NCBI RefSeq assembly: GCF_000384395.1
Contig: NZ_ARWE01000001.1
Coordinates: 62,001-126,000, forward strand
DNA length: 64,000 nucleotides
DNA from: Geopsychrobacter electrodiphilus DSM 16401
GTDB taxonomy: Bacteria > Desulfobacterota > Desulfuromonadia > Desulfuromonadales > Geopsychrobacteraceae
Direction: 5' to 3'
Made by a program: the position numbers and the translations under genes. The notes under the pieces were generated by a model, which was given only the letters and a program-made list of their open reading frames with translations, did no database searches and had not been told where the DNA came from. Below, in pieces: positions 1 to 64,000 of this stretch; position 1 is the stretch's first letter; each line of letters starts with the position of its first letter.

Positions 1-651
1 ATCCGAGTTGCGGATATCGATCCAGTGGTTGGTCATTGCACCGCGTCCGAAAGTGGCCGCCAAACTGGCAACCGTGGCGGAGTGTCATATTCGCGCCTGG
101 TGTTCGATATAGACCAGACCCCAGCTGCGCAACATCTTCTGCAGCAGGTAGCATTCTTCGTTGTCGAGGGCCGCGCTGCCGACCGAAGCGATGGCGTCGG
201 TGCGGTTGACGACCTGTCCCTTGGCGTTCTGCTCCATGAAAGAGGCGTCACGCGTAGCCTTGATGCGGTCCGCCACCTGATCGAGGGCCCAGTCCCAGGA
301 GACGGTCTTCCATTCTTTTGAGCCCTTGGCGCGGTACATCGGCTCGGTGATCCGTTTCGGGTTGTCGCGCAGTTGGAAGACCGAGGCGCCCTTGCTGCAC
401 AGGGTGCCGAGGTTGATCGGGTGATCCGGGTCCCCCTCTGTGTTGATCACTTCCCCGCTGCGCGAATGAATGATTATACCGCAACCGACGGCACAGTAAG
501 GGCAAATGGTGGTGGTCTCCTTGGCGTATTGAATCGCCAGGGGACCGGCCGCTGCGGCTTCGGCTTCAGCAGCTGACAGGCCAATGCCGAGGATTGACCC
601 CGCCACAGCAGACCCGGAAAGCTTGAAAAAGCCACGTCTGTTTAGATGCAT
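1..651 (-). CDS. Formate dehydrogenase alpha subunit, selenocysteine-containing, N-terminal part (runs off window)
   Basis: Catalytic molybdopterin subunit of a periplasmic formate dehydrogenase (FdnG/FdoG-like), oxidising formate to CO2. Seen: a Tat signal near residue 5 (RRGFFKL) followed by a hydrophobic stretch; a [4Fe-4S] motif CPYCAVGC with a downstream CSKG cysteine; and the stretch DNEECYLLQKMLRSWGLVYI typical of the family. The frame meets TGA at 85-87 (codon 189) and then continues as HSATVASLAATFGRGAMTNH, which is the conserved sequence after selenocysteine in FdnG-type enzymes. TGA is therefore read as Sec and the gene is still open at position 1. A good AGGAGG site precedes the ATG. 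The C-terminal part and any Fe-S or cytochrome subunits lie outside the window. Confidence 0.95.
57..80 (-). promoter_or_regulatory. Putative bacterial SECIS hairpin following the Sec TGA
   Basis: On the minus strand, four nucleotides after the TGA, CCGCCA pairs with TGGCGG over a 12-nt loop containing GGTTGCCAGT. Bacterial SECIS elements sit inside the reading frame just downstream of UGA and carry a GGU-type apical motif bound by SelB. Position and fold fit; binding is inferred. Confidence 0.6.
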
Positions 652-659
652 CTGATAAA

Positions 660-665
660 CCTCCT
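660..665 (-). promoter_or_regulatory. Ribosome binding site of the formate dehydrogenase gene
   Basis: A perfect AGGAGG on the minus strand lies 8 nt before the ATG at 651-649 and fixes that start. Confidence 0.75.
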
Positions 666-757
666 TTGCCTAGGGAAACGACTCGTAGCGCCCGTATGGA
701 GAGACATGAAATTTACAGGATCATCGCGGCACAGCCGCACAACAACACATGAGCTAA

Positions 758-775
758 GCGCAATTTATATACCAG
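758..775 (-). promoter_or_regulatory. Candidate sigma54 (-24/-12) promoter for formate dehydrogenase
   Basis: The minus strand reads CTGGTATATAAATTGCGC. GG (772-773) and GC (760-761) are exactly 10 nt apart, as sigma54 promoters require, and TGG and TTGC are intact, although the rest of the -24 box is degenerate. The predicted start near 748 leaves a leader of about 97 nt. A sigma54 activator gene is divergently encoded next door. The match is partial, so this is a prediction. Confidence 0.5.
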
Positions 776-962
776 CGTTTTGATTTGAGAATTTATCTTT
801 AATTAACGGCAGGTTAGCTCCAAGTATCTGTAATATCCATATTTTTGATACGCCTTTTGTTGTATACATCCTTCCCTTACGCTATGTTTGTTGGGTAGAA
901 AGTATCCATGGTGGTTGGTCTTGGGTTTCGTTTTAAAACAGCGCATCAGCGCCTTCAACGAA

Positions 963-2336
963 ATGGATTTCATGGACGGACGTATATATATCTGCGATGA
1001 CGAAGTCGGCATGCTGCGATATCTCAAAAAAATGCTGACAAGCTGGGGCGCCGAGGTGGTGACCTTTGAAAACCCCTTGAGCCTGCTCGAGAGTCTGAAG
1101 AACACTGCGACCGGGGTAGATCTGCTGCTGCTCGACATCAAGATGGCCGAACTCGACGGACTGGAGACGCTAACGCGCGTACATGGCTTGCGTCCTGAAC
1201 TGCCGGTGGTGATGATGACCGGGCACGGCAGCATTGAATCTGCGGTTGAGGCGATGAAGCTGGGGGCGCGCAACTATCTTACCAAACCTTTCCCGCAGGA
1301 GCAGCTGCGCGCGGTGGTCGAACAGGCGCTGCAGCGCGAGAAGTTGCTGGCCGAAAATCGCAGTCTCAAGCAACAGCTGCAACAGCAGAATCAGACCGAC
1401 CAGATCGTTTTCAAGAGCGCGGCCTTTGCCGAGGTCTATGATCTGGCGATGCGCGTGACCGGGGTCGATTCGCCGCTGTTGATTCTTGGCGAGAGCGGCT
1501 CGGGCAAAGAGTTGATCGCACGCGCGGTGCATTTTCACAGCCCGCGCAGTCAGGCACCGTTTTTGGCGATCAACTGTGCGGCGTTGACCGAAACCCTGCT
1601 TGAGAGTCAGCTGTTCGGGCATATGAAGGGTGCCTTTACCGGGGCGCAGCAGAGTCATAAAGGTCTGCTCGCAGCGGCTGAGAACGGCAGTTTGTTCCTG
1701 GATGAAGTCGGGGAGTTAAGTCCGGCCTTGCAGGCCAAGCTGCTGCGCGTGCTGCAGCAGGGGGAATATCTGCCGGTCGGGTCAACCCGGCCTCAGCAGG
1801 CGAATGTGCGCTTTATCGCCGCGACCAATAAAAACCTTGAACAGGAGGTCGCTGCCGGGCGCTTTCGCGAAGACCTGTTTTACCGCCTCAATGTCATCTG
1901 CCTTGAGCTTCCTTCTTTGCGTCAGCGCCCGGAAGATATCGAACCGCTGATTGAACATTTCCTCGACAAAATGGCCGCCCGCCTCGGCCAACCGCGCAAA
2001 CAGCTGAGTGCCGAACTGCTGCAGCTGCTTTGCAGCTATGACTGGCCGGGCAACGTCCGCGAACTGGAAAATATCATCGAGCGCTGTGTGGTGCTGGCCA
2101 AAGGCAAAACCCTCACCCCTGAGCAGTTGCCGGCCAAATTTCGCTCCGAACCACAGCCGGTTGCCACACAGCTCCCCTCTTTCAGTTTGCGCGATGCCGA
2201 GCACCTGCAGGTGCGGCGGGCGTTGGAGGAGACCGGCGGCAACAAGAGCCGCGCCGCCCTCCTGTTGGGGGTGACACGCAAGACCCTTGACAAGAAGATT
2301 CGCGATTTTGCGCTGAACCCCGAGGGATCGAGATGA
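963..2336 (+). CDS. Sigma54-dependent response regulator, NtrC/AtoC family
   Basis: Cytoplasmic transcriptional activator of 457 aa. Domains seen: receiver (acidic D12-D13, phospho-acceptor D58, conserved K108 in TKPF); AAA+ domain with Walker A GESGSGKE (about 176-183), the sigma54-contacting GAFTGA loop (about 223-228) and Walker B LFLDEVGEL; and a Fis-type helix-turn-helix near the C-terminus (RAALLLGVTRKTL). The ATG at 963 is chosen because the receiver begins directly after it; ATG 972 and TTG 888 are alternatives, and no start has a strong ribosome site. The stop overlaps the next start (ATGA), so it is co-translated with the binding protein and kinase. It probably activates a sigma54 promoter; the divergent formate dehydrogenase promoter is the nearest candidate. 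Confidence 0.93.
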   Translation: MDFMDGRIYICDDEVGMLRYLKKMLTSWGAEVVTFENPLSLLESLKNTATGVDLLLLDIKMAELDGLETLTRVHGLRPELPVVMMTGHGSIESAVEAMKLGARNYLTKPFPQEQLRAVVEQALQREKLLAENRSLKQQLQQQNQTDQIVFKSAAFAEVYDLAMRVTGVDSPLLILGESGSGKELIARAVHFHSPRSQAPFLAINCAALTETLLESQLFGHMKGAFTGAQQSHKGLLAAAENGSLFLDEVGELSPALQAKLLRVLQQGEYLPVGSTRPQQANVRFIAATNKNLEQEVAAGRFREDLFYRLNVICLELPSLRQRPEDIEPLIEHFLDKMAARLGQPRKQLSAELLQLLCSYDWPGNVRELENIIERCVVLAKGKTLTPEQLPAKFRSEPQPVATQLPSFSLRDAEHLQVRRALEETGGNKSRAALLLGVTRKTLDKKIRDFALNPEGSR

Positions 2337-3541
2337 TTCTCCGCCCTCTGCTGATGCTGTTGCTTTACCTGGTGGTCATCCCCGGCGGGAGGTCGAATGC
2401 GACTGCTGCAGACCAGCCTGAGATCCGCCTGGGCATGTCGACGGTGCTGAGTGGCCCCGCCGCTGAGCTGGGGCTCGAGATGCAGCGCGGGGTGCTCGCG
2501 GCGCTTGAACAAATTAATCGGACCGGTGGTTTTCAGGGTCGCCAGCTGCGGCTGATCACCTATGATGACGGCTATGAGCCGGCGCGTACCGCGCCGAACA
2601 TGCATCGCCTGCTCGAAGAGGATCACGTCCTGGCGGTGATCGGGAATGTCGGGACCCCCACCGCGATCGCCTCCCTGCCCCAGATTAGGGCGCAGCAGAC
2701 CCTCTTCTTTGCGCCGTTCTCCGGCGCCGGCGGCCTGCGTCGCATCCCGCCGGAACGCTATGTGATTAATGTGCGCGCCAGCTACGCCGAAGAGATCACG
2801 CTCATGGTTGATGCCCTGGTCGAAGGCGGTGGTCTGCGGCCCGAGGAGATCGCTTTTTTCACCCAGCGCGATGGTTATGGTGACGCCGGATACGTCGGCG
2901 GCTTTGCCGCCCTTAAGCGCCATGGTCTGCAGAACGAAACACAGGTGCTGCATGTCCGCTACCGGCGCAACACCCTGGCGGTCGAAAATGCCCTGGCCGA
3001 TCTGCTGCTGGCCGATCCGCCGCCGCGGGCTCTGATCATGGTCGGCGCCTATGCGCCCTGCGCGAAATTTATCCGGCTTGCACGCCAGTCCGGGTTCGAC
3101 GCCCTGCTGCTGAATGTCTCCTTTGTCGGGAGTTCCGCTCTGGTCCGTGAACTGGGCTCCGCCGGTGAGGGGGTGGTGATCACTCAGGTTGTGCCACATC
3201 CCCTCGAGAGTCAGTTGCCGCTGGTGCGCGATTATCGCGCCGCCTTGAAAGTCCATGATCAACAGCCGCCAAGCTTTGTCAGTCTCGAAGGATATTTTGC
3301 CCTGCGCACCCTGTTGGCCGGGCTGGAGAAGGCCCCCGAACCGCTGAATCGCGAAACCCTGATCGATGGCCTGGAGCATTTGGGGCGCTTTGACCTGGGT
3401 CTGGGGACGGCGCTTCAGCTCACGAGCGAAGACCATCAGGCCAGTCATCATGTCTGGCCAACCTGGGTAAAAAACGGCAGGGTGGTCTCAGCCAGCTGGG
3501 CAGAGATTGTCCGCGGTCTGTCGCAACGGAGTGTGCCATGA
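2333..3541 (+). CDS. Periplasmic ligand-binding protein (branched-chain amino acid / Peripla_BP_6 type)
   Basis: 402 aa with an N-terminal signal peptide (hydrophobic to about residue 22). The mature part begins EIRLGMSTVLSGPAAELG, the usual opening of LivJ/AmiC-like type I binding proteins, and keeps YDDGYEP and later family blocks (FAPFSGAGGLR, FFTQRDGYGDAGY). No permease or ATPase gene is nearby. It is instead wedged between a response regulator and a sensor kinase with 4-bp overlaps on both sides. This points to a sensory role, presenting a periplasmic ligand to the kinase in the manner of TorT with TorS, rather than transport. The ligand is unknown; small carboxylates or amino acids are usual for the fold. 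Confidence 0.85.
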   Translation: MILRPLLMLLLYLVVIPGGRSNATAADQPEIRLGMSTVLSGPAAELGLEMQRGVLAALEQINRTGGFQGRQLRLITYDDGYEPARTAPNMHRLLEEDHVLAVIGNVGTPTAIASLPQIRAQQTLFFAPFSGAGGLRRIPPERYVINVRASYAEEITLMVDALVEGGGLRPEEIAFFTQRDGYGDAGYVGGFAALKRHGLQNETQVLHVRYRRNTLAVENALADLLLADPPPRALIMVGAYAPCAKFIRLARQSGFDALLLNVSFVGSSALVRELGSAGEGVVITQVVPHPLESQLPLVRDYRAALKVHDQQPPSFVSLEGYFALRTLLAGLEKAPEPLNRETLIDGLEHLGRFDLGLGTALQLTSEDHQASHHVWPTWVKNGRVVSASWAEIVRGLSQRSVP

Positions 3542-5898
3542 CGCCACTCAAGCCGGGGCGCAAGATCACCCTGCTGGCCTGGGTGCTGGTCATGATCGGC
3601 TTGCTGGCAGGGGTACTGAGCAATGGCCTGGTCGGCTGGACCCTCCACAACCTGAACCGCGAAGGGCAGCAGCTGGCCGAACAGGAATCCCGTTTGAGTC
3701 GCGGCGCCGAAAAACTGCGACACTTCACGCGTCAGACCCAGACGGCTCTGGGCGATCAGCTTCAACTGGATCTTGGGCCGGTACACGAAACCTTTCCGGA
3801 GACAGATCTGGAACAACTCCGTACCGAACTCGTGGCGACGCCGGAGATTGATGATCTGGCCCGCCTCAGCAATGAACTGGGGCAACGTAGCTACAACCTG
3901 CGTAGGCTCTGGCAGCAGGCTGTTGCCTGGCGCGAAAATTATCAGCCGATCTTTCTGGATAACCGCGAAAAAAAGAGCCTGCTGCGGGTGCGCTCAGAGT
4001 TGCAGCAGCTCCGCGCCGAGCTGGAAATCTATGAAGGGCGGCAGCGTCTGCAGGAAGCCTTGACTATTCGCCAGTGGCGGAAGTCCGGACCCGCTGTGGC
4101 TGAAAAGCTGGCGGCCGAACTGCTCAGCTATCGCAACCAGACGTGGCGGCGCAGCCTCGACCGGATCAACACCGAGCTGGTCGATCTGTCGCGGATGGTT
4201 GAGATTCTGGCCGGTGAGGATCGTCTTGATCAGCTGGCGGACATGAAGGACAACCAGCTGAAGCCGAGTCTGGAGCGGATGACCCATGAACTCGCACGCT
4301 TGCGCACCGCCGCGCAGATGGGACCAGACGAGTTGCCGCTCAGACTGCTGGAGGCGCTTAATGTCGCGCTCTTCGGCGAGGGCTATGTCATTTTTGAGGA
4401 GTATCAGACGATCCGGCCGGGGAAGGGCGGGCTCTACCTGCTGTCCGAACGCCGCCTCGAGCTGGTTCAGCAGCGCGAGGCTCTGCAGGGAGAGGCACGA
4501 ACCGAGTTGCAGCAGCTCGAATCGCTCTATCCCCCGTTGGCCAGTCTGACCCAGAAACGCAGCCGCGCGCTGGCCCGTCAGGCCGACTTGAGCTTGAGCA
4601 ACGGGGCTTTGAATCTGTTCATGATCAGTCTGCTCACCCTCGCCGGCTTTCTGGGTCTCGGTCTCTTGATCATCCGCATGACTCAGCAGCAGTTGGCGGC
4701 ACTCGCTCAGTTGCGCCGCCAGAACGAACTGATTCTGGCTTCGGCCGGCGAGGGGGTGATGGGGGTTGATCGCGACGGCGCGACCATCTTTATCAATCCA
4801 GCCGCCGCCAACCAGCTCGGGTGGCAAGATCAGGAACTGGTCGGCCGTCATTATCAGGAGATTCTGGGCCAGCCTGACCAGGGGGATCTTCAGGCCGATT
4901 CCATTGCCCAGGTCCTGCAACAGGGGAACAGTTACCGCAGCGACATCGATTTTTTTCATCGGCGCGACGGCAGCCAAATGCCTGTGGCCTGTGCCGTGAC
5001 ACCCCTGCAGAACGAACTTCAGGAGATCGAGGGGGCGGTCGTCACTTTTATGGATATCAGCGATCGCAAGGCCGCTGAAAAGACCCTGCGCCGTTATTAT
5101 GATCGCCTCGCCGAACAGGAGCGGGCGCTGGCCGAGTTGAACAAGTATCTCGAGCAGAAGGTCGTGGAGCGGACCCTGCAGCTCGAAGCGAAGAGTAAGC
5201 AGCTGATAGCAACTCAGGAGGAGCTGGCCCATGCCGAAAAACTGGCGGCGATTGGTTCGCTGGCCGCAGGGGTCGCGCATGAAATCAACAATCCGAGTGC
5301 GATCATTCGCGGGAATATCGAAATCCTCGAGGCTGGGCTGCCAGCTAACCACATGAGCCGTGAAGAGACTTCTGAAATCTTACGTCAGATCGAGCGGATC
5401 ACGCTGATAACCGGCAATCTGCTCAGCTTTGCGCGCAAGCAGCAGCTGACCATCCGCAGCTTCCCCTTGAACGCATTGCTCGAGGAGGTTCTCGAGCAGG
5501 TTGGCCATCAGGTTTCGACCAGGGGCATCGAAATTCAGACCGATTTGGCCACCCAACTCCCTGACTGTCTGGCCGATGCTGATCGACTGCGGCAGGTCTT
5601 TAATAATCTGATCGTCAATGGCCTTCAGGCGCTGAACGGTCGAGGCTTTCTGCGGGTCAGTAGCCGCCTTGAGGACGGGAGTTTCAAAGTGAGGATCGCC
5701 GATAACGGCCTGGGAATTCTGCCCGAGAATCGCGGCCAGATCTTCCACCCCTTCTTTACCACCAAAACGGACGGCACCGGCCTTGGCCTCTCGGTTTCTT
5801 ACGGTATCGTCGAGGCACATGGCGGAAGTATCAGTGTCGAGAGTGAGCCGAGGGAGGGGAGTTGTTTCACTATCAGCCTGCCGCAGCATGAACATTAA
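3538..5898 (+). CDS. Membrane sensor histidine kinase with large periplasmic helical domain and PAS domain
   Basis: 786 aa. TM1 about 11-33, then roughly 320 residues rich in Leu, Gln, Arg and Glu that look entirely helical (TorS-like bundle), and TM2 about 359-381. Next come a PAS domain (about 395-505), a coiled coil, an H-box GVAHEINNP with the phospho-acceptor at H581, an N-box (FNNLIVNGLQAL), and ATP-lid motifs DNGLGI and GTGLGLS. The NtrB-like H-box suits a sigma54 activator partner. There is no receiver or Hpt domain, so it should phosphorylate the co-encoded regulator directly. The start overlaps the binding-protein stop by 4 bp. The periplasmic domain probably docks the binding protein (inference). 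Confidence 0.92.
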   Translation: MTPLKPGRKITLLAWVLVMIGLLAGVLSNGLVGWTLHNLNREGQQLAEQESRLSRGAEKLRHFTRQTQTALGDQLQLDLGPVHETFPETDLEQLRTELVATPEIDDLARLSNELGQRSYNLRRLWQQAVAWRENYQPIFLDNREKKSLLRVRSELQQLRAELEIYEGRQRLQEALTIRQWRKSGPAVAEKLAAELLSYRNQTWRRSLDRINTELVDLSRMVEILAGEDRLDQLADMKDNQLKPSLERMTHELARLRTAAQMGPDELPLRLLEALNVALFGEGYVIFEEYQTIRPGKGGLYLLSERRLELVQQREALQGEARTELQQLESLYPPLASLTQKRSRALARQADLSLSNGALNLFMISLLTLAGFLGLGLLIIRMTQQQLAALAQLRRQNELILASAGEGVMGVDRDGATIFINPAAANQLGWQDQELVGRHYQEILGQPDQGDLQADSIAQVLQQGNSYRSDIDFFHRRDGSQMPVACAVTPLQNELQEIEGAVVTFMDISDRKAAEKTLRRYYDRLAEQERALAELNKYLEQKVVERTLQLEAKSKQLIATQEELAHAEKLAAIGSLAAGVAHEINNPSAIIRGNIEILEAGLPANHMSREETSEILRQIERITLITGNLLSFARKQQLTIRSFPLNALLEEVLEQVGHQVSTRGIEIQTDLATQLPDCLADADRLRQVFNNLIVNGLQALNGRGFLRVSSRLEDGSFKVRIADNGLGILPENRGQIFHPFFTTKTDGTGLGLSVSYGIVEAHGGSISVESEPREGSCFTISLPQHEH

Positions 5899-5916
5899 TA
5901 TCTTGGCGAAAGACCC

Positions 5917-6276
5917 TCACATATGGCTGGCCAGGCGCTGGGCAAAGGTCTCAAGCATCGGCGCCGAACTGTCGACAGCGATCAGCTCGAAATCCTGGTC
6001 GTCCATCTCGGCGCAGAGCGCCATGGGAAGATTGCCGTTGGAGCAGTCGAGGTCGTAGATCCGCGTGCCGGACTGGTAGCTGCGTGCCGCCAGCTGCGCC
6101 TGACGACAGACACCTTCACGATACAGCGGGACCGAACGGCCGAGCATGTCGTCGAACACCTCAACCACCTGGCGACTGAATGCAAAAGGCGGAATTTTCT
6201 CCTGCGGTTGCGCGTAGATCTTGTCCTGGGCTGCGGATCCGATTAACTCAGCAATTAAGGCACAAGCAGATCGCCT
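5917..6276 (-). pseudogene. cmoA: Remnant of tRNA (cmo5U34) methyltransferase gene cmoA
   Basis: Translation of the minus strand gives a clear CmoA N-terminal third: DKIYAQPQEKIPPFAFSRQ, then VVEVFDDMLGRSVPLYREG, IYDLDCSNG and IAVDSSAPMLE. Intact CmoA is about 240 aa; this frame stops after roughly 110. No ATG, GTG or TTG lies upstream of the conserved N-terminus before the in-frame stop at 6277-6279; only an internal GTG at 6168 is available. The SAM motif DLGCSxG has become DLDCSNG. The reading frame past the stop shows no further CmoA sequence. The 3' end lies 18 bp from the end of the kinase operon, suggesting deletion at a rearrangement junction. Confidence 0.75.
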
Positions 6277-7547
6277 TTAAACTGATCGGCCGAAGGCGCG
6301 CTGATCGGGAGAGCCGCTGCGCTTACTCCCTGTGGCACCAGTGTCGAGAGGCTCAGGTTCTGACACCAGCCCTGGTTGTTGGTCATTTGGGTCGGGGATG
6401 GAACGCTGGAGAAAAAAGCCGACAGGTCGGTATCCGGCAGCAGGTTGGCGACCACCTGCTCAGCCCGGAGCCTGACCCTCGGCTCGCCCAGCCGGTTTCT
6501 GACCCCCCATTGAACGCTGTAGTCGTCGCAGGCGGGCTCAGGCGTAAGCGGCCGGTCAGTAAAGGCGATGTCCCGGTCGAGGTCGAAATGATATTTCATC
6601 ATGACTTCTTCAAACAGCATGGCGATGTCTTCATGTTTGGTAGAATAGCCGTATATGTCATTGGCGACATCGACAGCGAAGTCCGGGCCCAATTGGGCAG
6701 CGCTCAGGCTTTGCTGCTCTGCGCTGGCTGGTACGCCCAGAAAGAGCACCTTGGCCAGGTCGAGAAACAGCTGGGCACTCAAAACTGTGATGCTATTTAG
6801 GTGCCCTGGCAGACTCTGGTTCTCGATGGCAACTGATGCGGCGTAGGGGGTCAGATGGCGGTCGAGAATTGTTTGGGTTGCCGGTGGCAGAAAATCATTG
6901 GCGTGAGCCAGCTCATGGTAAAGCACGCGGGAAAACGGATAGATAATGTCATCGAGCTGACGCGTCTCTGTCCCGTCCAGAGGGTAGAAGTTGTAGGCGT
7001 AGGCGTCACTCTTGACATAGCGCCAGAGGGTTACAAACTGCAGTTCAGAACCGAAGTCCTGGCGAAAATCGGCGTTCTTGGTGATCGTCGCCTTCTCTTC
7101 GTTAGTCAGCCAGAGATTGGCGGGATCAAGGTAGATGGCGGCAGTATTGGGCGAGTAGAAGGAGGGGCGGATATCGGCATCGATGACGATAGCGGTCACT
7201 CCTTTGAACAGGGTCAGCAGATCAGGCGGAAGCTGATTCAGGACGAGTTCAAGCCGCTCCCCCATCCAGGGGTGGGAGACCAGTACCCGACCCATCAAAT
7301 CGGCGACCGTCGGAGCAGGCAACTCCTGACCGACCAGCGGCAGGGTCTCCATGCTGCACAGACTGGTCAGGTGGGCCGCGGTGGCACAGTCCTTCAGGAC
7401 ATTGAGGTAAGGACTTGCCTGGGTGTAGGGCGAAACATCCGACAGATCCGGATTTGATCCGCCCGGCCCGATGTCCGAAGAATTACCCCCGCCGCCACCG
7501 CAGGCACAAAGAAACAGCAGCAATACAAAACTATAGAGTCGTGACAT
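6255..7547 (-). CDS. Putative outer-membrane lipoprotein with HExxH metallopeptidase-like motif
   Basis: 430 aa. It has an N-terminal signal with lipobox LCAC, followed by a Gly-rich spacer (GGGGGN) as in many surface lipoproteins. A central HELAH (in RVLYHELAHANDF) is the zincin zinc-binding signature HExxH. No third zinc ligand can be assigned by eye. The family is unknown to me; the protein may be a secreted or surface zinc protease or a structural relative. It is monocistronic, its stop lies in the start-side edge of the cmoA remnant, and the downstream gene TesB is divergent. Function is inferred only from the motif. Confidence 0.6.
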   Translation of the reverse strand: MSRLYSFVLLLFLCACGGGGGNSSDIGPGGSNPDLSDVSPYTQASPYLNVLKDCATAAHLTSLCSMETLPLVGQELPAPTVADLMGRVLVSHPWMGERLELVLNQLPPDLLTLFKGVTAIVIDADIRPSFYSPNTAAIYLDPANLWLTNEEKATITKNADFRQDFGSELQFVTLWRYVKSDAYAYNFYPLDGTETRQLDDIIYPFSRVLYHELAHANDFLPPATQTILDRHLTPYAASVAIENQSLPGHLNSITVLSAQLFLDLAKVLFLGVPASAEQQSLSAAQLGPDFAVDVANDIYGYSTKHEDIAMLFEEVMMKYHFDLDRDIAFTDRPLTPEPACDDYSVQWGVRNRLGEPRVRLRAEQVVANLLPDTDLSAFFSSVPSPTQMTNNQGWCQNLSLSTLVPQGVSAAALPISAPSADQFKGDLLVP

Positions 7548-7799
7548 AAGCCCTCACAGGGGTGTAACGCATATATCATTAATCTATGCTATCGGCCGCT
7601 GCTTGTCTATTTGCTGCGGTGCGGGTCTATACATTCCTTCACAACCAAAACCATTGCTTGGTTGATGGTTTTGGAGCGTGATAACTTGTCGGCCTGGCTA
7701 AATTGAAGCAATGGTGGCTACCAGGCGGAGAATTCTCTATCAAGTTGTTAACCAGGTGGCGTGGAATTGAAAGTTCAGCAATTTTAAGGGATAAGCATT

Positions 7800-8654
7800 A
7801 TGCAGGATATTGTGCAGGCCTTACTTCAGCACCTGAGCCTTGAGCGCCTCGAAGAGAACCTGTTTCGTGGTCAGAGCCAGGATATCGGCAGTCCCAACGT
7901 TTACGGCGGTCAGGTTTTGGGGCAGGCCCTGTCTGCGGCGAGCCGGACGATCGAGGGGCGCGATGCGCATTCGCTGCACGCCTACTTTCTGCGGCCCGGC
8001 GATAAGACCCAGCCGGTGGTTTATGAGGTAGACCGGATTCGCGACGGCAGAAGTTATACGACCCGCAGGGTGGTGGCTATACAGAACGGGCAGCCGATCT
8101 TTAATATGGCGGCCTCCTTTAAAGTCGCCGAAGCGGGCCTCGAACATCAGTGTGTAATGCCTGAGGTGCCCGGCCCCGAAGGTCTGCTGAATCTGACCGA
8201 ACTGGGTCGGCAGTCTCTGGCGGAGATCCCTGATAAATTGGAGCGATTTTTAACCTGGCAACGACCCATCGAGTTTCGTCCCGTCCGCCCGACTGATCTG
8301 TTGCACCCTGAACCGGCTCCCCCCTGTCGGGATATCTGGATCCGCGCCGTCGCTGCCCTGCCCGACGAGCCCGCGCTGCACAAGGTTTTGTTAGCTTACA
8401 CCTCCGATTATTCGCTGCTCGCCACCGCCTTGCTGCCGCACGGATTGACCTTTTCGCAGGGCACAATCCGCGCCGCCAGCCTTGATCACGCCATGTGGTT
8501 TCATCGCGATTTCCGCCTCGACGACTGGCTGCTCTATGCCATGGACAGCCCGAACATGGGCCATGGCCGTGGGTTCAGCCGGGGAAATCTCTTCACGCGC
8601 GAGGGGAAGTTGGTGGCCTCTGTGGCTCAGGAGGGGATGATTCGTCAGCACTGA
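7800..8654 (+). CDS. tesB: Acyl-CoA thioesterase II
   Basis: 284 aa, the usual TesB length (286 in E. coli). It hydrolyses medium and long acyl-CoA to free fatty acid and CoA in the cytoplasm. Two hotdog domains are visible: the N-terminal half with NVYGGQVLGQALSAA and HSLHAYFLRPGD, and the C-terminal half with ASLDHAMWFHRDFRLDDWLL and GRGFSRGN, ending VAQEG. The Asp of SLDHA and the Gln of AQEG match the TesB Asp-Thr-Gln catalytic set. The start follows a weak purine-rich site (AAGGGATAAG). It stands alone, but fits the fatty-acid genes further along the window. Confidence 0.92.
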   Translation: MQDIVQALLQHLSLERLEENLFRGQSQDIGSPNVYGGQVLGQALSAASRTIEGRDAHSLHAYFLRPGDKTQPVVYEVDRIRDGRSYTTRRVVAIQNGQPIFNMAASFKVAEAGLEHQCVMPEVPGPEGLLNLTELGRQSLAEIPDKLERFLTWQRPIEFRPVRPTDLLHPEPAPPCRDIWIRAVAALPDEPALHKVLLAYTSDYSLLATALLPHGLTFSQGTIRAASLDHAMWFHRDFRLDDWLLYAMDSPNMGHGRGFSRGNLFTREGKLVASVAQEGMIRQH

Positions 8655-8949
8655 TTGTCGCGCTAAGAGGTGAAGACAAGCCAGACTGACGGAGCTCATC
8701 CGAAAATACCAATGTGGGGTAATATGTTTTCTGCTGCTTAGCCGCGCTCTTTTTCTTCCTGCTGAAAACGGCATCATGTCTTCAGGTTCGCAGGTGCTAT
8801 AAGTGAAGCAGAAGCGAGACGAATGACGTCCCGAAAAGCCCGATCTCCGGGTTGTGGAACGCGGAAAATCCAGGGCCTTTGGCGACAGGGACATGGAAAA
8901 TATATCTTTTGCAACCGCGGTTTTTTAACGTAAAGGAAGGGGGTTTTAT

Positions 8950-11685
8950 ATGATTGGAGGTAAAGGCAGTTTTCAGGCAGGAAGCGTTTTGAAACGTGCT
9001 CTCAAGGCGTATTTCAGGTTGTGGCTGACACTCTTTATCCTGGTGCTGTCGGGCTGCGGTGGCGGTGGCGGCGGAGGGGTTGGAAACGATCTGGTTTATA
9101 CCGGTCGCCCCACTCAGGCCAGTCTTACCAGCGTCAACGCTATTGAGATGGCGCTGGGGGCCTACAATGGTGGACCAGATATGGCCAGTCTTTCCTTGCC
9201 GGGTGCGAGCCTCCAGGCTCTCACCAACGGCAGAGTTCCCCGGCAATCCGGGTTACTGCAGTATGGCGAGCAGATTCGCCGCCTGGCAGACAAAATAACC
9301 TTCACCAGCCAGACAGCCGCGACCCCCCTCAGCATCCAGACGGCCACAAATACCATCCTCGGCCCCTGTGGTGGCAGCGCAGTCCTGACCCTCAATGTGG
9401 AGACGACGAACGGAATCTTTAATGGAAGCCTGAACTATGCCAACTACTGCGAAGAGGGGATCACGGCTGCAGGGAATCTCAGTCTTTCAGGCAGGGTTGA
9501 TCTGGTGACTCTGGAGCCTCAGCAGATGACGATTTCGTTCAAGCTGCTGACGCTCTCCAACACCGATCAATCCGCAACTATCAGCGGAACTATGGCGTTC
9601 AGCTATGCCTTGCCAGTCGAGACCTCAACCCTGAACTATCTTCTGCGGGATGATGCTTCGGGCAAGATTTGCCGAATTGAGAACTACATTATCCTCACAA
9701 CGGTCGGGGTTAACCAGACCGAGACGCAATATCAGTCAGGCCGCTATTTTCAGCCAGATCTAGGTTATGTTGATCTTGCCAGCAGTTCGTCTTTCGTTGA
9801 AGACCCGACCGCCCTCGGCCCTTCGAGTGGAGAGTTACTGCTCAGCGGGGCGAATTTGAGCAAAACCTCCCTGCGGGCCATTGCCTCCAACGCTTATGAG
9901 GTCTCGACCGATACCAATGGTGACGGAACCTTCGACTGGAACTCAGGCCTGTTGCATTGGAGCAGTATCAATGCTGCCCCCCTCGCCGATGCCGGTCTGG
10001 ATCTGAACGTTGAAACAGGCACACAGGTGGTTCTCGATGGCAGCGGCAGCAGCGATCCCGAAGGTGGCGCCCTGACCTACAGCTGGAGCTTGGTCTCCAA
10101 ACCGTTCGGCAGTTCGGCACTCCTGATTAATCCAACCCTGGTTAATCCCAGGTTCACAGCTGATTACGACGGCAGCTACATGTTAAGTCTCGTCGTCAGC
10201 GACGCGACTATGACCAGCACAGCGGACATGGTCACAGTCACGGCGGCAACGTCAAATTACGCCCCGGTCGCTAACGCCGGATCCGACCAGAATGTTACGA
10301 CCGGGAGTTTGGTCAGTCTTGATGGAAGCGCAAGCACTGACGCCGAGACCAGCCCTTTGAGCTACAGCTGGAGCTTCGCCTCAGTTCCGTCCGGCAGCAG
10401 TGCCCTGCTCTCGGATCCCACCGCCGTAAATCCCAGCTTTACCGCTGATCTGGATGGTCTCTATACCCTGAATCTGGTTGTTAATGACGGGCTGCTGAGC
10501 AGTGCGGTGGACAGCGTGGTGGTGCGGGCCTCGCCGTCAGTGTCAGCAATTCAGCTGCTCATCGACAGTGCCACCGATGGTGAGACAATCCAGGTCGCGC
10601 CGGGAACCTATTATGGGACCATCGATTTTAAGGGCAAGGCGATCAGGGTTGAGAGTCTGAGCGGTCCGGCCGTGACTATCATCGATGGCAACCTGGCTGG
10701 TCCGGTGGTTAGCTTTATCACCGGCGAAGGTGCTTCTTCGATTCTTAGTGGCTTCACCATCCGCAATGGCAGAGCCAGTGACGAAGGTGGCGGGGTCAGC
10801 ATCCAGAGCGCTTCACCGACCCTGACCAACAACATCATCACCATGAATCAGGCCTGCACCGGTTCCGGAATCGCCATCGGCTTCGGTTCACCTCTCATTC
10901 AGGGGAACAGGATCTCGGACAACGTTCAGGCCGGGTGCAGCGGCGGCATTGGCGGTGGAGGGATCAGTCTTCGAGGCAGCGCCGCCGCGCAAATTCTGGA
11001 GAATACTATAAGCAATAATTCCACCGGCAGCAGTGGCGGCGGAATTTCTCTCTTTGCCGCCGGTACTCCTATCATCAGGGGTAACATCATCAGCGGCAAC
11101 CAGAGCGCCAGCGGCGGCGGGATAGAACTAGTGAATTTTTCGGACGCGTTGATTGTTCAGAACCTGATATTCGGCAATACCGCCGGGAGCGGCGGTGGTA
11201 TCCATTGGCTCGTGCCCTCGGGAAACCGAGGTCCTCTGCTGGTCAATAATACAATCGCGGATAATGACAGTCTGCAGGGGTCAGGAATCTATGCCGACGG
11301 CTATGACGTCCAGACGCGCCTGGTCAATAATCTTATAATCGGCAAAAGCGGCCAGACCGCCGTCTACTGCGGTGATTTCAACGACCTGAACCCGCCGCTC
11401 TTCGATTTCAACAACATCTACACCCAGGGCGGCCTGGCCTATGGCGGATTTTGTACCGCCCAGACCGGTCTCAATGGCAACCTCTCGCTGGCTCCTCTCT
11501 TTGTCGCACCCGCCAGCGGGAACTATCATCTGCACTCCAGCTCGCCGGCCGTTGATGCCGGTGACAACAGCGCACCGGATCTGCCAGCAACCGATCCGGA
11601 TGGTGATCTGCGTATCCTGGATGGCAACAATGACAGCAGCGTGATTATTGATATGGGCTGGGACGAATATGCCGCGCCGCTTTAG
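8950..11685 (+). CDS. Large surface lipoprotein with PKD-like domains and a right-handed beta-helix
   Basis: 911 aa. Signal peptide with lipobox LSGC, then a poly-Gly spacer. Residues of about 20-340 are an unrecognised domain. Next come two tandem PKD/K319-type Ig-like repeats of about 90 aa (each starting A-P-ADAG or A-P-VANAGSDQNV and containing LDGS-S-D-E and YSWS). From about 535 to 850 a parallel beta-helix follows with NxI/GNxI-type coils (GGGISL, NTISNN, GNIISGN, NNTIADN), and a C-terminal DAGDNS...DPDGD...DMGWDEY block. It is probably anchored in the outer membrane and exposed, for polysaccharide or surface binding. A GGAAGG-like ribosome site lies close upstream. No catalytic residues are assignable. 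Confidence 0.75.
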   Translation: MIGGKGSFQAGSVLKRALKAYFRLWLTLFILVLSGCGGGGGGGVGNDLVYTGRPTQASLTSVNAIEMALGAYNGGPDMASLSLPGASLQALTNGRVPRQSGLLQYGEQIRRLADKITFTSQTAATPLSIQTATNTILGPCGGSAVLTLNVETTNGIFNGSLNYANYCEEGITAAGNLSLSGRVDLVTLEPQQMTISFKLLTLSNTDQSATISGTMAFSYALPVETSTLNYLLRDDASGKICRIENYIILTTVGVNQTETQYQSGRYFQPDLGYVDLASSSSFVEDPTALGPSSGELLLSGANLSKTSLRAIASNAYEVSTDTNGDGTFDWNSGLLHWSSINAAPLADAGLDLNVETGTQVVLDGSGSSDPEGGALTYSWSLVSKPFGSSALLINPTLVNPRFTADYDGSYMLSLVVSDATMTSTADMVTVTAATSNYAPVANAGSDQNVTTGSLVSLDGSASTDAETSPLSYSWSFASVPSGSSALLSDPTAVNPSFTADLDGLYTLNLVVNDGLLSSAVDSVVVRASPSVSAIQLLIDSATDGETIQVAPGTYYGTIDFKGKAIRVESLSGPAVTIIDGNLAGPVVSFITGEGASSILSGFTIRNGRASDEGGGVSIQSASPTLTNNIITMNQACTGSGIAIGFGSPLIQGNRISDNVQAGCSGGIGGGGISLRGSAAAQILENTISNNSTGSSGGGISLFAAGTPIIRGNIISGNQSASGGGIELVNFSDALIVQNLIFGNTAGSGGGIHWLVPSGNRGPLLVNNTIADNDSLQGSGIYADGYDVQTRLVNNLIIGKSGQTAVYCGDFNDLNPPLFDFNNIYTQGGLAYGGFCTAQTGLNGNLSLAPLFVAPASGNYHLHSSSPAVDAGDNSAPDLPATDPDGDLRILDGNNDSSVIIDMGWDEYAAPL

Positions 11686-11721
11686 CGCATTCTCGTCAGA
11701 GTCAATAATTCACTGAAATTG

Positions 11722-11757
11722 TTCAAGGGCGCCAGCGGTCAAGCTGACGCCCTTGAA
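11722..11757. terminator. Bidirectional hairpin terminator between convergent genes
   Basis: TTCAAGGGCG-c-CAGC pairs with GCTG-a-CGCCCTTGAA around the loop GGTCAA: 14 pairs with one mismatch. It sits between the beta-helix lipoprotein (+) and cfa (-). T-runs are short, so termination strength is uncertain. Confidence 0.6.
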
Positions 11758-11856
11758 GCTTTAACCTGTTCGAAGTGTACTCAAAACCAAAGAGGTCAAG
11801 TCTTCTGCTGGTTTATGCTGACGACGGTGGACTTGACTTTCCTCTCCTCAGCGCAC

Positions 11857-12975
11857 TTAACGTGGCGCCCGATAGCCTCCCGGAACCCCGTTTTTAGAAA
11901 AAACAATCTGCCAGAGCTGGTTTTTCCGGGCGCGGAAAGTTCCGGCGCTGCAGAGCAGGTAGTAGCACCACATCCGATAAAAGCGCTGGTCGTAAGATTG
12001 CTTGAGCTCGGGCCAGGCGGCGACAAAGTTTTCATGCCAGGCCATGAGCGTTTTGTCGTAGTCGACGCCGAAGTTATGCCAGTCTTCGATTATGAATGTC
12101 CCTTCGCTGGCGGTGGTAATCTGTTTTGCCGAGGGGAGCAGGCCTTTGGGGAAGATGTAGCGTTCAATCCAGGGGTCGACGATGATGACCGATTTGTTGC
12201 TGCCGATGGTTTGCAGCAGAAAGAGCCCGTCTTCCTTGAGCATCCGGGCGACAGTTGTCATGTATTTGCGGTAGTTTTTATAGCCGACGTGCTCGAACAT
12301 GCCGATAGACAGAATCCGGTCAAACGATCCGCTGATTGCTCCGTAATCCTGTAACAGAATCTTCACCGGCAGGTTCTGGCATTGCTCCTGTGCCAGATGG
12401 GCCTGTTCGGCCGAGACGGTACAGCCGACGACTTCGACGTCATAGCGCTCGGCAATATACTTACTCGTTCCGCCCCAACCGCAGCCGATATCCAGGACGC
12501 GCATCCCCGCCTGCAGACCGAGCTTGCGACAGATCAGATCAAGTTTATTTTCCTGGGCCTGTTCCAGGGTGCTGGCCTCTGGCCAGTAGCCGCAACTGTA
12601 GATCATTCTGGAGTCAAGCATCTGGCGGTAGAGATCATTGCCGATATCGTAGTGAGCCGGGCCGATCTGGAACGCCCGGCTGCCGCGCTGACGGTTACTC
12701 AGTTTGGCTTGCAGAATATCAACCACAACCGCCGGGGCGCGAAATTTGCGATCGAGCTCGGCGGCCATGAATCGGCAAATAAACTGGTCGAGGCGGGGAC
12801 AATCCCACCAGCCGTCCATGTAGGCTTCGCCGGCACCGATGGTTCCCTGGGCCAGGACTCTATGGAAAAGGCTTGGTTGGTGAACCTGAATGTCCCAGGG
12901 TTGATCCCCATCGACCCGGATATTGGCGAGAGCCAGCAAGGATTCAACCCGCTTGCGGAAGCTGTTAGTGGTCAT
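11857..12975 (-). CDS. cfa: Cyclopropane-fatty-acyl-phospholipid synthase
   Basis: 372 aa, close to E. coli Cfa (382). Transfers methylene from SAM to double bonds of membrane phospholipid acyl chains. Seen: an N-terminal lipid-binding domain (VHQPSLFHRVLAQGTIGAGE, YMDGWWDC), the family block HYDIGNDLY, SAM motif VLDIGCGWGG, SIGMFEHVGYKNY, and the C-terminal EDWHNFGVDYDKTLMAWHENF with FYRMWCYYLL. All are hallmarks of Cfa. A strong GGAGGG site precedes the ATG at 12975. It appears to be transcribed alone. Confidence 0.95.
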   Translation of the reverse strand: MTTNSFRKRVESLLALANIRVDGDQPWDIQVHQPSLFHRVLAQGTIGAGEAYMDGWWDCPRLDQFICRFMAAELDRKFRAPAVVVDILQAKLSNRQRGSRAFQIGPAHYDIGNDLYRQMLDSRMIYSCGYWPEASTLEQAQENKLDLICRKLGLQAGMRVLDIGCGWGGTSKYIAERYDVEVVGCTVSAEQAHLAQEQCQNLPVKILLQDYGAISGSFDRILSIGMFEHVGYKNYRKYMTTVARMLKEDGLFLLQTIGSNKSVIIVDPWIERYIFPKGLLPSAKQITTASEGTFIIEDWHNFGVDYDKTLMAWHENFVAAWPELKQSYDQRFYRMWCYYLLCSAGTFRARKNQLWQIVFSKNGVPGGYRAPR

Positions 12976-13056
12976 GGTTCCCTCCTCTCTGCTTGAAGAC
13001 CAGCCTACGTTCTGCGGACCAGGTGAACGCCGAGCGTCATCCGGGTGATCCTCAGC

Positions 13057-13177
13057 TTGATACCTCTGCCCGCCACCAGAGTATCAATTCTAATGTTTGG
13101 CGCGAGGATTTCAACTCTCAACGGAATTTGGAAAACAGCGTGATAACCCCACCACTTATGGATAGGTGGATTTTTTT
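13057..13177 (+). other. Two hairpins with plus-strand terminator signature in the cfa-ferredoxin gap
   Basis: In this gap TTGATAC-c-TCTG pairs with CAGAGTATCAA (13057-13087), and CCACC pairs with GGTGG (13149-13169) followed by ATTTTTTT. The T-run is on the plus strand, yet no plus-strand gene lies upstream. The hairpins could end a small unannotated RNA or act as the 3' end of the minus-strand fatty-acid operon. Confidence 0.3.
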
Positions 13178-13261
13178 GCAAGGCGGCGATATTTCTTGCC
13201 TGGGTGAGATGGGGAAAGATCTAATTGTGTCTGATAACCAGTATGTTTCGATCCAGGCAGG

Positions 13262-13474
13262 TCAGGGCAGTTCCAGACTCTGTCGCGGACAGGCCGGCAG
13301 ACAGGCGCCACAAAGAGTGCAGCGCTGAGAATCAACCTGGGCCAGCTTGCGCCCCCAGCCGCCCGGGTGTTCGCTGTTTAAAGTCAAGGCACCGACCGGG
13401 CAGGCCGCGAGGCAACCGCCACAGCCGGTGCAATTGTTGAGAACCTTGAGTTCGGAAGGTGGCGCGCTGTTTAT
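13262..13474 (-). CDS. Small 2[4Fe-4S] ferredoxin, probable ATA start
   Basis: A 70-aa reading frame with two full cluster motifs: CTGCGGCLAACP and CTLCGACLPACP. It has no ATG, GTG or TTG before the first motif. The likely start is ATA at 13474-13472, which overlaps the TAA stop of the upstream YciI gene as ATAA, with an AAAAGG sequence about 10 nt upstream. This mirrors the ATGA coupling seen elsewhere in the operon. Non-standard initiation or a base error are both possible. It is the last gene of the fatty-acid operon, and presumably an electron carrier linked to the Fe-S protein and acyl-CoA dehydrogenases upstream. Confidence 0.75.
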   Translation of the reverse strand: MNSAPPSELKVLNNCTGCGGCLAACPVGALTLNSEHPGGWGRKLAQVDSQRCTLCGACLPACPRQSLELP

Positions 13475-13749
13475 GGCAGCACCTTTTTCCAGGGCTGGAT
13501 GATAACCTTTTCGAACAGACCAGCCTTGGCGTAGGGGTCGTTAGCCGCAAAGGCTTCGGCCTCGGCGAGATCGGCCAGCTCGAGAATGACCAGTGACCCG
13601 TTCATGTTTTCGCCGGCATCCAGGGTCGGACCGGCGGCCTGCAGTCTTTCGCCGAAACTCTTGAGGTAGGCGACATGTTCTGGACGATTGTCCATGCGGG
13701 TTTGCAGATGGTCGGGCTTGTCGAAGGCGTGGATAAGAAACAGCATCAA
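13471..13749 (-). CDS. YciI-like protein
   Basis: 92 aa matching the small YciI/DGPF-related family (dimeric alpha-beta barrel fold). Seen: an N-terminal beta strand MLFLIHAFDKPD, HVAYLKSFGERLQAAGPTLD, the central GSLVILELADLAEAEAFAANDPY typical of the family, and the end of the fold at KVIIQPWKKVLP. Residues 1 and 2 are both Met, so either may be used. The biochemical role of most YciI proteins is unknown. Here it is the penultimate gene of the fatty-acid operon, overlapping the ferredoxin start. Confidence 0.8.
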   Translation of the reverse strand: MMLFLIHAFDKPDHLQTRMDNRPEHVAYLKSFGERLQAAGPTLDAGENMNGSLVILELADLAEAEAFAANDPYAKAGLFEKVIIQPWKKVLP

Positions 13750-13833
13750 TTTTCTCCGTCGGGTATGGGGTCAGAATTTATCCGCTGATTGTCGATGCCA
13801 CCCGCACCTTTGTCAAGGTTTCCACTTGTCGGA

Positions 13834-15000
13834 TTATTTCGGCAGCAACTTCCGCACTCTCTGCCTGACCCCGTCGATCACAAAGGGCGTCATCCGGTGT
13901 TTCTCTTTTAATATCTGTTTGAACAGCTCTTTTTTCTTGTTGGGAATGAGCGGTTCGGTCACCGGCACCATGTGCAGTGCAGCTTGGGGGCAGGTTGAAA
14001 TGCACGCGCCGCAGCCGAGGCAGGAAGCTTCCGAGATGCTCAGGTGACGTAATTTTCCGCTGACCTTTATCTCAAGCGCCTTAACGTTGCAGGCCTTGGC
14101 GCAGAGACTGCAACTGGTGCATTTTTGTGGGTCGACCGCGACTTGAAAACCAGTTTTTCCAATTCCTGCGGTGTAACCGGCCTGCACCCCGGCGAGCAGT
14201 TCGCAGCAGCAGGAGCAGCAGTTGCAGATGAAGCTCGGCTTGTGGCGGATATTGTCGGTGATGTGGGTCAGGTTGAATCCCCGCGCCCTGTCGATCACCG
14301 CCAGCAGTTCATCGACAGTCTTCTCTTCGGCAAAGCCGCGGCGTGCCATGAATTTTGCGGCGCTGCCGAGGGAGATGCAGATCCCCTCGATCGGCGCACC
14401 CTTCACGCAGTTTTCGTCGAGATGCTCCTTCTTGTGGCGACAGTAGCAGAGGCCGACCGCGCCGCCACCCGACTTGCGGATGATCTCGCGCGCGCCTTCA
14501 TAGCTGGTGACCTGAGAGCTGACCGGGATGGCTTCCTCGTAGGCCAGCGTGCGGGTCAGGGGCGTCTTGCTGCCGAAGAACTCGCTGGCCTGACCGTTCT
14601 GCGGATCCTCATAGAGGTATTCCCCCATCAGCCTGGCCAGTTCGGCCAGCGGCAGATCAGCGCGCTGCTTCATGAAGGTGAACTCGAAGAAACCGATCAA
14701 CCCCGGCAGAAGCAGGTAGTAGACCACCCCCTTGTGCGGCATGTCGATAACCAGCCCCTTGTTGGCCATGGTTTCGAGCAGAGCGGCCAAGGGCTCGGCC
14801 GCATAGCCGGTGCGCTTGGCCAGTTCGGCGAGGGTCGCCTCATGCAGCGGAAAGCGCGAGGCGACGAAGGCCTCTTCCTCGCTGAAGAGGATCGCCAGAA
14901 TCTGGCGCAGCTTGTCGTTGTCGACCAGCCCGATCGGGTATTTGTTGAGCCGGTCGATCAGCGGCACGATGCTGCTTTTGCTGGTGCTGTGGTGTCCCAT
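13834..15000 (-). CDS. Fe-S electron-transfer protein with N-terminal winged-helix-like region
   Basis: 388 aa. Residues 1-115 look like a winged-helix region (LAILFSEEEAFVASRFPLHE, ATLAELAKRTG). A middle section carries cysteines GLCYCRHKK...C, and CNCCSCCCELL follows. The C-terminal ferredoxin domain has CTSCSLCAKAC and CLGCGACISTCP, two [4Fe-4S] clusters. The protein probably takes electrons from the acyl-CoA dehydrogenase or ETF branch. Similar wHTH-ferredoxin proteins are, to my recollection, common in Desulfobacterota but uncharacterised. It lies 42 bp downstream of the second acyl-CoA dehydrogenase. Whether the helical region binds DNA or only packs against clusters cannot be told. Confidence 0.75.
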   Translation of the reverse strand: MGHHSTSKSSIVPLIDRLNKYPIGLVDNDKLRQILAILFSEEEAFVASRFPLHEATLAELAKRTGYAAEPLAALLETMANKGLVIDMPHKGVVYYLLLPGLIGFFEFTFMKQRADLPLAELARLMGEYLYEDPQNGQASEFFGSKTPLTRTLAYEEAIPVSSQVTSYEGAREIIRKSGGGAVGLCYCRHKKEHLDENCVKGAPIEGICISLGSAAKFMARRGFAEEKTVDELLAVIDRARGFNLTHITDNIRHKPSFICNCCSCCCELLAGVQAGYTAGIGKTGFQVAVDPQKCTSCSLCAKACNVKALEIKVSGKLRHLSISEASCLGCGACISTCPQAALHMVPVTEPLIPNKKKELFKQILKEKHRMTPFVIDGVRQRVRKLLPK

Positions 15001-15042
15001 GGGAAAGCCTTTTACTGGTGATATGGGTTTTCAGCGGTGGTC

Positions 15043-16743
15043 TTATGCCGGCATCAGGTAGCTATCCTTGAGCGCCAGCACTTCTTGCCAGAGTTGTTCA
15101 AACTCGGACTCATCGCGCGAAGGTTTTATCAACATCTGGCGGAACAGTTCTTCCTGCTCTTTGCTGTTGGCGTGATCGGTGACCATCTGCAGGGCGTAGC
15201 CAGCAAAGTCGCGGACTAAAAGGGCGAAGATCTGATCAAGCATCCGATCTTCAAGCCTATAGACGGCGGCGTTTTCGAGGATCAGCTGGGCATAGGGGAC
15301 GAGGGTGAAGAGCTCCCCGGCAGCGAGCATATAGCCGCTGTCGGCCCGCTGTTCGCGGCTGGGTGCCGCCGCGATCAACAGTTTCCGCAAGAGTTCGGCC
15401 TGGGTGACAAACAGTTGCACGTTAGGCAGCTTCACACCTTTAAACGCCAGGCGCCAGTCGGGGAAGCGCACGCTGGCCAGCTTGCCGGTCTGCTGACGGA
15501 AGAGATATCCATCATCGCCGGCCTGATCCTGACGCGGCACCGCGGGGAAATCGACCGGGTTGAAGAAGTAGTTCTGGATGAACTTGAGGATCAGCGCCAT
15601 GTTGACGTGGGTGGTCCCTTCGAGTTTCGGCAGCATGCCGATATCGCGGATCGCCATCTCGAACCAGGTCTGCTGCTCGAACCCCTTGGCGGCGATCACC
15701 TCGTGCAGCAGGCCGACGCAGAGCTCCCCCTCGCCGGTAACCTTCATCTTGACGATCGGGTTGAAGAGCAGATAGCGCCGGTCGGCATCATTGGCTACGC
15801 GCAGGTAATCGGCGGTGCGCATGGCGAAGAGCTTCATGGCGTGCAGCCGCGCGTAGGTCTCAACAAAGAGGCGCTTGACATGCGGGAAATCGGTGACGTT
15901 CATGTTGTAGAGCTGGCGATTGCCGGCATGGTTGAGCGCTTCGTAGAAGCAGTGGGTGGCGATGCCGAGCGAGGCGCAGCCCAGCTCGTACTTGCCGATG
16001 TTGACCGTGTTGAGCGCCGCGTTCCAGGCCGCATCACCGCGCAGCAGGATATCCGCCTCAGTGATCGGGTAATCGTGCAGGGCGTACTCGGCGACATAGG
16101 CCTGCCGTACTCCTGAGGTGTCGATTTTCTGTACGCACTCGTAGGCCGGGTGATCGCTTGCGACGACGAAAAACACATATTCGCCGCTCCCCTCGATCTT
16201 GCCGAAGGTCGAGACCAGCGCCGCACAGTTACCGTTGCCGATATAGTATTTTCTGCCCTGCGCCAGATAGCTGCCATCGGCCTGCGGCACGAGCAGCATT
16301 TCGGATGAATAGAGGTCGGCCCCGTGTGCCTGCTCCGAAAGCCCGAAGGCGAAGATGCCTCCTTCACGCAACAGCCTGGCCGTCCGGGTTTTCAACGCTT
16401 CGTTGTCCCCCATCCAGATCGGGCCTAAGCCCAAAATGCTGACCTGCCAGGCGTACCAGTAGCAGAGTCCGTAAAAGGCCAGCACCTCGTTGAAATGGCT
16501 GATGCGCCACATATCCCAGCGGCTGTTTTCGCCGCCGTAAGCCGCCGGGGTGAGCAGGTCGGCGAAGACCTCTTCCTGCTGGATGAAGTTCAGAAAGTCC
16601 TCATACCAGACCATGCTCTGATCATCTTCCTTAATCCTCTTCAGGCCTTTGGTTTCAAAGAAGGCGATGGTCTTTTCGACCAGCTCGCGTGAACGCAGGT
16701 CAGCATGTACCCGCTGATAATTGTGGGGGTTGAATAAGAGCAT
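15043..16743 (-). CDS. Acyl-CoA dehydrogenase family protein, divergent
   Basis: 566 aa, FAD-dependent acyl-CoA dehydrogenase fold. Seen: an N-terminal helical domain, the middle beta domain with GIFAFGLSEQAHGADLYSSE and GRKYYIGNGNCAALVSTFGK (substrate and flavin loop), and a C-terminal helical domain with KYELGCASLGIATHCFYEAL and LPKLEGTTHVNMALI. The latter is in place of the usual EGTNEI, so the catalytic glutamate region resembles but does not copy the canonical one. It is longer than standard 380-aa enzymes, with about 130 extra C-terminal residues. Second dehydrogenase of this operon, perhaps for a different chain length or a branched substrate. Confidence 0.85.
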   Translation of the reverse strand: MLLFNPHNYQRVHADLRSRELVEKTIAFFETKGLKRIKEDDQSMVWYEDFLNFIQQEEVFADLLTPAAYGGENSRWDMWRISHFNEVLAFYGLCYWYAWQVSILGLGPIWMGDNEALKTRTARLLREGGIFAFGLSEQAHGADLYSSEMLLVPQADGSYLAQGRKYYIGNGNCAALVSTFGKIEGSGEYVFFVVASDHPAYECVQKIDTSGVRQAYVAEYALHDYPITEADILLRGDAAWNAALNTVNIGKYELGCASLGIATHCFYEALNHAGNRQLYNMNVTDFPHVKRLFVETYARLHAMKLFAMRTADYLRVANDADRRYLLFNPIVKMKVTGEGELCVGLLHEVIAAKGFEQQTWFEMAIRDIGMLPKLEGTTHVNMALILKFIQNYFFNPVDFPAVPRQDQAGDDGYLFRQQTGKLASVRFPDWRLAFKGVKLPNVQLFVTQAELLRKLLIAAAPSREQRADSGYMLAAGELFTLVPYAQLILENAAVYRLEDRMLDQIFALLVRDFAGYALQMVTDHANSKEQEELFRQMLIKPSRDESEFEQLWQEVLALKDSYLMPA

Positions 16744-16774
16744 TTACTTCTCCGGGCTGTTCAGCTGGGCGGGT

Positions 16775-17335
16775 TCAATATTTCCCGAGCATGCCGTCTT
16801 TCATATCTTCGTCGGCGGGCTCTTTGCCGATGTAGATCAGCAGGATCGCCTTGGCCAGATTGGCCGACTGGATCGTTCCGAGTTGTCGGCCGTTATGGCT
16901 GACAATGACCTGGTTGTCGGCGGTGATCGCCAGGTCGACCTGATCCTTCTTCACGAAATCCGCATCAAACAGGCCAAGAAATTGTATAACCGCCGGATCT
17001 TTAATCAGCTCGGGGCTGTTCTTCTCGATCCCTTCGGCGAAGCCACCAACGATTTTTTCTTTTTCGACCTTGCTGTAGAGGAAGTTCATGCGCAGCAGTT
17101 TGCCCCCTGTACCATCGATGACCTGAGCGGTAGTTGTGGCTTTTTGCGCGGTGTAGAGCGAGCCGACGTAGATCTTGAAGAAGAACTTTTTACGGATACC
17201 GTAGCCGTTAAGTTGTAGCTGCTGTCCGCCGATCTCGACCTTCTCGGGCAGTTGGACCCCGGCGACTTCGAGGGCAAAAGCGGGTTGAATCAGCAGTCCA
17301 ATAAAAACCAGGGTTAACAGAATACGTTTCATCAT
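16775..17335 (-). CDS. Exported chalcone-isomerase-fold protein
   Basis: 186 aa with a clear signal peptide (hydrophobic to about residue 21, cleavage near AFA-LEV). The mature part starts LEVAGVQLPEKVEIGGQQLQ and contains GYGIRKKFFFKIYVGSLYT, the signature of the bacterial chalcone isomerase-like family (Chalcone_3). Later it has FLYSKVEKEKIVGGFAEGIE and a C-terminal VSHNGRQLG. In plants, non-enzymatic CHI-fold proteins bind fatty acids. Placement inside a beta-oxidation operon suggests that this periplasmic protein handles fatty acids too (inference). It lies between a hotdog protein and an acyl-CoA dehydrogenase in the same direction. Confidence 0.8.
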   Translation of the reverse strand: MMKRILLTLVFIGLLIQPAFALEVAGVQLPEKVEIGGQQLQLNGYGIRKKFFFKIYVGSLYTAQKATTTAQVIDGTGGKLLRMNFLYSKVEKEKIVGGFAEGIEKNSPELIKDPAVIQFLGLFDADFVKKDQVDLAITADNQVIVSHNGRQLGTIQSANLAKAILLIYIGKEPADEDMKDGMLGKY

Positions 17336-17356
17336 GAGCTCCTCTGTGGGTGGATT

Positions 17357-17875
17357 TTATACGCGCGTCTTGACCGCGTCCCAGCGTTTGATCTGCCAGG
17401 TGACGCGGGCGGTGGCGATATGGTGCTGCCGGGCATCGTGCACCTCGGTGATTTGAGTAAACAACAGTTTATCTGTGTCGGCAAGTGGCTTGAGGATGGC
17501 GTCTTTAAGCTGCTGCTCGCTGATGCGGGTCTCGGCGATAATCGCGTGTTTGGCCTGGTAATGGTAGTCGATCTCGAGGTGCGCCATGATCAGGCGGTAA
17601 CGCGACGGATTCAGGCGCGACAAAAAGAGCAGCCCCGAAGAGAACTCGGCCACGGTCGCGATGCAGCAGGCGTGGACTCCGCGGATATGGTTGTGGTTCT
17701 TGCGCTTGTAGGGCGCAGTGGTCTTGACGTGTTCCTTCCCCAGTTCGAGGATGCGCACGCCGTGCGGACGGTTGAAGGGGATCAGCCAGCCGAGAAACAG
17801 GTTGAGCAGCCCCAGTTTAAACGGGGATCTGCGTGCACCCTCGATGAGCGCCGGCAGCCTTGCCATGCCGCTCAT
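17357..17875 (-). CDS. Hotdog-fold protein (DUF4442, thioesterase-like)
   Basis: 172 aa. DUF4442 proteins are hotdog-fold relatives of thioesterases. Seen: RRSPFKLGLLNLFLGWLIPF, NRPHGVRILELGKEHVKTTA, and NHIRGVHACCIATVAEFSSG, the equivalent of the central helix. The start at 17875 is chosen because its ATG overlaps the stop of the upstream oxidoreductase as ATGA; longer frames upstream fall inside that gene. A role in hydrolysing stray acyl-CoA thioesters in the beta-oxidation operon is plausible, but the catalytic residues are not evident. Confidence 0.75.
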   Translation of the reverse strand: MSGMARLPALIEGARRSPFKLGLLNLFLGWLIPFNRPHGVRILELGKEHVKTTAPYKRKNHNHIRGVHACCIATVAEFSSGLLFLSRLNPSRYRLIMAHLEIDYHYQAKHAIIAETRISEQQLKDAILKPLADTDKLLFTQITEVHDARQHHIATARVTWQIKRWDAVKTRV

Positions 17876-19866
17876 ACGACCCCCTGACCGGCTTTGTAAC
17901 CCTGATGAACGGCGTCGAAGACCATCGCCGGTTTCCGCGCGTCGCCAATACTGACGCAGGGGATCTGCAACTCCTCGCATAAGCTCAGCAACGGATTTTC
18001 GGCGCGGGTACCGACCGCCAGGACCACGCTGTCGGCGGGGAGCAGCACTTCTTGCTCCTCGGTTTCGAGCCACACCCCTTCGGGCGTAATTCGGGTGACC
18101 TTCACTCCGGTGCGACTTTTAACGCCGTAACGCTCCAGATCCTGCAGCATGGTCCAGCGCGTGGTCTTGCCGAAGTTGCGTCCGAGTTTGTCGATCATCT
18201 CGACGATGCAGATATCGCGTGTGCCGCGGGTGGCGAGACGATAAAGCTCTTCGGGGTCTTCGGCGCGATGGACCAGCAGAAACTTGAGGGTTTCGGCTGG
18301 CAGGGTTGCTTCTTCGGCGAGCAGCAGCGCGCTTTCGATACCGACCGCACCACCGCCGATCACGACCACGCGCTTGCCCGCCTTGGCTTTTTGCTGGAGA
18401 AGATCCCAGGCTTGAATGACATGGGGCAGGTCACTGCCGGGGATTGGCGGCGTCAGCGGCTGACCGCCGGTCGCCAGGATGACGCGATCAGGTTGAAGCT
18501 GTTGCAGCAGGTGGGCGTCGACACTGGTTTCAAGGCGGATTTCGATGCCGGCTTCGGTCATTTGACGGGCCAGGTCCCGCGCTAAAAAGCGGAACTCGGT
18601 GCGTCCCGGAGGCGCCCCGGCCAGCTCGAGTTGACCTCCGAGGTGATCTGTCTTTTCGCACAGAATGACCTGATGTCCCTGACGCGCGGCCGAGAGCGCG
18701 GCGCTCATGCCGCCCGCGCCACCACCAATCACCAGCACCTTTTGCGTCGATGCTGCCGGGGAAATCTGTTCGTCTTCGTGTCCGGCGCGCGGGTTACACA
18801 GGCATTCGACATGCTGGAACCTGAACAGCGCGTCGAAACAGCCCTGGCCGCAGGCGACACAATGGACCAGTTGATCATCCTTCCCGGTCGAGGCCTTGTT
18901 CGGCAGTTCGGGATCGGCGATCAACGCGCGCCCCATGGCGACCGCATCACACCAGCCCTGACTTATCAGTTCGCGCGCGGTCTCGGGGTCGTTGATCCGA
19001 TGTCCGGCTACGACCGGGATCGAAACCTGCTCGCGGATGTTGCGCGCCAGGTAGGCGAAGGCGCCGCGCGGGACCTTGGTCACAATCTGCGGCATCTGCG
19101 CCTCGTGCCAGCCGACATTGATGCTCAGACCATCGGCACCCGCGGCTTCAAGGGCCATGGCGAACTGCTGCAGGGTCTCGCGGCCGATGCCGCCCGGCAT
19201 GAAGTCGTTGCCGTTGATCCGCACCAGTAATGGCAGGCCGCTCGCCTGTTTGACCGCCTTGATCACTTCGAGCCCGAAGCGCATGCGATTCTCCAGCGAG
19301 CCGCCCCACTTATCATCGCGCTTGTTGGTAAGGGGCGAGAGGAACTCGCTGATGATGTAGCCGGTCCCGGCCAGCACCTCGACCGCATCGAAACCGGCGG
19401 AGGAGACACGCCGCGCGGCCGCGGCGAAGGAGATGATCAGTGCGTCGATCTCTTCAGCGCTCAATTCACGCGGGGTCTCGCCAGTCAGACGCGAAGGGAC
19501 CGCCGAGGGCGCCACCGGCTGCCGGCCGCCGGTCAGCATCGAGTGGTTGTAGCGACCGGCATGGTTGAGCTGAATAAAGGCCTTGGCGCCGCCGGCGTGA
19601 ATCGTCTCGGCCAGCCGCGTCAAACCCGGGAGATAGCGGTCATGATGCGCGCCGATATGCCCGACATGAGCCGAGAGCAGATCAACGCTGGCATAACCAA
19701 CGCCAATCAGTCCGGCCCCACCCTGAGCGCGCGCCGCATAGAAGGCGCAGAGCTTGTCGGTGACCTGATAGTCATCGGCCATATTAAGCTGCATCGCCGG
19801 CATCAGGATGCGGTTTTTGAGGGTCAGTGTCCCCAGCGTCCAGGGGCTAAAGAGCGAATCGTGCAT
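17872..19866 (-). CDS. 2,4-dienoyl-CoA reductase-like NADH:flavin oxidoreductase
   Basis: 664 aa, the FadH size class (about 670). N-terminal old-yellow-enzyme TIM barrel (LFSPWTLGTLTLKNRILMPA; HVGHIGAHHDRYLPG; FIQLNHAGR), then a [4Fe-4S] cysteine set CVACGQGCFD...CLCNP, and two dinucleotide sites, VLVIGGGAGGMSAA for FAD and VVVIGGGAVGIESA for NAD(P)H. The family reduces conjugated double bonds such as those of 2,4-dienoyl-CoA, needed for unsaturated fatty acids. Electrons pass from NAD(P)H through FAD and Fe-S to FMN. Context within the beta-oxidation operon supports this use, but related trimethylamine dehydrogenase-like enzymes have other substrates. Confidence 0.88.
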   Translation of the reverse strand: MHDSLFSPWTLGTLTLKNRILMPAMQLNMADDYQVTDKLCAFYAARAQGGAGLIGVGYASVDLLSAHVGHIGAHHDRYLPGLTRLAETIHAGGAKAFIQLNHAGRYNHSMLTGGRQPVAPSAVPSRLTGETPRELSAEEIDALIISFAAAARRVSSAGFDAVEVLAGTGYIISEFLSPLTNKRDDKWGGSLENRMRFGLEVIKAVKQASGLPLLVRINGNDFMPGGIGRETLQQFAMALEAAGADGLSINVGWHEAQMPQIVTKVPRGAFAYLARNIREQVSIPVVAGHRINDPETARELISQGWCDAVAMGRALIADPELPNKASTGKDDQLVHCVACGQGCFDALFRFQHVECLCNPRAGHEDEQISPAASTQKVLVIGGGAGGMSAALSAARQGHQVILCEKTDHLGGQLELAGAPPGRTEFRFLARDLARQMTEAGIEIRLETSVDAHLLQQLQPDRVILATGGQPLTPPIPGSDLPHVIQAWDLLQQKAKAGKRVVVIGGGAVGIESALLLAEEATLPAETLKFLLVHRAEDPEELYRLATRGTRDICIVEMIDKLGRNFGKTTRWTMLQDLERYGVKSRTGVKVTRITPEGVWLETEEQEVLLPADSVVLAVGTRAENPLLSLCEELQIPCVSIGDARKPAMVFDAVHQGYKAGQGVV

Positions 19867-19877
19867 AGCTTTTTCCT

Positions 19878-20825
19878 TCAGAGAAGTTTGTTAAATTCGC
19901 CGGCCAGGGTGTCGAAGAGTCCAGCGTTTTCAAGCGCCCGTTTCAATAGCTCCGGCTCGTTCAACAGATCTTGCATGAAGATAATCTCCGAGGCCTTGAG
20001 ATAGGTATGAAACAGCGGTAGTGTCTGGTCCCCGAACAGGCGCTCGATTAACCCGGCAACATCCGGCTCGCGAGCGAAGGACTTGAGTTTGAGCGCGCGG
20101 TCGAGCATTTTACGCAGGTAAAAAAGCACCGTTGCATCCACTGATTCGATGGTATATCGATGGCCGGGCAGGATCTGACAGTCGCGCAGGCTGACCAGAT
20201 TCTGCAGGCTGTTGCAGTAGGCCCGGTAGTTGTGAAATCGCCCGGCGAGGGTCTGCAGGTCTATATCGAGCAGGGGCGACTGAAAGATGCCGCGCAGCAG
20301 CACATCACCGGTGACCGCCTGATTGCCGATGCGGTAGACCAGATCGCTTTGGGAATGACCGGGGCAGGGGAGCATCTCGATTCCCAGCCGAACCAGCTCC
20401 GGTGATGTTTCGACTACTTCGTAACGCTCGGGATAGGTTGGAAAAACCGTATCGTTGTCGATCTCGGCGCGGAGCTCGGACAGATACGCCGCGCTGAAGC
20501 CGTACCCGAGCAGTACCTCCATCATCCCCTCAATCCGGCGATCATGGTGAACCATTTTATCGACGTCACGCTGCGGCAGGTAGATGGATGCGCCGGTCTC
20601 TTTGCCCAGTCTTGCGGCGTTTCCCCAGTGGTCGATATGGCAGTGGGTCATAAAGACGTGACGCAGCTCGGATAGCCCGATTTCGGTTTTGATCAGGTCC
20701 CATGCCGCTTCAGTGGGTGGACCACAGTCAAAAAGTACCAGTTCGCCCTTAAGTCGCGCACTGTAGAAGTGCACGTCGCCGACCATGTAGGGAGTGGTGA
20801 TGGTGTGCTGTTTGATCATTGTCAA
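19878..20825 (-). CDS. MBL-fold metallo-hydrolase
   Basis: 315 aa. Metallo-beta-lactamase fold with the zinc motif THCHIDHWGN (HxHxDH), a second region LPCPGHSQSDLVYRIGNQAV, and LPGHRYTIE near the C-terminal third. The opening GDVHFYSARLKGELVLFDCGPP suits a hydrolase acting on thioesters or esters; glyoxalase II-like and acyl-CoA hydrolase-type members share this pattern. It lies 12 bp upstream of the dienoyl-CoA reductase and 123 bp downstream of the first acyl-CoA dehydrogenase, so it belongs to the operon. The substrate is unknown; thioester hydrolysis during beta-oxidation is the simplest inference. Confidence 0.82.
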   Translation of the reverse strand: MTMIKQHTITTPYMVGDVHFYSARLKGELVLFDCGPPTEAAWDLIKTEIGLSELRHVFMTHCHIDHWGNAARLGKETGASIYLPQRDVDKMVHHDRRIEGMMEVLLGYGFSAAYLSELRAEIDNDTVFPTYPERYEVVETSPELVRLGIEMLPCPGHSQSDLVYRIGNQAVTGDVLLRGIFQSPLLDIDLQTLAGRFHNYRAYCNSLQNLVSLRDCQILPGHRYTIESVDATVLFYLRKMLDRALKLKSFAREPDVAGLIERLFGDQTLPLFHTYLKASEIIFMQDLLNEPELLKRALENAGLFDTLAGEFNKLL

Positions 20826-20837
20826 CTTTCAAGTAGA

Positions 20838-20948
20838 CCTAGCCCTCTCCCTGAGGGAGAGGGCTAGGGTGAGGGGGGAACCGTCATCGAGTGTCTTCCC
20901 CTCATCCGGCCTGCGGCCAGCTTCTCCCTTGCGGGAGAAAGAACCAAA
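20838..20948. repeat. REP-like composite palindromic element
   Basis: A 14-bp perfect stem CCTAGCCCTCTCCC / GGGAGAGGGCTAGG with loop TGA (20838-20868) is followed by TGAGGGG...CCCCTCA arms, GGCC-tgc-GGCC and TTCTCCC-ttgc-GGGAGAA. Such composite GC-rich palindromes resemble REP/BIME elements. It separates two genes of one operon, so it may stabilise or attenuate the transcript. Related CCCTCTCC hairpins lie at 22778 and 55968. Confidence 0.7.
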
Positions 20949-22727
20949 TTAAAACAGGTATTTCTCCGTTTCGAGTGAACGGCTGGCCAACAGGCGCACC
21001 GCGGCCAGAAGGCCGTTGGCGTCGTACTTGGCGAAGCGGCGCACGCCGGAGAGGATCATGGTCAGGGTGTCTCCCTCTTCAACATAGAAGGCCCCGCGCT
21101 TGGCGGCGGTGCCGGCGATCTCGGTGGCGTTGAAGGTGCAGACCTTGACCGCTGCTTTCAGCAGTTCACGTTTCGCTTCGGTGGCGGCGGCCCAGGATTT
21201 TTCGGCGCGCAGCACGGCGCTTTCGATAGCGAAAATCTGGATCGTCATGTCGGCCGCGGCGAGCAGGATCTCCTGCTGATCGGCGAGCTTCTCCATGTAT
21301 TTCTGCACCCCGGCACCCGCCAGGATCAGGAACAGGGTCTTGAGGTTCTTGAGCAGATCCTTCTCGGCAGCGAAGGGATCATTTTCATCCAGATCGGGGA
21401 AGCTTGGGGTCATCAGCGACTCGAAGGCCTTCATTGCCTCTGATTGCAGCGGCAGCTCACCCTTCATGGAGCGCTTGAGGATCATCCCTGGAATCAGCAG
21501 GCGGTTGATCTCGTTGGTGCCCTCGAAGATGCGGTTGATCCGTTCATCGCGGTAGAAACGTTCGGCCGGGTACTCGGCAGTGAAGCCGTAGCCGCCATGA
21601 ATCTGTACGACTTCGTCGACCACGTGAGCCAGCGCCTCGGAGCAATAGACCTTGGCGATGGCGCACTCGGGGGCGTATTCCTCGATCCCCTTCTGGTACT
21701 CCTCGTAGTAGTCGTCGATCCCCTTGTCGATGGTCGCCAATTTCTGGTCGAGCAGACCGGAGAGACGGTAAACCAGCGATTCGGAGGCGAAGAGTTCGGC
21801 CTGGAGGTTGGCGATCTTTTCGCCGATGGCGCCGAACTTACCGATCTGAATACCGAACTGTTTGCGTTCGTTGGCGTACTTGATTCCGACCGACAGGGCG
21901 TACTTGGCCGCACCCGTGACCCCGGCGCCGAGTTTGAAGCGCCCGACGTTCAAGACGTTGAAGGCGATCTTGTGCCCTTTGCCGATTTCGCCGAGCAGGT
22001 TTTCGACCGGGACCTTGCAGTTGTCGAGGATGATCTGGGTGGTCGAGGAGCCCTTGATGCCGAGCTTCTTCTCTTCGTTGCCGATGATCAACCCTTCAAA
22101 AGTGCGCTCGACCAGGAAAGCGGTGAACTTGGTCTTATCGACCTGGGCGAAGATGGTGTAGATGTCGGCAAAGGAGCCGTTGGTGATGAACTGTTTGGTG
22201 CCGTTCAGGATGTAATGTTTGCCGTCGTCGCTTAAGACTGCCGTGGCGCGGGCGCCGAGGGCGTCGGAGCCGCTTCCCGGCTCGGTCAGGCAGTAGGCGC
22301 CCATCCATTCTCCGGTCAGCAGTTTCTCGAGATACTGCTCTTTCTGCGCCGGGGTGCCGTAATAAACCAGCGGCAGGGTGGCGATGCCGGTATGGCAGGC
22401 GTAGGCGACCGAAAAAGAGCCGGCTGGCGAAATCTTTTCGGCGGCGAGCATGCTGGTCGCTTTGTCGAGTTCGAGACCGCCGTACTCCTCGGGGCCGTCG
22501 ATCATCAGCAGACCCAGTTCACCGCACTTTTTCATCCCTTCGACGACCAGATCGAACTGGCCGGCTTCGATCTCATCGGCTTTCGGCATGATTTCGTTGG
22601 TGACGAAGTCGCTGGTGGTCTCGGCCATCTGTTTCTGCTCATCGGTGAAATCTTCAGGGGTGAAAATCTCGCTGCACAGGGTTTCGGCGATCAGAAATTC
22701 GCCACCTTTTTTCAGTTGTTTGCTCAT
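20949..22727 (-). CDS. Acyl-CoA dehydrogenase, long form
   Basis: 592 aa. FAD-dependent dehydrogenation of acyl-CoA to trans-2-enoyl-CoA in the cytoplasm, electrons going to ETF. Seen: the acyl-CoA dehydrogenase middle domain GAYCLTEPGSGSDALGARAT and YILNGTKQFITNGSFADIYT; the C-terminal domain VQIHGGYGFTAEYPAERFYR and FEGTNEINRLLI. An extra C-terminal region of about 180 residues (from about 410) is helical, as in the VLCAD/AcdA-like long forms of Geobacter relatives. It lies 80 bp downstream of the thiolase, in the same direction. The size and neighbours indicate the main long-chain enzyme of the operon. Confidence 0.93.
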   Translation of the reverse strand: MSKQLKKGGEFLIAETLCSEIFTPEDFTDEQKQMAETTSDFVTNEIMPKADEIEAGQFDLVVEGMKKCGELGLLMIDGPEEYGGLELDKATSMLAAEKISPAGSFSVAYACHTGIATLPLVYYGTPAQKEQYLEKLLTGEWMGAYCLTEPGSGSDALGARATAVLSDDGKHYILNGTKQFITNGSFADIYTIFAQVDKTKFTAFLVERTFEGLIIGNEEKKLGIKGSSTTQIILDNCKVPVENLLGEIGKGHKIAFNVLNVGRFKLGAGVTGAAKYALSVGIKYANERKQFGIQIGKFGAIGEKIANLQAELFASESLVYRLSGLLDQKLATIDKGIDDYYEEYQKGIEEYAPECAIAKVYCSEALAHVVDEVVQIHGGYGFTAEYPAERFYRDERINRIFEGTNEINRLLIPGMILKRSMKGELPLQSEAMKAFESLMTPSFPDLDENDPFAAEKDLLKNLKTLFLILAGAGVQKYMEKLADQQEILLAAADMTIQIFAIESAVLRAEKSWAAATEAKRELLKAAVKVCTFNATEIAGTAAKRGAFYVEEGDTLTMILSGVRRFAKYDANGLLAAVRLLASRSLETEKYLF

Positions 22728-22777
22728 GAGTGCCTCGCTTTAGCTATCGGTTCGGGTCAGTGAATATATTGTGTTTT

Positions 22778-22801
22778 CCCCTCTCCCTGCGGGAGGAGGG
22801 C
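22778..22801. repeat. REP-like hairpin, minor copy
   Basis: CCCCTCTCCC-tgc-GGGAGGAGGG folds into an imperfect stem with one bulge. It shares the CCCTCTCCC core with the elements at 20838 and 55968 and again sits between two operon genes (thiolase and acyl-CoA dehydrogenase). Confidence 0.55.
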
Positions 22802-22807
22802 TAAAAT

Positions 22808-23980
22808 CTAAAGCAGTTCGTAAATCCCGGCCGCACCCATGCCGCCGCCGATACACATGGAGACCATGCCGTATTTCCCCTGACGCCGTTTCAGCTCATG
22901 CAGCAGGGTGGCGGTCAGCTTGGCGCCGGTGCAGCCCAGGGGATGTCCCAGGGCGATGGCGCCGCCGTTGACGTTGATGATCTCAGGGTTTAAGGCCAGA
23001 TCCTTGATCACCGCCAGGGATTGAGCGGCGAAGGCTTCGTTCAGTTCGATCAGCTCGAGCTGCTCCTGTTTGAGTCCGGCCATCTTGAGTACCGCAGGAA
23101 TGGCTTCAATCGGGCCGATCCCCATCAGCTCTGGTGGCACGCCGCGCACGGCGAAGGCGACAAAACGCGCCAGCGGGTCCTGGCTGATTTTTTTGAGATA
23201 TTCACCCGAGACTACCAGTGTTGCTGCCGCACCATCGGTCATCTGTGACGAGTTGCCGGCGGTGACGCTGCCACCCAGTTTGAAGACGGGGTTGAGTCGG
23301 GCCAGCGATTCGAGACTGGTATCGGCGCGCACGCCGTCATCAACAGTCACAAGCTCCTTCCTGGTTTGGGCTTTCCCTTTAACGATGGCGGTGTGCTCAA
23401 TCTCGACCGGGATAATTTCATCGTTAAACCGGCCTGCCGCGATCGCCTCTGCGGCCTTGCGATTGCTGTCAACCGCGAATTGATCCTGAGCTCCACGCGC
23501 GATGCCGTACTTTTCAGCCACCAGTTCGGCGGTGACCCCCATCGAGGCGAAGGATTCCGGCCAGTTGGCCACCAGCCCGGGGTTGGCGCTGTACTTGTTG
23601 CCACCCATGGGGACGCTCGACATCGATTCGGTTCCTCCAGCGAGGATGCAGTCGGCAAAGCCGGCCATAATCCGTTCGGCGGCCAGAGCGATCGACTGGA
23701 TTCCGGAAGAGCAGAAGCGGTTGATTGTTTGCGCTGGTACCTGATAGGGGATGCCGGCCTTCAGCGCTGCAATGCGTGCGACGTTCATCCCCTGTTCCCC
23801 TTCAGGGAAGGCGCAGCCGAGGATGACGTCCTCGATGGTCGCGGGGTCGATGCCGGTGCGCTCAATCAGACCGGCCATGGCGACCGCAGCCAGATCATCG
23901 GGGCGCATGTCCTTGAATTTTCCTTTGTTTGCCCGGCAGCCAGCGGTGCGGTAGCTGGCAAGGATATATGCTGTTTTCAT
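22808..23980 (-). CDS. fadA: Acetyl-CoA acyltransferase (3-ketoacyl-CoA thiolase)
   Basis: 390 aa, the standard thiolase length. Cleaves 3-ketoacyl-CoA with CoA to acetyl-CoA and a shortened acyl-CoA. Seen: nucleophile C90 in [18 protein letters not shown] with H346, and the second catalytic cysteine C376 in [10 protein letters not shown]. The pairing with the upstream FadN-type protein (26 bp away) matches the usual fadN-fadA order, which with its long-chain operon favours the degradative over the biosynthetic thiolase. The start at 23980 is preceded by a GGAGGAATAT ribosome site. Confidence 0.93.
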
Positions 23981-24006
23981 CTTTATATTCCTCCGTTAGG
24001 TCTAAT

Positions 24007-26394
24007 TTAGTTGCGTAGCGGCTTGCCGGTTTTGAGCATGTTCTGAATCCGCTCGACGGTCTTCTTGTTGCCGCAGAGTTTGAGGAAGCCCTCGCGCTCA
24101 AGCTGCAGCAGATAGTCTTCGGAGATCGGGGTGCCAGCAGGGACGTTGCCCCCGCAGATCACATCGGCGATCAGTCCGCCAACCTCCATCTCGTAGGCCG
24201 TGACAAAACCGCCAGCCTGCATGTTCCACAATTGACTCTTGATGCTGGCGGCGATGCTGCGCCCCGGTGCCGGGACGTTGACAGCCGCCCGACGCGGCCG
24301 GAAGTTGGGTGCCATGCCGAGAACCTTCTGCTTGGCATCGGCAATCAGACGTTCGGGGTTCATGGTGATGCTGTCGGCCTGGCGCATGTACCCCATGCCG
24401 TAGAGTTCAGCGGCGCCCATGGCGACCTTGGCCATGCCGATCTGCTGGAAGTACTTGAAGATGAACGGCGTGACGTCGATGCCGGTGTGGGCGGCCTGTT
24501 CTACGGCGCGCAGGCACATCTCTTTGGTGCCGCCACCGGCCGGGAGCAGTCCGACCCCGATTTCGACCAGACCCATGTAGGTCTCGGCCGAGGCGTTGAT
24601 CGCCGAGGCGTGCAGGGCATATTCGCAACCGCCCCCCAGGGTCATGCCGAAGGGCGCAACCACCACCGGCACCTTGGAGAGCTTCAGCGACATGGTCGCT
24701 TTCTGAAACTGTTTGATCATCATGTTGATGTCGTCGTAGGCCCCCTCGGCCAGAGCCACCGCCATCAGCATCAGGTTGGCGCCTACCGAGAAGTTGGTCC
24801 CCTGGTTGCCGACGACCAGACCCACCCCTTCAGTCTCGGCGCGTTTGACCGCTTTTTGGGTCATGGCGAGGATATCGCCGCTGATAGCGTTCATCTTGGA
24901 ATGGAATTCGAGACCGAAGACCCCGTCGCCCAGATCATGCAGGCTGCTACCGGCATTCTTTTCAACCACACCCTGGGCTTTCCTGAGAATCTGCAGATCG
25001 ATGACGCCAGCGGGGCGTTCAACCGCCTGGTAGTCGTTTGAGCCGAGGTCGAAATATTCCTTCACACCCTGTGCGTTGAAACGGTAAAAACTGTCGATGC
25101 CGCGTAGAACGTCCGGGACTACGATCTGCTCGCTGTCGCAACGTTTGACGAAGTTTTTCACGCCGATGGCGTCGAACATCTCGAACGGACCGATCTCCCA
25201 GTTGAAGCCCCACTTCATGGCGTTGTCGACATTAACCACGTCGTCGGCGATTTCGGGGATGCGCTTTAAGGTGTAGAGCAGGCTGTCGCGCAGGGTGCGC
25301 CAGGCGTATTCGCTCCCCTTGTCACCGGCGGCGATCATCATCGCGACCTTTTTGGCCGGATCATCAATCATCTTGACTGCCGTCACCGAAGCGAACTTTG
25401 GTTTTTCAGCCGGCTTGTATTCACCCGTATTGTAGTCGTAGTAGAAGATCTGCTTCTTGCCGCCGCTCTTGTCTATCTTGTAAAAGCCCTGACGGCTCTT
25501 GTTGCCGAGCAGCCCTTTTTCAACCATCTGCTGCATGAAGGCCGGGATCTTGAAGACCTCGCGCTCTTCGTCGTTCGGCAGATATTCGTAGGAGTTATTG
25601 GCGACGTGCACCAGGGTGTCGATTCCGACCAGGTCGGCGGTGCGGAAAGCGGCCGATTTTGGCCGCGCGGTGGCAGGGCCGGCGATGCTGTCGACCTCTT
25701 CGACCGTCAGCCCCATCTCGAGCATATGCTCCAGGCCCTTGAAGATGGCGTAAACACCGATCCGGTTGGCGATGAAGTTGGCGGTATCCTTGGCGTAAAC
25801 GACACCTTTGCCGAGGCGGCGGGTGATAAAGTCGGCCAGTCCCCTGACCACTTCGGGGTCGGTCTTCGTGCAGGGAACGATCTCGAGCAGGCGCATGTAG
25901 CGCGGTGGGTTGAAGAAGTGGGTGACCAGAAAATTCTTTTGCACTTCTACCGGCAGCACCTCGGCCAGTTCGTTGATGGACAGGCCGCTGGTGTTGCTGG
26001 TGAGGATGGCGCCTTCGGCCAGATGGGGGATCAGGCTGGTGAGCAAGGTTTTTTTGATATCCATCCGCTCGATGACGACCTCGATTACCCAATCGCACTC
26101 TTTGAGTCTGGCCAGGTCATCGCTGAGATTGCCGATATCGATCTGTTGCAGGTATTCGGGCAGGAAGAGTGGTGCGGGTTTGAGTTTCTTCAGGGCTTCG
26201 CGGCCGTTTGCTACGATGCGGTTGCGGACCTGCGGGCTCTCAAGTGTCAGCCCGGCGGCTTCTTCCTGGGGTGCCAGGGCGTTCGGCACAATGTCGAGCA
26301 TCAGCACATCGAGTCCGGCATTGGCCAGATGAGCTGCAATGGTGGCGCCCATGACGCCCGCGCCTAAAACGGCAACTTTGTTGATCTGCCTCAT
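24007..26394 (-). CDS. fadN: 3-hydroxyacyl-CoA dehydrogenase / enoyl-CoA hydratase fusion (FadN type)
   Basis: 795 aa. The dehydrogenase comes first (NAD motif VAVLGAGVMGATIAAHLANA, then SNTSGLSINELAEVLP and HFFNPPRYMRLLEIVP), followed by two C-terminal HAD domains and then a crotonase-type hydratase (about 455-700, with PFGMTLGGGCEYALHASAIN and EIGVGLLPAGGGTKEM). That order is the reverse of FadB/FadJ and is the FadN arrangement, so the symbol follows Bacillus. It hydrates enoyl-CoA and oxidises 3-hydroxyacyl-CoA. The ATG at 26394 overlaps the stop of the acyl-CoA synthetase (ATGA), indicating translational coupling. Confidence 0.93.
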   Translation of the reverse strand: MRQINKVAVLGAGVMGATIAAHLANAGLDVLMLDIVPNALAPQEEAAGLTLESPQVRNRIVANGREALKKLKPAPLFLPEYLQQIDIGNLSDDLARLKECDWVIEVVIERMDIKKTLLTSLIPHLAEGAILTSNTSGLSINELAEVLPVEVQKNFLVTHFFNPPRYMRLLEIVPCTKTDPEVVRGLADFITRRLGKGVVYAKDTANFIANRIGVYAIFKGLEHMLEMGLTVEEVDSIAGPATARPKSAAFRTADLVGIDTLVHVANNSYEYLPNDEEREVFKIPAFMQQMVEKGLLGNKSRQGFYKIDKSGGKKQIFYYDYNTGEYKPAEKPKFASVTAVKMIDDPAKKVAMMIAAGDKGSEYAWRTLRDSLLYTLKRIPEIADDVVNVDNAMKWGFNWEIGPFEMFDAIGVKNFVKRCDSEQIVVPDVLRGIDSFYRFNAQGVKEYFDLGSNDYQAVERPAGVIDLQILRKAQGVVEKNAGSSLHDLGDGVFGLEFHSKMNAISGDILAMTQKAVKRAETEGVGLVVGNQGTNFSVGANLMLMAVALAEGAYDDINMMIKQFQKATMSLKLSKVPVVVAPFGMTLGGGCEYALHASAINASAETYMGLVEIGVGLLPAGGGTKEMCLRAVEQAAHTGIDVTPFIFKYFQQIGMAKVAMGAAELYGMGYMRQADSITMNPERLIADAKQKVLGMAPNFRPRRAAVNVPAPGRSIAASIKSQLWNMQAGGFVTAYEMEVGGLIADVICGGNVPAGTPISEDYLLQLEREGFLKLCGNKKTVERIQNMLKTGKPLRN

Positions 26395-28238
26395 GATTTT
26401 CCTCCGTTGGGGGTTGGTGCGGTGGCACTTTGGTCGTAGTAAAGACCTTCTATTTTGTCCCGATATTTCTCATAGATGACCTTACGTTTCATCTTCAGAG
26501 TCGGGGTTAACTCGCCGCCTTCGATTGAAAATTCGTGTGGCAGCAGGACGAAATTCTTGATGGTTTCATAGGGGGGAAGATGTTTGTTCACCTCGGCGAC
26601 CCGCTCGGTATAAAGTTTGAGCGTCCGGCTACTGCTGACCAGTTCGTTGGTGTCGAGATAAGGGAGCTTTTCGGCCTTGGCGAACTCAAGAACCCGGTCG
26701 ATGTTGGGTGTCAGGAGTGCCACCAGATAGGGTTTGCGGTCCCCGAAGACGTAAGCCTGCGAGATATATTTATCGAGACGCAGTTCGTTTTCAACAGCCT
26801 GCGGTGCGATGTTTTTGCCGCCAGAGGTGACAATGATCTCTTTTTTGCGATCGACGATAAAGATATAGCCATCTTCGTCGATCGTCGCGATGTCGCCGGT
26901 TTTAAACCATCCATCATCAAAGGCTTCTGCGGTCGCCTGTGGGTCGTTGTAGTACCCGCTCATCACCTGTGGGCCCCTGACCAGCAGTTCACCGTCTTCG
27001 GCGAGTTTTGCTTCAGTTTCTTCGAGCAGGGTTCCGACCGAGCCGAAACGGACGTGCCAGGGAGCATTCAACGTGATGGCCGGGCTGGTTTCTGTCAGGC
27101 CGTAGCCCTCGAAAGTCGGGATGCCGATGGTCCACATGAACTCGATGATCGTCTTGTCGAGCGGGGCGCCACCCGAAATGAAATAACGCAGATTGCCGCC
27201 GAAGCGTGCGCGGATCTTGCTGAAGACCAGACGGTCCAGCAGTTTGTGCTCGAGGCGCAGAAGCAAACCGATCGGGCCAGGCTGGATATAGCGGAGTTTA
27301 GTGTAATCCCGACCGCGGCGCACCGCACGATGAAAAAGCTTGCGCTTCAGGGTGCTCGATTGATGAATATTTTCGTAAATACGTGAGTAGATCTTTTCGA
27401 ACAGGCGCGGCACGCTGACCATGACACTGGGGCGGAAGTCGAGGATATTCTCGACCACTTTGTCAACGCTTTCGGCAAAGGCGATATGACAGCCGCAGAG
27501 CAGAGCCGCATGGTAGCCGGCGGTGCGCTCCAGAACGTGGCTTAACGGTAAAAAACTGAGAAAAACTTCCGTAGGGTCGAGCCCTTCGAGTTTTTTCATG
27601 CCGGCCGTGGCATTAAAAACCATGTTCGCCTGGCTGAGCATGACCCCCTTTGGCGGACCGGTGGTGCCAGAGGTATAGATCACGGTGATCAGATCTTGCG
27701 GTTCGATTTTGTCGATCCAGCCTTCAATCTCCCGGGTCTCCTTATCGGAGAGCGGATAAGAGACTTCTGACAGTTGATAGAGTGAATAAACCGGCATCTC
27801 GCGCAGGCCGAGAAAGCGATCATATGATACGACCAAATCTATATTCTTAAGCTGATCGCGCACCGAAAGGAGTTTTTCATATTGCTGGCGGGTCGATACA
27901 AAGACAATGCGGGCCCCGCTGTGATTGATGACATATGCCGCCTGTTCGCCGGTATTAGTGGCGTAGATTGGGACAGTAATCCCGCGGGCAGCTTGTATCC
28001 CCAGGTCTGAGATTGCCCAGCCGGCGCGGTTTTCTGAAAAAATCGCTACCTTGTCTCCCGGGGACATGCCAGCTTTACGCAAACCCCGGGCGGCCATCAG
28101 CACTCGCTGATAGAATTCGGCGTAGCTCAGGGTAATGATCTTACCCTGTTTTTTGTAGCTGATGGCCGGGCGCTCGCCATGGTGTGAGGTGGTGTCGCGC
28201 AGCATGGCTGGGATCGATTTGTAGGGCAGGTTGCTCAT
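26391..28238 (-). CDS. Long-chain fatty acid-CoA ligase (AMP-forming)
   Basis: 615 aa. Activates fatty acids with ATP and CoA. Seen: the P-loop-like YTSGTTGPPKGVMLSQ, GYGLTETSPAITLN, TGDIATIDEDGYIFIVDRKK, and the C-terminal catalytic lysine region LTPTLKMKRK. The long FAA1/FACL-type C-terminal extension is present, so it is related to eukaryote-like long-chain synthetases common in Desulfobacterota. The start at 28238 (MSNLPYKS) is chosen because the promoter -10/-35 lies just upstream (28263-28291); a longer in-frame start at 28304 would lie upstream of that promoter. A GAGGAC site precedes it. First gene of the 12-gene operon. Confidence 0.92.
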   Translation of the reverse strand: MSNLPYKSIPAMLRDTTSHHGERPAISYKKQGKIITLSYAEFYQRVLMAARGLRKAGMSPGDKVAIFSENRAGWAISDLGIQAARGITVPIYATNTGEQAAYVINHSGARIVFVSTRQQYEKLLSVRDQLKNIDLVVSYDRFLGLREMPVYSLYQLSEVSYPLSDKETREIEGWIDKIEPQDLITVIYTSGTTGPPKGVMLSQANMVFNATAGMKKLEGLDPTEVFLSFLPLSHVLERTAGYHAALLCGCHIAFAESVDKVVENILDFRPSVMVSVPRLFEKIYSRIYENIHQSSTLKRKLFHRAVRRGRDYTKLRYIQPGPIGLLLRLEHKLLDRLVFSKIRARFGGNLRYFISGGAPLDKTIIEFMWTIGIPTFEGYGLTETSPAITLNAPWHVRFGSVGTLLEETEAKLAEDGELLVRGPQVMSGYYNDPQATAEAFDDGWFKTGDIATIDEDGYIFIVDRKKEIIVTSGGKNIAPQAVENELRLDKYISQAYVFGDRKPYLVALLTPNIDRVLEFAKAEKLPYLDTNELVSSSRTLKLYTERVAEVNKHLPPYETIKNFVLLPHEFSIEGGELTPTLKMKRKVIYEKYRDKIEGLYYDQSATAPTPNGGKS

Positions 28239-28262
28239 CTTTTTGTCCTCGGGTGAAACAGG

Positions 28263-28291
28263 GTTGTACATCACCTTTACGTTCACGTCAA
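28263..28291 (-). promoter_or_regulatory. Promoter with ACGT-NN-ACGT operator for the fatty-acid operon
   Basis: Minus strand: -35 TTGACG (28286-28291), 17-nt spacer, -10 TACAAC (28263-28268). A near-perfect palindrome TTGACGT-ga-ACGTAAA (28276-28291) overlaps the -35 and spacer. The core ACGT-NN-ACGT also occurs in the fadL promoter. Such palindromes resemble MerR-type (LiuR-like) fatty-acid operators; the identity of the regulator is inferred. Confidence 0.55.
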
Positions 28292-28354
28292 CCTCAAGCT
28301 GCACAACAACTCTTCTTAGCAGATTATGCCACGGAAAAGTTGATTGTGCAGAGT

Positions 28355-28388
28355 ACTGCGGAGCGATTATTGCGAATCGCTCCGCAGT
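28355..28388 (-). terminator. Hairpin terminator downstream of fadL
   Basis: A 14-bp perfect stem ACTGCGGAGCGATT / AATCGCTCCGCAGT with a 6-nt loop starts 16 bp past the fadL stop. The following T-run is weak, so it may be a stabiliser or a Rho-assisted terminator that separates fadL from the synthetase promoter. Confidence 0.6.
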
Positions 28389-28403
28389 GAAGCTATCAGG
28401 GCA

Positions 28404-29762
28404 TTAAAAATTGTAGCTTAACTGGACACTGACAATATCGACTGAATTCTTAGTGGAACCGACAAGAGAGCCAGCGCTGGTGTTGTTAGCCAGGGAGGCA
28501 TTGACATCACCGTTAGGTACAAATAGATGGGCATAAGCAAAGTCGCCGCTGATCCGGTCGCTGAATTTGTACCCAGCGCCAACAGAGACCCAGGTGCGGT
28601 CCTCGCCCGGAATCCGCGGAGTGCGATGCGCGGCGTCTGGAATCGGGGTCTGGTCGAAGGCCACCCCGCCTCGCAGTTTGAGGGCATCGTTGTACTGATA
28701 GATAGCGCCCAGGGAATAGCGCCAGCTGTCTTTCCAGTTTTCAACTGTGGTTGAAGAAGCCTTGCCACCGAGCCCGCCAGTTCCCTCAAAATTCAGCGTC
28801 AGTACATCAAAACTACTCCAGTCTGTCCAACTGACGTCTGCCAATAATGCCAGTTTGTTATTGACTTCGTGGTAGACGCTTACAGACGCAGAGGCCGGCA
28901 GATTGATGTTGCCGCTGACATTTTGGTCGGCAAAAGCGCCTGCAAGGATAGCGACCGATGTTGGAACTGTCGTGTTGGTGGTTCCGGTCAACTCTTGCTT
29001 GATTTTTGAACGGTAGGAGACCCCAATCCGGCTCCCCTCACTGAACTTGTAGATTGCGCCCAGGTTGTAACCATAGGACCAGTCGTCTGCTTTGTTCTCG
29101 ACAAAGATGTCATTGCTGGTTGAGTTCGGGGTGCCGATTGCGCCGCCGGTGGCAGCAAAAGCAGCAAGGCCTCCATTGACCATACTCGAAAGGGTGACGT
29201 CGATATATTGGGCGCTGATTCCAGCCCCAAGACTCAGGTTTTCGGTCACCTGGTAGGCCACGCTGGGGTTGATGTTGATCGTCTTTACGTCGGATTCAAC
29301 CGCATGGTAGCGGCCGATCCAGTTTTTACCGTAATCGGTTGCCAGCCCAAAGGGGGCGTTGATGCCGAGCCCAAAAGCCCAGCCATTTCCGGGATTATTG
29401 ACATAATAAAGGTTCGGCACGACCCCGGTGACCCCACCATTGACGTCGTTTTCGCCGGGAATCGTGGCGAAGATGGGATTTATAGCAACCCCGGGACTTG
29501 TTGCCGAGGTCACGTTAAATTTTGCCGAGGGCACGATAACATGCGCCCCGGCGACAACCTGCTGGCCTTTAATCAGGGTCATTCCAGCGGGGTTGAAGTA
29601 GACGATGGAAGCATCTTCAGCTGCTGCCGCGCCGCTCGCGAAGGAGGTGCCAAGTCCCGAAACCGACTGCTCAACGATGGCAAAGCCTGAGGCGCAGGCC
29701 ATGCTGACGGGGAGCAGGAGTGCCCCTAAGAAAACCAGGGATAACGCTAACGACTTCTTCAT
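28404..29762 (-). CDS. fadL: Outer-membrane long-chain fatty acid transporter (FadL/TodX family)
   Basis: 452 aa with a signal peptide (cleavage after about residue 24, ACA-SGF). The mature N-terminus SGFAIVEQSVSGLGTSFASG and the NPAGMTLIKGQQ block are the FadL/OmpP1 hatch-domain signature; NPA is nearly invariant. The remainder alternates strands as in the 14-stranded beta barrel and ends in SVQLSYNF with the aromatic C-terminal residue of outer-membrane proteins. It imports exogenous fatty acids for the acyl-CoA synthetase downstream. It is set off by its own terminator and promoter, the latter sharing an operator core with the downstream operon. Confidence 0.95.
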   Translation of the reverse strand: MKKSLALSLVFLGALLLPVSMACASGFAIVEQSVSGLGTSFASGAAAAEDASIVYFNPAGMTLIKGQQVVAGAHVIVPSAKFNVTSATSPGVAINPIFATIPGENDVNGGVTGVVPNLYYVNNPGNGWAFGLGINAPFGLATDYGKNWIGRYHAVESDVKTININPSVAYQVTENLSLGAGISAQYIDVTLSSMVNGGLAAFAATGGAIGTPNSTSNDIFVENKADDWSYGYNLGAIYKFSEGSRIGVSYRSKIKQELTGTTNTTVPTSVAILAGAFADQNVSGNINLPASASVSVYHEVNNKLALLADVSWTDWSSFDVLTLNFEGTGGLGGKASSTTVENWKDSWRYSLGAIYQYNDALKLRGGVAFDQTPIPDAAHRTPRIPGEDRTWVSVGAGYKFSDRISGDFAYAHLFVPNGDVNASLANNTSAGSLVGSTKNSVDIVSVQLSYNF

Positions 29763-29847
29763 GTTGTTTTTTCTCCTTTTACTATTTAGGCAAGGGTCGC
29801 GGGCTCTACTGGCCCATGAAATTAAATAGGGTGCTTATTGTGGGCAA

Positions 29848-29876
29848 CATTTAGCGCACGTTTACGTGTGGGTCAA
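29848..29876 (-). promoter_or_regulatory. fadL promoter with ACGT-NN-ACGT operator
   Basis: Minus strand: -35 TTGACC (29871-29876), 17-nt spacer, -10 TAAATG (29848-29853). The spacer carries CACGT-aa-ACGTG (core at 29858-29867), a perfect palindrome. The core matches that in the downstream operon promoter, though it sits about 7 bp further from the -35. Confidence 0.55.
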
Positions 29877-29886
29877 GTAAAAATAT

Positions 29887-29901
29887 AACAATGTTATTGT
29901 T
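29887..29901. promoter_or_regulatory. Inverted repeat AACAAT-gtt-ATTGTT upstream of fadL
   Basis: A perfect 6+3+6 palindrome just upstream of the fadL -35, a usual position for an activator or repressor. The regulator is unknown. Confidence 0.4.
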
Positions 29902-30060
29902 CGTAGGAGAAATTCTTTGGCTTTTTGAGGGCTGGGATAAAAAATACCTCTTGTTCTTGGACGTTGGGTCCTGTCTCCTACTAATAACACCGATTCTGTC
30001 TTTATCTTTGGGACGAAGTGTGAACAAAAAAGGTATCAGCAGGGCTTCTTTCCGTGATTC

Positions 30061-30096
30061 TTGACACTCCATCTGGGGCATGATACCCAAGGTATC
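30061..30096 (+). promoter_or_regulatory. Candidate hemL promoter with GATACC palindrome
   Basis: A consensus -35 TTGACA (30061-30066) is followed about 16 nt later by GATACC-caa-GGTATC (30082-30096), a perfect 6+3+6 palindrome that overlaps the -10. A regulator bound there would block initiation. The -10 itself is weak. Confidence 0.4.
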
Positions 30097-30173
30097 TTCC
30101 CGGAATCGGGTTGAATAGGGAGATATTTCAACGACCAGTCACGCTTTATCATATTTGGAAAGGGTCAGCTATT

Positions 30174-31457
30174 ATGAATCATCAAGCCTCAGAAGCTCTC
30201 TTTGAGAAAGCCAAAACCGTCATTCCTGGTGGAGTAAACAGTCCGGTGCGGGCGTTTAAGTCGGTCGGGTGCAATCCACTATTTATCACAAAGTCCGCCG
30301 GTAGCCGTATTACCGATGCCGATGGCAACGAATATATTGATTACGTCGGTTCCTGGGGGCCAATGATTTTGGGCCACTGTCATCCCAAGGTCGTTGAAGC
30401 GATCCAGCGGACTGCAGCCAGTGGTGCTTCTTTTGGAGCGCCGACCGCCCGTGAAACGGAACTGGCCGAGATGGTCTGTGCGGCCTATCCGAATATTGAG
30501 ATGGTGCGGATGGTTTCCTCCGGCACAGAAGCAACCATGAGTGCTATCCGTCTGGCGCGTGGCTACACCGGGCGCGACAAAATCCTTAAATTTGACGGTT
30601 GTTATCACGGCCATGCTGATAGCCTTCTGGTGAAGGCCGGCAGTGGTCTCGCGACCTTCGGGGTGCCGACTTCTTCAGGAGTTCCGGCCGACTTTGCCAA
30701 GTACACTTTGACGGCGGTTTACAATGATCTGGCTGATGTCCGGCGAATAGTTGATGCAAACAAAGGGGAGCTGGCCTGTATCATTATTGAGCCGATTGCC
30801 GGAAACATGGGCTGCGTACCACCGGTTGCCGGTTTTCTGGAAGGGTTGCGGACGCTCTGTGATGCTGAGGGCATTTTGCTGATTATTGATGAGGTTATGA
30901 CCGGGTTCCGGGTGGCATACGGCGGCGCTCAGGAGCGTTACGGTGTACGTGGTGATCTGGTCTGTCTCGGCAAAATCATCGGAGGCGGTCTTCCGGTGGG
31001 AGCATTCGGGGGCAAGCGCGAGATCATGGAGGCACTTTCACCCCTTGGCGGTGTTTATCAGGCGGGAACCCTGTCAGGCAACCCGCTGGCGATGAGTGCC
31101 GGAATTGCCACTTTGAAGTTGTTGCAGGAAGATGGATTTTATCAGCAACTTGAAGAGAAGAGCGCTTATCTGTCAAAGGGCCTGCGGCAGGCTGCGGACA
31201 GTGCGCAGGTTGCCACCTGCAGTCATCGCGTCGGAGCAATGTTTTGCACTTTTTTTCAGCAGGGTCCGGTCAATAATTTTGACGACGCTCTCAAGAGTAA
31301 TACTGACGCATTTGGACGTTTTTTCCGCAGCATGCTCAATGCCGGAATTAATCTGGCGCCCTCTCAGTTTGAGGCGGGCTTTATGAGCGTTGCCCATAGC
31401 CGGGATGATCTTGATCGTACGATTGAGGCTGCAGCCAAGGCGTTTGCGGCACTTTAA
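30174..31457 (+). CDS. hemL: Glutamate-1-semialdehyde 2,1-aminomutase
   Basis: 427 aa, standard length. PLP enzyme forming 5-aminolevulinate in the C5 haem pathway. Seen: [16 protein letters not shown] at the N-terminus, the [16 protein letters not shown] cofactor region, [13 protein letters not shown], and the PLP lysine K267 in [16 protein letters not shown] (E. coli K265). The start at 30174 is chosen over a TTG at 30111, since the protein begins with [14 protein letters not shown] and an AAAGGG site precedes it. Haem supply is relevant to the many c-type cytochromes around it. Confidence 0.97.
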
Positions 31458-31483
31458 CCCCAGATGAATGGAGAGCTTAGCGG

Positions 31484-31512
31484 TTGACTTGATGCCCTCG
31501 CTGTGCTATTTA
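31484..31512 (+). promoter_or_regulatory. Candidate sigma70 promoter of the atp F0 operon
   Basis: TTGACT (31484-31489), 17-nt spacer, TATTTA (31507-31512). It lies about 44 nt before the atpZ-like start and after the hemL stop. Confidence 0.5.
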
Positions 31513-31555
31513 GGTGCGGCTTTGCGGCAGAGTGTATGCTGTATACAATTCAATT

Positions 31556-31825
31556 ATGGCAGAAAATAATAAACAGCTATTTAAATCACTAAGTTTTCTT
31601 TCGAGTGTCGGAATCTCGATGGTGGCGGCCACCTTTATCGGTCTGGCCATCGGCCATTATCTCGATCTCTGGTTGGGGACAACCCCCTGGTTGACCTTGA
31701 TTTTTTTATTGATGGGGATTGTTTCTGGATTTCGGAACATTTTTATTTTGACGAGGCGTGAATTGCGCCGGCAAGAGCAGGGCGATCAGAACCAGTCGGA
31801 ATCAAAACGTGACAAACCGCGATGA
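31556..31825 (+). CDS. AtpZ/AtpI-like small membrane protein
   Basis: 89 aa with two transmembrane helices: about 14-36 (SSVGISMVAATFIGLAIGHYLD) and 43-63. The Gly-rich first helix, WLGTTPW and the final GFRNIFILTRREL pattern match the AtpZ family found just upstream of atpI or atpB in F-type ATP synthase operons, thought to help Mg2+ transport or F0 assembly. The basic tail is Arg/Glu/Gln rich. The start ATG at 31556 lies close to the promoter and is chosen over earlier frames. The stop overlaps the next gene by 17 bp. Confidence 0.75.
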   Translation: MAENNKQLFKSLSFLSSVGISMVAATFIGLAIGHYLDLWLGTTPWLTLIFLLMGIVSGFRNIFILTRRELRRQEQGDQNQSESKRDKPR

Positions 31826-32174
31826 TCAGTTGCTTAAGGATATTGGTCGTCTGAACTGGTTCGTTTTGGTGTTTATGGTTCTGGTCAGTCTTTTTTGGCG
31901 ATCAGCGCCAGTAACCTTGGGGGTTGTCGCCGGGGGACTGCTGGTTATTCTGAATTTCGGGTGGATGGGGCGCTCTTTAATGAAGGTGATAAGTTCACCG
32001 CAGGCCTACTCTCCTCGTGGATTCAAGCGGAATTATTTTTTTCGGCTGCTGTTTGTTGGCAGCACCATCTTCCTGCTTCTGGTCCGCGGTGGGGTTGATC
32101 CCCTGGCCTTGGTTTTCGGGCTTTCAGTCGTTGTCATAAGCCTGCTGTTGACAACACTCAAACGACTTTACTAG
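31809..32174 (+). CDS. atpI: ATP synthase subunit I (AtpI-like)
   Basis: 121 aa with about four transmembrane helices: [51 protein letters not shown] and [19 protein letters not shown]. AtpI proteins assist assembly of the c-ring. A GTG start at 31809 gives a small leading segment [15 protein letters not shown]. It overlaps the preceding gene and lies 34 bp before atpB, as in other Desulfuromonadales. The sequence of AtpI is poorly conserved, so the call rests on topology and position. Confidence 0.7.
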
Positions 32175-32208
32175 ACATTCGTTTTATATAGAAGGAGACC
32201 TTTCGATC

Positions 32209-32883
32209 ATGATTCATCCCTTTTTATTTCTGCAGTGGTTGACTGAGCAGTTGCACCTCAATATCGGTGAGCATGTGACCTACACCTGGTTGGTTATGGT
32301 TATTCTGATTGTGGTTGCTTTTGTCGCGACTCGTGCGGTCAGCCTGGTTCCGAGCGGTGCGCAGAATCTGATGGAAGCAGTTGTTTCCGGCGTCGAGGGT
32401 CTTCTCGAAGAGACGATGGGTGAAGAGGGGAAGTCCTACTTCCCGTTGATTGCCACCTTGGCGCTGTTTATTCTGGTTTCAAACCTGATCGCGCTGATTC
32501 CCGGTTTCGCTCCTCCAACGGCAAATGTCAACACCAATGCGGCCTTGGCATTAACGGTTTTCGTCATTACCCATGCCGTCGGTATCAGGAAACATGGTGC
32601 GGGTTATCTTAAGCATTTTATGGGGCCGATCTGGTGGCTGGCGCCGCTGATTTTTATCATTGAAATTATCGGCCATCTGGCTCGTCCGCTCTCTCTGACT
32701 CTGCGTCTATTCGGTAATATGTGGGGACATGAGATTGTACTGATGATCTTCATCGCGCTGGTGCCTTTGATCGTACCCGTACCGATGATGCTGATGGGGG
32801 TGTTAATTGCCTTTATTCAAACCTTTGTTTTTACCCTTCTGGCTATGATCTATATCGCCGGCGCTTTAGAAGAATCTCACTAA
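32209..32883 (+). CDS. atpB: ATP synthase F0 subunit a
   Basis: 224 aa. The proton or sodium channel subunit of the membrane rotor interface. Seen: [19 protein letters not shown], and the essential arginine R166 in [15 protein letters not shown], the universal subunit a motif (E. coli R210). A C-terminal pair of long helices ([20 protein letters not shown]) faces the c-ring. A GAAGGAGA ribosome site precedes the ATG. Subunit b and F1 genes do not follow; the next gene but one is a cytochrome, so this F0 block is separate from the F1 operon, as in Geobacter relatives. Confidence 0.95.
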
Positions 32884-32966
32884 GTCATTTAATCTCTTCG
32901 CGGGTGCGAAGAGTCAGTCCTAGCTATCTATAGGAACAATTCAAACAGCAAAAAGAGGAGAACAAA

Positions 32967-33233
32967 ATGGAATTTTTTGCATGGTGTGTGATGGCAGCTG
33001 GTATCGGCATGGGTCTTGGTTCTTTCGGTACCGGTATCGGTCAGGGTCTGGCCATTAAATCGGCAGTTGAAGGTGTTGCGCGCAACCCAGGCGCTTCGGG
33101 TAAAATCCTGACCACCATGATGATCGGTCTGGCGATGATCGAGTCATTGGCTATCTATGTTTTCGTTGTTGCCATGATTATCCTCTTTGCCAATCCCTTC
33201 ACTGAAGAAGTCGTGAAGTTGCTGGTTAAATAA
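32967..33233 (+). CDS. atpE: ATP synthase F0 subunit c
   Basis: 88 aa, two helices joined by the polar loop ARNPGASGK. The ion-binding carboxylate is E59 in [13 protein letters not shown]. The first helix has the GxGxGxG motif GTGIGQG. Together with Q26, S60 and Y64 the pattern partly matches Na+-type c subunits (Ilyobacter: Q32, E65, S66, T67, Y70), but the Thr is Leu61 here. Most Desulfuromonadales c subunits look like this, and the coupling ion is not decided from sequence. A terminator follows directly, closing the atpZ-I-B-E operon. Confidence 0.95.
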
Positions 33234-33252
33234 ATCAGCTAAAACTGTCAGT

Positions 33253-33288
33253 CAAAAAGGGCGGCCTCCAAAGGGTTCGCCCTTTTTG
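33253..33288 (+). terminator. Rho-independent terminator of the atp F0 operon
   Basis: CAAAAAGGGCG (33253-33263) pairs with CGCCCTTTTTG (33278-33288); the 3' arm ends in a run of T, about 20 bp past the atpE stop. Confidence 0.8.
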
Positions 33289-33320
33289 TCTGTTGGGCCT
33301 TTAACTAAATCGGCCATTGG

Positions 33321-33336
33321 ATACTGCATGCAGTAT
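33321..33336. promoter_or_regulatory. Perfect 16-bp palindrome ATACTGCATGCAGTAT
   Basis: A perfect palindrome about 120 bp before the octahaem cytochrome start, between the atp terminator and that gene. It may be an operator for the cytochrome gene; no regulator is known. Confidence 0.4.
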
Positions 33337-33458
33337 GCGGTTTACGGTTGCATTTCAAGGCGATATCGGGTATTAGTTTCGGGTTTAACTCTGCCAGTTG
33401 GCTGCAAAAAATACCATATAAGGGCCTCAGGGCTCTGCAATCTCAACAGGAGTGAATC

Positions 33459-34625
33459 ATGGGAGTGACTGTTAAGAATTTTCTGGCCTGGTGTCGGCGT
33501 CACCTGATTTTGGTGACGGTATTGACTCTGGTTGCAATCGTCGGCTTTGGTTATGTCAACATCCAGATTCTGCACATGACCTCCGAACCCGAATTTTGCC
33601 AACTCTGCCACCCTGACAAAGGGTTTGGCGCACTGGCAGAAGTCGATTCCTGGGAACATTCGGGTCACGCTGCGGCTGGTGTCTCCTGCCTCGACTGCCA
33701 TGGTCGTCCCGGTGTTTTAGGTTATATCAAGGCGAAGCTTGGTGGCCTGAGAGATACCTATATGCAATTGACCATCACCCCGGAAGAGAAGCGGAATATT
33801 CTTGAAAACCCGGATCAACATCTTGTCCCCTCTGAACAATGTACCTTTTGCCACACAGATGCAGGGAACGCCGCATATCGTAAGAAGCATAAATACACTA
33901 TGCAGCTGGTTGAAATGCGCATGCTCGACTCGGTCAAAAACCCCGAGTTCCGTGAGCGTAAGGGTCTGCCGGATATCATGAAGGACACCTTTGTCGGAGG
34001 TACTCACTTTGATCATGCCTTCCACATTGAATCATTCGATCTGGAGTGTAACTCCTGCCACTTCGGCTTGATCCATCGCGCCCAGTCCAAGAGTGACCGC
34101 ATGAACATGTGTCTGGTCTGTCATGCCGAAAATAAAGATACTTCAGCCCCGCAGCTGGCAAATTGCCAGACCTGCCACGAAGCCCAGTATGATATGAATC
34201 TGGGCAAGGGGGCAAAGGGTGTCGCTGGTGAGCCAAGTCTGATGTGGGCGGCCGATGTTAAATGTGAAGGCTGTCATACCGGTGCGGAAAGTGGCCAGTT
34301 TCGTCCGACGTCCGCGACCTGTACCAACTGCCATGAAGCTGACTACGTCGATATCTTTAATGATTGGGCCAGCAGCACCAAGGCTCGTTTGAAGGAACTC
34401 AACCTGATTCGTTCCGAGGTTGAAACTTTGTTGAAAGATGCAGATAAGCGTAAGAGAAAAACTACAGAAGAATGGGCCCGGTACGAAAAAGCGCTTTATA
34501 ATTTTCGTCTAGTTCGGAACGATGGAACCCACGGGGTTCACAACAATGAGTATGCTAACGCGATTCTTGATTCTGTAGCTGCAGATTTCCGTGAGATCCA
34601 AAAAGGACTGAACGACGCCTGGTAG
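33459..34625 (+). CDS. Membrane-anchored octahaem c-type cytochrome
   Basis: 388 aa with eight CxxCH haem motifs (CQLCH, CLDCH, CTFCH, CNSCH, CLVCH, CQTCH, CEGCH, CTNCH). The N-terminal helix at about 15-37 is an uncleaved anchor, and the first two haem regions resemble NapC/NirT family quinol-oxidising cytochromes (MTSEPEFCQLCHPDKG; HSGHAAAGVSCLDCHG). The C-terminal 70 residues are coiled-coil-like and carry no haem. It probably moves electrons across or out of the membrane in respiration. It is alone between two terminators, with GAATC then ATG as a modest start region. An NrfH-like role with nitrite reductase is possible but no NrfA is nearby. Confidence 0.85.
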   Translation: MGVTVKNFLAWCRRHLILVTVLTLVAIVGFGYVNIQILHMTSEPEFCQLCHPDKGFGALAEVDSWEHSGHAAAGVSCLDCHGRPGVLGYIKAKLGGLRDTYMQLTITPEEKRNILENPDQHLVPSEQCTFCHTDAGNAAYRKKHKYTMQLVEMRMLDSVKNPEFRERKGLPDIMKDTFVGGTHFDHAFHIESFDLECNSCHFGLIHRAQSKSDRMNMCLVCHAENKDTSAPQLANCQTCHEAQYDMNLGKGAKGVAGEPSLMWAADVKCEGCHTGAESGQFRPTSATCTNCHEADYVDIFNDWASSTKARLKELNLIRSEVETLLKDADKRKRKTTEEWARYEKALYNFRLVRNDGTHGVHNNEYANAILDSVAADFREIQKGLNDAW

Positions 34626-34636
34626 GTCGACGAAAA

Positions 34637-34692
34637 ATCAGGAATAAAAAAGCCCCGGCTGCAATTGCAGTCGGGGCTTTTTTATTCCTGAT
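34637..34692. terminator. Very long bidirectional terminator palindrome
   Basis: ATCAGGAATAAAAAAGCCCC and its complement flank CTGCAATTGCAG: arms of 28 bp with only one mismatch. The A-run and T-run make it work on both strands, after the octahaem cytochrome (+) and for the minus-strand membrane-protein gene beyond. Confidence 0.85.
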
Positions 34693-34822
34693 TGGAGCCC
34701 TTGTCTACTAACAAGGCTTTTATGATCATTCTACGTTCGCGGCTCGCTACCTGGCTGTTATCCTAGCGGGTAAATCCTCCGGGGTACGCTGCAGAGAGAT
34801 AACGTTTGTGCTTTCGTAATAC

Positions 34823-36637
34823 TTAACCCTCTTCCTGGGCCGCTGCATGTTTTTCTTTCAATTCATATTCCTTTTTGCTGGTTTCCCAGGCATCGACCTT
34901 CTGCCAGCGAGACAGGGCGAAGGATTCAAGGGCTGCAGCCAGGCCGAATGAGAACACGCTGACGACAAGGCCAAGTCCGCTGATACTGAGCATGTCTCCC
35001 AGAAAAACTTTGGCTCCGCCGATGATGGTTATCAAAATTGAGACATTGCGCAGCTCTTTGTTCCGCCAGGCCAGAGCGAGGCACATGATCACGGTGGCGG
35101 CGCCATTGATCGAGACGGATTGGATAGACGCCAAGGCAACGGCAACCTGCGCATCAGGATAGCGGAGCAGACCTTGATAGACCAAGACCATGGTCATAAA
35201 ATAGCCGTTAGCTAAGCCGGCAAGTAAAACCAGCACTGCTGACCGGTCAAGTTTGTCGAAATTCCCAAACAGGGACGATTCTGCGGGGGGTGAATTCTTA
35301 CGGCAATAGCGATAGTGAGCCAGGCCGAAGAGGCCACAGACGCCACTCACGACCAGGCCATCAATAAAGTGATCGGCGACACCTTCGCCGCCCAGAAACC
35401 AGGTGAGCGAGAGGGTGACGAAGATTTGCAGCATGTAGGACGTTGCCCGCATGCCGCCGCTCCCCCAGCGGGTTGAGAGGATATTAACCCCCAATGCCAG
35501 TATTGACAGAAGCGGTAAAGCATAAAGCATGCTGCCGAAAAGATCAGGCAGCGAGACGCAGAGCAGTGCGACTCCAGCAAGAGTGAACGCATTGGTACCC
35601 GGTGCACGTGATAGCTTGCGCCGGGAGAGTCTCCAGGCGATGATCAGGTGTAGAATTGCAATCAGAGTAGAAATTCCGCCGAAGACGGGCAAGTTTTCAA
35701 CCGGAAAACGGACAAACCAGTGCGCCCAGAGGACATTGATAAACGGCAGGGCCAGGTCGAATTTGGAGATGCGCTGATCCCCACTGCGTAAGATGCCGAG
35801 CAGGGCGATGCCCAGCAAGGTACCTCCGAGGAGCAAAGAGACCGGGATGATCCACCCTGGAGCAAGGTTGGCTTGCAGTTCACCGCCAAAGTTAACAAAA
35901 GAGCCAAGTTTGGTCCGCCAGAGCATCAGCATAAAGAGGGTGGACACGAGTGTTACCCAGCGAAGCCAGGAACTGCGTTTTAAGCGGGTCGCAAAGAAGG
36001 CCAGGATGTTTGATAGCCAGAGGACCAACGCCAGATAGGGGAAGAAGGGGGCTGGCCAGTCTATGGCCACACTTGAGAGGCACATCCCGAAGGTCCCGAC
36101 CAGAATCGGCAGACTGACTCGCTGCCAGTAACTTGTAAGGGCCAGACCTATACCTGTTGCGGCTAGTGTCATATAGGCCAGTTCGGCAGGGATGGAATCA
36201 AAGCGGGCGTGTGATTCCAGGACGATGCTGAACATCAACAGACCGCCGCTGATCGAGAAGACCGGGGCAAGTTCACTCTTCTTGGCGTAGAGGAACCAGC
36301 CTGTGAAGGCGATAGAAGCGGCGTACACCATGCCGAGCAGCGACCCGATCTGGGGGTCGATGGTGCCGGCATCGGTCAGAGTCCTTAGACCCAGAGCCAC
36401 AACCATTAAAAAGCTGAGAGCAGCAATGCGGGGTAATAGCGAGCTGCCTCCCATCAGTTGCAGCAGGCGATTGCCGGTTTTTTTTGTGGTTTTAGTGGTT
36501 TGGGCTGTTTTTGCAGGAGATTCGGAGAGGAGACCGGACCTTAGCGCTTGTTCCAGTTGAACAACTCGTAGAGTCAGGGATTCGACTTGTTGGCTGAGAT
36601 CGTCAAGGCTAAGTTTAGGGCCCGTCTGGTTAGACAT
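34823..36637 (-). CDS. Polytopic membrane protein with N-terminal coiled coil (DUF2339-like)
   Basis: 604 aa. A short cytoplasmic coiled coil at 8-38 (LDDLSQQVESLTLRVVQLEQ) is followed by about 16 hydrophobic segments from residue 67 to 590. This layout resembles the DUF2339 membrane family (PF10101); that assignment is tentative and from memory. No transporter or enzyme motif is evident. The C-terminus is charged (KKEYELKEKHAAAQEEG). It is transcribed alone, convergent with the octahaem cytochrome and divergent from the tetrahaem cytochrome. Function unknown. Confidence 0.6.
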   Translation of the reverse strand: MSNQTGPKLSLDDLSQQVESLTLRVVQLEQALRSGLLSESPAKTAQTTKTTKKTGNRLLQLMGGSSLLPRIAALSFLMVVALGLRTLTDAGTIDPQIGSLLGMVYAASIAFTGWFLYAKKSELAPVFSISGGLLMFSIVLESHARFDSIPAELAYMTLAATGIGLALTSYWQRVSLPILVGTFGMCLSSVAIDWPAPFFPYLALVLWLSNILAFFATRLKRSSWLRWVTLVSTLFMLMLWRTKLGSFVNFGGELQANLAPGWIIPVSLLLGGTLLGIALLGILRSGDQRISKFDLALPFINVLWAHWFVRFPVENLPVFGGISTLIAILHLIIAWRLSRRKLSRAPGTNAFTLAGVALLCVSLPDLFGSMLYALPLLSILALGVNILSTRWGSGGMRATSYMLQIFVTLSLTWFLGGEGVADHFIDGLVVSGVCGLFGLAHYRYCRKNSPPAESSLFGNFDKLDRSAVLVLLAGLANGYFMTMVLVYQGLLRYPDAQVAVALASIQSVSINGAATVIMCLALAWRNKELRNVSILITIIGGAKVFLGDMLSISGLGLVVSVFSFGLAAALESFALSRWQKVDAWETSKKEYELKEKHAAAQEEG

Positions 36638-36800
36638 GAAGTCCTCCGATATTTCAAACAGTATTATATGATGCTGGGCTTATGAGCCCCAATTTGCGTA
36701 TGTGACATATATCCTTCAGGCCTGATATTATCATAGAGCCTGGAAAATATACCACAATTTCCGTTTATACCATATAGATGTTAAGTGGTTGAGATAATTG

Positions 36801-36830
36801 TTGACTTGGCAGCTAAGCTTGTCCAATAAT
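36801..36830 (+). promoter_or_regulatory. Candidate sigma70 promoter for the tetrahaem cytochrome operon
   Basis: TTGACT (36801-36806), 18-nt spacer, AATAAT (36825-36830). A palindrome AGAACA-t-TGTTCT (36833-36845) lies directly at the expected transcription start. Confidence 0.5.
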
Positions 36831-36832
36831 CA

Positions 36833-36845
36833 AGAACATTGTTCT
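36833..36845. promoter_or_regulatory. Palindrome AGAACA-t-TGTTCT at the cytochrome operon start site
   Basis: A perfect 6+1+6 inverted repeat on the predicted +1. The core AACATTGTT is also present in the palindrome upstream of fadL (minus strand at 29887-29901), so one regulator might bind both. Confidence 0.4.
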
Positions 36846-36875
36846 AAAATATCGATTTAGACAGGGAGGAAACTA

Positions 36876-37346
36876 GTGAAAAAACACGTGTGGCGGCCGC
36901 TCTATGTGGTCATTGGGCTTGTAGCCGGCATTCTGATTTTTAGAATGTTTTACGTTCCAGCCGATTTCGGGGTTCAAGATCGCGGGTATACTTTTGGTTT
37001 TCACCGACTGAGCAACGAGCAAGAGTGGAAAAATTTCCCTGCTAAGTATAAGAGTTCCGACTATTGCGCTGGATGCCACGAAGACAACAGCGCAAGTATC
37101 GCCAAATCTGATCATGGCATCATCCCCTGCGAGGATTGCCACGGTCCCGCCTTGAATCATCCGGAAGATCCAGAAAAATTAACGATCAACCGTAGCCGCG
37201 ATCTGTGTCTGCGCTGTCATTCAAAGTTGTTTATGCCTTCCAGCCAGCGTAATGACCTGCGTGGCATCGATCCGAAAACCCATAATTCGGGGATCGAATG
37301 TGCCGAGTGCCATAATCCGCACAACCCGAGTCTGGAGAATATGTAA
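36876..37346 (+). CDS. Membrane-anchored tetrahaem cytochrome c (CbcS-like)
   Basis: 156 aa with an N-terminal anchor helix (about 7-27) and four CxxCH motifs (CAGCH, CEDCH, CLRCH, CAECH). HGIIPCEDCHGPALNHPEDP is typical of menaquinol-linked cytochromes. It is the first gene of a three-gene operon with an Fe-S protein 2 bp away and an NrfD-type membrane subunit. This set matches, in order and kind, the Cbc4 complex (CbcSTU) described in Geobacter and related quinone/cytochrome modules; that comparison rests on gene order and my recollection of the complex. It presumably passes electrons between the quinone pool and periplasmic carriers. Confidence 0.85.
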   Translation: MKKHVWRPLYVVIGLVAGILIFRMFYVPADFGVQDRGYTFGFHRLSNEQEWKNFPAKYKSSDYCAGCHEDNSASIAKSDHGIIPCEDCHGPALNHPEDPEKLTINRSRDLCLRCHSKLFMPSSQRNDLRGIDPKTHNSGIECAECHNPHNPSLENM

Positions 37347-37348
37347 CC

Positions 37349-38122
37349 ATGAAGAGACGCGATTTTATTAAAAGTACCGCTGTCTTTGTCTCTGGAGCGG
37401 CGGTCTCGACATCAGCTCTGGTAATGCTCGATCCTCAGGAAGTTCTTGCAGAGAACCCTGAATTGCGCTGGGGATTTCTGGTTGATACGCTTAAGTGTGT
37501 TGGTTGCGGTATGTGTGTCAAGGCCTGCAAACTGGAAAATGATATCCCCTATGATGCCAATGTGACCCGAACCTGGGTCGAGCGTTATGTGATGACCCGG
37601 GATGGAGAGGTGTTCAAGGATTGTCCCAAAGGTGCGCGTGACGGCTACACCAGTAAGTTGATTGATGAAAATGCCTCGGGAATGAAGCTGGTGTCAGACA
37701 AGGACATTACCCAGGCGTTTTTCGTGCCCAAGCTCTGCAATCACTGTGAATTGCCTGCTTGTGTTCAGGTCTGTCCGGTCGGTGCGACTTACGGGACCAA
37801 GGATGGCGTGGTCCTGATTGACCGCACCTGGTGTATCGGTTGCGGTTACTGCATCATGGCCTGTCCCTACGGTGTGCGTTTTTTCCACCCGGTGGTTCAT
37901 ACTGCGGACAAATGTACGCTCTGCTATCACCGGATCAGCAACGGTGGCAACACCGCCTGTGCTCAGGCTTGCCCCTTTGGTGCCCGCAAGTTGGCGAACC
38001 TGCGTGATCATAAAGATCCAGTTACCAAGATCATTATGACGCAACGGGTCGGGGTCTTGCGCCCGGAGTATGGGACCAAGCCACAATGTTATTACATTGG
38101 ATTAAACGAGGAGGTGCGCTGA
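37349..38122 (+). CDS. Tat-exported Fe-S subunit of an NrfC/HmcB/PsrB type (CbcT-like)
   Basis: 257 aa. Tat signal MKRRDFIKSTAVF then four ferredoxin-type cluster motifs: CVGCGMCVKAC, CNHCELPACVQVCP, CIGCGYCIMACP and CTLCYHRISNGG...C, the arrangement of DMSO reductase beta-type proteins. It mediates electron flow between the cytochrome subunit and the NrfD membrane subunit on the periplasmic face. The start lies 2 bp past the cytochrome stop, with a GAGAATATGTAACC region upstream. The extended C-terminus (YYIGLNEEVR) runs to the next gene start. Confidence 0.9.
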   Translation: MKRRDFIKSTAVFVSGAAVSTSALVMLDPQEVLAENPELRWGFLVDTLKCVGCGMCVKACKLENDIPYDANVTRTWVERYVMTRDGEVFKDCPKGARDGYTSKLIDENASGMKLVSDKDITQAFFVPKLCNHCELPACVQVCPVGATYGTKDGVVLIDRTWCIGCGYCIMACPYGVRFFHPVVHTADKCTLCYHRISNGGNTACAQACPFGARKLANLRDHKDPVTKIIMTQRVGVLRPEYGTKPQCYYIGLNEEVR

Positions 38123-38124
38123 TC

Positions 38125-39423
38125 ATGGTTGAACAAGTTGCTCATCTGATGGTTCATGGCGAGGTCTGGACGATCAAGGACCTCTTCGTCCTGCCAAATG
38201 AATATATTTATTGGGCGATTCAGATCGTTCTTTACCCCTACATGACTGGCTTAGTGGCCGGAGCGTTCGTTCTTTCTTCGCTATACCACGTTTTCGCGGT
38301 CGAAAAACTTAAGGAAATTGCCCGGTTCGCGCTGGTCTTCTCTTTTGCCCTGCTTCCGGTCGCGATGATGCCGCTGCTGTTGCATCTGCAACAGCCGCTT
38401 CGCGGGATCAACGTCATGATGACGCCGCATTTTACCTCGGCCATTTCGGCCTTCGGTATCGTCTTTATGACCTATGGCTGTATCGTTGCCTCCGAGATCT
38501 GGTTCGTCTACCGCAAATTTATTGTCCAGAGCATCCATCGGCTTGGAAATAAGCAACGCAAAGGAGTCGAAGGCCTGCTGCTGATGATTTATAAGGTTAT
38601 AAGTCTCGGCGCCATGGATCTCAGTCCTGAAGCGTTGGAGGCGGATCATAAGGCCACCAAGGTTCTGGCCGGGATCGGGATTCCGGTCGCCTGTTTTCTC
38701 CACGGTTATGCCGGTTTCATTTTTGGCTCGGTTAAGGCGAATGCCTTGTGGATGACGCCGTTGATGCCGGTTATTTTTATTATGTCGGCGATTGTTTCGG
38801 GGATCGCCCTGTGTATTGTCTGTTACGCGCTCTTCATGTGGCTGCGGCGTTGGGCTCTGGCCCGCGGCAAGAACTATTTTCTGCCGGATCAGCTGGCCGG
38901 TACCATGAATCTGTCCGTGGAAGAGATGCATGAAATGCATGATTATGAAACCACGCTGACCGCCAAGTATCTACGGATTTTCATGATCCTGGCCATAACC
39001 CTGGAACTGCTCGATATTATTTTTCGCGGGTACACGGCGGTCAAGTCTTGGGATATTGTGCGCGAAGTCATCTACGAGCGTGATTTTGTTAAGATTTTCG
39101 TTTTCCAGTACGGAATCGGGAATGCTCTTCCCTTCGTGATGCTGTTGTTACCGGGATTGACAACACGGCGTGCCTGTTTAGCGAGTGTGCTGGTGCTGTT
39201 CGGGGTGTTCATGATGCGCTGGAACGTAGTTATCGGTGGGCAGTCTTTTTCGCTAACCTTCGACGGCTTCATGGACTATGTCATGCCGATTATCCCCCAC
39301 AATTTGGAAACTTTCAAAGAGGGTCTGGGGGGAGCTTTGTTGGTTGCAGCGACACCGTTTGTGATCTTTTATTTCCTCAACATGATCTTCCCGGCGTTCT
39401 ACAATGATGATGAAGCTCATTAA
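38125..39423 (+). CDS. NrfD/PsrC-type integral membrane subunit (CbcU-like)
   Basis: 432 aa, about ten transmembrane helices. PsrC/NrfD family proteins bind menaquinone and couple it to the Fe-S subunit. Seen: LKEIARFALVFSFALLPVAM, the SAFGIVFMTYGCIVASEIWF region, VACFLHGYAGFIFGSVKANALWM which matches the quinone-site helix pair, and a C-terminal FLNMIFPAFYNDDEAH. The ATG at 38125 has AGGAGG 12 nt upstream and replaces a longer in-frame ATG at 38086. A strong terminator follows. Confidence 0.92.
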   Translation: MVEQVAHLMVHGEVWTIKDLFVLPNEYIYWAIQIVLYPYMTGLVAGAFVLSSLYHVFAVEKLKEIARFALVFSFALLPVAMMPLLLHLQQPLRGINVMMTPHFTSAISAFGIVFMTYGCIVASEIWFVYRKFIVQSIHRLGNKQRKGVEGLLLMIYKVISLGAMDLSPEALEADHKATKVLAGIGIPVACFLHGYAGFIFGSVKANALWMTPLMPVIFIMSAIVSGIALCIVCYALFMWLRRWALARGKNYFLPDQLAGTMNLSVEEMHEMHDYETTLTAKYLRIFMILAITLELLDIIFRGYTAVKSWDIVREVIYERDFVKIFVFQYGIGNALPFVMLLLPGLTTRRACLASVLVLFGVFMMRWNVVIGGQSFSLTFDGFMDYVMPIIPHNLETFKEGLGGALLVAATPFVIFYFLNMIFPAFYNDDEAH

Positions 39424-39449
39424 GCAACAGATTCTCTCCTGATCGGATC

Positions 39450-39480
39450 AAGGCTGTCTCGATTGAGGCAGCCTTTTTTT
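39450..39480 (+). terminator. Rho-independent terminator after the NrfD operon
   Basis: AAGGCTG-t-CTC pairs with GAG-g-CAGCCTT over the loop GATT, followed by a run of T. It closes the cytochrome/Fe-S/NrfD operon. Confidence 0.8.
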
Positions 39481-39550
39481 CGGGGATTGACTTACGGCAT
39501 GGTGGGTGAGTTAATGACCGGATCCAAGTTTTACTATAAAGGCGAATACG

Positions 39551-39778
39551 ATGCGCTGGAAACTTTACCTCTCATTGATTTTGTTGACCCTGGTGTTGAT
39601 TTTTGTCATGCAAAACACCGAAACGGTCGTTTTTAATTTTTTATTCTGGAACTTTGGACTACCTCGCGCATTACTCCTGCTCGTGGTTTTTGTTGCCGGC
39701 ATTACGACGGGACTGTTGCTGGTAGCCAGCAAACGTCCATCGCGGAGCAAAAATTCCCAAAAGAAGACTGCAGAATAA
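39551..39778 (+). CDS. LapA-domain small membrane protein
   Basis: 75 aa. Two hydrophobic helices (5-20, 36-55) flank FVMQNTETVVFNFLFWNFGLP, the signature of the lipopolysaccharide assembly protein A domain (DUF1049). The tail KRPSRSKNSQKKTAE is basic. It is followed 34 bp later by the isochorismatase-family gene. In E. coli LapA acts with LapB in lipopolysaccharide control; no lapB is visible here, so function is by family only. Confidence 0.85.
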   Translation: MRWKLYLSLILLTLVLIFVMQNTETVVFNFLFWNFGLPRALLLLVVFVAGITTGLLLVASKRPSRSKNSQKKTAE

Positions 39779-39812
39779 CAGCAACGAAATTTCACAGGAA
39801 AGGGATATTTAT

Positions 39813-40391
39813 ATGGGGAAGTTAAAGGAGAACTTCTGGCTACAGCCCGAGCAGGTGGCACTGGTTGTAGTCGACGTGCAGGAGAAGTTGGTTCCCGCCA
39901 TGAACAGTCGGGTCAGTGGCGCACTGGTCCAGCATATTGAACTGCTGCTGGAGGGGTTTGCTTCCTTGGCGCTGCCGGTGATTGCGACCGAACAATATTC
40001 CAAGGGCTTGGGTCATACCATCTCCAGCCTTAATGCGGCGACGCGCCAGAGTTGTATCGAGAAGACCAGTTTCTCTTGCTGCGGCGAACCCAGCTTCATG
40101 GCCGCGCTTGAAAAAACCGGGGCTAAACAGGTGGTTCTGGTCGGGATGGAAGCGCATGTCTGTGTGTTGCAGACCCTGCTCGATCTGCGCGATCAGGGTT
40201 ATACGGTGCATCTGGTAAAAGACGCCGTCTGCTCACGCTTTAAGTCGGATTTTGAAACGGCAGTTGCTACTGCTACTGCCGCTGGTGCCGTGATGACCAG
40301 TACTGAGATCGTGCTTTTCCAATTGGTCGGCGGTGCTACGCATCCCGGTTTCAAAACAGTTTCCCAGCTGGCCCGGCGGCGCACCCTCTGA
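39813..40391 (+). CDS. Isochorismatase-family hydrolase (nicotinamidase-like)
   Basis: 192 aa, cysteine hydrolase fold. The catalytic triad can be placed at D21 (VVVDVQEKL), K84 (EKTSFSCCG) and C117 (GMEAHVCVLQT). YcaC-like members act on unknown small amides. It belongs with the downstream gene, whose ATG overlaps its TGA by one base (TGATG). A ribosome site AGGAAAGG precedes the start. Confidence 0.9.
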   Translation: MGKLKENFWLQPEQVALVVVDVQEKLVPAMNSRVSGALVQHIELLLEGFASLALPVIATEQYSKGLGHTISSLNAATRQSCIEKTSFSCCGEPSFMAALEKTGAKQVVLVGMEAHVCVLQTLLDLRDQGYTVHLVKDAVCSRFKSDFETAVATATAAGAVMTSTEIVLFQLVGGATHPGFKTVSQLARRRTL

Positions 40392-40747
40392 TGGATGACC
40401 TGACCGCTGCGCAGCAGGACGAATTATGCTCCATGATCCGGCAAGGTTGTGTCGAGTTGGAGCAGTCGCTCGAAAGGTCCAGCGCAAGCAGCAAGCCGAT
40501 TGATCTGGATGAACCGATCGGGCGCCTGTCACGCGTGGCTGCGATGCAGCAACAGCAGATGGCGCTTGCGGGTCGGCAGGCCCAAACGCGGCGATTGCAA
40601 CTGCTGAGGAATGCACTGCAGGCCATCGCGAGTAACCAATATGGTACCTGTCGGCGTTGCGAAGAACCGATCGGTTATCAGCGGCTAAAAGTTCAACCCG
40701 AAAGTCCCTTCTGTCGGGAGTGCCAAAGTTGTTCCGAAAAGTTATAA
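40391..40747 (+). CDS. DksA/TraR-type zinc finger protein
   Basis: 118 aa. The C-terminal CRRCEEPIGYQRLKVQPES...CREC is a C4 DksA/TraR zinc finger. An alpha-helical N-terminal half (coiled-coil region CVELEQSLERSS) replaces the DksA hairpin and is short, so it is nearer to TraR/YbiI-size proteins. Such proteins can bind the RNA polymerase secondary channel; whether this one does is unknown. It is translationally coupled to the isochorismatase gene. Confidence 0.85.
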   Translation: MDDLTAAQQDELCSMIRQGCVELEQSLERSSASSKPIDLDEPIGRLSRVAAMQQQQMALAGRQAQTRRLQLLRNALQAIASNQYGTCRRCEEPIGYQRLKVQPESPFCRECQSCSEKL

Positions 40748-40789
40748 ACCATCCTTAATCATCTTCAGCAGGATTTATAAAGGATAAAC

Positions 40790-41227
40790 ATGTCGAATCT
40801 GTTTTTGCTGCTGGCAATTTTTATCGGTGGTGCCGCTGCTACAGTTCAACCGCCGATCAACGCCCGTCTGGCCGAAAAGGTCGGGATTCTGGAAGCGGCA
40901 ACCGTTTCGTTTTTGGTTGGAACTCTGGTGCTGGTGCTGGTGTCGCTCAGCGTCGGACGGGGTTCGTTTCGGGGGATTCTTCAGGTCGAGTGGTGGCAGC
41001 TGACAGGTGGACTGTTCGGCGCGTTCTTTGTCACGCTGACGATTCTGGCGGTGCCTAAGCTTGGGACCGGAACCGTGATGGCGGCTTTGATTGTGGCCCA
41101 GTTGGCGACGGGGGTTGTCTTCGATCATTTTGGCCTGTTCGGCATGCGCCAGATCCCTTTTGATCTGGGGCGTCTCGCCGGAGTTGTGCTGCTGATGGTC
41201 GGGGTCGCGTTGATTTATCGCAGATAG
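40790..41227 (+). CDS. YdcZ-like DMT-superfamily membrane protein (DUF606)
   Basis: 145 aa, five predicted transmembrane helices, the half-size YdcZ/DUF606 type. The start MSNLFLLLAIFIGGAAATVQPPINARLAEKV, the internal GGLFGAFFVTLTILAVPKLG, and DLGRLAGVVLLMVGVALIYRR are typical. The transport substrate is unknown for the family. A run of AGGATAAAC precedes the ATG. The stop is followed by a 114-bp gap with no terminator evident. Confidence 0.85.
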   Translation: MSNLFLLLAIFIGGAAATVQPPINARLAEKVGILEAATVSFLVGTLVLVLVSLSVGRGSFRGILQVEWWQLTGGLFGAFFVTLTILAVPKLGTGTVMAALIVAQLATGVVFDHFGLFGMRQIPFDLGRLAGVVLLMVGVALIYRR

Positions 41228-41341
41228 CCCTTCGGGTTTTGAGCCGCCGACAATATCGACCAGAGATCGTGCATTCGCACTGTCGATCGACACCTCTGAT
41301 CTCCCACTGCGTGTTCCTTCCGAGCCTTGGATCCTTAATTT

Positions 41342-43183
41342 TTAGATAATTCCGTGTAGCGGTCCATTTTTGGCACCGAGCGCATCGACCTGCCTTTCAA
41401 TCTGCGGGTCATCGGTCAGCGGGGGGGCATGCTGGGGTTTGATCCGGGCATCAATCACCAAAGGGCCAGTGCATCCCCAGTGCTTGGCCAGAATCGTTTC
41501 GCCGACACCGTAGATGTCAGCTGCCGGGTTGCTCCGGGTAAATGCAACCCACAGCCAGTTGTTGAGGGTCGCGGCGCAGAAGTTACTGTCATCAACAATC
41601 AGGATCAGTGGAAAGGTAGTCAAAGGGTTGGCCGAATCAATACTGGTGCAGAATTGCTCCAGGTGAAGGTCGGCTCCCGGCTGATATGTCTTGCAGGGCG
41701 GGCCTTTGACGAGCAGCACCCCGGGAAGGGCAAGCCGTGGATTGTCGAAACCGACGGGTAATTTTATAGTCTCGGGAACCCGCAGGGGCAGCTCACGCCG
41801 CGCTGCACCGACGGCGGCGATCACGACTTTGGAGCCACGATTCAAGCCGTCACCGCTGTAATCGAGGGTGTCGATGGTGGTGCTGGTTTGAAAGTGCAGA
41901 TCACGTCGCCAGTCGACTCGTTCGAGCAGATGGTTAAAGAACGCCGGGATGTCGTGGATATCGAGTCGCTGATGATCGTTTTCAGCGATTATCAGCAGAT
42001 ATTTGGCCAGGGATAACTGCCCTTGACCGAGGATCGCATTGGCCTGGGTCAGCAACTCCTGAGGCCGCTGAAGATGATCATAGGGGGTGTAGCGTTCGCT
42101 GCCAATGGCGAGCAGCAGCGGATGGACACCGGCGGCATCGACTGCATGCACCGCCTTCACTCCGGGGAGCACCTCGGGGATCAGGGTCCCGGTCAGTTCA
42201 TGGATAAAGGCCCCGAAGCTGGTATCTTCCTGCGGCGGTCGGCCGACGGTGGTGAAGGGCCAGATCGCATCGGGGCGATGAAAGACCGCGTCGACCTTCA
42301 CCAGTGGAAAATCATGGGACAGACTGTAATAGCCGAGATGGTCGCCAAAGGGCCCTTCCGGCTTCTTCTGGCGGGGATCAATGGTGCCGCAGATCACGAA
42401 ATCGGCTTCGGCTGGCATCGGCAGATTTCCGGGGCCCTTGACCAGCGGAATCCGGTGTCCGGCCAGGAGTCCGGCAAAGGCAAGCTCCGGCATCCCTTCA
42501 GGGAGCGGCATCACCGCCGCAACCGTCATGGCCGGCGGACCGCCGATGAAAATATTGACCCGCAACGGGCGGCCCAGGGCGAGGGCTTCGCGATGATGCA
42601 CGCCGATGCCACGATGAATCTGGTAATGCAGGCCAATCTCTTCGTTCTCGATATAATCATTGCCCGACAACTGAACCCGGTACATGCCAAGATTCGAGCT
42701 GCGCAGACCCGGGTGGTTCGGGCTTTCGGTGTAAACCTGCGGCAGGGTGATAAAGGCTCCGCCATCCATCGGCCAGCTTTTGAGCTGTGGTAGTTCGGCG
42801 ATGCAGGTCTGCTGAAGCATGATCGGCCCTGATTTGACCCGCTTCGGCACGAGATGCAGGGCCGCGATCGGCGCACGCAGCAGGTTTGATGGATGTTTGA
42901 ACAGTTGTTTGGGATCGATCTTCAGTTTAACCAGGGTTTCAACCCTGCGCAGGCTGTCTCGAAACAGATAGCGGGTGCGATTCAGGGTGCCGAACAGGTT
43001 GGCAACCGCCGGAAAGCTGCAGCCTTCAAGGTTGCTAAACAACAAGGCCGGGCCCTGTGCCTGATAGACGCGTCGTTGAATCGCACCGGCCAGCAGATTG
43101 GGGTCGATCGGCTGATTGATGCGGATTAGCTGGCCAGTTTTTTCGAGTTCAGAAACGGCTTGTTTAAGTGTGCGGTATCCCAT
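41342..43183 (-). CDS. UbiD-family decarboxylase
   Basis: 613 aa, longer than classical UbiD (about 490) but usual for the menaquinone/aromatic-acid decarboxylases of Desulfobacterota. Seen: NLFGTLNRTRYLFRDSLRR at the start, YQIHRGIGVHHREALALG, MTVAAVMPLPEG, the conserved acid in KKPEGPFGDHLGYYSLSHD (the prenyl-FMN site Glu), and PFTTVGRPPQEDTSFG. It uses prenylated FMN from a UbiX partner that is not in the window. It may act in menaquinone biosynthesis; the substrate is not fixed. Monocistronic. Confidence 0.88.
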   Translation of the reverse strand: MGYRTLKQAVSELEKTGQLIRINQPIDPNLLAGAIQRRVYQAQGPALLFSNLEGCSFPAVANLFGTLNRTRYLFRDSLRRVETLVKLKIDPKQLFKHPSNLLRAPIAALHLVPKRVKSGPIMLQQTCIAELPQLKSWPMDGGAFITLPQVYTESPNHPGLRSSNLGMYRVQLSGNDYIENEEIGLHYQIHRGIGVHHREALALGRPLRVNIFIGGPPAMTVAAVMPLPEGMPELAFAGLLAGHRIPLVKGPGNLPMPAEADFVICGTIDPRQKKPEGPFGDHLGYYSLSHDFPLVKVDAVFHRPDAIWPFTTVGRPPQEDTSFGAFIHELTGTLIPEVLPGVKAVHAVDAAGVHPLLLAIGSERYTPYDHLQRPQELLTQANAILGQGQLSLAKYLLIIAENDHQRLDIHDIPAFFNHLLERVDWRRDLHFQTSTTIDTLDYSGDGLNRGSKVVIAAVGAARRELPLRVPETIKLPVGFDNPRLALPGVLLVKGPPCKTYQPGADLHLEQFCTSIDSANPLTTFPLILIVDDSNFCAATLNNWLWVAFTRSNPAADIYGVGETILAKHWGCTGPLVIDARIKPQHAPPLTDDPQIERQVDALGAKNGPLHGII

Positions 43184-43256
43184 AAAACCTCAGGGTCTTA
43201 GAAGCGCAAAGGATGAAGACAGCCTGTGCCATTTATAGATCATGACGAGATGTATA

Positions 43257-43772
43257 TCAACCGGGCGGAGGGGCCTGGGGTTTCAGCCGCTTGGTCTTCT
43301 TCTGTGGATACTGGATATTAATCGACTGCTGCTGAGATGGGGAAGCAAACAGAAAGCGTGCCTTTTTAAAATCGGGAGGACCGAAGTTCGGCTTGGGATT
43401 TAGTGAAAAACCGAAACCTTCAAGCGGAAAGCCGGACAAAGATTTATCCATTTGGCCGTTCATATTTTCATCATGAAGTACGGCGATTGCATAGACATGA
43501 TAGGGCAGTTTTCCCAGGGTAATATGGGCCCGCCGGTCATGAATCGGAAGGTGGAGACGTTTGATGTTTGGCGCGTCCTTATCTGGAAAACCCGGAGGAC
43601 CTGGGTAAATGAAGACAAGCGCCTCTCCTGAACTATTTCGAAAGCTTTGAAAGCTAAGGTCCAATCGCCCCTCTCCCGCAGGAACCGTAGCAACTGGAAT
43701 GGAGGTGCCGCAGGCTCCGAGTAAGAGCAGAAGAGCGAGAGTGCTGAAACGGGTGGCCAAAAAAAGAATCAA
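43257..43772 (-). CDS. DUF2141-type lipoprotein
   Basis: 171 aa. Signal peptide with lipobox LGAC, then an immunoglobulin-like DUF2141 domain with HVYAIAVLHDENMNGQMDKSLSGFPLEGFGFS, the family's hallmark. It is longer than most by a C-terminal FASPSQQQSINIQYPQKK tail rich in Pro. Function unknown; likely an outer-membrane-anchored periplasmic or surface protein. A divergent dihaem cytochrome lies about 100 bp away. Confidence 0.8.
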   Translation of the reverse strand: MILFLATRFSTLALLLLLGACGTSIPVATVPAGEGRLDLSFQSFRNSSGEALVFIYPGPPGFPDKDAPNIKRLHLPIHDRRAHITLGKLPYHVYAIAVLHDENMNGQMDKSLSGFPLEGFGFSLNPKPNFGPPDFKKARFLFASPSQQQSINIQYPQKKTKRLKPQAPPPG

Positions 43773-43869
43773 AATCAGGGCTCCGAAGCGTGTAAAATTA
43801 ATTGGTCGATGCTAAAGTGTACCCGTGTTCATGTCTGAGCGGAAGAGTCCATTTAAAGATGAGGTTACG

Positions 43870-44079
43870 ATGAAGAGGATCCTTGCTGTTGTGTTGCTGA
43901 TGGTTCTGACGGCCTGTACCATACGTATGGGAGCATTTGCTCCGCGGCGCCCAGATATTGTGGAACATCGTGATGTGACGAACGCCGATTGTCTGGGGTG
44001 CCATGATCTGAGCCAGCGTCAGGACCATAAACCTGCCGATAATTGTCTGCGCTGCCATCATCTGATTAAAGGAGTGTGA
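43870..44079 (+). CDS. Dihaem c-type cytochrome lipoprotein
   Basis: 69 aa. Signal peptide with lipobox LTAC (cleavage about residue 15), two haem motifs CLGCH and CLRCH with a further His in QDHKPADN. A GAGG ribosome site and the signal peptide set the start at 43870; an earlier frame from 43825 lacks a signal. Very small periplasmic electron carrier, one base upstream of the next lipoprotein gene, suggesting an operon. Confidence 0.8.
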   Translation: MKRILAVVLLMVLTACTIRMGAFAPRRPDIVEHRDVTNADCLGCHDLSQRQDHKPADNCLRCHHLIKGV

Positions 44080-44080
44080 C

Positions 44081-44653
44081 ATGTTGATTCGTGGAATGAT
44101 CTTGATGCTACTTGTTCTGCTTGCGGGCTGCGGGCCGATAATCGGTGCCAGCATGGTTGCGGGTGGCGGGGTTAAGGATTTTACGGTTGTTGATGGTCAA
44201 TTGCAGAATCTGAAAGCTGGGAGCACCGCGGTGATTGTCGGCCCCTTTGCCAAGACAGAGCAGGCGTATTACATCTGTCGCGGCGAGGAAACGGCCAATT
44301 TTACCTCGGCGTTTAACAGCTTGGGTCTTTTCCAGGCGGATTTTTATCTGGGGGATCGTTTTGCCGAAACAGCTAAAAAGCTCGCACACCTTAAGACAAT
44401 GACCCCGGCGCAAATTCAGTCAGAACTGGGGTTGAAAGCAGCACCAGAACTCCTGATCACCGGGGTGATCCTGCACCGCTCAACGGTCGCTGCGCCGGCG
44501 CAGGGAATACTGATGGATGTCGGTTATCGCCTGGAGTTTTATGATCTCCAAACGCGACAGACCACGACAATCGAGGTACAGGTCAAAGATCTGTTTCAGG
44601 ACTGCATCACCGATGTGGTCAGTGATCTGATGACCCGCATTACCGGTCACTAA
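44081..44653 (+). CDS. Lipoprotein of unknown function
   Basis: 190 aa. Signal peptide with lipobox LAGC, then a Gly-rich spacer, GSTAVIVGPFAKTEQAYYICRG, and a repeat-poor alpha/beta region to the C-terminal KDLFQDCITDVVSDLMTRI. I do not recognise the family. The start is one base after the dihaem cytochrome stop, so the two are co-transcribed and probably act together. Confidence 0.75.
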   Translation: MLIRGMILMLLVLLAGCGPIIGASMVAGGGVKDFTVVDGQLQNLKAGSTAVIVGPFAKTEQAYYICRGEETANFTSAFNSLGLFQADFYLGDRFAETAKKLAHLKTMTPAQIQSELGLKAAPELLITGVILHRSTVAAPAQGILMDVGYRLEFYDLQTRQTTTIEVQVKDLFQDCITDVVSDLMTRITGH

Positions 44654-44674
44654 AAAGTTGAATAGCGCGGGGTT

Positions 44675-44709
44675 AAAAAGGGTCGGCTGTTATGCAGTCG
44701 GCCCTTTTT
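44675..44709. terminator. Bidirectional terminator between convergent genes
   Basis: AAAAAGGGTCGGCTG pairs with CAGTCGGCCCTTTTT over TTATG, with two G-T wobbles. It serves the lipoprotein gene (+) and overlaps the stop of the flavoprotein gene (-). Confidence 0.85.
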
Positions 44710-46129
44710 ATTTGGTGATTTCGGCCATCACCGGTCCGTCCAGCAGCCCTTGCAGGCGGGCGTTATCCTGAGCCGCCAGACGCAGGCCATCACTGATGCT
44801 GGGGTAGACGTGGACGGTGGTCGCCAGGTCGACTACGCTGAGGTTAAAGCGGATCGCCAGAGTCGCCTCATGGATGATGTCTGCCGCGCGCGGCACCAGC
44901 ATCTGCACTCCCAAAACCCGGCCGGTTCCTTTTTCGGCGCAGAGCAGCACCCCCCCCTGGCGATCGCCCATGACATGTGCTTTGGGGACCCGATCGAGGT
45001 CAATATAATTTTCGAGCGCCTGTATGCCGTTGGCCTCGGCCGTGAGACGGCTCATACCGACCGTGGCAAATTCTGGGTCGACAAAGACTGCCATCGGGGT
45101 GAGACGGTGATCGATGGTTGAGGCGGTAGCCGGGTCGAGCATGTTCTCCATCGCGGTCATCGCTTCACGCGCACCAGCCGGGGCGATCAAGGGTGCGCCG
45201 GTGACATCACCAGCCGCCCAGATCCCGGGTGCCGTTGTGCGCAGTTGACGGTCGACCCGGATAAAGCCGGTTGACAAGGTCTGCACCCCGGCCTTCTCCA
45301 GCCCGATCCCCTCGCTGACGGGGGTGGTCCCGATGGCCAGCATCAGGCGTTCGGCGCAGAGCTCGAGGGTTTCGGCACCCACCCGTGCGTGCAGGCAGAC
45401 TTCGTTGCCTCGTTGTTCGACCCGGTCGGTTTCGACGTTGAACAGAAAGTGGACCCCCTCGGCTTCAAGGATCTGCTGAAACTGGCTGGTCAAACGTATG
45501 TCAAATTCACTCAGCAGTACCGGTCCACGTTCAAGGATCGTCACTCGCGTACCGAAGCGCGAGAACATCTGTCCCATCTCCAGCGCGATCACACCACCCC
45601 CGAGGATCAGGATTGACTTAGGGAAACAGGGGAGCTGCAGGGCGCTGTAACTGGTGAGATAGGCGACCTCATTGAGGCCGGGAATTTGAACCACTCGCGG
45701 TGTGCCACCGGTGGCGATGAGAATTTTAGGGCAGCGGATGATGTCTGAACCGACCTGCACCTCGTGGGGCGAGAGAAACGCGGCATGACCGCGCAGGACC
45801 TCAAGATTGGGCGTGTTTTCAAGCTCAAGCTCATAATGTGTTTCACGAACGGTTTCGACAGCACGGCGTTTAAGCGCCATCAGGGTTTTACAGTCGGGAC
45901 GCCCGGCGGTCAGATTGAGCCCCCAGTTCATCCCTCGCCGTGCCGCGTGATACATTTCGGCCTTGTCGATCAGGGTTTTGCTCGGGATGCAGCCCCAGTT
46001 GACGCAGGTTCCGCCCAGGTGGCTCTGCTCAATCATCAAGACCCTGGCCCCTCGCGCGGCGGCGAGCCGGGCCCCGGCAAAAGCGGTGGTGCCAGAACCG
46101 AGAATTAGAATGTCAGGATGATAGGGCAT
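44708..46129 (-). CDS. MerA/Lpd-like pyridine nucleotide-disulfide oxidoreductase
   Basis: 473 aa. FAD motif DILILGSGTTAFAGARLAAA, redox-active cysteine pair GGTCVNWGCIPSKTLID, NAD motif ILILGGGVIALEMGQMFSRF, and the second FAD block WAAGDVTGAPLIAPAGA. The C-terminal HVYPSISDGLRLAAQ aligns with mercuric reductase, but it lacks the N-terminal heavy-metal domain and the C-terminal Cys-Cys pair, so mercury reduction is unlikely. A thiol/disulfide oxidoreductase role is possible. The start is taken at 46129 with GGGAG upstream; a start at 46177 lacks a ribosome site. Confidence 0.82.
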   Translation of the reverse strand: MPYHPDILILGSGTTAFAGARLAAARGARVLMIEQSHLGGTCVNWGCIPSKTLIDKAEMYHAARRGMNWGLNLTAGRPDCKTLMALKRRAVETVRETHYELELENTPNLEVLRGHAAFLSPHEVQVGSDIIRCPKILIATGGTPRVVQIPGLNEVAYLTSYSALQLPCFPKSILILGGGVIALEMGQMFSRFGTRVTILERGPVLLSEFDIRLTSQFQQILEAEGVHFLFNVETDRVEQRGNEVCLHARVGAETLELCAERLMLAIGTTPVSEGIGLEKAGVQTLSTGFIRVDRQLRTTAPGIWAAGDVTGAPLIAPAGAREAMTAMENMLDPATASTIDHRLTPMAVFVDPEFATVGMSRLTAEANGIQALENYIDLDRVPKAHVMGDRQGGVLLCAEKGTGRVLGVQMLVPRAADIIHEATLAIRFNLSVVDLATTVHVYPSISDGLRLAAQDNARLQGLLDGPVMAEITK

Positions 46130-46251
46130 GGCAGCTCTCCCGCGGTGTTGGTTCGTCAGCTCAAAGTGAGCAATCAAATCTCTGGAATTTTAGCAGGTTT
46201 ATGCTGAAGCTGACTCGCTGCTGTGGCATTTGTTTCGTCCTGCTCTCTCGG

Positions 46252-48240
46252 TCACAGCAGTAATTCACGCTTCTCCAGAAGAAGCATCCTGTCGCGCAGC
46301 TCCGCGGCTTTTTCAAAATCGAGGTCAGCTGCTGCCGCGAGCATCTGTTTTTTGGTCGCTGTGATCTCTTTCTGCAGCGCCGCTGGACTGCCGTAATGAC
46401 TCAGGTCCTCAGCGGCGAGGGAAAGATCTTCGCGAACACGGCCCAGACCGTCGAGGATCGAGTGCATCGATTTTTTAATCGATTGCGGGGTGATGTTATG
46501 TTCGAGGTTATGGGCAATCTGTTTTTTGCGCCGGCGTTCGGTCTCGTCCAGACAGGCCTGCATCGAACGGGTGATCTTGTCACCGTACAGAATGACGCGT
46601 CCGGCGACGTTGCGCGCCGCCCGCCCGCAAGTCTGGATCAGGGACCGGGTTGAGCGTAAAAAACCCTCCTTGTCAGCATCCAGGATGGTCACCAGCGAGA
46701 CCTCGGGGATATCCAGCCCCTCGCGCAGCAGGTTGATCCCTACCAGCACATCGAACTCCCCCTCACGTAGACCGCGGATAATCTGCATCCGCTCCATGGT
46801 CTTGATATCGGAGTGCATGTAGTTTACGCGGATGCCGATCTCCTGCAGGTAGCCGGTCAAATCCTCGGCCATGCGCTTGGTCAGGGTGGTTACAAGCACG
46901 CGCTCGTTTTTGGCCACCACCTCGCGGATTTCCCCGATCAGGTTGTCGACCTGATCGACGGCGGGGCGCACCTCGATCGGTGGGTCGATGAGTCCGGTCG
47001 GACGGATCACCTGTTCAACAAAGACCCCCTGAGCCTGTTCCATCTCGTAGTCGGCCGGGGTCGCGGAAACATAGACTGTTTGGGGTTGTCTGGCGGTGAA
47101 CTCCTCGAACATAAGCGGTCGGTTGTCCAGCGCCGAGGGGAGACGGAAGCCGAAGTTGACCAGGGTCTCCTTGCGCGAGCGGTCGCCGCGGTACATGGCA
47201 CCCACCTGACTGACGCTGACATGGCTCTCATCGATAATCATCAGCGCGTCCTCGGGGAAGTAGCTGAGCAGCGTCGAGGGCGGCTCGCCGGGCTGACGGC
47301 GGTCGAGAAAACGTGAATAGTTCTCGATCCCCTGGCAGTAACCTATCTCTTCCATCATCTCGATGTCGAACAGCGTGCGTTGCTCGATCCGTTGGGCCTC
47401 AAGCAGTTGATTGTTGTCGCGAAAATGTTGAATGCGCAGTTGGAGTTCATCCTGAATCTCCTTGACCGCGCGTTCAAGGGTCGGGCGCGTGGCGACATAA
47501 TGGCTGGCCGGGAAGATGACTGTCTCCTCAAGCCGACCGATGACCTGGCCACGCAAGGGGTCGATCTCGCTGATCGCATCGATCTCATCGCCGAAAAACT
47601 CTATGCGGATTGCGCGCTTTTCCTCGTAGGCCGGGAAAATCTCGACCGAGTCGCCACGCACGCGGAAGGTGCCGCGATGGAAATCGACATCGTTGCGTTC
47701 GTATTGAATTTCGACCAGCTGTTTGAGCAGGGCGTTGCGCTCGATCTCCTGTCCGGTTTCGAGCTTGAGCAGCATGCCGAAGTAGGCTTCCGGTGAGCCC
47801 AGACCATAGATACAGCTCACCGAGGCGACGATCAGGACGTCGCGGCGCGATAACAGGCTGCGGGTCGCGCTGTGGCGCAGTTTGTCGATCTCCTCGTTGA
47901 TCGCGCTGTCTTTTTCGATGAAGGTGTCGGTCGAGGGGACGTAGGCTTCAGGCTGGTAGTAGTCGTAGTAGCTGACAAAATACTCGACCGCATTATCCGG
48001 GAACAGCTCCTTGAATTCACCATACAGCTGCGCCGCCAGGGTCTTGTTGTGTGCCAGCACCAGGGTCGGTTTCTGCACCTGGGCCACCACATTCGCCATA
48101 GTGAAGGTTTTTCCCGAACCGGTGACGCCGAGCAGGACCTGATGCCGGTCGCCGCGTTCGATCCCTGCGACCAGCTCGGCAATCGCTAGGGGTTGATCAC
48201 CGGCGGGGGAAAATTCGGATTTCAGTTCAAAACGGGCCAT
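46252..48240 (-). CDS. uvrB: Excinuclease ABC subunit B
   Basis: 662 aa, standard length. The helicase-like damage-verification subunit of nucleotide excision repair. Seen: Walker [14 protein letters not shown], the beta-hairpin region [34 protein letters not shown], the motifs [18 protein letters not shown] and [11 protein letters not shown], and the C-terminal UVR domain ([23 protein letters not shown]). It is transcribed minus-strand upstream of the MerA-like gene; no direct coupling is visible. Confidence 0.98.
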
Positions 48241-48314
48241 AGAGTGCGTTTCATAATAAGGCGGCTAAAGGATCACGTCTCAAGGTACCCCAGTCTGAGG
48301 TAGAGGGGGAAGAC

Positions 48315-49121
48315 CTATCTCGACATCGACGGCACCCATAACGCCGGGTCGAGCCTTTCATTAAACCAGTTGATCCGCCAGTCGAGGTGCGGTCCGGTGA
48401 CGCGACCGCTGGCGCCGACCAGGGCGATCTTTTCCCCCTGTTTGACCCGTTGCCCTTTTTTGACCAGAATCTTGCTCAGGTGGAGAAAGGTGGAAGAGAG
48501 GCCGAAGCCGTGATCGATGATCAGGGTTTTGCCGGAGAAGAACATCCCCTGGTGGGCGAGACGTACAGTACCACCGGCCGGGGCGATAACCGGGCTTCCT
48601 TGGGGCGCAGCGATATCGATCCCATAATGTGGGCGTCGGGGTTCACCATTCAGGATGCGCTGGCTGCCATAAACCCCGCTGATTCTGCCCTTGAGCGGCC
48701 AGATGAAGGGTTCCCTGAAATTTGAGAGGTTGCTGAAATGCTGACGGGCGGAGCTGGCGAGAGCGGCCTCCCGTTGAATCCTCACCAGCTCTTCAGCTGA
48801 GGGCTCCATCATCCGCTTGCTGATGCCGTTGATTTTCTGAATCCGGTAGCTGCGAGGTTCGAGCTGGAGAAACAGCTCTGATTTTTGGCCATCTGGAGAA
48901 AGCAGGGTCAGCTGCTGCCGGAGCTCGGCGTCGCGACCGAAACCGAGAATAAAATGCTGGTCCGCGGTCAGATGGAGCGGTTTATCCCGGTAGAAAACCT
49001 GGCTACCGGGTGGGGCCTGACCAAAGTAATATCCCCCGGGCTGCAGCCTGCTTATCAGGGCCAGGGCCGGGGTTGTGAACAGCAGGCTGCAAAGGATCAG
49101 GGTTGCGATTTTCATGTTCAA
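48315..49121 (-). CDS. M23-family peptidoglycan endopeptidase
   Basis: 268 aa. N-terminal signal peptide (about residues 1-21). The C-terminal LytM/M23 domain shows the zinc ligands RRPHYGIDIAAPQG, FLHLSKI and GPHLDWRINW. LytM domains cleave peptide crosslinks of the cell wall. The N-terminal part is a beta-rich region. Its ATG overlaps the stop of the DUF748 gene upstream (ATGA), so translation is coupled and the pair may serve envelope assembly. Confidence 0.88.
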   Translation of the reverse strand: MNMKIATLILCSLLFTTPALALISRLQPGGYYFGQAPPGSQVFYRDKPLHLTADQHFILGFGRDAELRQQLTLLSPDGQKSELFLQLEPRSYRIQKINGISKRMMEPSAEELVRIQREAALASSARQHFSNLSNFREPFIWPLKGRISGVYGSQRILNGEPRRPHYGIDIAAPQGSPVIAPAGGTVRLAHQGMFFSGKTLIIDHGFGLSSTFLHLSKILVKKGQRVKQGEKIALVGASGRVTGPHLDWRINWFNERLDPALWVPSMSR

Positions 49122-51991
49122 TCTGTGGTGATCCCGAACTCGACCCGGGCCGGATTTTCCCCCTTGGCCGGCGGCGCGGTGATTTCGGCATTCTTTAAGA
49201 AGATTCTGGATTTCAGTTCGGGTTTCAATTGTACCAGTGTCGTCTGGACTGCAGTGGCGCGGTTTTTGGCTAATTGATTCAATTCTTCATCCCCGACGCG
49301 AATGTTGGCCAGAATCAGTTTCTCCATTTCGGCGGGCGGGAGCTTTTTCAGCTTGCCGAAAGCGTCGCGGGGCTTCGGGAATTTGGCCTGGACATAGACC
49401 CGCTGTAAACTTTCCAGATATTCAGTGGCGGAGATACTTTGAGACGTGCCGGGGACCGTGCTTTTTCTCCACTCGTTCTCGACCCGTCGCTTCAGCTCTT
49501 CCTGACGGTAGCCCTCGGGATCCTTCTCCGGATCGACAAACGCACTCAGTTCCAGCTTGAGGGCGGGTCGTTCATAAAGCATCAGCGCGACTTTTTTCAG
49601 ATTATCCTGATCTGTCGGCGTTAGCGCGACCACGCCCGGGGCATAGCTGATCTGGCTGAAATCATCACTGCCGCCGAACATCGAGGCTAACAGATTAAAG
49701 GGAGACGTCGCCGCCTTCACCAGCAGATTCTTCAGCAGGGTCATGACCGTACTGAAGATCCCGAACTTGGGGTCGTCGGTGCTGCCGCTGACCGGCAGGT
49801 CTAGATGAATCTCCCCCTTGCGGTCCTTAAGGAGCGCGACCGCCAACCGCACCGGCAGTCCGGTGGCTTGTTTACTGGCCACGGCCTGGCCGAAGGTGAA
49901 CTGATCAAGGAAAATGCTGTTACTTGCTGTCACCTGACGTTTGGTGATCTGGTAATCAAGGTCGAGATAGAGCTTGCCCTTGTCGATCGTGTAGCCGAGA
50001 TAGGTGCCCGAGTAAGGCGTGATCGGGGCCAGATCGATATCGGTGAAGCGGACTTTGAGGTTGGTGTCCAGTTCACCGGCGAGAGGCGCAATTTTACCGC
50101 TGATGGTCAGGGGGGATTGATTCTCCAGCTCCCCGCGCAGATCGACACTGGCGTATTGACCCGGCGCTGTTGTCAGGCCACTGATGCGTCCGCCGAGCTT
50201 GTACATGCTGGTGGCAAAGAGCTTCGGCAGGTGATGATCAACAAAGGAAACTTCCCCCCCCTGTAAGGTGACCTCAGCAATGCGCAGCGGGGGAAGGCTG
50301 AACACAGTGCTCTGCGCCTCGCCTGCTGTCTGGGCTACCTTCGTCCCTTCCTTGTCGCTGGCGACGATCTGGTTGAGATTCACCTGTCCGTCTGCTTGAA
50401 CGCGGATTTTTGCCAGATAATTATTTAAGGCGACTTCGGCGATTGAAATGTTGAGTGGCTTAAGGTCGACATCGAGATCATCAAACTGGAGACTTTCCCA
50501 CGCCAGAAGTTCATCGCTGACTCCGGTCACTGAAAAACCGCGCACCCCCAGGGTTCCGGTGATTTTTCCTTCAAGAGCATCCTTCTGGACCAGGTGGAAG
50601 GCGAGGTGGGTATCCAGTGTGGCGCTGGCCAGGGTCAGACGAATGTCTTGCGGGATGTAGTTGTTGATCGCCCTGAGATCAAACTGCGTCAACTCAACCT
50701 CGCCATCAATCATTAGCGGGGTGTGGACCAGTTTCCCTTGAGCTTTGAAATGACCACCTTTACTCCATCCCCCGTCAAGCTGCCAGAGAATCTCGCTCGC
50801 TACAGGCCATTGAATATCTGACAGTCCGAGATTGAGGTGTTGTATTGCAACTGGTGCAGGTTTGGGGGCCGCTTCATCATCGAACTGAATCTTGCCTTCG
50901 CGCAGTCGGAGGTTCGCAATCCAGATCTGTGGTTTCGTCTCTGTTTTGGTTGGCGCAGAGGGTTGCGCCTGTGGTGTTGCCGGGAAAAGATCCAGCAGGT
51001 TGACACTGCCATCGGCCCGCCGCGTGAGCTGCAGTTGAGGATCGTAAAGTGAAATGTGCGAAAAATGGTATTCGTTGTTCAGGGGCGTGCCCCAATCAAG
51101 TTCGGCCAGCAACAAGGGTAAAAAAAACAGCGGCTTCCCCTGCTGTTTCAGTCGCAGGGTCGACAGGGCCAGGTTGCCGCTTACTTTCAACTCAGGCTGC
51201 TTTTGCGGGGTGATTTTGTAAGAGAGTTTCAGTTGCAGCGAGAGGTTGCCGTCTGTCAGTTGAAAGGGGAGAAAAGGCTGGAAATAGGCAGCATAAAATA
51301 CCAGATCTATTCGACTCAGGTCGATATCGAGGCGGGTCTCAACCGAGCGGTCGAAGGGCTTCATCTGACCGTTGGCAGTGAAGGGGGAACCGTCGACGCG
51401 TAAGCTGATGGACGGTTGGATATAGCGGTCGACCAGATAGGGGATGTTGCCGATAAAAGGCAGGGCCAGGTTCAGTTGATCGATCTGGTGTTCGAGTTTA
51501 ATCTTGCTGCTGCGGTCAAGAAAGATCAGCTTTCCGTCTTTGATCTGCAGGTTGTTCAGGGAGAAATGAAAGGGTTTCGCCGGTGCCTGGGATTCCGCGC
51601 TGTTGGACCCTGACGCCGGCATAAAATCTGAAAAGTTGAAACTTTCGCTGCCGGTCTTCTCTATCCGCGCAAAGGGTTTGTCCAGGCTCAGGTCGTCGAT
51701 AATCAAGGCGCGCTCAATGAGCGAGCGCAGGCTGAGTGAGAACTGCAGGCGCTCAAAAGAGATAAAGGTTTGGTCGCTGTCGGGTTCTTTGAGGTCAAGG
51801 TTCTCTATCTCAAGCTGCAGGCTGAGGGGGTGGACAATAATCTTGCCGATTTTGAGCTCCCGATGGTAATCCTGACGGACCTGTGCAATCGCTTTGTCGC
51901 GCAGCATGTTCGGTAGAATTACGGCCGCAGCCATGAGGATCACGAAGATAAGGACAAAGACAGACAGCAGAATTTTTTGCCAGCGGCGCAT
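49118..51991 (-). CDS. DUF748 family AsmA-like envelope protein
   Basis: 957 aa. One N-terminal transmembrane helix (about 7-28) followed by a large periplasmic region of repeated beta-strand segments, with LKIGKIIVHPLSLQLEIENL near the start. This resembles DUF748/AsmA-like proteins thought to move lipids between the membranes. The C-terminal 190 residues include an acidic stretch SAFVDPEKDPEGYRQEELKR and an OmpA-like portion (RPALKLELSA; ANIRVGDEELNQLAKNRATA). It is translationally coupled to the M23 peptidase. Function by family only. Confidence 0.8.
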   Translation of the reverse strand: MRRWQKILLSVFVLIFVILMAAAVILPNMLRDKAIAQVRQDYHRELKIGKIIVHPLSLQLEIENLDLKEPDSDQTFISFERLQFSLSLRSLIERALIIDDLSLDKPFARIEKTGSESFNFSDFMPASGSNSAESQAPAKPFHFSLNNLQIKDGKLIFLDRSSKIKLEHQIDQLNLALPFIGNIPYLVDRYIQPSISLRVDGSPFTANGQMKPFDRSVETRLDIDLSRIDLVFYAAYFQPFLPFQLTDGNLSLQLKLSYKITPQKQPELKVSGNLALSTLRLKQQGKPLFFLPLLLAELDWGTPLNNEYHFSHISLYDPQLQLTRRADGSVNLLDLFPATPQAQPSAPTKTETKPQIWIANLRLREGKIQFDDEAAPKPAPVAIQHLNLGLSDIQWPVASEILWQLDGGWSKGGHFKAQGKLVHTPLMIDGEVELTQFDLRAINNYIPQDIRLTLASATLDTHLAFHLVQKDALEGKITGTLGVRGFSVTGVSDELLAWESLQFDDLDVDLKPLNISIAEVALNNYLAKIRVQADGQVNLNQIVASDKEGTKVAQTAGEAQSTVFSLPPLRIAEVTLQGGEVSFVDHHLPKLFATSMYKLGGRISGLTTAPGQYASVDLRGELENQSPLTISGKIAPLAGELDTNLKVRFTDIDLAPITPYSGTYLGYTIDKGKLYLDLDYQITKRQVTASNSIFLDQFTFGQAVASKQATGLPVRLAVALLKDRKGEIHLDLPVSGSTDDPKFGIFSTVMTLLKNLLVKAATSPFNLLASMFGGSDDFSQISYAPGVVALTPTDQDNLKKVALMLYERPALKLELSAFVDPEKDPEGYRQEELKRRVENEWRKSTVPGTSQSISATEYLESLQRVYVQAKFPKPRDAFGKLKKLPPAEMEKLILANIRVGDEELNQLAKNRATAVQTTLVQLKPELKSRIFLKNAEITAPPAKGENPARVEFGITTD

Positions 51992-52301
51992 GAGAAAACT
52001 CCGGTTCAGGGTAGTGGTCTGTCATTATAGCAGAGATATCTGGACCTTTTGGGTGCCAGATGACCTGTGCTTTTGTTGTTGTCGGCTAACTTGTTGAAAA
52101 ATGTGTTGAGTGAAAGGTGATAGTTGGCCTTGATAGTTCGAAGTAATTGCTGGCGGGTGAACGCGGGATTGGCCCGGTTCAACATGCGAGACTTCTCCCC
52201 GAGAGGGGTCTTGATCCGCCGCTGCGGATCCTGTCTTGTCACTATCCGACGGTATTTTCCAGGGCAGCCTCAGCCATTCGGTCGTCACTCGTCTGCCAGG
52301 T
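51992..52301. other. Gene-free intergenic region between DUF748 and nucleoside-recognition genes
   Basis: This 310-bp gap holds no convincing gene. Minus-strand frames at 52006-52242 and 52025-52288 have no ribosome site and no family match. A possible decayed transposase fragment was considered but not supported. Confidence 0.5.
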
Positions 52302-53240
52302 TTAAAAAATCAAAAGGTGCAGGCCCGCACGCAGTAGTATTCCAACCAGGGCCCCGGCCAGTGCCGGTCGGACCACTGAGGCACACCGGCTTCCGGCCGA
52401 AATCAGAATCGCCACTCCAACCAGGTCACAGGGATTTATCACCAGACCGGCCATGCGGTTCATTTCCAGCGTAGTCAATGTTCCCTCCTGCAGCAGCTTG
52501 AGTACCACCCCCATCATGGCCGTGCCGCCGGCCATAAACTTGGTCGCGATCGGCAGGACTGCGACCGCCGGCAGCCCGATCAGGCTGAAAAATGGAGCCA
52601 GCAACCCTTGAACCAGTGTGATGACTCCGATTGCCTTGAGGACATTCACCAGAAAGATGGCCAGCAGCAGGATGGGGATGGCCCCAAAAATGATCTGAAT
52701 CGCCTCCTGGCCGCCGACAATCATCAGATTGAAGGTTGTGGTTTTGCGCAGTTTTGCGGTCAGGGGCAGGCTCTCCTCTGTGAGCCGAATGTCCTCCTGA
52801 ATGCCACGGGCAAAGATGAAATAGGTCGCGGCTGCGGCCGTCAGTCCGCCGACAACCGAGGTGAGCATGACCACTCCGAGGTTGAGGCCGACCGCCACCA
52901 GCGGGAAGACCACGTTGGCCTGGGACAAAGTAAAAAGCATCGCCAGGGTCGCGGCAATCTGGCGCCGCCCGGTAGCATCCCGCTCCATAATCGTCAGGGA
53001 AGCCAGGGGGGCGGCAAAGCCGATCAGCAGCAGCTGCAGCATGGCAAAGCCCCCGGCTCCTGGCAGTCCGAAGATCTTCAGCAGCGGGTGCAGCAAGCGT
53101 GCGACCTGCGCCAGCAACCCGCGCGCCTCGACAACTTTCATCAACGCCATCATGATGACCAGCACCGGCAAGAGCACGTAGAGCGCCAGATCAAGGGCTG
53201 ATTTCCCCGAAGCGAGGATAATTTGAATAATCTCTTCCAA
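52302..53240 (-). CDS. Nucleoside-recognition (Gate) domain membrane protein
   Basis: 312 aa with about seven to eight hydrophobic helices. Paired Gate-type segments are seen (YVLLPVLVIMMALMKVVEAR, QLLLIGFAAPLASLTIMERD; then VGLPAVAVLPIATKFMAGGT). These occur in nucleoside transport relatives and in SpmA/SpmB-like proteins. It starts 22 bp after the UgpC-like stop in the same direction, so it is probably its operon partner. Substrate unknown. Confidence 0.82.
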   Translation of the reverse strand: MEEIIQIILASGKSALDLALYVLLPVLVIMMALMKVVEARGLLAQVARLLHPLLKIFGLPGAGGFAMLQLLLIGFAAPLASLTIMERDATGRRQIAATLAMLFTLSQANVVFPLVAVGLNLGVVMLTSVVGGLTAAAATYFIFARGIQEDIRLTEESLPLTAKLRKTTTFNLMIVGGQEAIQIIFGAIPILLLAIFLVNVLKAIGVITLVQGLLAPFFSLIGLPAVAVLPIATKFMAGGTAMMGVVLKLLQEGTLTTLEMNRMAGLVINPCDLVGVAILISAGSRCASVVRPALAGALVGILLRAGLHLLIF

Positions 53241-53262
53241 AGGTATTGGCTTTTCTGATGGG

Positions 53263-54366
53263 TTAGTAGATTGAACGCTCGGTCACTGCATCGAAGATAT
53301 GCAGATGGGTTAAATCGAGGGTCATCGCCAGCTCTTCGCCGCTGCTGAAGAGGCGTCTTCCCGCCGACCTGGCGACCAGCTCGACCCCTTGAAGATTCAT
53401 ATGCAGGTTGGTTTCGCTGCCGAGAGGTTCCACGACCTTGATAGTCCCCAGGGTATCAAATGAGATGGCCGGGATGCGTCCACCGTCGGTCTGGGCGATG
53501 AAAATATCCTCGGTACGCAGCCCTACTACCACCTTCTGCCCGTCATTTAATTGGGCCTCTGGTCGGGCCGGGATCGGTATCTCAAGCTGCTCGCTCAACT
53601 TGAGGTGCTGGTTTTCTCCGGCATTCACTATGGTTGCCGGCACCAGGTTCATCGGTGGTGAACCGATAAAACCGGCGACAAAAATATTGTCCGGGTGTTG
53701 AAAAATATCCATCGGACTGCCGACTTGCTCGATATAGCCATCGCGCATGACCACGATCCGGTCGGCCAGAGTCATGGCCTCAACCTGGTCGTGGGTGACA
53801 TAGATGATCGTGTTCTGAACCCGCTGATGCAGTTGTTTGATCTCCAGGCGCATCTGGGCGCGTAATTTGGCGTCCAGATTGGAAAGTGGCTCATCGAACA
53901 GATAAACGGACGGATGGCGGACGATGGCCCGTCCCATCGCCACGCGCTGACGCTGGCCACCCGAGAGTTCGTGCGGCTTGCGCAGCAGCAGGGCCTCCAG
54001 TTCGAGAATTGCGGCAGCCTCACTGACCCGTTTCTCGATTTCAGCTTTCGGCATTTTTCTCAAGGAGAGGCCGAAGGACATATTCTTGTAGACATTCATA
54101 TGCGGATACAACGCGTAGTTCTGAAAAATCATCGCCGCATCCCGATCTTTGGGGGCGATATCGTTGACGATCCGGTCTGCAATCGAAATTGTCCCCCCGG
54201 AGATATCCTCCAGCCCGGCGATCATGCGCAGGGTAGTCGATTTTCCACAGCCCGAGGGTCCGACCAGCACGACAAATTCCCGGTCTTCGACGTGCAGGCT
54301 GACGCCGTGGACGACCTCAAGCTTGCCATATTTTTTAACGACATTATCGAGGATAACGTTGGCCAT
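53263..54366 (-). CDS. ugpC: Glycerol-phosphate-type ABC transporter ATPase (UgpC/MalK family)
   Basis: 367 aa. Walker A GPSGCGKST, signature LSGGQRQRV, Walker B with FDEPLSNLDAKLR, H-loop VTHDQVEAM, then a C-terminal OB-type regulatory domain (MalK type) with GLRTEDIF. The start at 54366 (MANVILDNVV) is favoured; a longer start at 54432 would add an unrelated segment. It energises the divergent permease operon, the genes being separated by a 248-bp control region. The symbol follows the UgpB-like binding protein; sugar or polyol use is not excluded. Confidence 0.88.
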   Translation of the reverse strand: MANVILDNVVKKYGKLEVVHGVSLHVEDREFVVLVGPSGCGKSTTLRMIAGLEDISGGTISIADRIVNDIAPKDRDAAMIFQNYALYPHMNVYKNMSFGLSLRKMPKAEIEKRVSEAAAILELEALLLRKPHELSGGQRQRVAMGRAIVRHPSVYLFDEPLSNLDAKLRAQMRLEIKQLHQRVQNTIIYVTHDQVEAMTLADRIVVMRDGYIEQVGSPMDIFQHPDNIFVAGFIGSPPMNLVPATIVNAGENQHLKLSEQLEIPIPARPEAQLNDGQKVVVGLRTEDIFIAQTDGGRIPAISFDTLGTIKVVEPLGSETNLHMNLQGVELVARSAGRRLFSSGEELAMTLDLTHLHIFDAVTERSIY

Positions 54367-54468
54367 AGCATTAAGTTCTCCAGAATGAATGGATTTTGTC
54401 CAGATCATTCGTCTGTTATTATTTAGTCTCAAGAGTTAAAGCTGTTTGAGTTTTTTAGGTTAAATCGA

Positions 54469-54484
54469 TTGACGTGCAAGTCAA
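54469..54484. promoter_or_regulatory. Palindrome TTGACGTGCAAGTCAA in the ugp control region
   Basis: A near-perfect 14/16 palindrome in the divergent ugpC/ugpB region; it could be a regulator site or include a -35 for ugpC. Confidence 0.35.
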
Positions 54485-54515
54485 CATGGTTTTAACTCGA
54501 ACTTTGTCAAACAGG

Positions 54516-54534
54516 GTTTTGATTGTATCAAAAC
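54516..54534. promoter_or_regulatory. Perfect inverted repeat GTTTTGAT-tgt-ATCAAAAC
   Basis: An 8+3+8 perfect palindrome about 80 bp before the binding-protein start, in the divergent region: the best operator candidate for the transporter. Confidence 0.55.
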
Positions 54535-54614
54535 ATATATGCCTTATCAGGTCCCTGCTGGCAAGATTTAAACTGACAGGAAAGATAACCAAAATCATTT
54601 TTCGGGAGGAGAGC

Positions 54615-55940
54615 ATGTCAAAAAACAGAAGTTTCATGTTTGTGCTGATGTTGGTTCTGCTGATCAGTTTTGCTGGGCCGGCGTTTGCTAAGCCGATCGA
54701 GATTCAATGGTGGCACGCCATGCGCGGTTCACGCGGGGACACTGTGCAAAAAATTGTCGATGGGTTTAATAGCTCACAATCAGACTACAAGGTGGTTGCG
54801 ATCTATAAGGGTGCTTACGATGAGGTTCTCAACGCTGGTGTTGCTGCGGTGCGTGCCCATAAGCAGCCGGATATCCTGCAATCGTTCGAGGTTGGCACTC
54901 AGACCATGATGCTCTCCGGGGCGATCTATCCGGTGTATAAGCTGATGGCCGACAACGGCTACAAGATTGACTGGTCGCAGTATCTGCAGCCGGTGCTTTC
55001 GTACTACATGAACTCCGACGGTAACCTGATGTCGATGCCGTTTAATTCTTCTACGCCAGTCATGTATTACAATGTCGATCAGTTTAAAAAAGCCGGTATC
55101 CCCATGTTGTCCAAGGAGAAGCCGGTCACCTGGGATGAAATGGGCGAGATTACCGGTAAGCTGGTCAAGTCGGGCGTAAAAGGCGGCCTGGTTACCGCCT
55201 GGCAGTCCTGGACCCAGGTCGAAAACTACAGCGCGATCCAGAATATCCCCTTTGCCAGCAAAGCTAACGGCTATGAAGGGCTGGACACCGAACTGTTGAT
55301 CAACAACGACAAGGTCGTCAAGCATATCGCCCGGCTTAAAAGCTGGATGAAGGATAACCGCTTCTATTACGGTGGTCAGAAATACCAGGGGCCTAAATCT
55401 GAGTTTATCGCCGAAAATGCCGGCATCTATATCGATTCGATCAGCGCCATCGCCAAGTTGAAATCGGCGGCAAAATTCAAATGGGACATAGCGCCATTGC
55501 CGGTGGAAACCTGGAACACCCAGCCACAGAACAGCATCATCGGTGGGGCCTCACTCTGGGTTTTCAAGGGGTTGCCGAAAAACCATTACAAGGGCGTCGC
55601 CGCCTTCCTCAACTACCTGGCCGGCGACGGACCCCAGATCCTCTGGCACAAGGAGACCGGTTATTTCCCGATTACTCTGACCGCTTATGAGCAACTGAAG
55701 TCGGAAGGCTACTACAAAGAGAGCCCGTATCAGGAAGTCGGTATCAAAGAGCTGACCCGGGCCACCCCGAACAAGAATTCGCGTGGCCTGCGTCTCGGGT
55801 ACTTTGTGCAGATTCGGAACATTATCAATGAAGAGCTGGAGCTGGTGTGGAACGACACCAAAACGCCTCAGGCTGCAATGGACAGCGCGGTTGCACGGAG
55901 CAATGTCAAACTTCGCGAGTTCGAAAAGACCTATAAGTAA
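54615..55940 (+). CDS. ugpB: Glycerol-phosphate-type ABC transporter binding protein
   Basis: 441 aa, the UgpB size. Signal peptide (about residues 1-22, cleavage AFA-KPI). The mature start KPIEIQWWHAMRGSRGDTVQ is the UgpB opening (phosphate-interacting WWH). GIPMLSKEKPVTWDEM, WQSWTQVENYSAIQN and FWVFKGLPKNHYKG-like blocks follow. Strong GGGAGGAGAG ribosome site at the ATG; an earlier frame from 54474 is not used. In this operon it may bind sn-glycerol-1-phosphate rather than the 3-isomer (see findings). Confidence 0.92.
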   Translation: MSKNRSFMFVLMLVLLISFAGPAFAKPIEIQWWHAMRGSRGDTVQKIVDGFNSSQSDYKVVAIYKGAYDEVLNAGVAAVRAHKQPDILQSFEVGTQTMMLSGAIYPVYKLMADNGYKIDWSQYLQPVLSYYMNSDGNLMSMPFNSSTPVMYYNVDQFKKAGIPMLSKEKPVTWDEMGEITGKLVKSGVKGGLVTAWQSWTQVENYSAIQNIPFASKANGYEGLDTELLINNDKVVKHIARLKSWMKDNRFYYGGQKYQGPKSEFIAENAGIYIDSISAIAKLKSAAKFKWDIAPLPVETWNTQPQNSIIGGASLWVFKGLPKNHYKGVAAFLNYLAGDGPQILWHKETGYFPITLTAYEQLKSEGYYKESPYQEVGIKELTRATPNKNSRGLRLGYFVQIRNIINEELELVWNDTKTPQAAMDSAVARSNVKLREFEKTYK

Positions 55941-55967
55941 TTCTCCTGTTTAAAGGCTGATGAACGT

Positions 55968-55995
55968 CCCCCTCTCCTCGCGTTTGGAGAGGGGG
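55968..55995. repeat. REP-like hairpin within the ugp operon
   Basis: CCCCCTCTCC (55968-55977) pairs perfectly with GGAGAGGGGG (55986-55995) over an 8-nt loop. It lies between the binding-protein and permease genes, where such hairpins usually stabilise the upstream message and give more binding protein than permease. Its core CCCTCTCC is shared with the elements at 20838 and 22778. Confidence 0.7.
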
Positions 55996-56018
55996 CTTCT
56001 TCGTGAACTGATTCTGCC

Positions 56019-56912
56019 ATGATAAAAAAACGAGCCTTTTTTAAATCGCGGTCGCTCCCCTATCTGCTGATTCTGCCCCAGCTTCTGATCACCCTGACCT
56101 TTTTTTACTGGCCGGCCGCGCAGGGGGTGATCGCCTCATTTCAATTGAGCGATCCGTTCGGTTTTCGCACCCGTTTCGTCTGGTTCGATAATTTTATCGC
56201 TCTGTTCAGGGACCCGCTCTATCTGAAATCGATCCTGATCACTCTGTTTTTCAGCGGGTCGGTGGCCCTGATTTCGATCAGCTGTGGCCTGTTTTTGGCG
56301 ACTATGGCCAATCGGGCGTTGCGCTTCACGACCTTAACCCGCACCCTGCTCATCTGGCCCTATGCCATCGCGCCGGCGATCTCGGGAATTTTGTGGCTGT
56401 TTCTGCTCCACCCCTCCTACGGCGTGGTCGCCATCGCGCTGAATAAATGGTTCGGCCTGGACTGGAACCCGCTGCTTGAAAGCTCCCATGCCATGCTGCT
56501 GGTGGTGATGGCCAGCGCCTGGAAGAACATCAGCTATAATTTCGTTTTTTTTCTGGCCGGGCTCCAGGCGGTGCCCCATTCCTTGATAGAGGCAGCTGCC
56601 ATGGACGGCGCCAGCCCCTTTCGGCGTTTCTGGGCAATCACCTTTCCGATGCTGTCGCCGACCCTGTTTTTTGTAACGGTCATGACGATCATCTTCTCCT
56701 TTTTTGAATCCTTCGGCATCATCCATGCGGTCACGCAAGGCGGGCCTGGCGGGTCGACCAATATTCTGGTTTACAAAGTTTATCAGGATGGCTTTATCGG
56801 CCTGAACCTCGGATCCTCCTCGGCCCAATCGGTGGTCTTGATGGTGCTGATCATTGTGATTACGGCTCTGCAGTTCAAGTATGTCGAGCGTAAAGTCCAG
56901 TACACGGGGTAG
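56019..56912 (+). CDS. ugpA: ABC transporter permease (UgpA-like)
   Basis: 297 aa, six transmembrane helices. The EAA loop EAAAMDGASPFRRFWAITFP is present, with LIEAA as in type I sugar permeases, and it begins LPYLLILPQLLITLTFFYWP. Paired with the next gene as the membrane channel. Spacing to the following start is 3 bp. ATPase is divergent. Confidence 0.92.
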   Translation: MIKKRAFFKSRSLPYLLILPQLLITLTFFYWPAAQGVIASFQLSDPFGFRTRFVWFDNFIALFRDPLYLKSILITLFFSGSVALISISCGLFLATMANRALRFTTLTRTLLIWPYAIAPAISGILWLFLLHPSYGVVAIALNKWFGLDWNPLLESSHAMLLVVMASAWKNISYNFVFFLAGLQAVPHSLIEAAAMDGASPFRRFWAITFPMLSPTLFFVTVMTIIFSFFESFGIIHAVTQGGPGGSTNILVYKVYQDGFIGLNLGSSSAQSVVLMVLIIVITALQFKYVERKVQYTG

Positions 56913-56915
56913 CTT

Positions 56916-57839
56916 ATGATGGTTGAAAAGACACCGGTCCTCGACCTGTTTACCTATGTGGTGTTGATCTTCGGCGTGGTGCTGGTCGGGTTTCCGATTC
57001 TCTATGCACTCATCGCCGCGACCCTCTCGCTGGATGAGGTCTCGCGGGTACCCATGAGCATGATTCCCGGGGATCAACTCTTCAATAATATGCAGGAAGC
57101 CTGGAGTCGGGGGCACCTTGGCACCCAGATGCTGAACTCGTTCATCATGGCGATGGGGATCACCTTCGGCAAGATCATCGTTTCGCTGTTCGGCGCTTTT
57201 TCCATTGTTTATTTCGATTACCGTTTCCGTACCCTGGCCTTCGCCACGGTCTTCTGTACTTTGATGCTGCCGATTGAAGTACGAATTCTGCCGACCTATG
57301 AAATGGCGGCCAATATCTTTGGGCCTCTTCAGTCGGTGTGGGACGCCCTGGGGCTGGATGGCATCGTCAGCTGGTTCGCACAACATGAGGTTAAGGTCAC
57401 CCTGGAATTCAGTCTGCTCGACAGCTATGCGGGCCTGATTCTGCCGTTGATCGCGTCGGCCACCTGTACCTTTCTGTTCCGTCAGTTCTTCCTGACGATT
57501 CCTGAAGAGCTCTGCGAAGCGGCCAAGATGGACGGCGCCTCGCCGATGACATTCTTCTGGAAGATCCTGCTGCCGCTCTCCAAAACCAATATCGCGGCCC
57601 TGGTGGTCATCGAATTTGTCTACGGCTGGAACCAGTATCTCTGGCCCCTGTTGATCACCACCAACGCCAGGATGACCACCGCCGTTATCGGGCTGCAGCA
57701 TTTGCTCCCCTCTCCGGAAGACCCGCCCAACTGGCATATCGCCATGGCCGGTGCGCTGATTGTCATGCTGCCGCCAATTCTGGTGGTGCTCTGCATGCAG
57801 CGCTGGTTTGTTAAAGGGCTGGTTGAGCGGGAGAAATAG
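56916..57839 (+). CDS. ugpE: ABC transporter permease (UgpE-like)
   Basis: 307 aa, six transmembrane helices, slightly longer than UgpE (281). The EAA loop reads EELCEAAKMDGASPMTFFWK, and GWNQYLWPLLIT and PPILVVLCMQRWFVKGLVE are typical of the second type I permease. The TAG stop is 2 bp before the next gene's TTG start, so the dehydrogenase homologue is in the same transcript. Confidence 0.92.
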   Translation: MMVEKTPVLDLFTYVVLIFGVVLVGFPILYALIAATLSLDEVSRVPMSMIPGDQLFNNMQEAWSRGHLGTQMLNSFIMAMGITFGKIIVSLFGAFSIVYFDYRFRTLAFATVFCTLMLPIEVRILPTYEMAANIFGPLQSVWDALGLDGIVSWFAQHEVKVTLEFSLLDSYAGLILPLIASATCTFLFRQFFLTIPEELCEAAKMDGASPMTFFWKILLPLSKTNIAALVVIEFVYGWNQYLWPLLITTNARMTTAVIGLQHLLPSPEDPPNWHIAMAGALIVMLPPILVVLCMQRWFVKGLVEREK

Positions 57840-57841
57840 CC

Positions 57842-59176
57842 TTGATCATACCCTTGCGCCAGTATCCCGCTATCGTAGATCAATCCAGTTTTTTTGCCGG
57901 TTGCTCCTGTGGCAAGCCGCATCCCTCGTCCGGGGTGACACTTTTTGTGAGGGATGATGCCTGCCGGGTTCTAGCTGAGGATTGCCGGGCCATCTACTGC
58001 GACCGGCCGGTTCTGCTGGTTAGTGATCCCGATACGGATGCTGTGGCCGGCAAGACCCTGCGCAACGAGCTGCAGCGGGCCGGGGTCAGTCTGGAGCATC
58101 TTCTGCTGAAGGCACATCCTGTCGCGACCGCAGATCTTGCAGAACAGGTCGCGGCGGTAGCGCAGGGGAAAGCCCTGATTATCGGGGTGGGAGCCGGGAC
58201 GGTCAATGATCTCGGCAAGTTCGCCGCCGGGCGGAGCCTCTGTGATTACTGGAGCCTGCCGACGGCGCCCTCGATGAACGGCTATACCTCCGGGATTGTC
58301 GCCCTCAAGGTCAAAGGGGTGAAGCGCACCCTGCCGGCGGCACCTCCGCAACGCATCTACGCCGTTCCCCGGATCATTCAACAGGCGCCACTGAAAATGC
58401 GTCAGGCCGGCTTCTGTGACGTGCTGGCCAAGGTGGTGTCCGATATCGACTGGCAGTGTGAATCGTTGCTGCAGAGCCGCAGCTATTGTGAGCTCCCCTC
58501 GGCACTGATGCATACGGCAGAGCAGGGCTACGCCCACAATCCGGAAGGGGTTGCTCAGGGAGAACCTGATGTTGTGGGGGGACTGTTTGAAGGATTGTTG
58601 ATTTCGGGGGTGGCCATGAGTCTGGCCGGCTCCAGCGCGCCAGCATCGGGGGGGGAACATCTGATCTCGCATTTTTGGGATATGCGTGAGGCGGTGACCG
58701 GCCGTAAGCCCGAACTGCATGGGCTGCAAGTCGGGCTCGGCATTATCCTCGCGACCGCCTGTTATGCCCGCCTGGCAGAGTGCCGAAGCGAGGATTGCCA
58801 GGCGGACGCGGCAACCGTTTATGCTCGGACGGAAGCTGCCATCCCGGAGATCTGGGGGCCGCTGGCAGAGGAGGTGACCCTGCAGCTCGCGGGGAAACGC
58901 GAGATTCTGCAAGAGTTCGATCATGTGCTTCCGCAATACTGGGGGCGTTTGCACCCCCTGTTTCAAAAGGTCCAATCGCCCCGTTACTTTGTCGATCTCT
59001 TCACTCGCACCGGCGCGCCCTTCACGCTCAAGGCCTTCGGCCTGAGCGCCGCAGAATTTCGATTGGCGGCCCTCAATGCGCGCGCTATCCGTTCGCGTCT
59101 CACGGTCCTCGACCTCGCCGCCCATCTCGGCGTGCTTGAAGCGGCAACCGAAGATGCCCTGCGTCTTTTGGTTTAG
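57842..59176 (+). CDS. araM: sn-Glycerol-1-phosphate dehydrogenase homologue (AraM/EgsA family)
   Basis: 444 aa. The nucleotide-binding GVGAGTVNDLGKFAAG, PTAPSMNGYTSGI, the conserved KVVSDIDW, and metal-ligand histidines GGEHLISHFWD and HGLQVGLG mark the iron/zinc alcohol-dehydrogenase fold of AraM/EgsA, which interconverts dihydroxyacetone phosphate and sn-glycerol-1-phosphate with NAD(P)H. A TTG start with GGGAG upstream gives the N-terminus MIIPLRQYPAIVD. Encoded in the transporter operon right after the permeases, so it probably feeds imported glycerol-1-phosphate into central metabolism; synthetic direction is also possible. It lies 17 bp from the convergent TRAP gene. Confidence 0.88.
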   Translation: MIIPLRQYPAIVDQSSFFAGCSCGKPHPSSGVTLFVRDDACRVLAEDCRAIYCDRPVLLVSDPDTDAVAGKTLRNELQRAGVSLEHLLLKAHPVATADLAEQVAAVAQGKALIIGVGAGTVNDLGKFAAGRSLCDYWSLPTAPSMNGYTSGIVALKVKGVKRTLPAAPPQRIYAVPRIIQQAPLKMRQAGFCDVLAKVVSDIDWQCESLLQSRSYCELPSALMHTAEQGYAHNPEGVAQGEPDVVGGLFEGLLISGVAMSLAGSSAPASGGEHLISHFWDMREAVTGRKPELHGLQVGLGIILATACYARLAECRSEDCQADAATVYARTEAAIPEIWGPLAEEVTLQLAGKREILQEFDHVLPQYWGRLHPLFQKVQSPRYFVDLFTRTGAPFTLKAFGLSAAEFRLAALNARAIRSRLTVLDLAAHLGVLEAATEDALRLLV

Positions 59177-59193
59177 ATCTTTTTCCTCAGGGT

Positions 59194-61281
59194 TTAAGCC
59201 GCCACGAGTTCTTCCCGTCGTGATGTACGAAAACTCCGCATAAACAACCAGCTCAGCACCAGCAGTCCGGCGACATGGACCCACCAGGGGGACGGCCAGA
59301 GCAGGGCCCCGGCGCAGGCCAGGGTCAGGAGCCGGAGCGGCCAGCCGAGCCTGGTTTCCATAAACCCTTCCAGGCCGGCGGCAAAGGCGTAGAGGCCGAA
59401 GAAAGCGAAGAAGAAGATCTCAAAGTCTCCGGCCCAGGAGCCGCCGATAAACGGAGTATAGGCAAACAGTAATGGGATTACATACAACCCCTTGGCCAGT
59501 TTCCACGACTGGAAGCCCGTCTCCATCGGTTTGGTCCCGGCGATGGCGGCGGCAGTGAAGGCGGCTAGCGCAACCGGCGGGGTGACGTTGGAATCCTGGC
59601 TTAACCAGAAGATGATCAGATGCGCCGAAAGCAGCGCGAAGGTCAGATCATGAGTACTGATGACCGCCTCGCGTACCATGCTCGCCATGTCGACCGGCAC
59701 CGCGTCGACGATCGCCTGGGCGGCGGCGCTGGTCATGGGGTGCCCGATCACGGCGAGATGTTCAGGGGAGGCGATCATGAAGATCGCCTTCGCCGCTTCG
59801 GGGATCTGACCGCTGACCAGGGCGTGCACCAGCAGACCATCGGAAATGAGAGCGTAAAGCGCTGGCGCCGAGAGCGTGCCGAGCACGATATAGGCGGCGG
59901 TCACCGGCAGTCCCATGCCGAGGACCAGTGAGGCCAGGGCGATCAGGGCGATGGCGATGACCAGGCTATGCCCGGCCCACTGATTAATCATCAGCGAGAA
60001 GGTGTTGCCGACTCCGGCGGTGGAGATAACGTTAACGATCAGCCCGACGGCGCAGAGCAGGATGGCCGTCATCACCATGTTACGCGCGCCCATCGCCATC
60101 GCCTCGATGATCGCTCTGGGCCCCATGCGATTGGGTGAAAACCAGGAGGCGACAATAACGGCAAGAATGCTCAGGCCGGCTGCGTAGGTTGGGGTGAAAC
60201 CGTAGATCAGCAGCCCGATGAGCACCGCGATCGGCAGCAAAAATACGATCCCGCCCTTCTTGAAGACTTCAAGGGCCGAGACCTCTTCGTTATCCAGCGC
60301 GTCGACATGGCTGCGTTTGGCCTCGATCCGGACAAAGAAACCGACTGCGGCAAAATAAAGGATCGCCGGCAGAATACTGACCATGACGATGGTGTTGTAG
60401 GAGATCTGGGTGTAGGTCGCCATGACGAAGGCCCCGGCGCCCATGATCGGTGGCATTAATTGGCCGCCGGTTGAGGCGGCCGCTTCAACCCCGGCGGCGA
60501 ACTTGGACGGAAAACCGGCACGTTTCATCAGCGGGATGGTGATGACCCCGGTCGAGGCAGTGTTGGCCACCGCCGAACCGGAGATGGTCCCCATCAGCCC
60601 CGAGGCCATAACCGCCACCAGCCCGGGACCGCCGACCATGCGTCCCGCAACGGCGCGGGCCAGGTCGATGACGAATTCGCCGGCTCCCGAGCGCAGCAGA
60701 AAAGCGCCGAACAGGATAAACATGAAGACATAGGTCGAGGAGATGCCGGCGATGGTTCCAAACAGGGCGTCGTCGCCGTAGACGCTGCGAAACAGGATGG
60801 TTTCAAAGCTCAGCCCGGCAAACTTGAAGACCCCGCTGATCAACCCTCCCCACCAGCCTACATAGCTTAAGGCGATGAGGATCAGGACCGGGATAAACCA
60901 GCCCGCCACGCGCCTTGTGAGTTCGAGGGCACAGAGGATTAAAATAATTGCGGCGACCCATTCGGAGTGGGCCATGTGCACCCCACGCGCATAAATGGCG
61001 TCCTCCCTGGCGATCAGAAACAGGGCCGAGCCAGCGGCGAGCAGACCGACAAGAAGATCCAGCGCTCGCCACATGAGGGTTGAGTTCTTGCGCAGCGGAT
61101 AGACCAGCACCGCCATCAGGGCGAATCCGGCAAAATGGAGGGAGTTCTGCCACAGGGATGAGAGGACGGTCACCACGTTGAACCAGATGTGCATCAGGGA
61201 GATAGCGACACCGAGAACGATCATTAGTCGGGTCGGAGGGAGTTGAGCATCGGCATCTGGCGGGGGAATATTTTCGGGCAT
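59194..61281 (-). CDS. TRAP transporter permease, fused small and large subunits
   Basis: 695 aa. N-terminal four-helix DctQ-like part fused to a DctM-like large subunit, as in TRAP 4TM/12TM fusion proteins. Seen: GLVAVMASGLMGTISGSAVA, TASTGVITIPLMKRAGFPSK, GGQLMPPIMGAGAFVMATYT, and FWLSQDSNVTPPVALAAFTA. The start at 61281 (MPENIPP) has AGGAGAGG upstream; a start at 61311 has none. It works with the TAXI-type solute-binding protein encoded just upstream. Substrate is not evident; dicarboxylates, amino acids and other acids are known for this type. Confidence 0.92.
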   Translation of the reverse strand: MPENIPPPDADAQLPPTRLMIVLGVAISLMHIWFNVVTVLSSLWQNSLHFAGFALMAVLVYPLRKNSTLMWRALDLLVGLLAAGSALFLIAREDAIYARGVHMAHSEWVAAIILILCALELTRRVAGWFIPVLILIALSYVGWWGGLISGVFKFAGLSFETILFRSVYGDDALFGTIAGISSTYVFMFILFGAFLLRSGAGEFVIDLARAVAGRMVGGPGLVAVMASGLMGTISGSAVANTASTGVITIPLMKRAGFPSKFAAGVEAAASTGGQLMPPIMGAGAFVMATYTQISYNTIVMVSILPAILYFAAVGFFVRIEAKRSHVDALDNEEVSALEVFKKGGIVFLLPIAVLIGLLIYGFTPTYAAGLSILAVIVASWFSPNRMGPRAIIEAMAMGARNMVMTAILLCAVGLIVNVISTAGVGNTFSLMINQWAGHSLVIAIALIALASLVLGMGLPVTAAYIVLGTLSAPALYALISDGLLVHALVSGQIPEAAKAIFMIASPEHLAVIGHPMTSAAAQAIVDAVPVDMASMVREAVISTHDLTFALLSAHLIIFWLSQDSNVTPPVALAAFTAAAIAGTKPMETGFQSWKLAKGLYVIPLLFAYTPFIGGSWAGDFEIFFFAFFGLYAFAAGLEGFMETRLGWPLRLLTLACAGALLWPSPWWVHVAGLLVLSWLFMRSFRTSRREELVAA

Positions 61282-61308
61282 CGCATTCCTCTCCTGGCAG
61301 AAATAAAT

Positions 61309-61340
61309 CACCCGGCTGCTTTATTTTTCGCGGCCGGGTG
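61309..61340 (-). terminator. Hairpin between the solute-binding and permease genes
   Basis: CACCCGGC / GCCGGGTG around a 16-nt AT-rich loop, followed on the minus strand by an AT-rich tract. It probably attenuates permease expression relative to the binding protein. Confidence 0.5.
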
Positions 61341-61352
61341 AGGTTTGTACGC

Positions 61353-62381
61353 TTATTTGGAGAGCAGGCGAGCCGGAATCTTGATTCCGACTTCCTGATA
61401 ATACCTGGCGGCACCGGGATGGAGGGGCATTGGTAGTCCGGCAATCGCTTTTTCGACCGCCATTGCCTTGGTAGCGCCGTGAATGGCGTTCAGGAACGGC
61501 AGGTTTTCATAGATGGTCTTGGTGATCTGGTAGACCGCATCCTCATCCACGTCGGCGCGCACCGCGAGGAAGTTGGGTTGAGCGATGGTGTTGATCGCCT
61601 TGGTCTGGCTCGGATAGGTCTCGGCCGGAATCACATAGCGGGTCCAGAGGTCCATGCCGCCATCGGCTTTTTTCATCTGCTCATCGGTAAAATCGAGTAC
61701 GACAAAGTTATCGCCCATGTTGGCCATCGCCTTGGTTACGGCGCTGACCGGGACCCCGGCCGGGGTGCTCATGCCGGCCGCCTGACCATTCTGCATGGCA
61801 TCGGCGGAGGGACCATAGCCGACGTAGATCAGGTTATAGTCCTTGGCGACATCGGCACCGAGGTTGTCAAGCAGTACGGTGTTGGAGCCGAGGGTGCCGG
61901 AGTTCTTCTTGCCGAGAGAGAGGGTCTCCCCCTTCATTCCGAGCAGGTCGGAAACCGTGCCGGTTTTGGCAAATTTTTTGTTGATCGCGAAGTGCTCCAC
62001 ATTCTGCCAGAGCATGGTCACCGAGCGCAGGTTCTTCTGGGCGCCTTCGGCCTTAATCGGGCCAGTGCCCTGCCAGGCATAGGCTCCGTAAAGTCCCTGC
62101 AGGATGGCGAACTGCACTTCATTGTCGCGCAGCAGCTTGATGTTTTCTCCCGAACCTGCCGAACTGATCGCCGACATCCCGATCTTCTGCTTCGGTTGCA
62201 GCTTGACCTTGACCAGGGTCGAGAGCGCGACCCCGACCGGGTAGTAGGTCCCGCCCGTTGATGCGGTCGCCATCAGATAGTTACGTTCCTCCGCGGCCCG
62301 GACGCTCGAGATGGAACCGAGCAGAAGCGTCAGCACTGCGACAAAAATCGTGAACTGTCGAAATTTTATTATCGTTGCCAT
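61353..62381 (-). CDS. TAXI-family TRAP solute-binding protein
   Basis: 342 aa. Signal peptide to about residue 30 (VRA-AEE). MATASTGGTYYPVGVALSTL, SAGSGENIKLLRDNEVQFAI, and GQAAGMSTPAGVPVSAVT are the TAXI signature. The start at 62381 has GAGGAG upstream. It delivers the substrate to the fused permease encoded next. The substrate is unknown. Confidence 0.9.
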   Translation of the reverse strand: MATIIKFRQFTIFVAVLTLLLGSISSVRAAEERNYLMATASTGGTYYPVGVALSTLVKVKLQPKQKIGMSAISSAGSGENIKLLRDNEVQFAILQGLYGAYAWQGTGPIKAEGAQKNLRSVTMLWQNVEHFAINKKFAKTGTVSDLLGMKGETLSLGKKNSGTLGSNTVLLDNLGADVAKDYNLIYVGYGPSADAMQNGQAAGMSTPAGVPVSAVTKAMANMGDNFVVLDFTDEQMKKADGGMDLWTRYVIPAETYPSQTKAINTIAQPNFLAVRADVDEDAVYQITKTIYENLPFLNAIHGATKAMAVEKAIAGLPMPLHPGAARYYQEVGIKIPARLLSK

Positions 62382-62453
62382 GTCATTTTTTCTCCTCGGG
62401 TCAAGTGGTTGCATGGGGTGAACAGGCTGTTGGTTAAGGTCGGATCTCCTCAG

Positions 62454-62481
62454 ATTCTACTGGAGAGTGCTGAACTTGCAA
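62454..62481 (-). promoter_or_regulatory. Candidate sigma70 promoter of the TAXI-TRAP operon
   Basis: Minus strand: TTGCAA (62476-62481), 16-nt spacer, TAGAAT (62454-62459), about 75 bp before the start. The -10 is good, the -35 poor. Confidence 0.35.
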
Positions 62482-62552
62482 GCTGGATCGGGAGACATAT
62501 CACCAACTCAATCCTTATGGGCGGGATTATGGTGTGATTGATCTTCGCGCCA

Positions 62553-64000
62553 TTAATTATGGAGACCCTCTGTGGCAGGGGTCGGTCCGGCGGATTTTTC
62601 AAGATGGGGAAAGTAGTAACTGTTACGCCCGGTCTGCTTAACCTGGTACATCGCGGTATCGGCGACACACATCAGATCAGCTATGCTCTTGCTGTCATGA
62701 GGGTAGATCGCGCCGCCGATCGAAGCGGAGATTTGGCGGATACCGCCAGGAAGGACGAAGGGCTCTGCCAGGGTCTTAAGCAAACGTTCTGCTGGGAGGA
62801 GAACCTCGTTGACGTCTTTCAGGACTGGCAGAATGATGGTGAATTCATCCCCCCCCAGGCGTGCGACCGTGTCGGTCTCGCGCAGACAGGTGCTCATGCG
62901 TTTGGCGACCTGGCGCAGAAGTTCATCACCATTGTCATGACCCAGGGTGTCGTTGACGGCTTTAAATTGGTCGAGATCGATAAACATCAGGCAGGCCAGA
63001 TGTTTATCACGGTCACAGTTTCCCAGGGCCTGTTTCAGCCGATCCATGAAGAGGCTTCGATTCGGAAGCCCGGTGAGAGCATCGAAGTTGGCCTGTTGCC
63101 AGACGAGGTCCTGGGCGGCTTTACGCAGAGTGATGTCGCGCAAAACGCTCTGTACCGCCGCCTCGCCTGCATAGAAGGTTACAGATCGGCCAATTTCAAC
63201 GTCGAGACTCTTGCCGTCTAGGCGGATAATTTGCTCTTCGACATGGAGGTGTGTGTTTTTTTTAGTTTCGACTTCGGAAATTTGCCTGAAAGCGGTTTTG
63301 TGGTAATGGGGGTGGATCAGTTCGTTGAGGGAGCGGCCAACGAGATCCTCTTTACTCTTTGCACAAAAGAGTATGTTTGCCGCTCGGTTGGCGTATAAAA
63401 CGTTGGCATGACGGTGCACTATGATCGCATCAGGCGAGCTGTCGATCAGCGCGTGATAGCTCTCCTGAGTTTCGCGCAGGGTCTTCTCTGTGTGTTTCAG
63501 GTTGGTTAGATCATGCAGCGTCTGTATCACAGCGACCAGCGTGCCATTCTGGTCGTGGATCGGCGCTGCATCGAAGGTCAGATATTTCGACCTGCCGTTA
63601 TACAGTTTGAGCCAGCCTTCAGCCTGAATACTATTTTCGACCAGCGGTGAGTCGGCTAACAGGGGGTAAAGATCGAAGGCGGCAGAGTAGTCCTTGTCCA
63701 GCACAATGTCAGCCAGGCAGGGGCGCTCCGAGGGGTAGAAGGCCTGCCAATGAAGATTTGTCCCTAGAATGTCGTTAGCCTTGAGACCGGTCAATTTCTC
63801 AACCGCCTGCGTCCATATCAACACCCTGTGGTTCACATCGAGAACAAAGCAGGGGGTGGCAGAATTTTGCAGCAGGTTGAGGGTGAACTCACGTTCCCTC
63901 GCTACCTCGGTCATTAACCCATCAAAGGTCGCGGCCAGGGTGGTTATTTCATCCCCCTGACCTCTAACAGGGTGACTTTTATCAGCATCTGGCGGAGAAA
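62553..64000 (-). CDS. HAMP-PAS-PAS-GGDEF diguanylate cyclase, N-terminus beyond window
   Basis: At least 482 codons are visible; the frame is open at the right edge, with an in-frame HAMP-like end (GQGDEITTLAATFDGLM) before an internal ATG at 63914, so the true start lies outside. Two PAS domains follow (NSATPCFVLDVNHRVLIWTQ; DSSPDAIIVHRHANVLYANR), then a GGDEF domain with RLGGDEFTII and the inhibitory I-site RETD five residues before it. It synthesises cyclic di-GMP and is probably product-inhibited. HAMP implies a membrane sensor domain upstream. The stop is 171 bp before the TAXI gene. Confidence 0.92.
   Translation of the reverse strand, partial: SPPDADKSHPVRGQGDEITTLAATFDGLMTEVAREREFTLNLLQNSATPCFVLDVNHRVLIWTQAVEKLTGLKANDILGTNLHWQAFYPSERPCLADIVLDKDYSAAFDLYPLLADSPLVENSIQAEGWLKLYNGRSKYLTFDAAPIHDQNGTLVAVIQTLHDLTNLKHTEKTLRETQESYHALIDSSPDAIIVHRHANVLYANRAANILFCAKSKEDLVGRSLNELIHPHYHKTAFRQISEVETKKNTHLHVEEQIIRLDGKSLDVEIGRSVTFYAGEAAVQSVLRDITLRKAAQDLVWQQANFDALTGLPNRSLFMDRLKQALGNCDRDKHLACLMFIDLDQFKAVNDTLGHDNGDELLRQVAKRMSTCLRETDTVARLGGDEFTIILPVLKDVNEVLLPAERLLKTLAEPFVLPGGIRQISASIGGAIYPHDSKSIADLMCVADTAMYQVKQTGRNSYYFPHLEKSAGPTPATEGLHN

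Follow-up and report, generated by a model that had tools for sequence, protein, structure and literature searches.

A predicted three-component sigma-54 system with a TorS-type sensor kinase, divergent from a selenocysteine formate dehydrogenase operon in Geopsychrobacter electrodiphilus

We analyzed 64,000 nt of the Geopsychrobacter electrodiphilus DSM 16401 genome (NZ_ARWE01000001.1, positions 62,001 to 126,000, forward strand), and refer to this whole stretch as the window. Near its start, a trio of genes encoding a sigma-54 activator, a periplasmic binding protein, and a sensor histidine kinase is transcribed divergently from fdnG of a selenocysteine formate dehydrogenase (Table 1). Two 4-bp ATGA overlaps join the trio: the binding-protein gene starts at 2333 and the activator gene ends at 2336, and the kinase gene starts at 3538 and the binding-protein gene ends at 3541. 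A sequence-only reading of this DNA had proposed this architecture, including the large periplasmic domain of the kinase, and the coordinates, Pfam matches, and transmembrane prediction agree with it. We found no tRNA in the window, and no Rfam family matched it at gathering thresholds.

Table 1. Features of the trio-fdnG locus, in window coordinates
Feature	Position	Strand	Basis or remark
fdnG, 5' part; catalytic subunit of membrane-bound selenocysteine formate dehydrogenase	1..651	-	continues beyond the window as fdnG-fdnH-fdnI
In-frame TGA, selenocysteine codon (EHQARI-U-HSATV)	85..87	-	translation, comparison of loci
Sigma-54 site TGGTATATAAATTGCG, GG 773-772, GC 761-760	759..774	-	107 bp upstream of fdnG start
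Palindrome GTATAC within GGATGTATACAAC, probable activator-binding enhancer (predicted)	862..867	.	centre 90 bp upstream of sigma-54 site
GGATACTTTCTACCC, imperfect palindrome, possible second enhancer site	893..907	-	126 bp upstream of sigma-54 site
NtrC-type sigma-54 activator: receiver, AAA+ with GAFTGA, Fis-type HTH	963..2336	+	Pfam, translation; listed ORF begins at 888
Periplasmic binding protein, Peripla_BP_6 (LivJ-like family)	2333..3541	+	Pfam
Sensor histidine kinase: TM1, periplasmic domain, TM2, PAS, HisKA, HATPase_c	3538..5898	+	Pfam, TM prediction
Kinase periplasmic sensor domain, mostly helical, TorS-like	3622..4617	+	AlphaFold2 model and Foldseek

The activator is an NtrC-type enhancer-binding protein in its domains: Pfam found Response_reg, Sigma54_activat (E 2e-66), and HTH_8, and GAFTGA is present in the translation. 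We prefer ATG 963 over the listed TTG 888 as its start codon because 8 of 11 relatives align only from query residue 24 or later, residue 26 being ATG 963; the choice is not settled, and similarity starts at residues 1, 16, and 17 in loci L039 (Geothermobacter hydrogeniphilus HR-1), L040, and L048, respectively. The binding protein matches Peripla_BP_6 (E 1.4e-50) and also Peripla_BP_5 in Pfam, and its N terminus resembles a signal peptide by eye. Its three NCBIfam matches, to branched-chain amino acid and urea binders, all lie below cut-off. The closest solved relative is 4kv7 (E 3.8e-117), for which a literature search returned potassium-channel papers. In the kinase, Pfam found PAS, HisKA, and HATPase_c, and neither Pfam nor NCBIfam scans found a receiver or phosphotransfer domain. 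Transmembrane segments are predicted at residues 10 to 28 and 361 to 379, leaving about 332 periplasmic residues between them.

The divergent operon encodes FdnGHI. Read through its TGA as selenocysteine, FdnG has 1021 residues and scores 1400 bits against TIGR01553, formate dehydrogenase-N alpha (NCBIfam, cut-off 814); in Pfam, fdnH carries Form-deh_trans and fdnI is a cytochrome b561.

No Pfam family matched the periplasmic part of the kinase above cut-off. When 52 members of this sensor domain were searched against Pfam at E 0.1, we saw only scattered single matches among the 25 of 35 families listed, and a PDB sequence search with the 52-member profile matched coiled coils and designed bundles weakly (E 0.0024 at best). 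An AlphaFold2 model of kinase residues 1 to 395 (pLDDT 92.4) was compared by Foldseek with a copy of the PDB (350,542 chains), and the TorS-TorT complexes 3o1j, 3o1i, and 3o1h ranked 1 to 3 (probability 1.00; TM 0.71 to 0.73 by target length). The E values against TorS were 0.004 to 0.006, none below 0.001; next, at E 0.007, came an unrelated ciliary coiled coil, but its TM was 0.24. The chemoreceptor-type version of the sensor domain found TorS at ranks 1 to 5 (E 1.9e-5 to 2.8e-4; TM 0.59 to 0.61 by target). The link to TorS comes from the structure models, not from the PDB sequence search, and in these models the periplasmic domain has a TorS-type sensor fold.

The sequence-only reading had named both TorT-TorS and LuxP-LuxQ as parallels. 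The first held up by fold. TorT-TorS-TorR of Escherichia coli, which serves TMAO respiration and controls a molybdoenzyme of anaerobic respiration, likewise combines a binding protein with a kinase that has a helical two-bundle periplasmic domain. It differs from the trio in its other parts: TorS is a hybrid kinase with a receiver and a phosphotransfer domain, the trio kinase has neither, and the trio regulator is NtrC-type, unlike the OmpR-type TorR. The NCBIfam torS model scores 115 bits on the kinase part of the trio protein (cut-off 676.5), and the binding protein is not of the TorT family in Pfam or NCBIfam. The second parallel is a loose analogy. LuxP of Vibrio also signals as a binding protein to the kinase LuxQ, but Pfam at E 0.001 found no LuxQ-periplasm match in the trio kinase, and we dropped a LuxPQ reading on that account. 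The comparison that the sequence-only reading drew with E. coli formate hydrogenlyase is not supported as worded; FhlA is not a response regulator. In NspS-MbaA of Vibrio cholerae, a binding protein, the PotD-like polyamine binder NspS, signals to a c-di-GMP enzyme; in this it resembles those versions of the trio's sensor part that have a GGDEF-EAL output. According to an excerpt of PMC9602780, sensor kinases activated by binding proteins, such as BctC-BctE, are widespread, with about 10 characterized kinase examples. BctE is stimulated by its binding protein, as we propose for the trio; BctC is of the TctC family and targets its own transporter (PMC9602780, same excerpt), whereas the likely target of the trio is a respiratory enzyme reached through sigma-54. 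Our literature search found no description of this trio system; RpoN control of Geobacter fdnG has already been published.

We then looked at gene order in other genomes. A search of genome contigs confirmed 127 candidate stretches, of which 80 were kept; the window, 11 of these 80, and 6 further genomes make up 18 distinct trio loci. Duplicate contigs in two genome collections, recognized by their length and gene arrangement, were merged (L120 with L038, L155 with L039, L122 with L040, L124 with L041, L123 with L042, L127 with L047, L160 with L048, L125 with L049, L156 with L062, and L162 with L060). The outcome was the opposite of trios lying away from formate dehydrogenase genes: all 18 adjoin fdnG and diverge from it, and in all 18 the binding-protein gene adjoins the kinase gene. 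The selenocysteine TGA sits at the identical place in 17 of the 18, that is, in every locus that reaches the codon (L048 ends short of it). In a survey of the class, the receptor domain occurred in 25 of 277 genomes at E 1e-30. In all 16 genomes where the frame is shorter and of kinase type, the trio adjoins fdnG (the L158 contig ends before the kinase core), and the four flanks that we read around the 956- to 998-residue receptor frames, found in 9 genomes, held no fdnG. These locus counts are not independent, since most of the loci come from related Desulfuromonadia. At the level of genes, the link between trio and formate dehydrogenase is well supported.

The fdnG promoter varies with the trio. 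The GG-N10-GC site that the sequence-only reading placed before fdnG is conserved in related loci: it lies 68 to 116 bp before fdnG in 16 of the 18, and at 276 bp in L154. It is absent from L048, where both trio and fdnG are present. First-order Markov sequences served as shuffles throughout, and only 0.65% of those of the window region had an equally good site in that slot. As controls we took genomes whose fdnG is more than 60% identical to that of the window and that have no receptor match; there were 12 (one fdnG being partial), and we read the promoter in 7, including L195 and L196, whose contigs end 0.6 to 1.5 kb upstream. None of the 7 has the site; with the trio it is present in 16 (or 17) of 18 loci (Fisher p 7e-5 or 2e-5, with kinship ignored). 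Of the 18 trio intergenic regions, 15 contain the palindrome GTATAC (shuffle mean 0.84, maximum 5 of 18); the exact sequence is missing from L039, L048, and L154 and present in one trio-less fdnG region, L194. Sequences related to the imperfect palindrome were found in L038, L041, L042, and L047. From this distribution, the GTATAC palindromes are likely the enhancer of the activator. The earlier proposal that the trio drives formate dehydrogenase expression stands as far as this association goes; the control itself is predicted.

The nearest relatives of the trio suggest where its output came from. The 18 trio activators were monophyletic (0.905) within a clade holding 8 activators of Cache-type fdn systems (1.0), and the 19 own-genome paralogues included, of 34, fell outside; trees were midpoint-rooted, and the kinase tree covered 17 of the 18 trio loci, with the cut L158 left out. 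The Cache-sensor fdn system of Desulfuromonadia resembles the trio in lying divergent from fdnG with a sigma-54 site, and the relatives were beside fdnG in 8 of 9 loci fetched from this group. Its activators are 52 to 62% identical to those of the trio, its kinase cores 49 to 56%, and its fdnG is more distant, about 52 to 58% identical to that of the window. Unlike the trio, it has sCache_3_3 as sensor (4 of 4 kinases scanned), lacks a binding-protein gene between those for activator and kinase, and carries upstream palindromes that look different by eye (GGGTCA..TGACCC). In 3 of 4 Cache-type kinases there was also a LuxQ-periplasm match below cut-off, which the trio kinase lacks. By sequence, the activator and kinase core of the trio belong to this formate dehydrogenase lineage, and the difference between the two is a sensor swap. 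In Geobacter sulfurreducens, an excerpt of PMC2725144 reports an RpoN promoter of fdnG by primer extension, with an activator gene upstream. This gene may be a member of the Cache-type system.

The sensor part has a different distribution. Away from fdnG, the binding protein and TorS-like domain are also coupled to hybrid kinases, c-di-GMP enzymes, and chemoreceptors, and so make up a portable cassette for sensing. Among 73 binding proteins, the next gene downstream encodes a chemoreceptor in 27, a kinase in 20, the trio kinase in 10, a GGDEF protein in 8, and another protein in 4, with none on the strand in 4; these classes were assigned from short motifs and, in the case of the trio, from our own locus list. 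Pfam confirmed the class in 10 of 10 representatives (4 MCPsignal, 3 GGDEF, and 3 kinases, one with two receivers). The trio binding proteins do not form one clade in their tree. Neighbors of 19 cassettes outside formate dehydrogenase contexts share no metabolic theme by eye.

We asked what the alignment of these 73 proteins, from which shorter or masked proteins were dropped, says of the ligand. The amino acid pocket of LivJ we take to be Ser79, Thr102, Tyr202, and Glu226, with Glu226 binding the ammonium group. Ser79 aligns with T108 and Tyr202 with Y240 (73 of 73 each), Thr102 with G131 (72 of 73), and Glu226 with S263 (73 of 73), so that the LivJ pocket is not kept. An alpha-amino acid is an unlikely ligand because the ammonium-binding Glu is replaced. 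Our leading guess is a non-amino-acid small molecule, possibly formate or some other acid; the sequence-only reading had proposed a small acid. The ligand need not be formate, since the family serves outputs other than fdnG and 68 residues are at least 97% identical across formate dehydrogenase, chemoreceptor, GGDEF, and other kinase contexts. Such conservation outside formate dehydrogenase contexts argues against formate as the obvious ligand. It fits instead an environmental molecule of a general kind, to which chemotaxis and c-di-GMP systems would respond as well and which would act through the same wiring, with formate dehydrogenase as one response among many; T108, Y240, and S263 are among the residues kept in every context. 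We regard this as a serious possibility, a little short of an even one. The version with this activator, however, was found only beside fdnG among the loci surveyed, and its Cache-type relatives are also there; their shared position suggests a signal bearing on formate oxidation. Our tentative picture is that one cassette reports one ligand to kinases, hybrid kinases, c-di-GMP enzymes, and chemoreceptors across distant phyla, and that in Desulfuromonadia it took the place of the Cache sensor in a formate dehydrogenase two-component system to give a sigma-54 switch, with formate or a small acid as a possible ligand.

Could the main targets of the trio lie elsewhere, its place beside fdnG being inherited gene order? 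Trio and fdnG could descend together in genomes that are mostly related, but the sigma-54 site tracks the trio rather than fdnG. Two loci, L045 (a Desulfobulbaceae MAG) and L046 (Desulfurivibrio), pair the trio, site, and palindromes with an fdnG only 48% identical to that of the window. In its own 4.24-Mb genome, the exact pattern GTATAC-N78-108-GGYAY-N6-TGC has a single match, at this fdnG promoter, the reversed control likewise having one. We consider inherited order very unlikely. It is more improbable still that the binding protein is part of an ABC transporter, placed between regulators by chance, and we rejected a LIV-type importer: the listed ORFs around the trio include no permease or ATPase gene by eye, the LivJ pocket is altered, and the next gene downstream encodes a kinase, GGDEF protein, or chemoreceptor in 65 of 73 cases by motif.

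Taken from sequence comparison and structure models, the trio is quite probably a dedicated three-component control system of the divergent formate dehydrogenase operon. The binding protein would capture a small periplasmic molecule and dock on the kinase at its helical sensor domain, in the way that TorT docks on TorS. Next, the kinase would phosphorylate the activator, which would bind the GTATAC sites about 90 to 130 bp upstream and drive RNA polymerase-sigma-54 at the fdnG promoter. Activator and kinase core would descend from the Cache-sensor system, the input having been exchanged for the binding protein and TorS-like domain. The comparison of the two offers a clear case of a regulator that swaps its sensor yet retains its output and the type of its target.

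Formate is one of the main electron donors passed between anaerobes. To our knowledge, few formate sensors that face the cell exterior have been described. One is the dCache domain of Campylobacter jejuni Tlp1, according to an excerpt of PMC10294657. If our picture is right and the ligand is formate or a small acid, the binding protein would be a periplasmic formate sensor. The trio makes a compact, conserved, and testable switch, with one soluble protein, a close relative already solved, and an enzyme operon as its read-out. Identifying the ligand would probably reveal as well the signal of the chemoreceptors of Halomonas and related bacteria, of Magnetococcales c-di-GMP enzymes, and of Planctomycetes kinases.

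The 4.24 Mb genome is one contig, of which the window covers 62001-126000; judged by its nearest named relatives, the bacterium is Desulfuromonadales-like. Two ATGA overlaps, at 2333-2336 and 3538-3541, join the activator, binding-protein and kinase genes of the trio, as the sequence-only reading had it when it claimed 4-bp overlaps among the three. Transmembrane segments of the kinase are predicted at residues 10-28 and 361-379, leaving about 332 periplasmic residues, and a Pfam scan of this part gave no family above cut-off. Divergent from the trio, fdnG carries TGA in frame where selenocysteine belongs and passes the cut-off that NCBIfam sets for formate dehydrogenase-N alpha; beyond the window it is followed by fdnH, fdnI and genes for a DsbA-like protein, a MauG-type di-haem peroxidase, FdhE and an FdhD-MobA-MobB fusion.

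Features of the trio region and its surroundings (L008, own-genome stretch reaching upstream of the window)
Feature	Stretch	Position	Strand	Basis
NtrC-type activator	window	about 963-2336	+	Pfam domains
Peripla_BP_6 binding protein	window	2333-3541	+	Pfam
Histidine kinase	window	3538-5898	+	Pfam
Lipoprotein-like protein, 911 residues, PKD-like repeats, beta-helix-like C-terminal part	window	8950-11685	+	by eye
DsbA/thioredoxin-fold protein	L008	11529-12125	-	Thioredoxin_4, E 3.9e-28
FdhD + MobA-like + MobB domains in one 653-residue protein	L008	7561-9522	-	

In the DsbA-like gene a TGA (L008 11969) stands at the expected active-site Cys (FIDFQ-U-PHC), and likewise, among the loci scanned, in L040, L041, L049, L062, L157, L158, L159 and L194. 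This protein is a probable selenoprotein partner of the formate dehydrogenase next to the trio.

The sequence-only reading had suggested surveying gene order for the trio next to formate dehydrogenase genes. Scanned with the binding protein, the genome_contigs collection encoded a relative in 127 stretches, from which the analysis retained the best 80 loci. In 11 of the 80, the binding protein adjoins a closely similar activator (55-79%), and fdnG is divergent from the activator in all 11. Next to the binding protein in the other 69, whose flanks are short in many cases, tblastn found no fdnG; one of these loci (L088) has a distant fdnG match (29%) some 5 kb past the receptor gene. Of 277 genomes surveyed in the class, 25 have the kinase N-terminal domain at E 1e-30. 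Kinase-type frames occur in 16 of the 25, and in 16/16 the fetched flanks put the whole trio beside fdnG, counting L158, whose kinase is cut by the contig end. After duplicates were merged, fdnG adjoined the trio in all 18 distinct loci, mostly from related genomes, which bears out the proposed association. TGA stands at the Sec position in each of the 17 whose stretch reaches that codon. In a Desulfobulbaceae MAG and Desulfurivibrio (L045 and L046), fdnG is only 48% identical to that of the window; despite this, they have similar regulators, sigma-54 site and palindromes. Four loci (L049, L126, L157, L159) have a second, more distant fdnGH pair past the trio kinase, so that the regulators are flanked by two formate dehydrogenases; in L157 only fdnH of this pair falls inside the stretch.

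In 16/18 trio loci, a sigma-54 site (TGGYAY-N5-YTGC) precedes the fdnG start by 68-116 bp; the site of L154 is at 276 bp, and none was found before fdnG in L048, which has both trio and fdnG. In the window, 0.65% of Markov shuffles gave an equally good site in the same slot. None of seven related fdnG operons that lack the trio has a site of this type (Fisher p 7e-5 for 16/18 or 2e-5 for 17/18, uncorrected for ancestry). One single-contig genome (L194) has an fdnG 87% identical to that of the window, without trio or site. For Geobacter sulfurreducens, PMC2725144 reports that the fdnG promoter mapped by primer extension depends on RpoN and that an activator gene is located upstream of fdnG.

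GTATAC occurs upstream in 15/18 trio loci (1000 shuffles: mean 0.84, maximum 5) and in 1/7 trio-less operons (L194). Its centre lies 90-94 bp before the sigma-54 site in eight loci; copies at 100-134 bp occur in the same eight or others, and L126 has one at 70 bp. A comparison of all 64 six-base palindromes over the first 12 regions put GTATAC at the top (10 regions; next, 3); in 200 shuffled sets, the leading palindrome averaged 4.2 regions and never exceeded 8. The exact combined GTATAC and sigma-54 pattern matched the own genome once, at the window fdnG promoter; the reversed control likewise matched once.

We modeled kinase residues 1-395 with AlphaFold2 (51 relatives, pLDDT 92.4). The top three Foldseek matches in the PDB were TorS-TorT complexes (probability 1.00, E 0.004-0.006, TM 0.71-0.73 by target length). 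Because no PDB match fell below E 0.001 and unrelated coiled coils ranked next with similar E-values (TM at most about 0.3), we also modeled the domain as it occurs in chemoreceptors, using 15 other sequences (pLDDT 86.4). Its top five matches were all TorS (best E 1.9e-5, TM 0.59-0.61 by target), described in PMC8534201 as two stacked four-helix bundles. In profile comparisons, the trio-kinase domains matched other kinase- and GGDEF-type domains at E 5.5e-66; their match to chemoreceptor-type domains spanned 220 columns (probability 96.8, E 2.3e-10).

The next gene encodes a chemoreceptor (27), a kinase (30, including the trio kinases) or a GGDEF protein (8) for 65 of 73 aligned binding proteins, by short motifs that Pfam confirmed in 10/10 representatives scanned. 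Pfam identifies the L063 receptor as a hybrid kinase with two receivers and the L055 receptor as a GGDEF-EAL protein. The receptors have two main transmembrane segments roughly 300-355 residues apart. This gene order fits a sensing pair, not a transporter. In E. coli LivJ, carboxylate binding falls to Ser79 and ammonium binding to Glu226. Ser79 and Tyr202 correspond to Thr108 and Tyr240, each in 73/73 binding proteins, and Glu226 to Ser263 in 73/73; 68 residues are at least 97% identical across the alignment. This conservation and the Glu226 replacement favour one ligand common to the 73 proteins and argue against its being an alpha-amino acid. A close relative has a solved structure (4kv7, E 3.8e-117), for which our literature search found no paper. 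Nor did titles and abstract openings in the full-text literature, with subscription journals mostly outside its coverage, yield a paper describing the trio system. In our model of the trio, we infer ligand, docking and phosphorylation.

In 8/9 loci fetched, a more distant fdnG group (group ii, about 52-58% identical to the window fdnG) has as neighbours an activator and a kinase core that are 52-62% and 49-56% identical, respectively, to their trio counterparts. These kinases carry sCache_3_3 in 4/4 scanned, and their loci have no binding protein. Upstream of group-ii fdnG (L198, L202-L205, L207-L209), several regions show by eye GGGTCA..TGACCC-like palindromes in the place that GTATAC occupies in trio loci, and some contain GTATAC too. 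These different palindromes suggest that the activators' DNA specificity changed together with the sensor.

The closest own-genome paralogues of the trio are more remote (activator 45%, kinase core 41%). In the activator phylogeny (FastTree), those of the 18 trios form one clade (0.905) nested in a clade with eight Cache-type activators (1.0), outside which fall 19 own-genome paralogues. The kinase-core tree has a joint clade (0.88; 17 trio, 8 Cache-type) with the two types intermixed. So the fdn regulators form one lineage that exchanged its input module, perhaps repeatedly, because the trio proteins are not one clade in the binding-protein tree.
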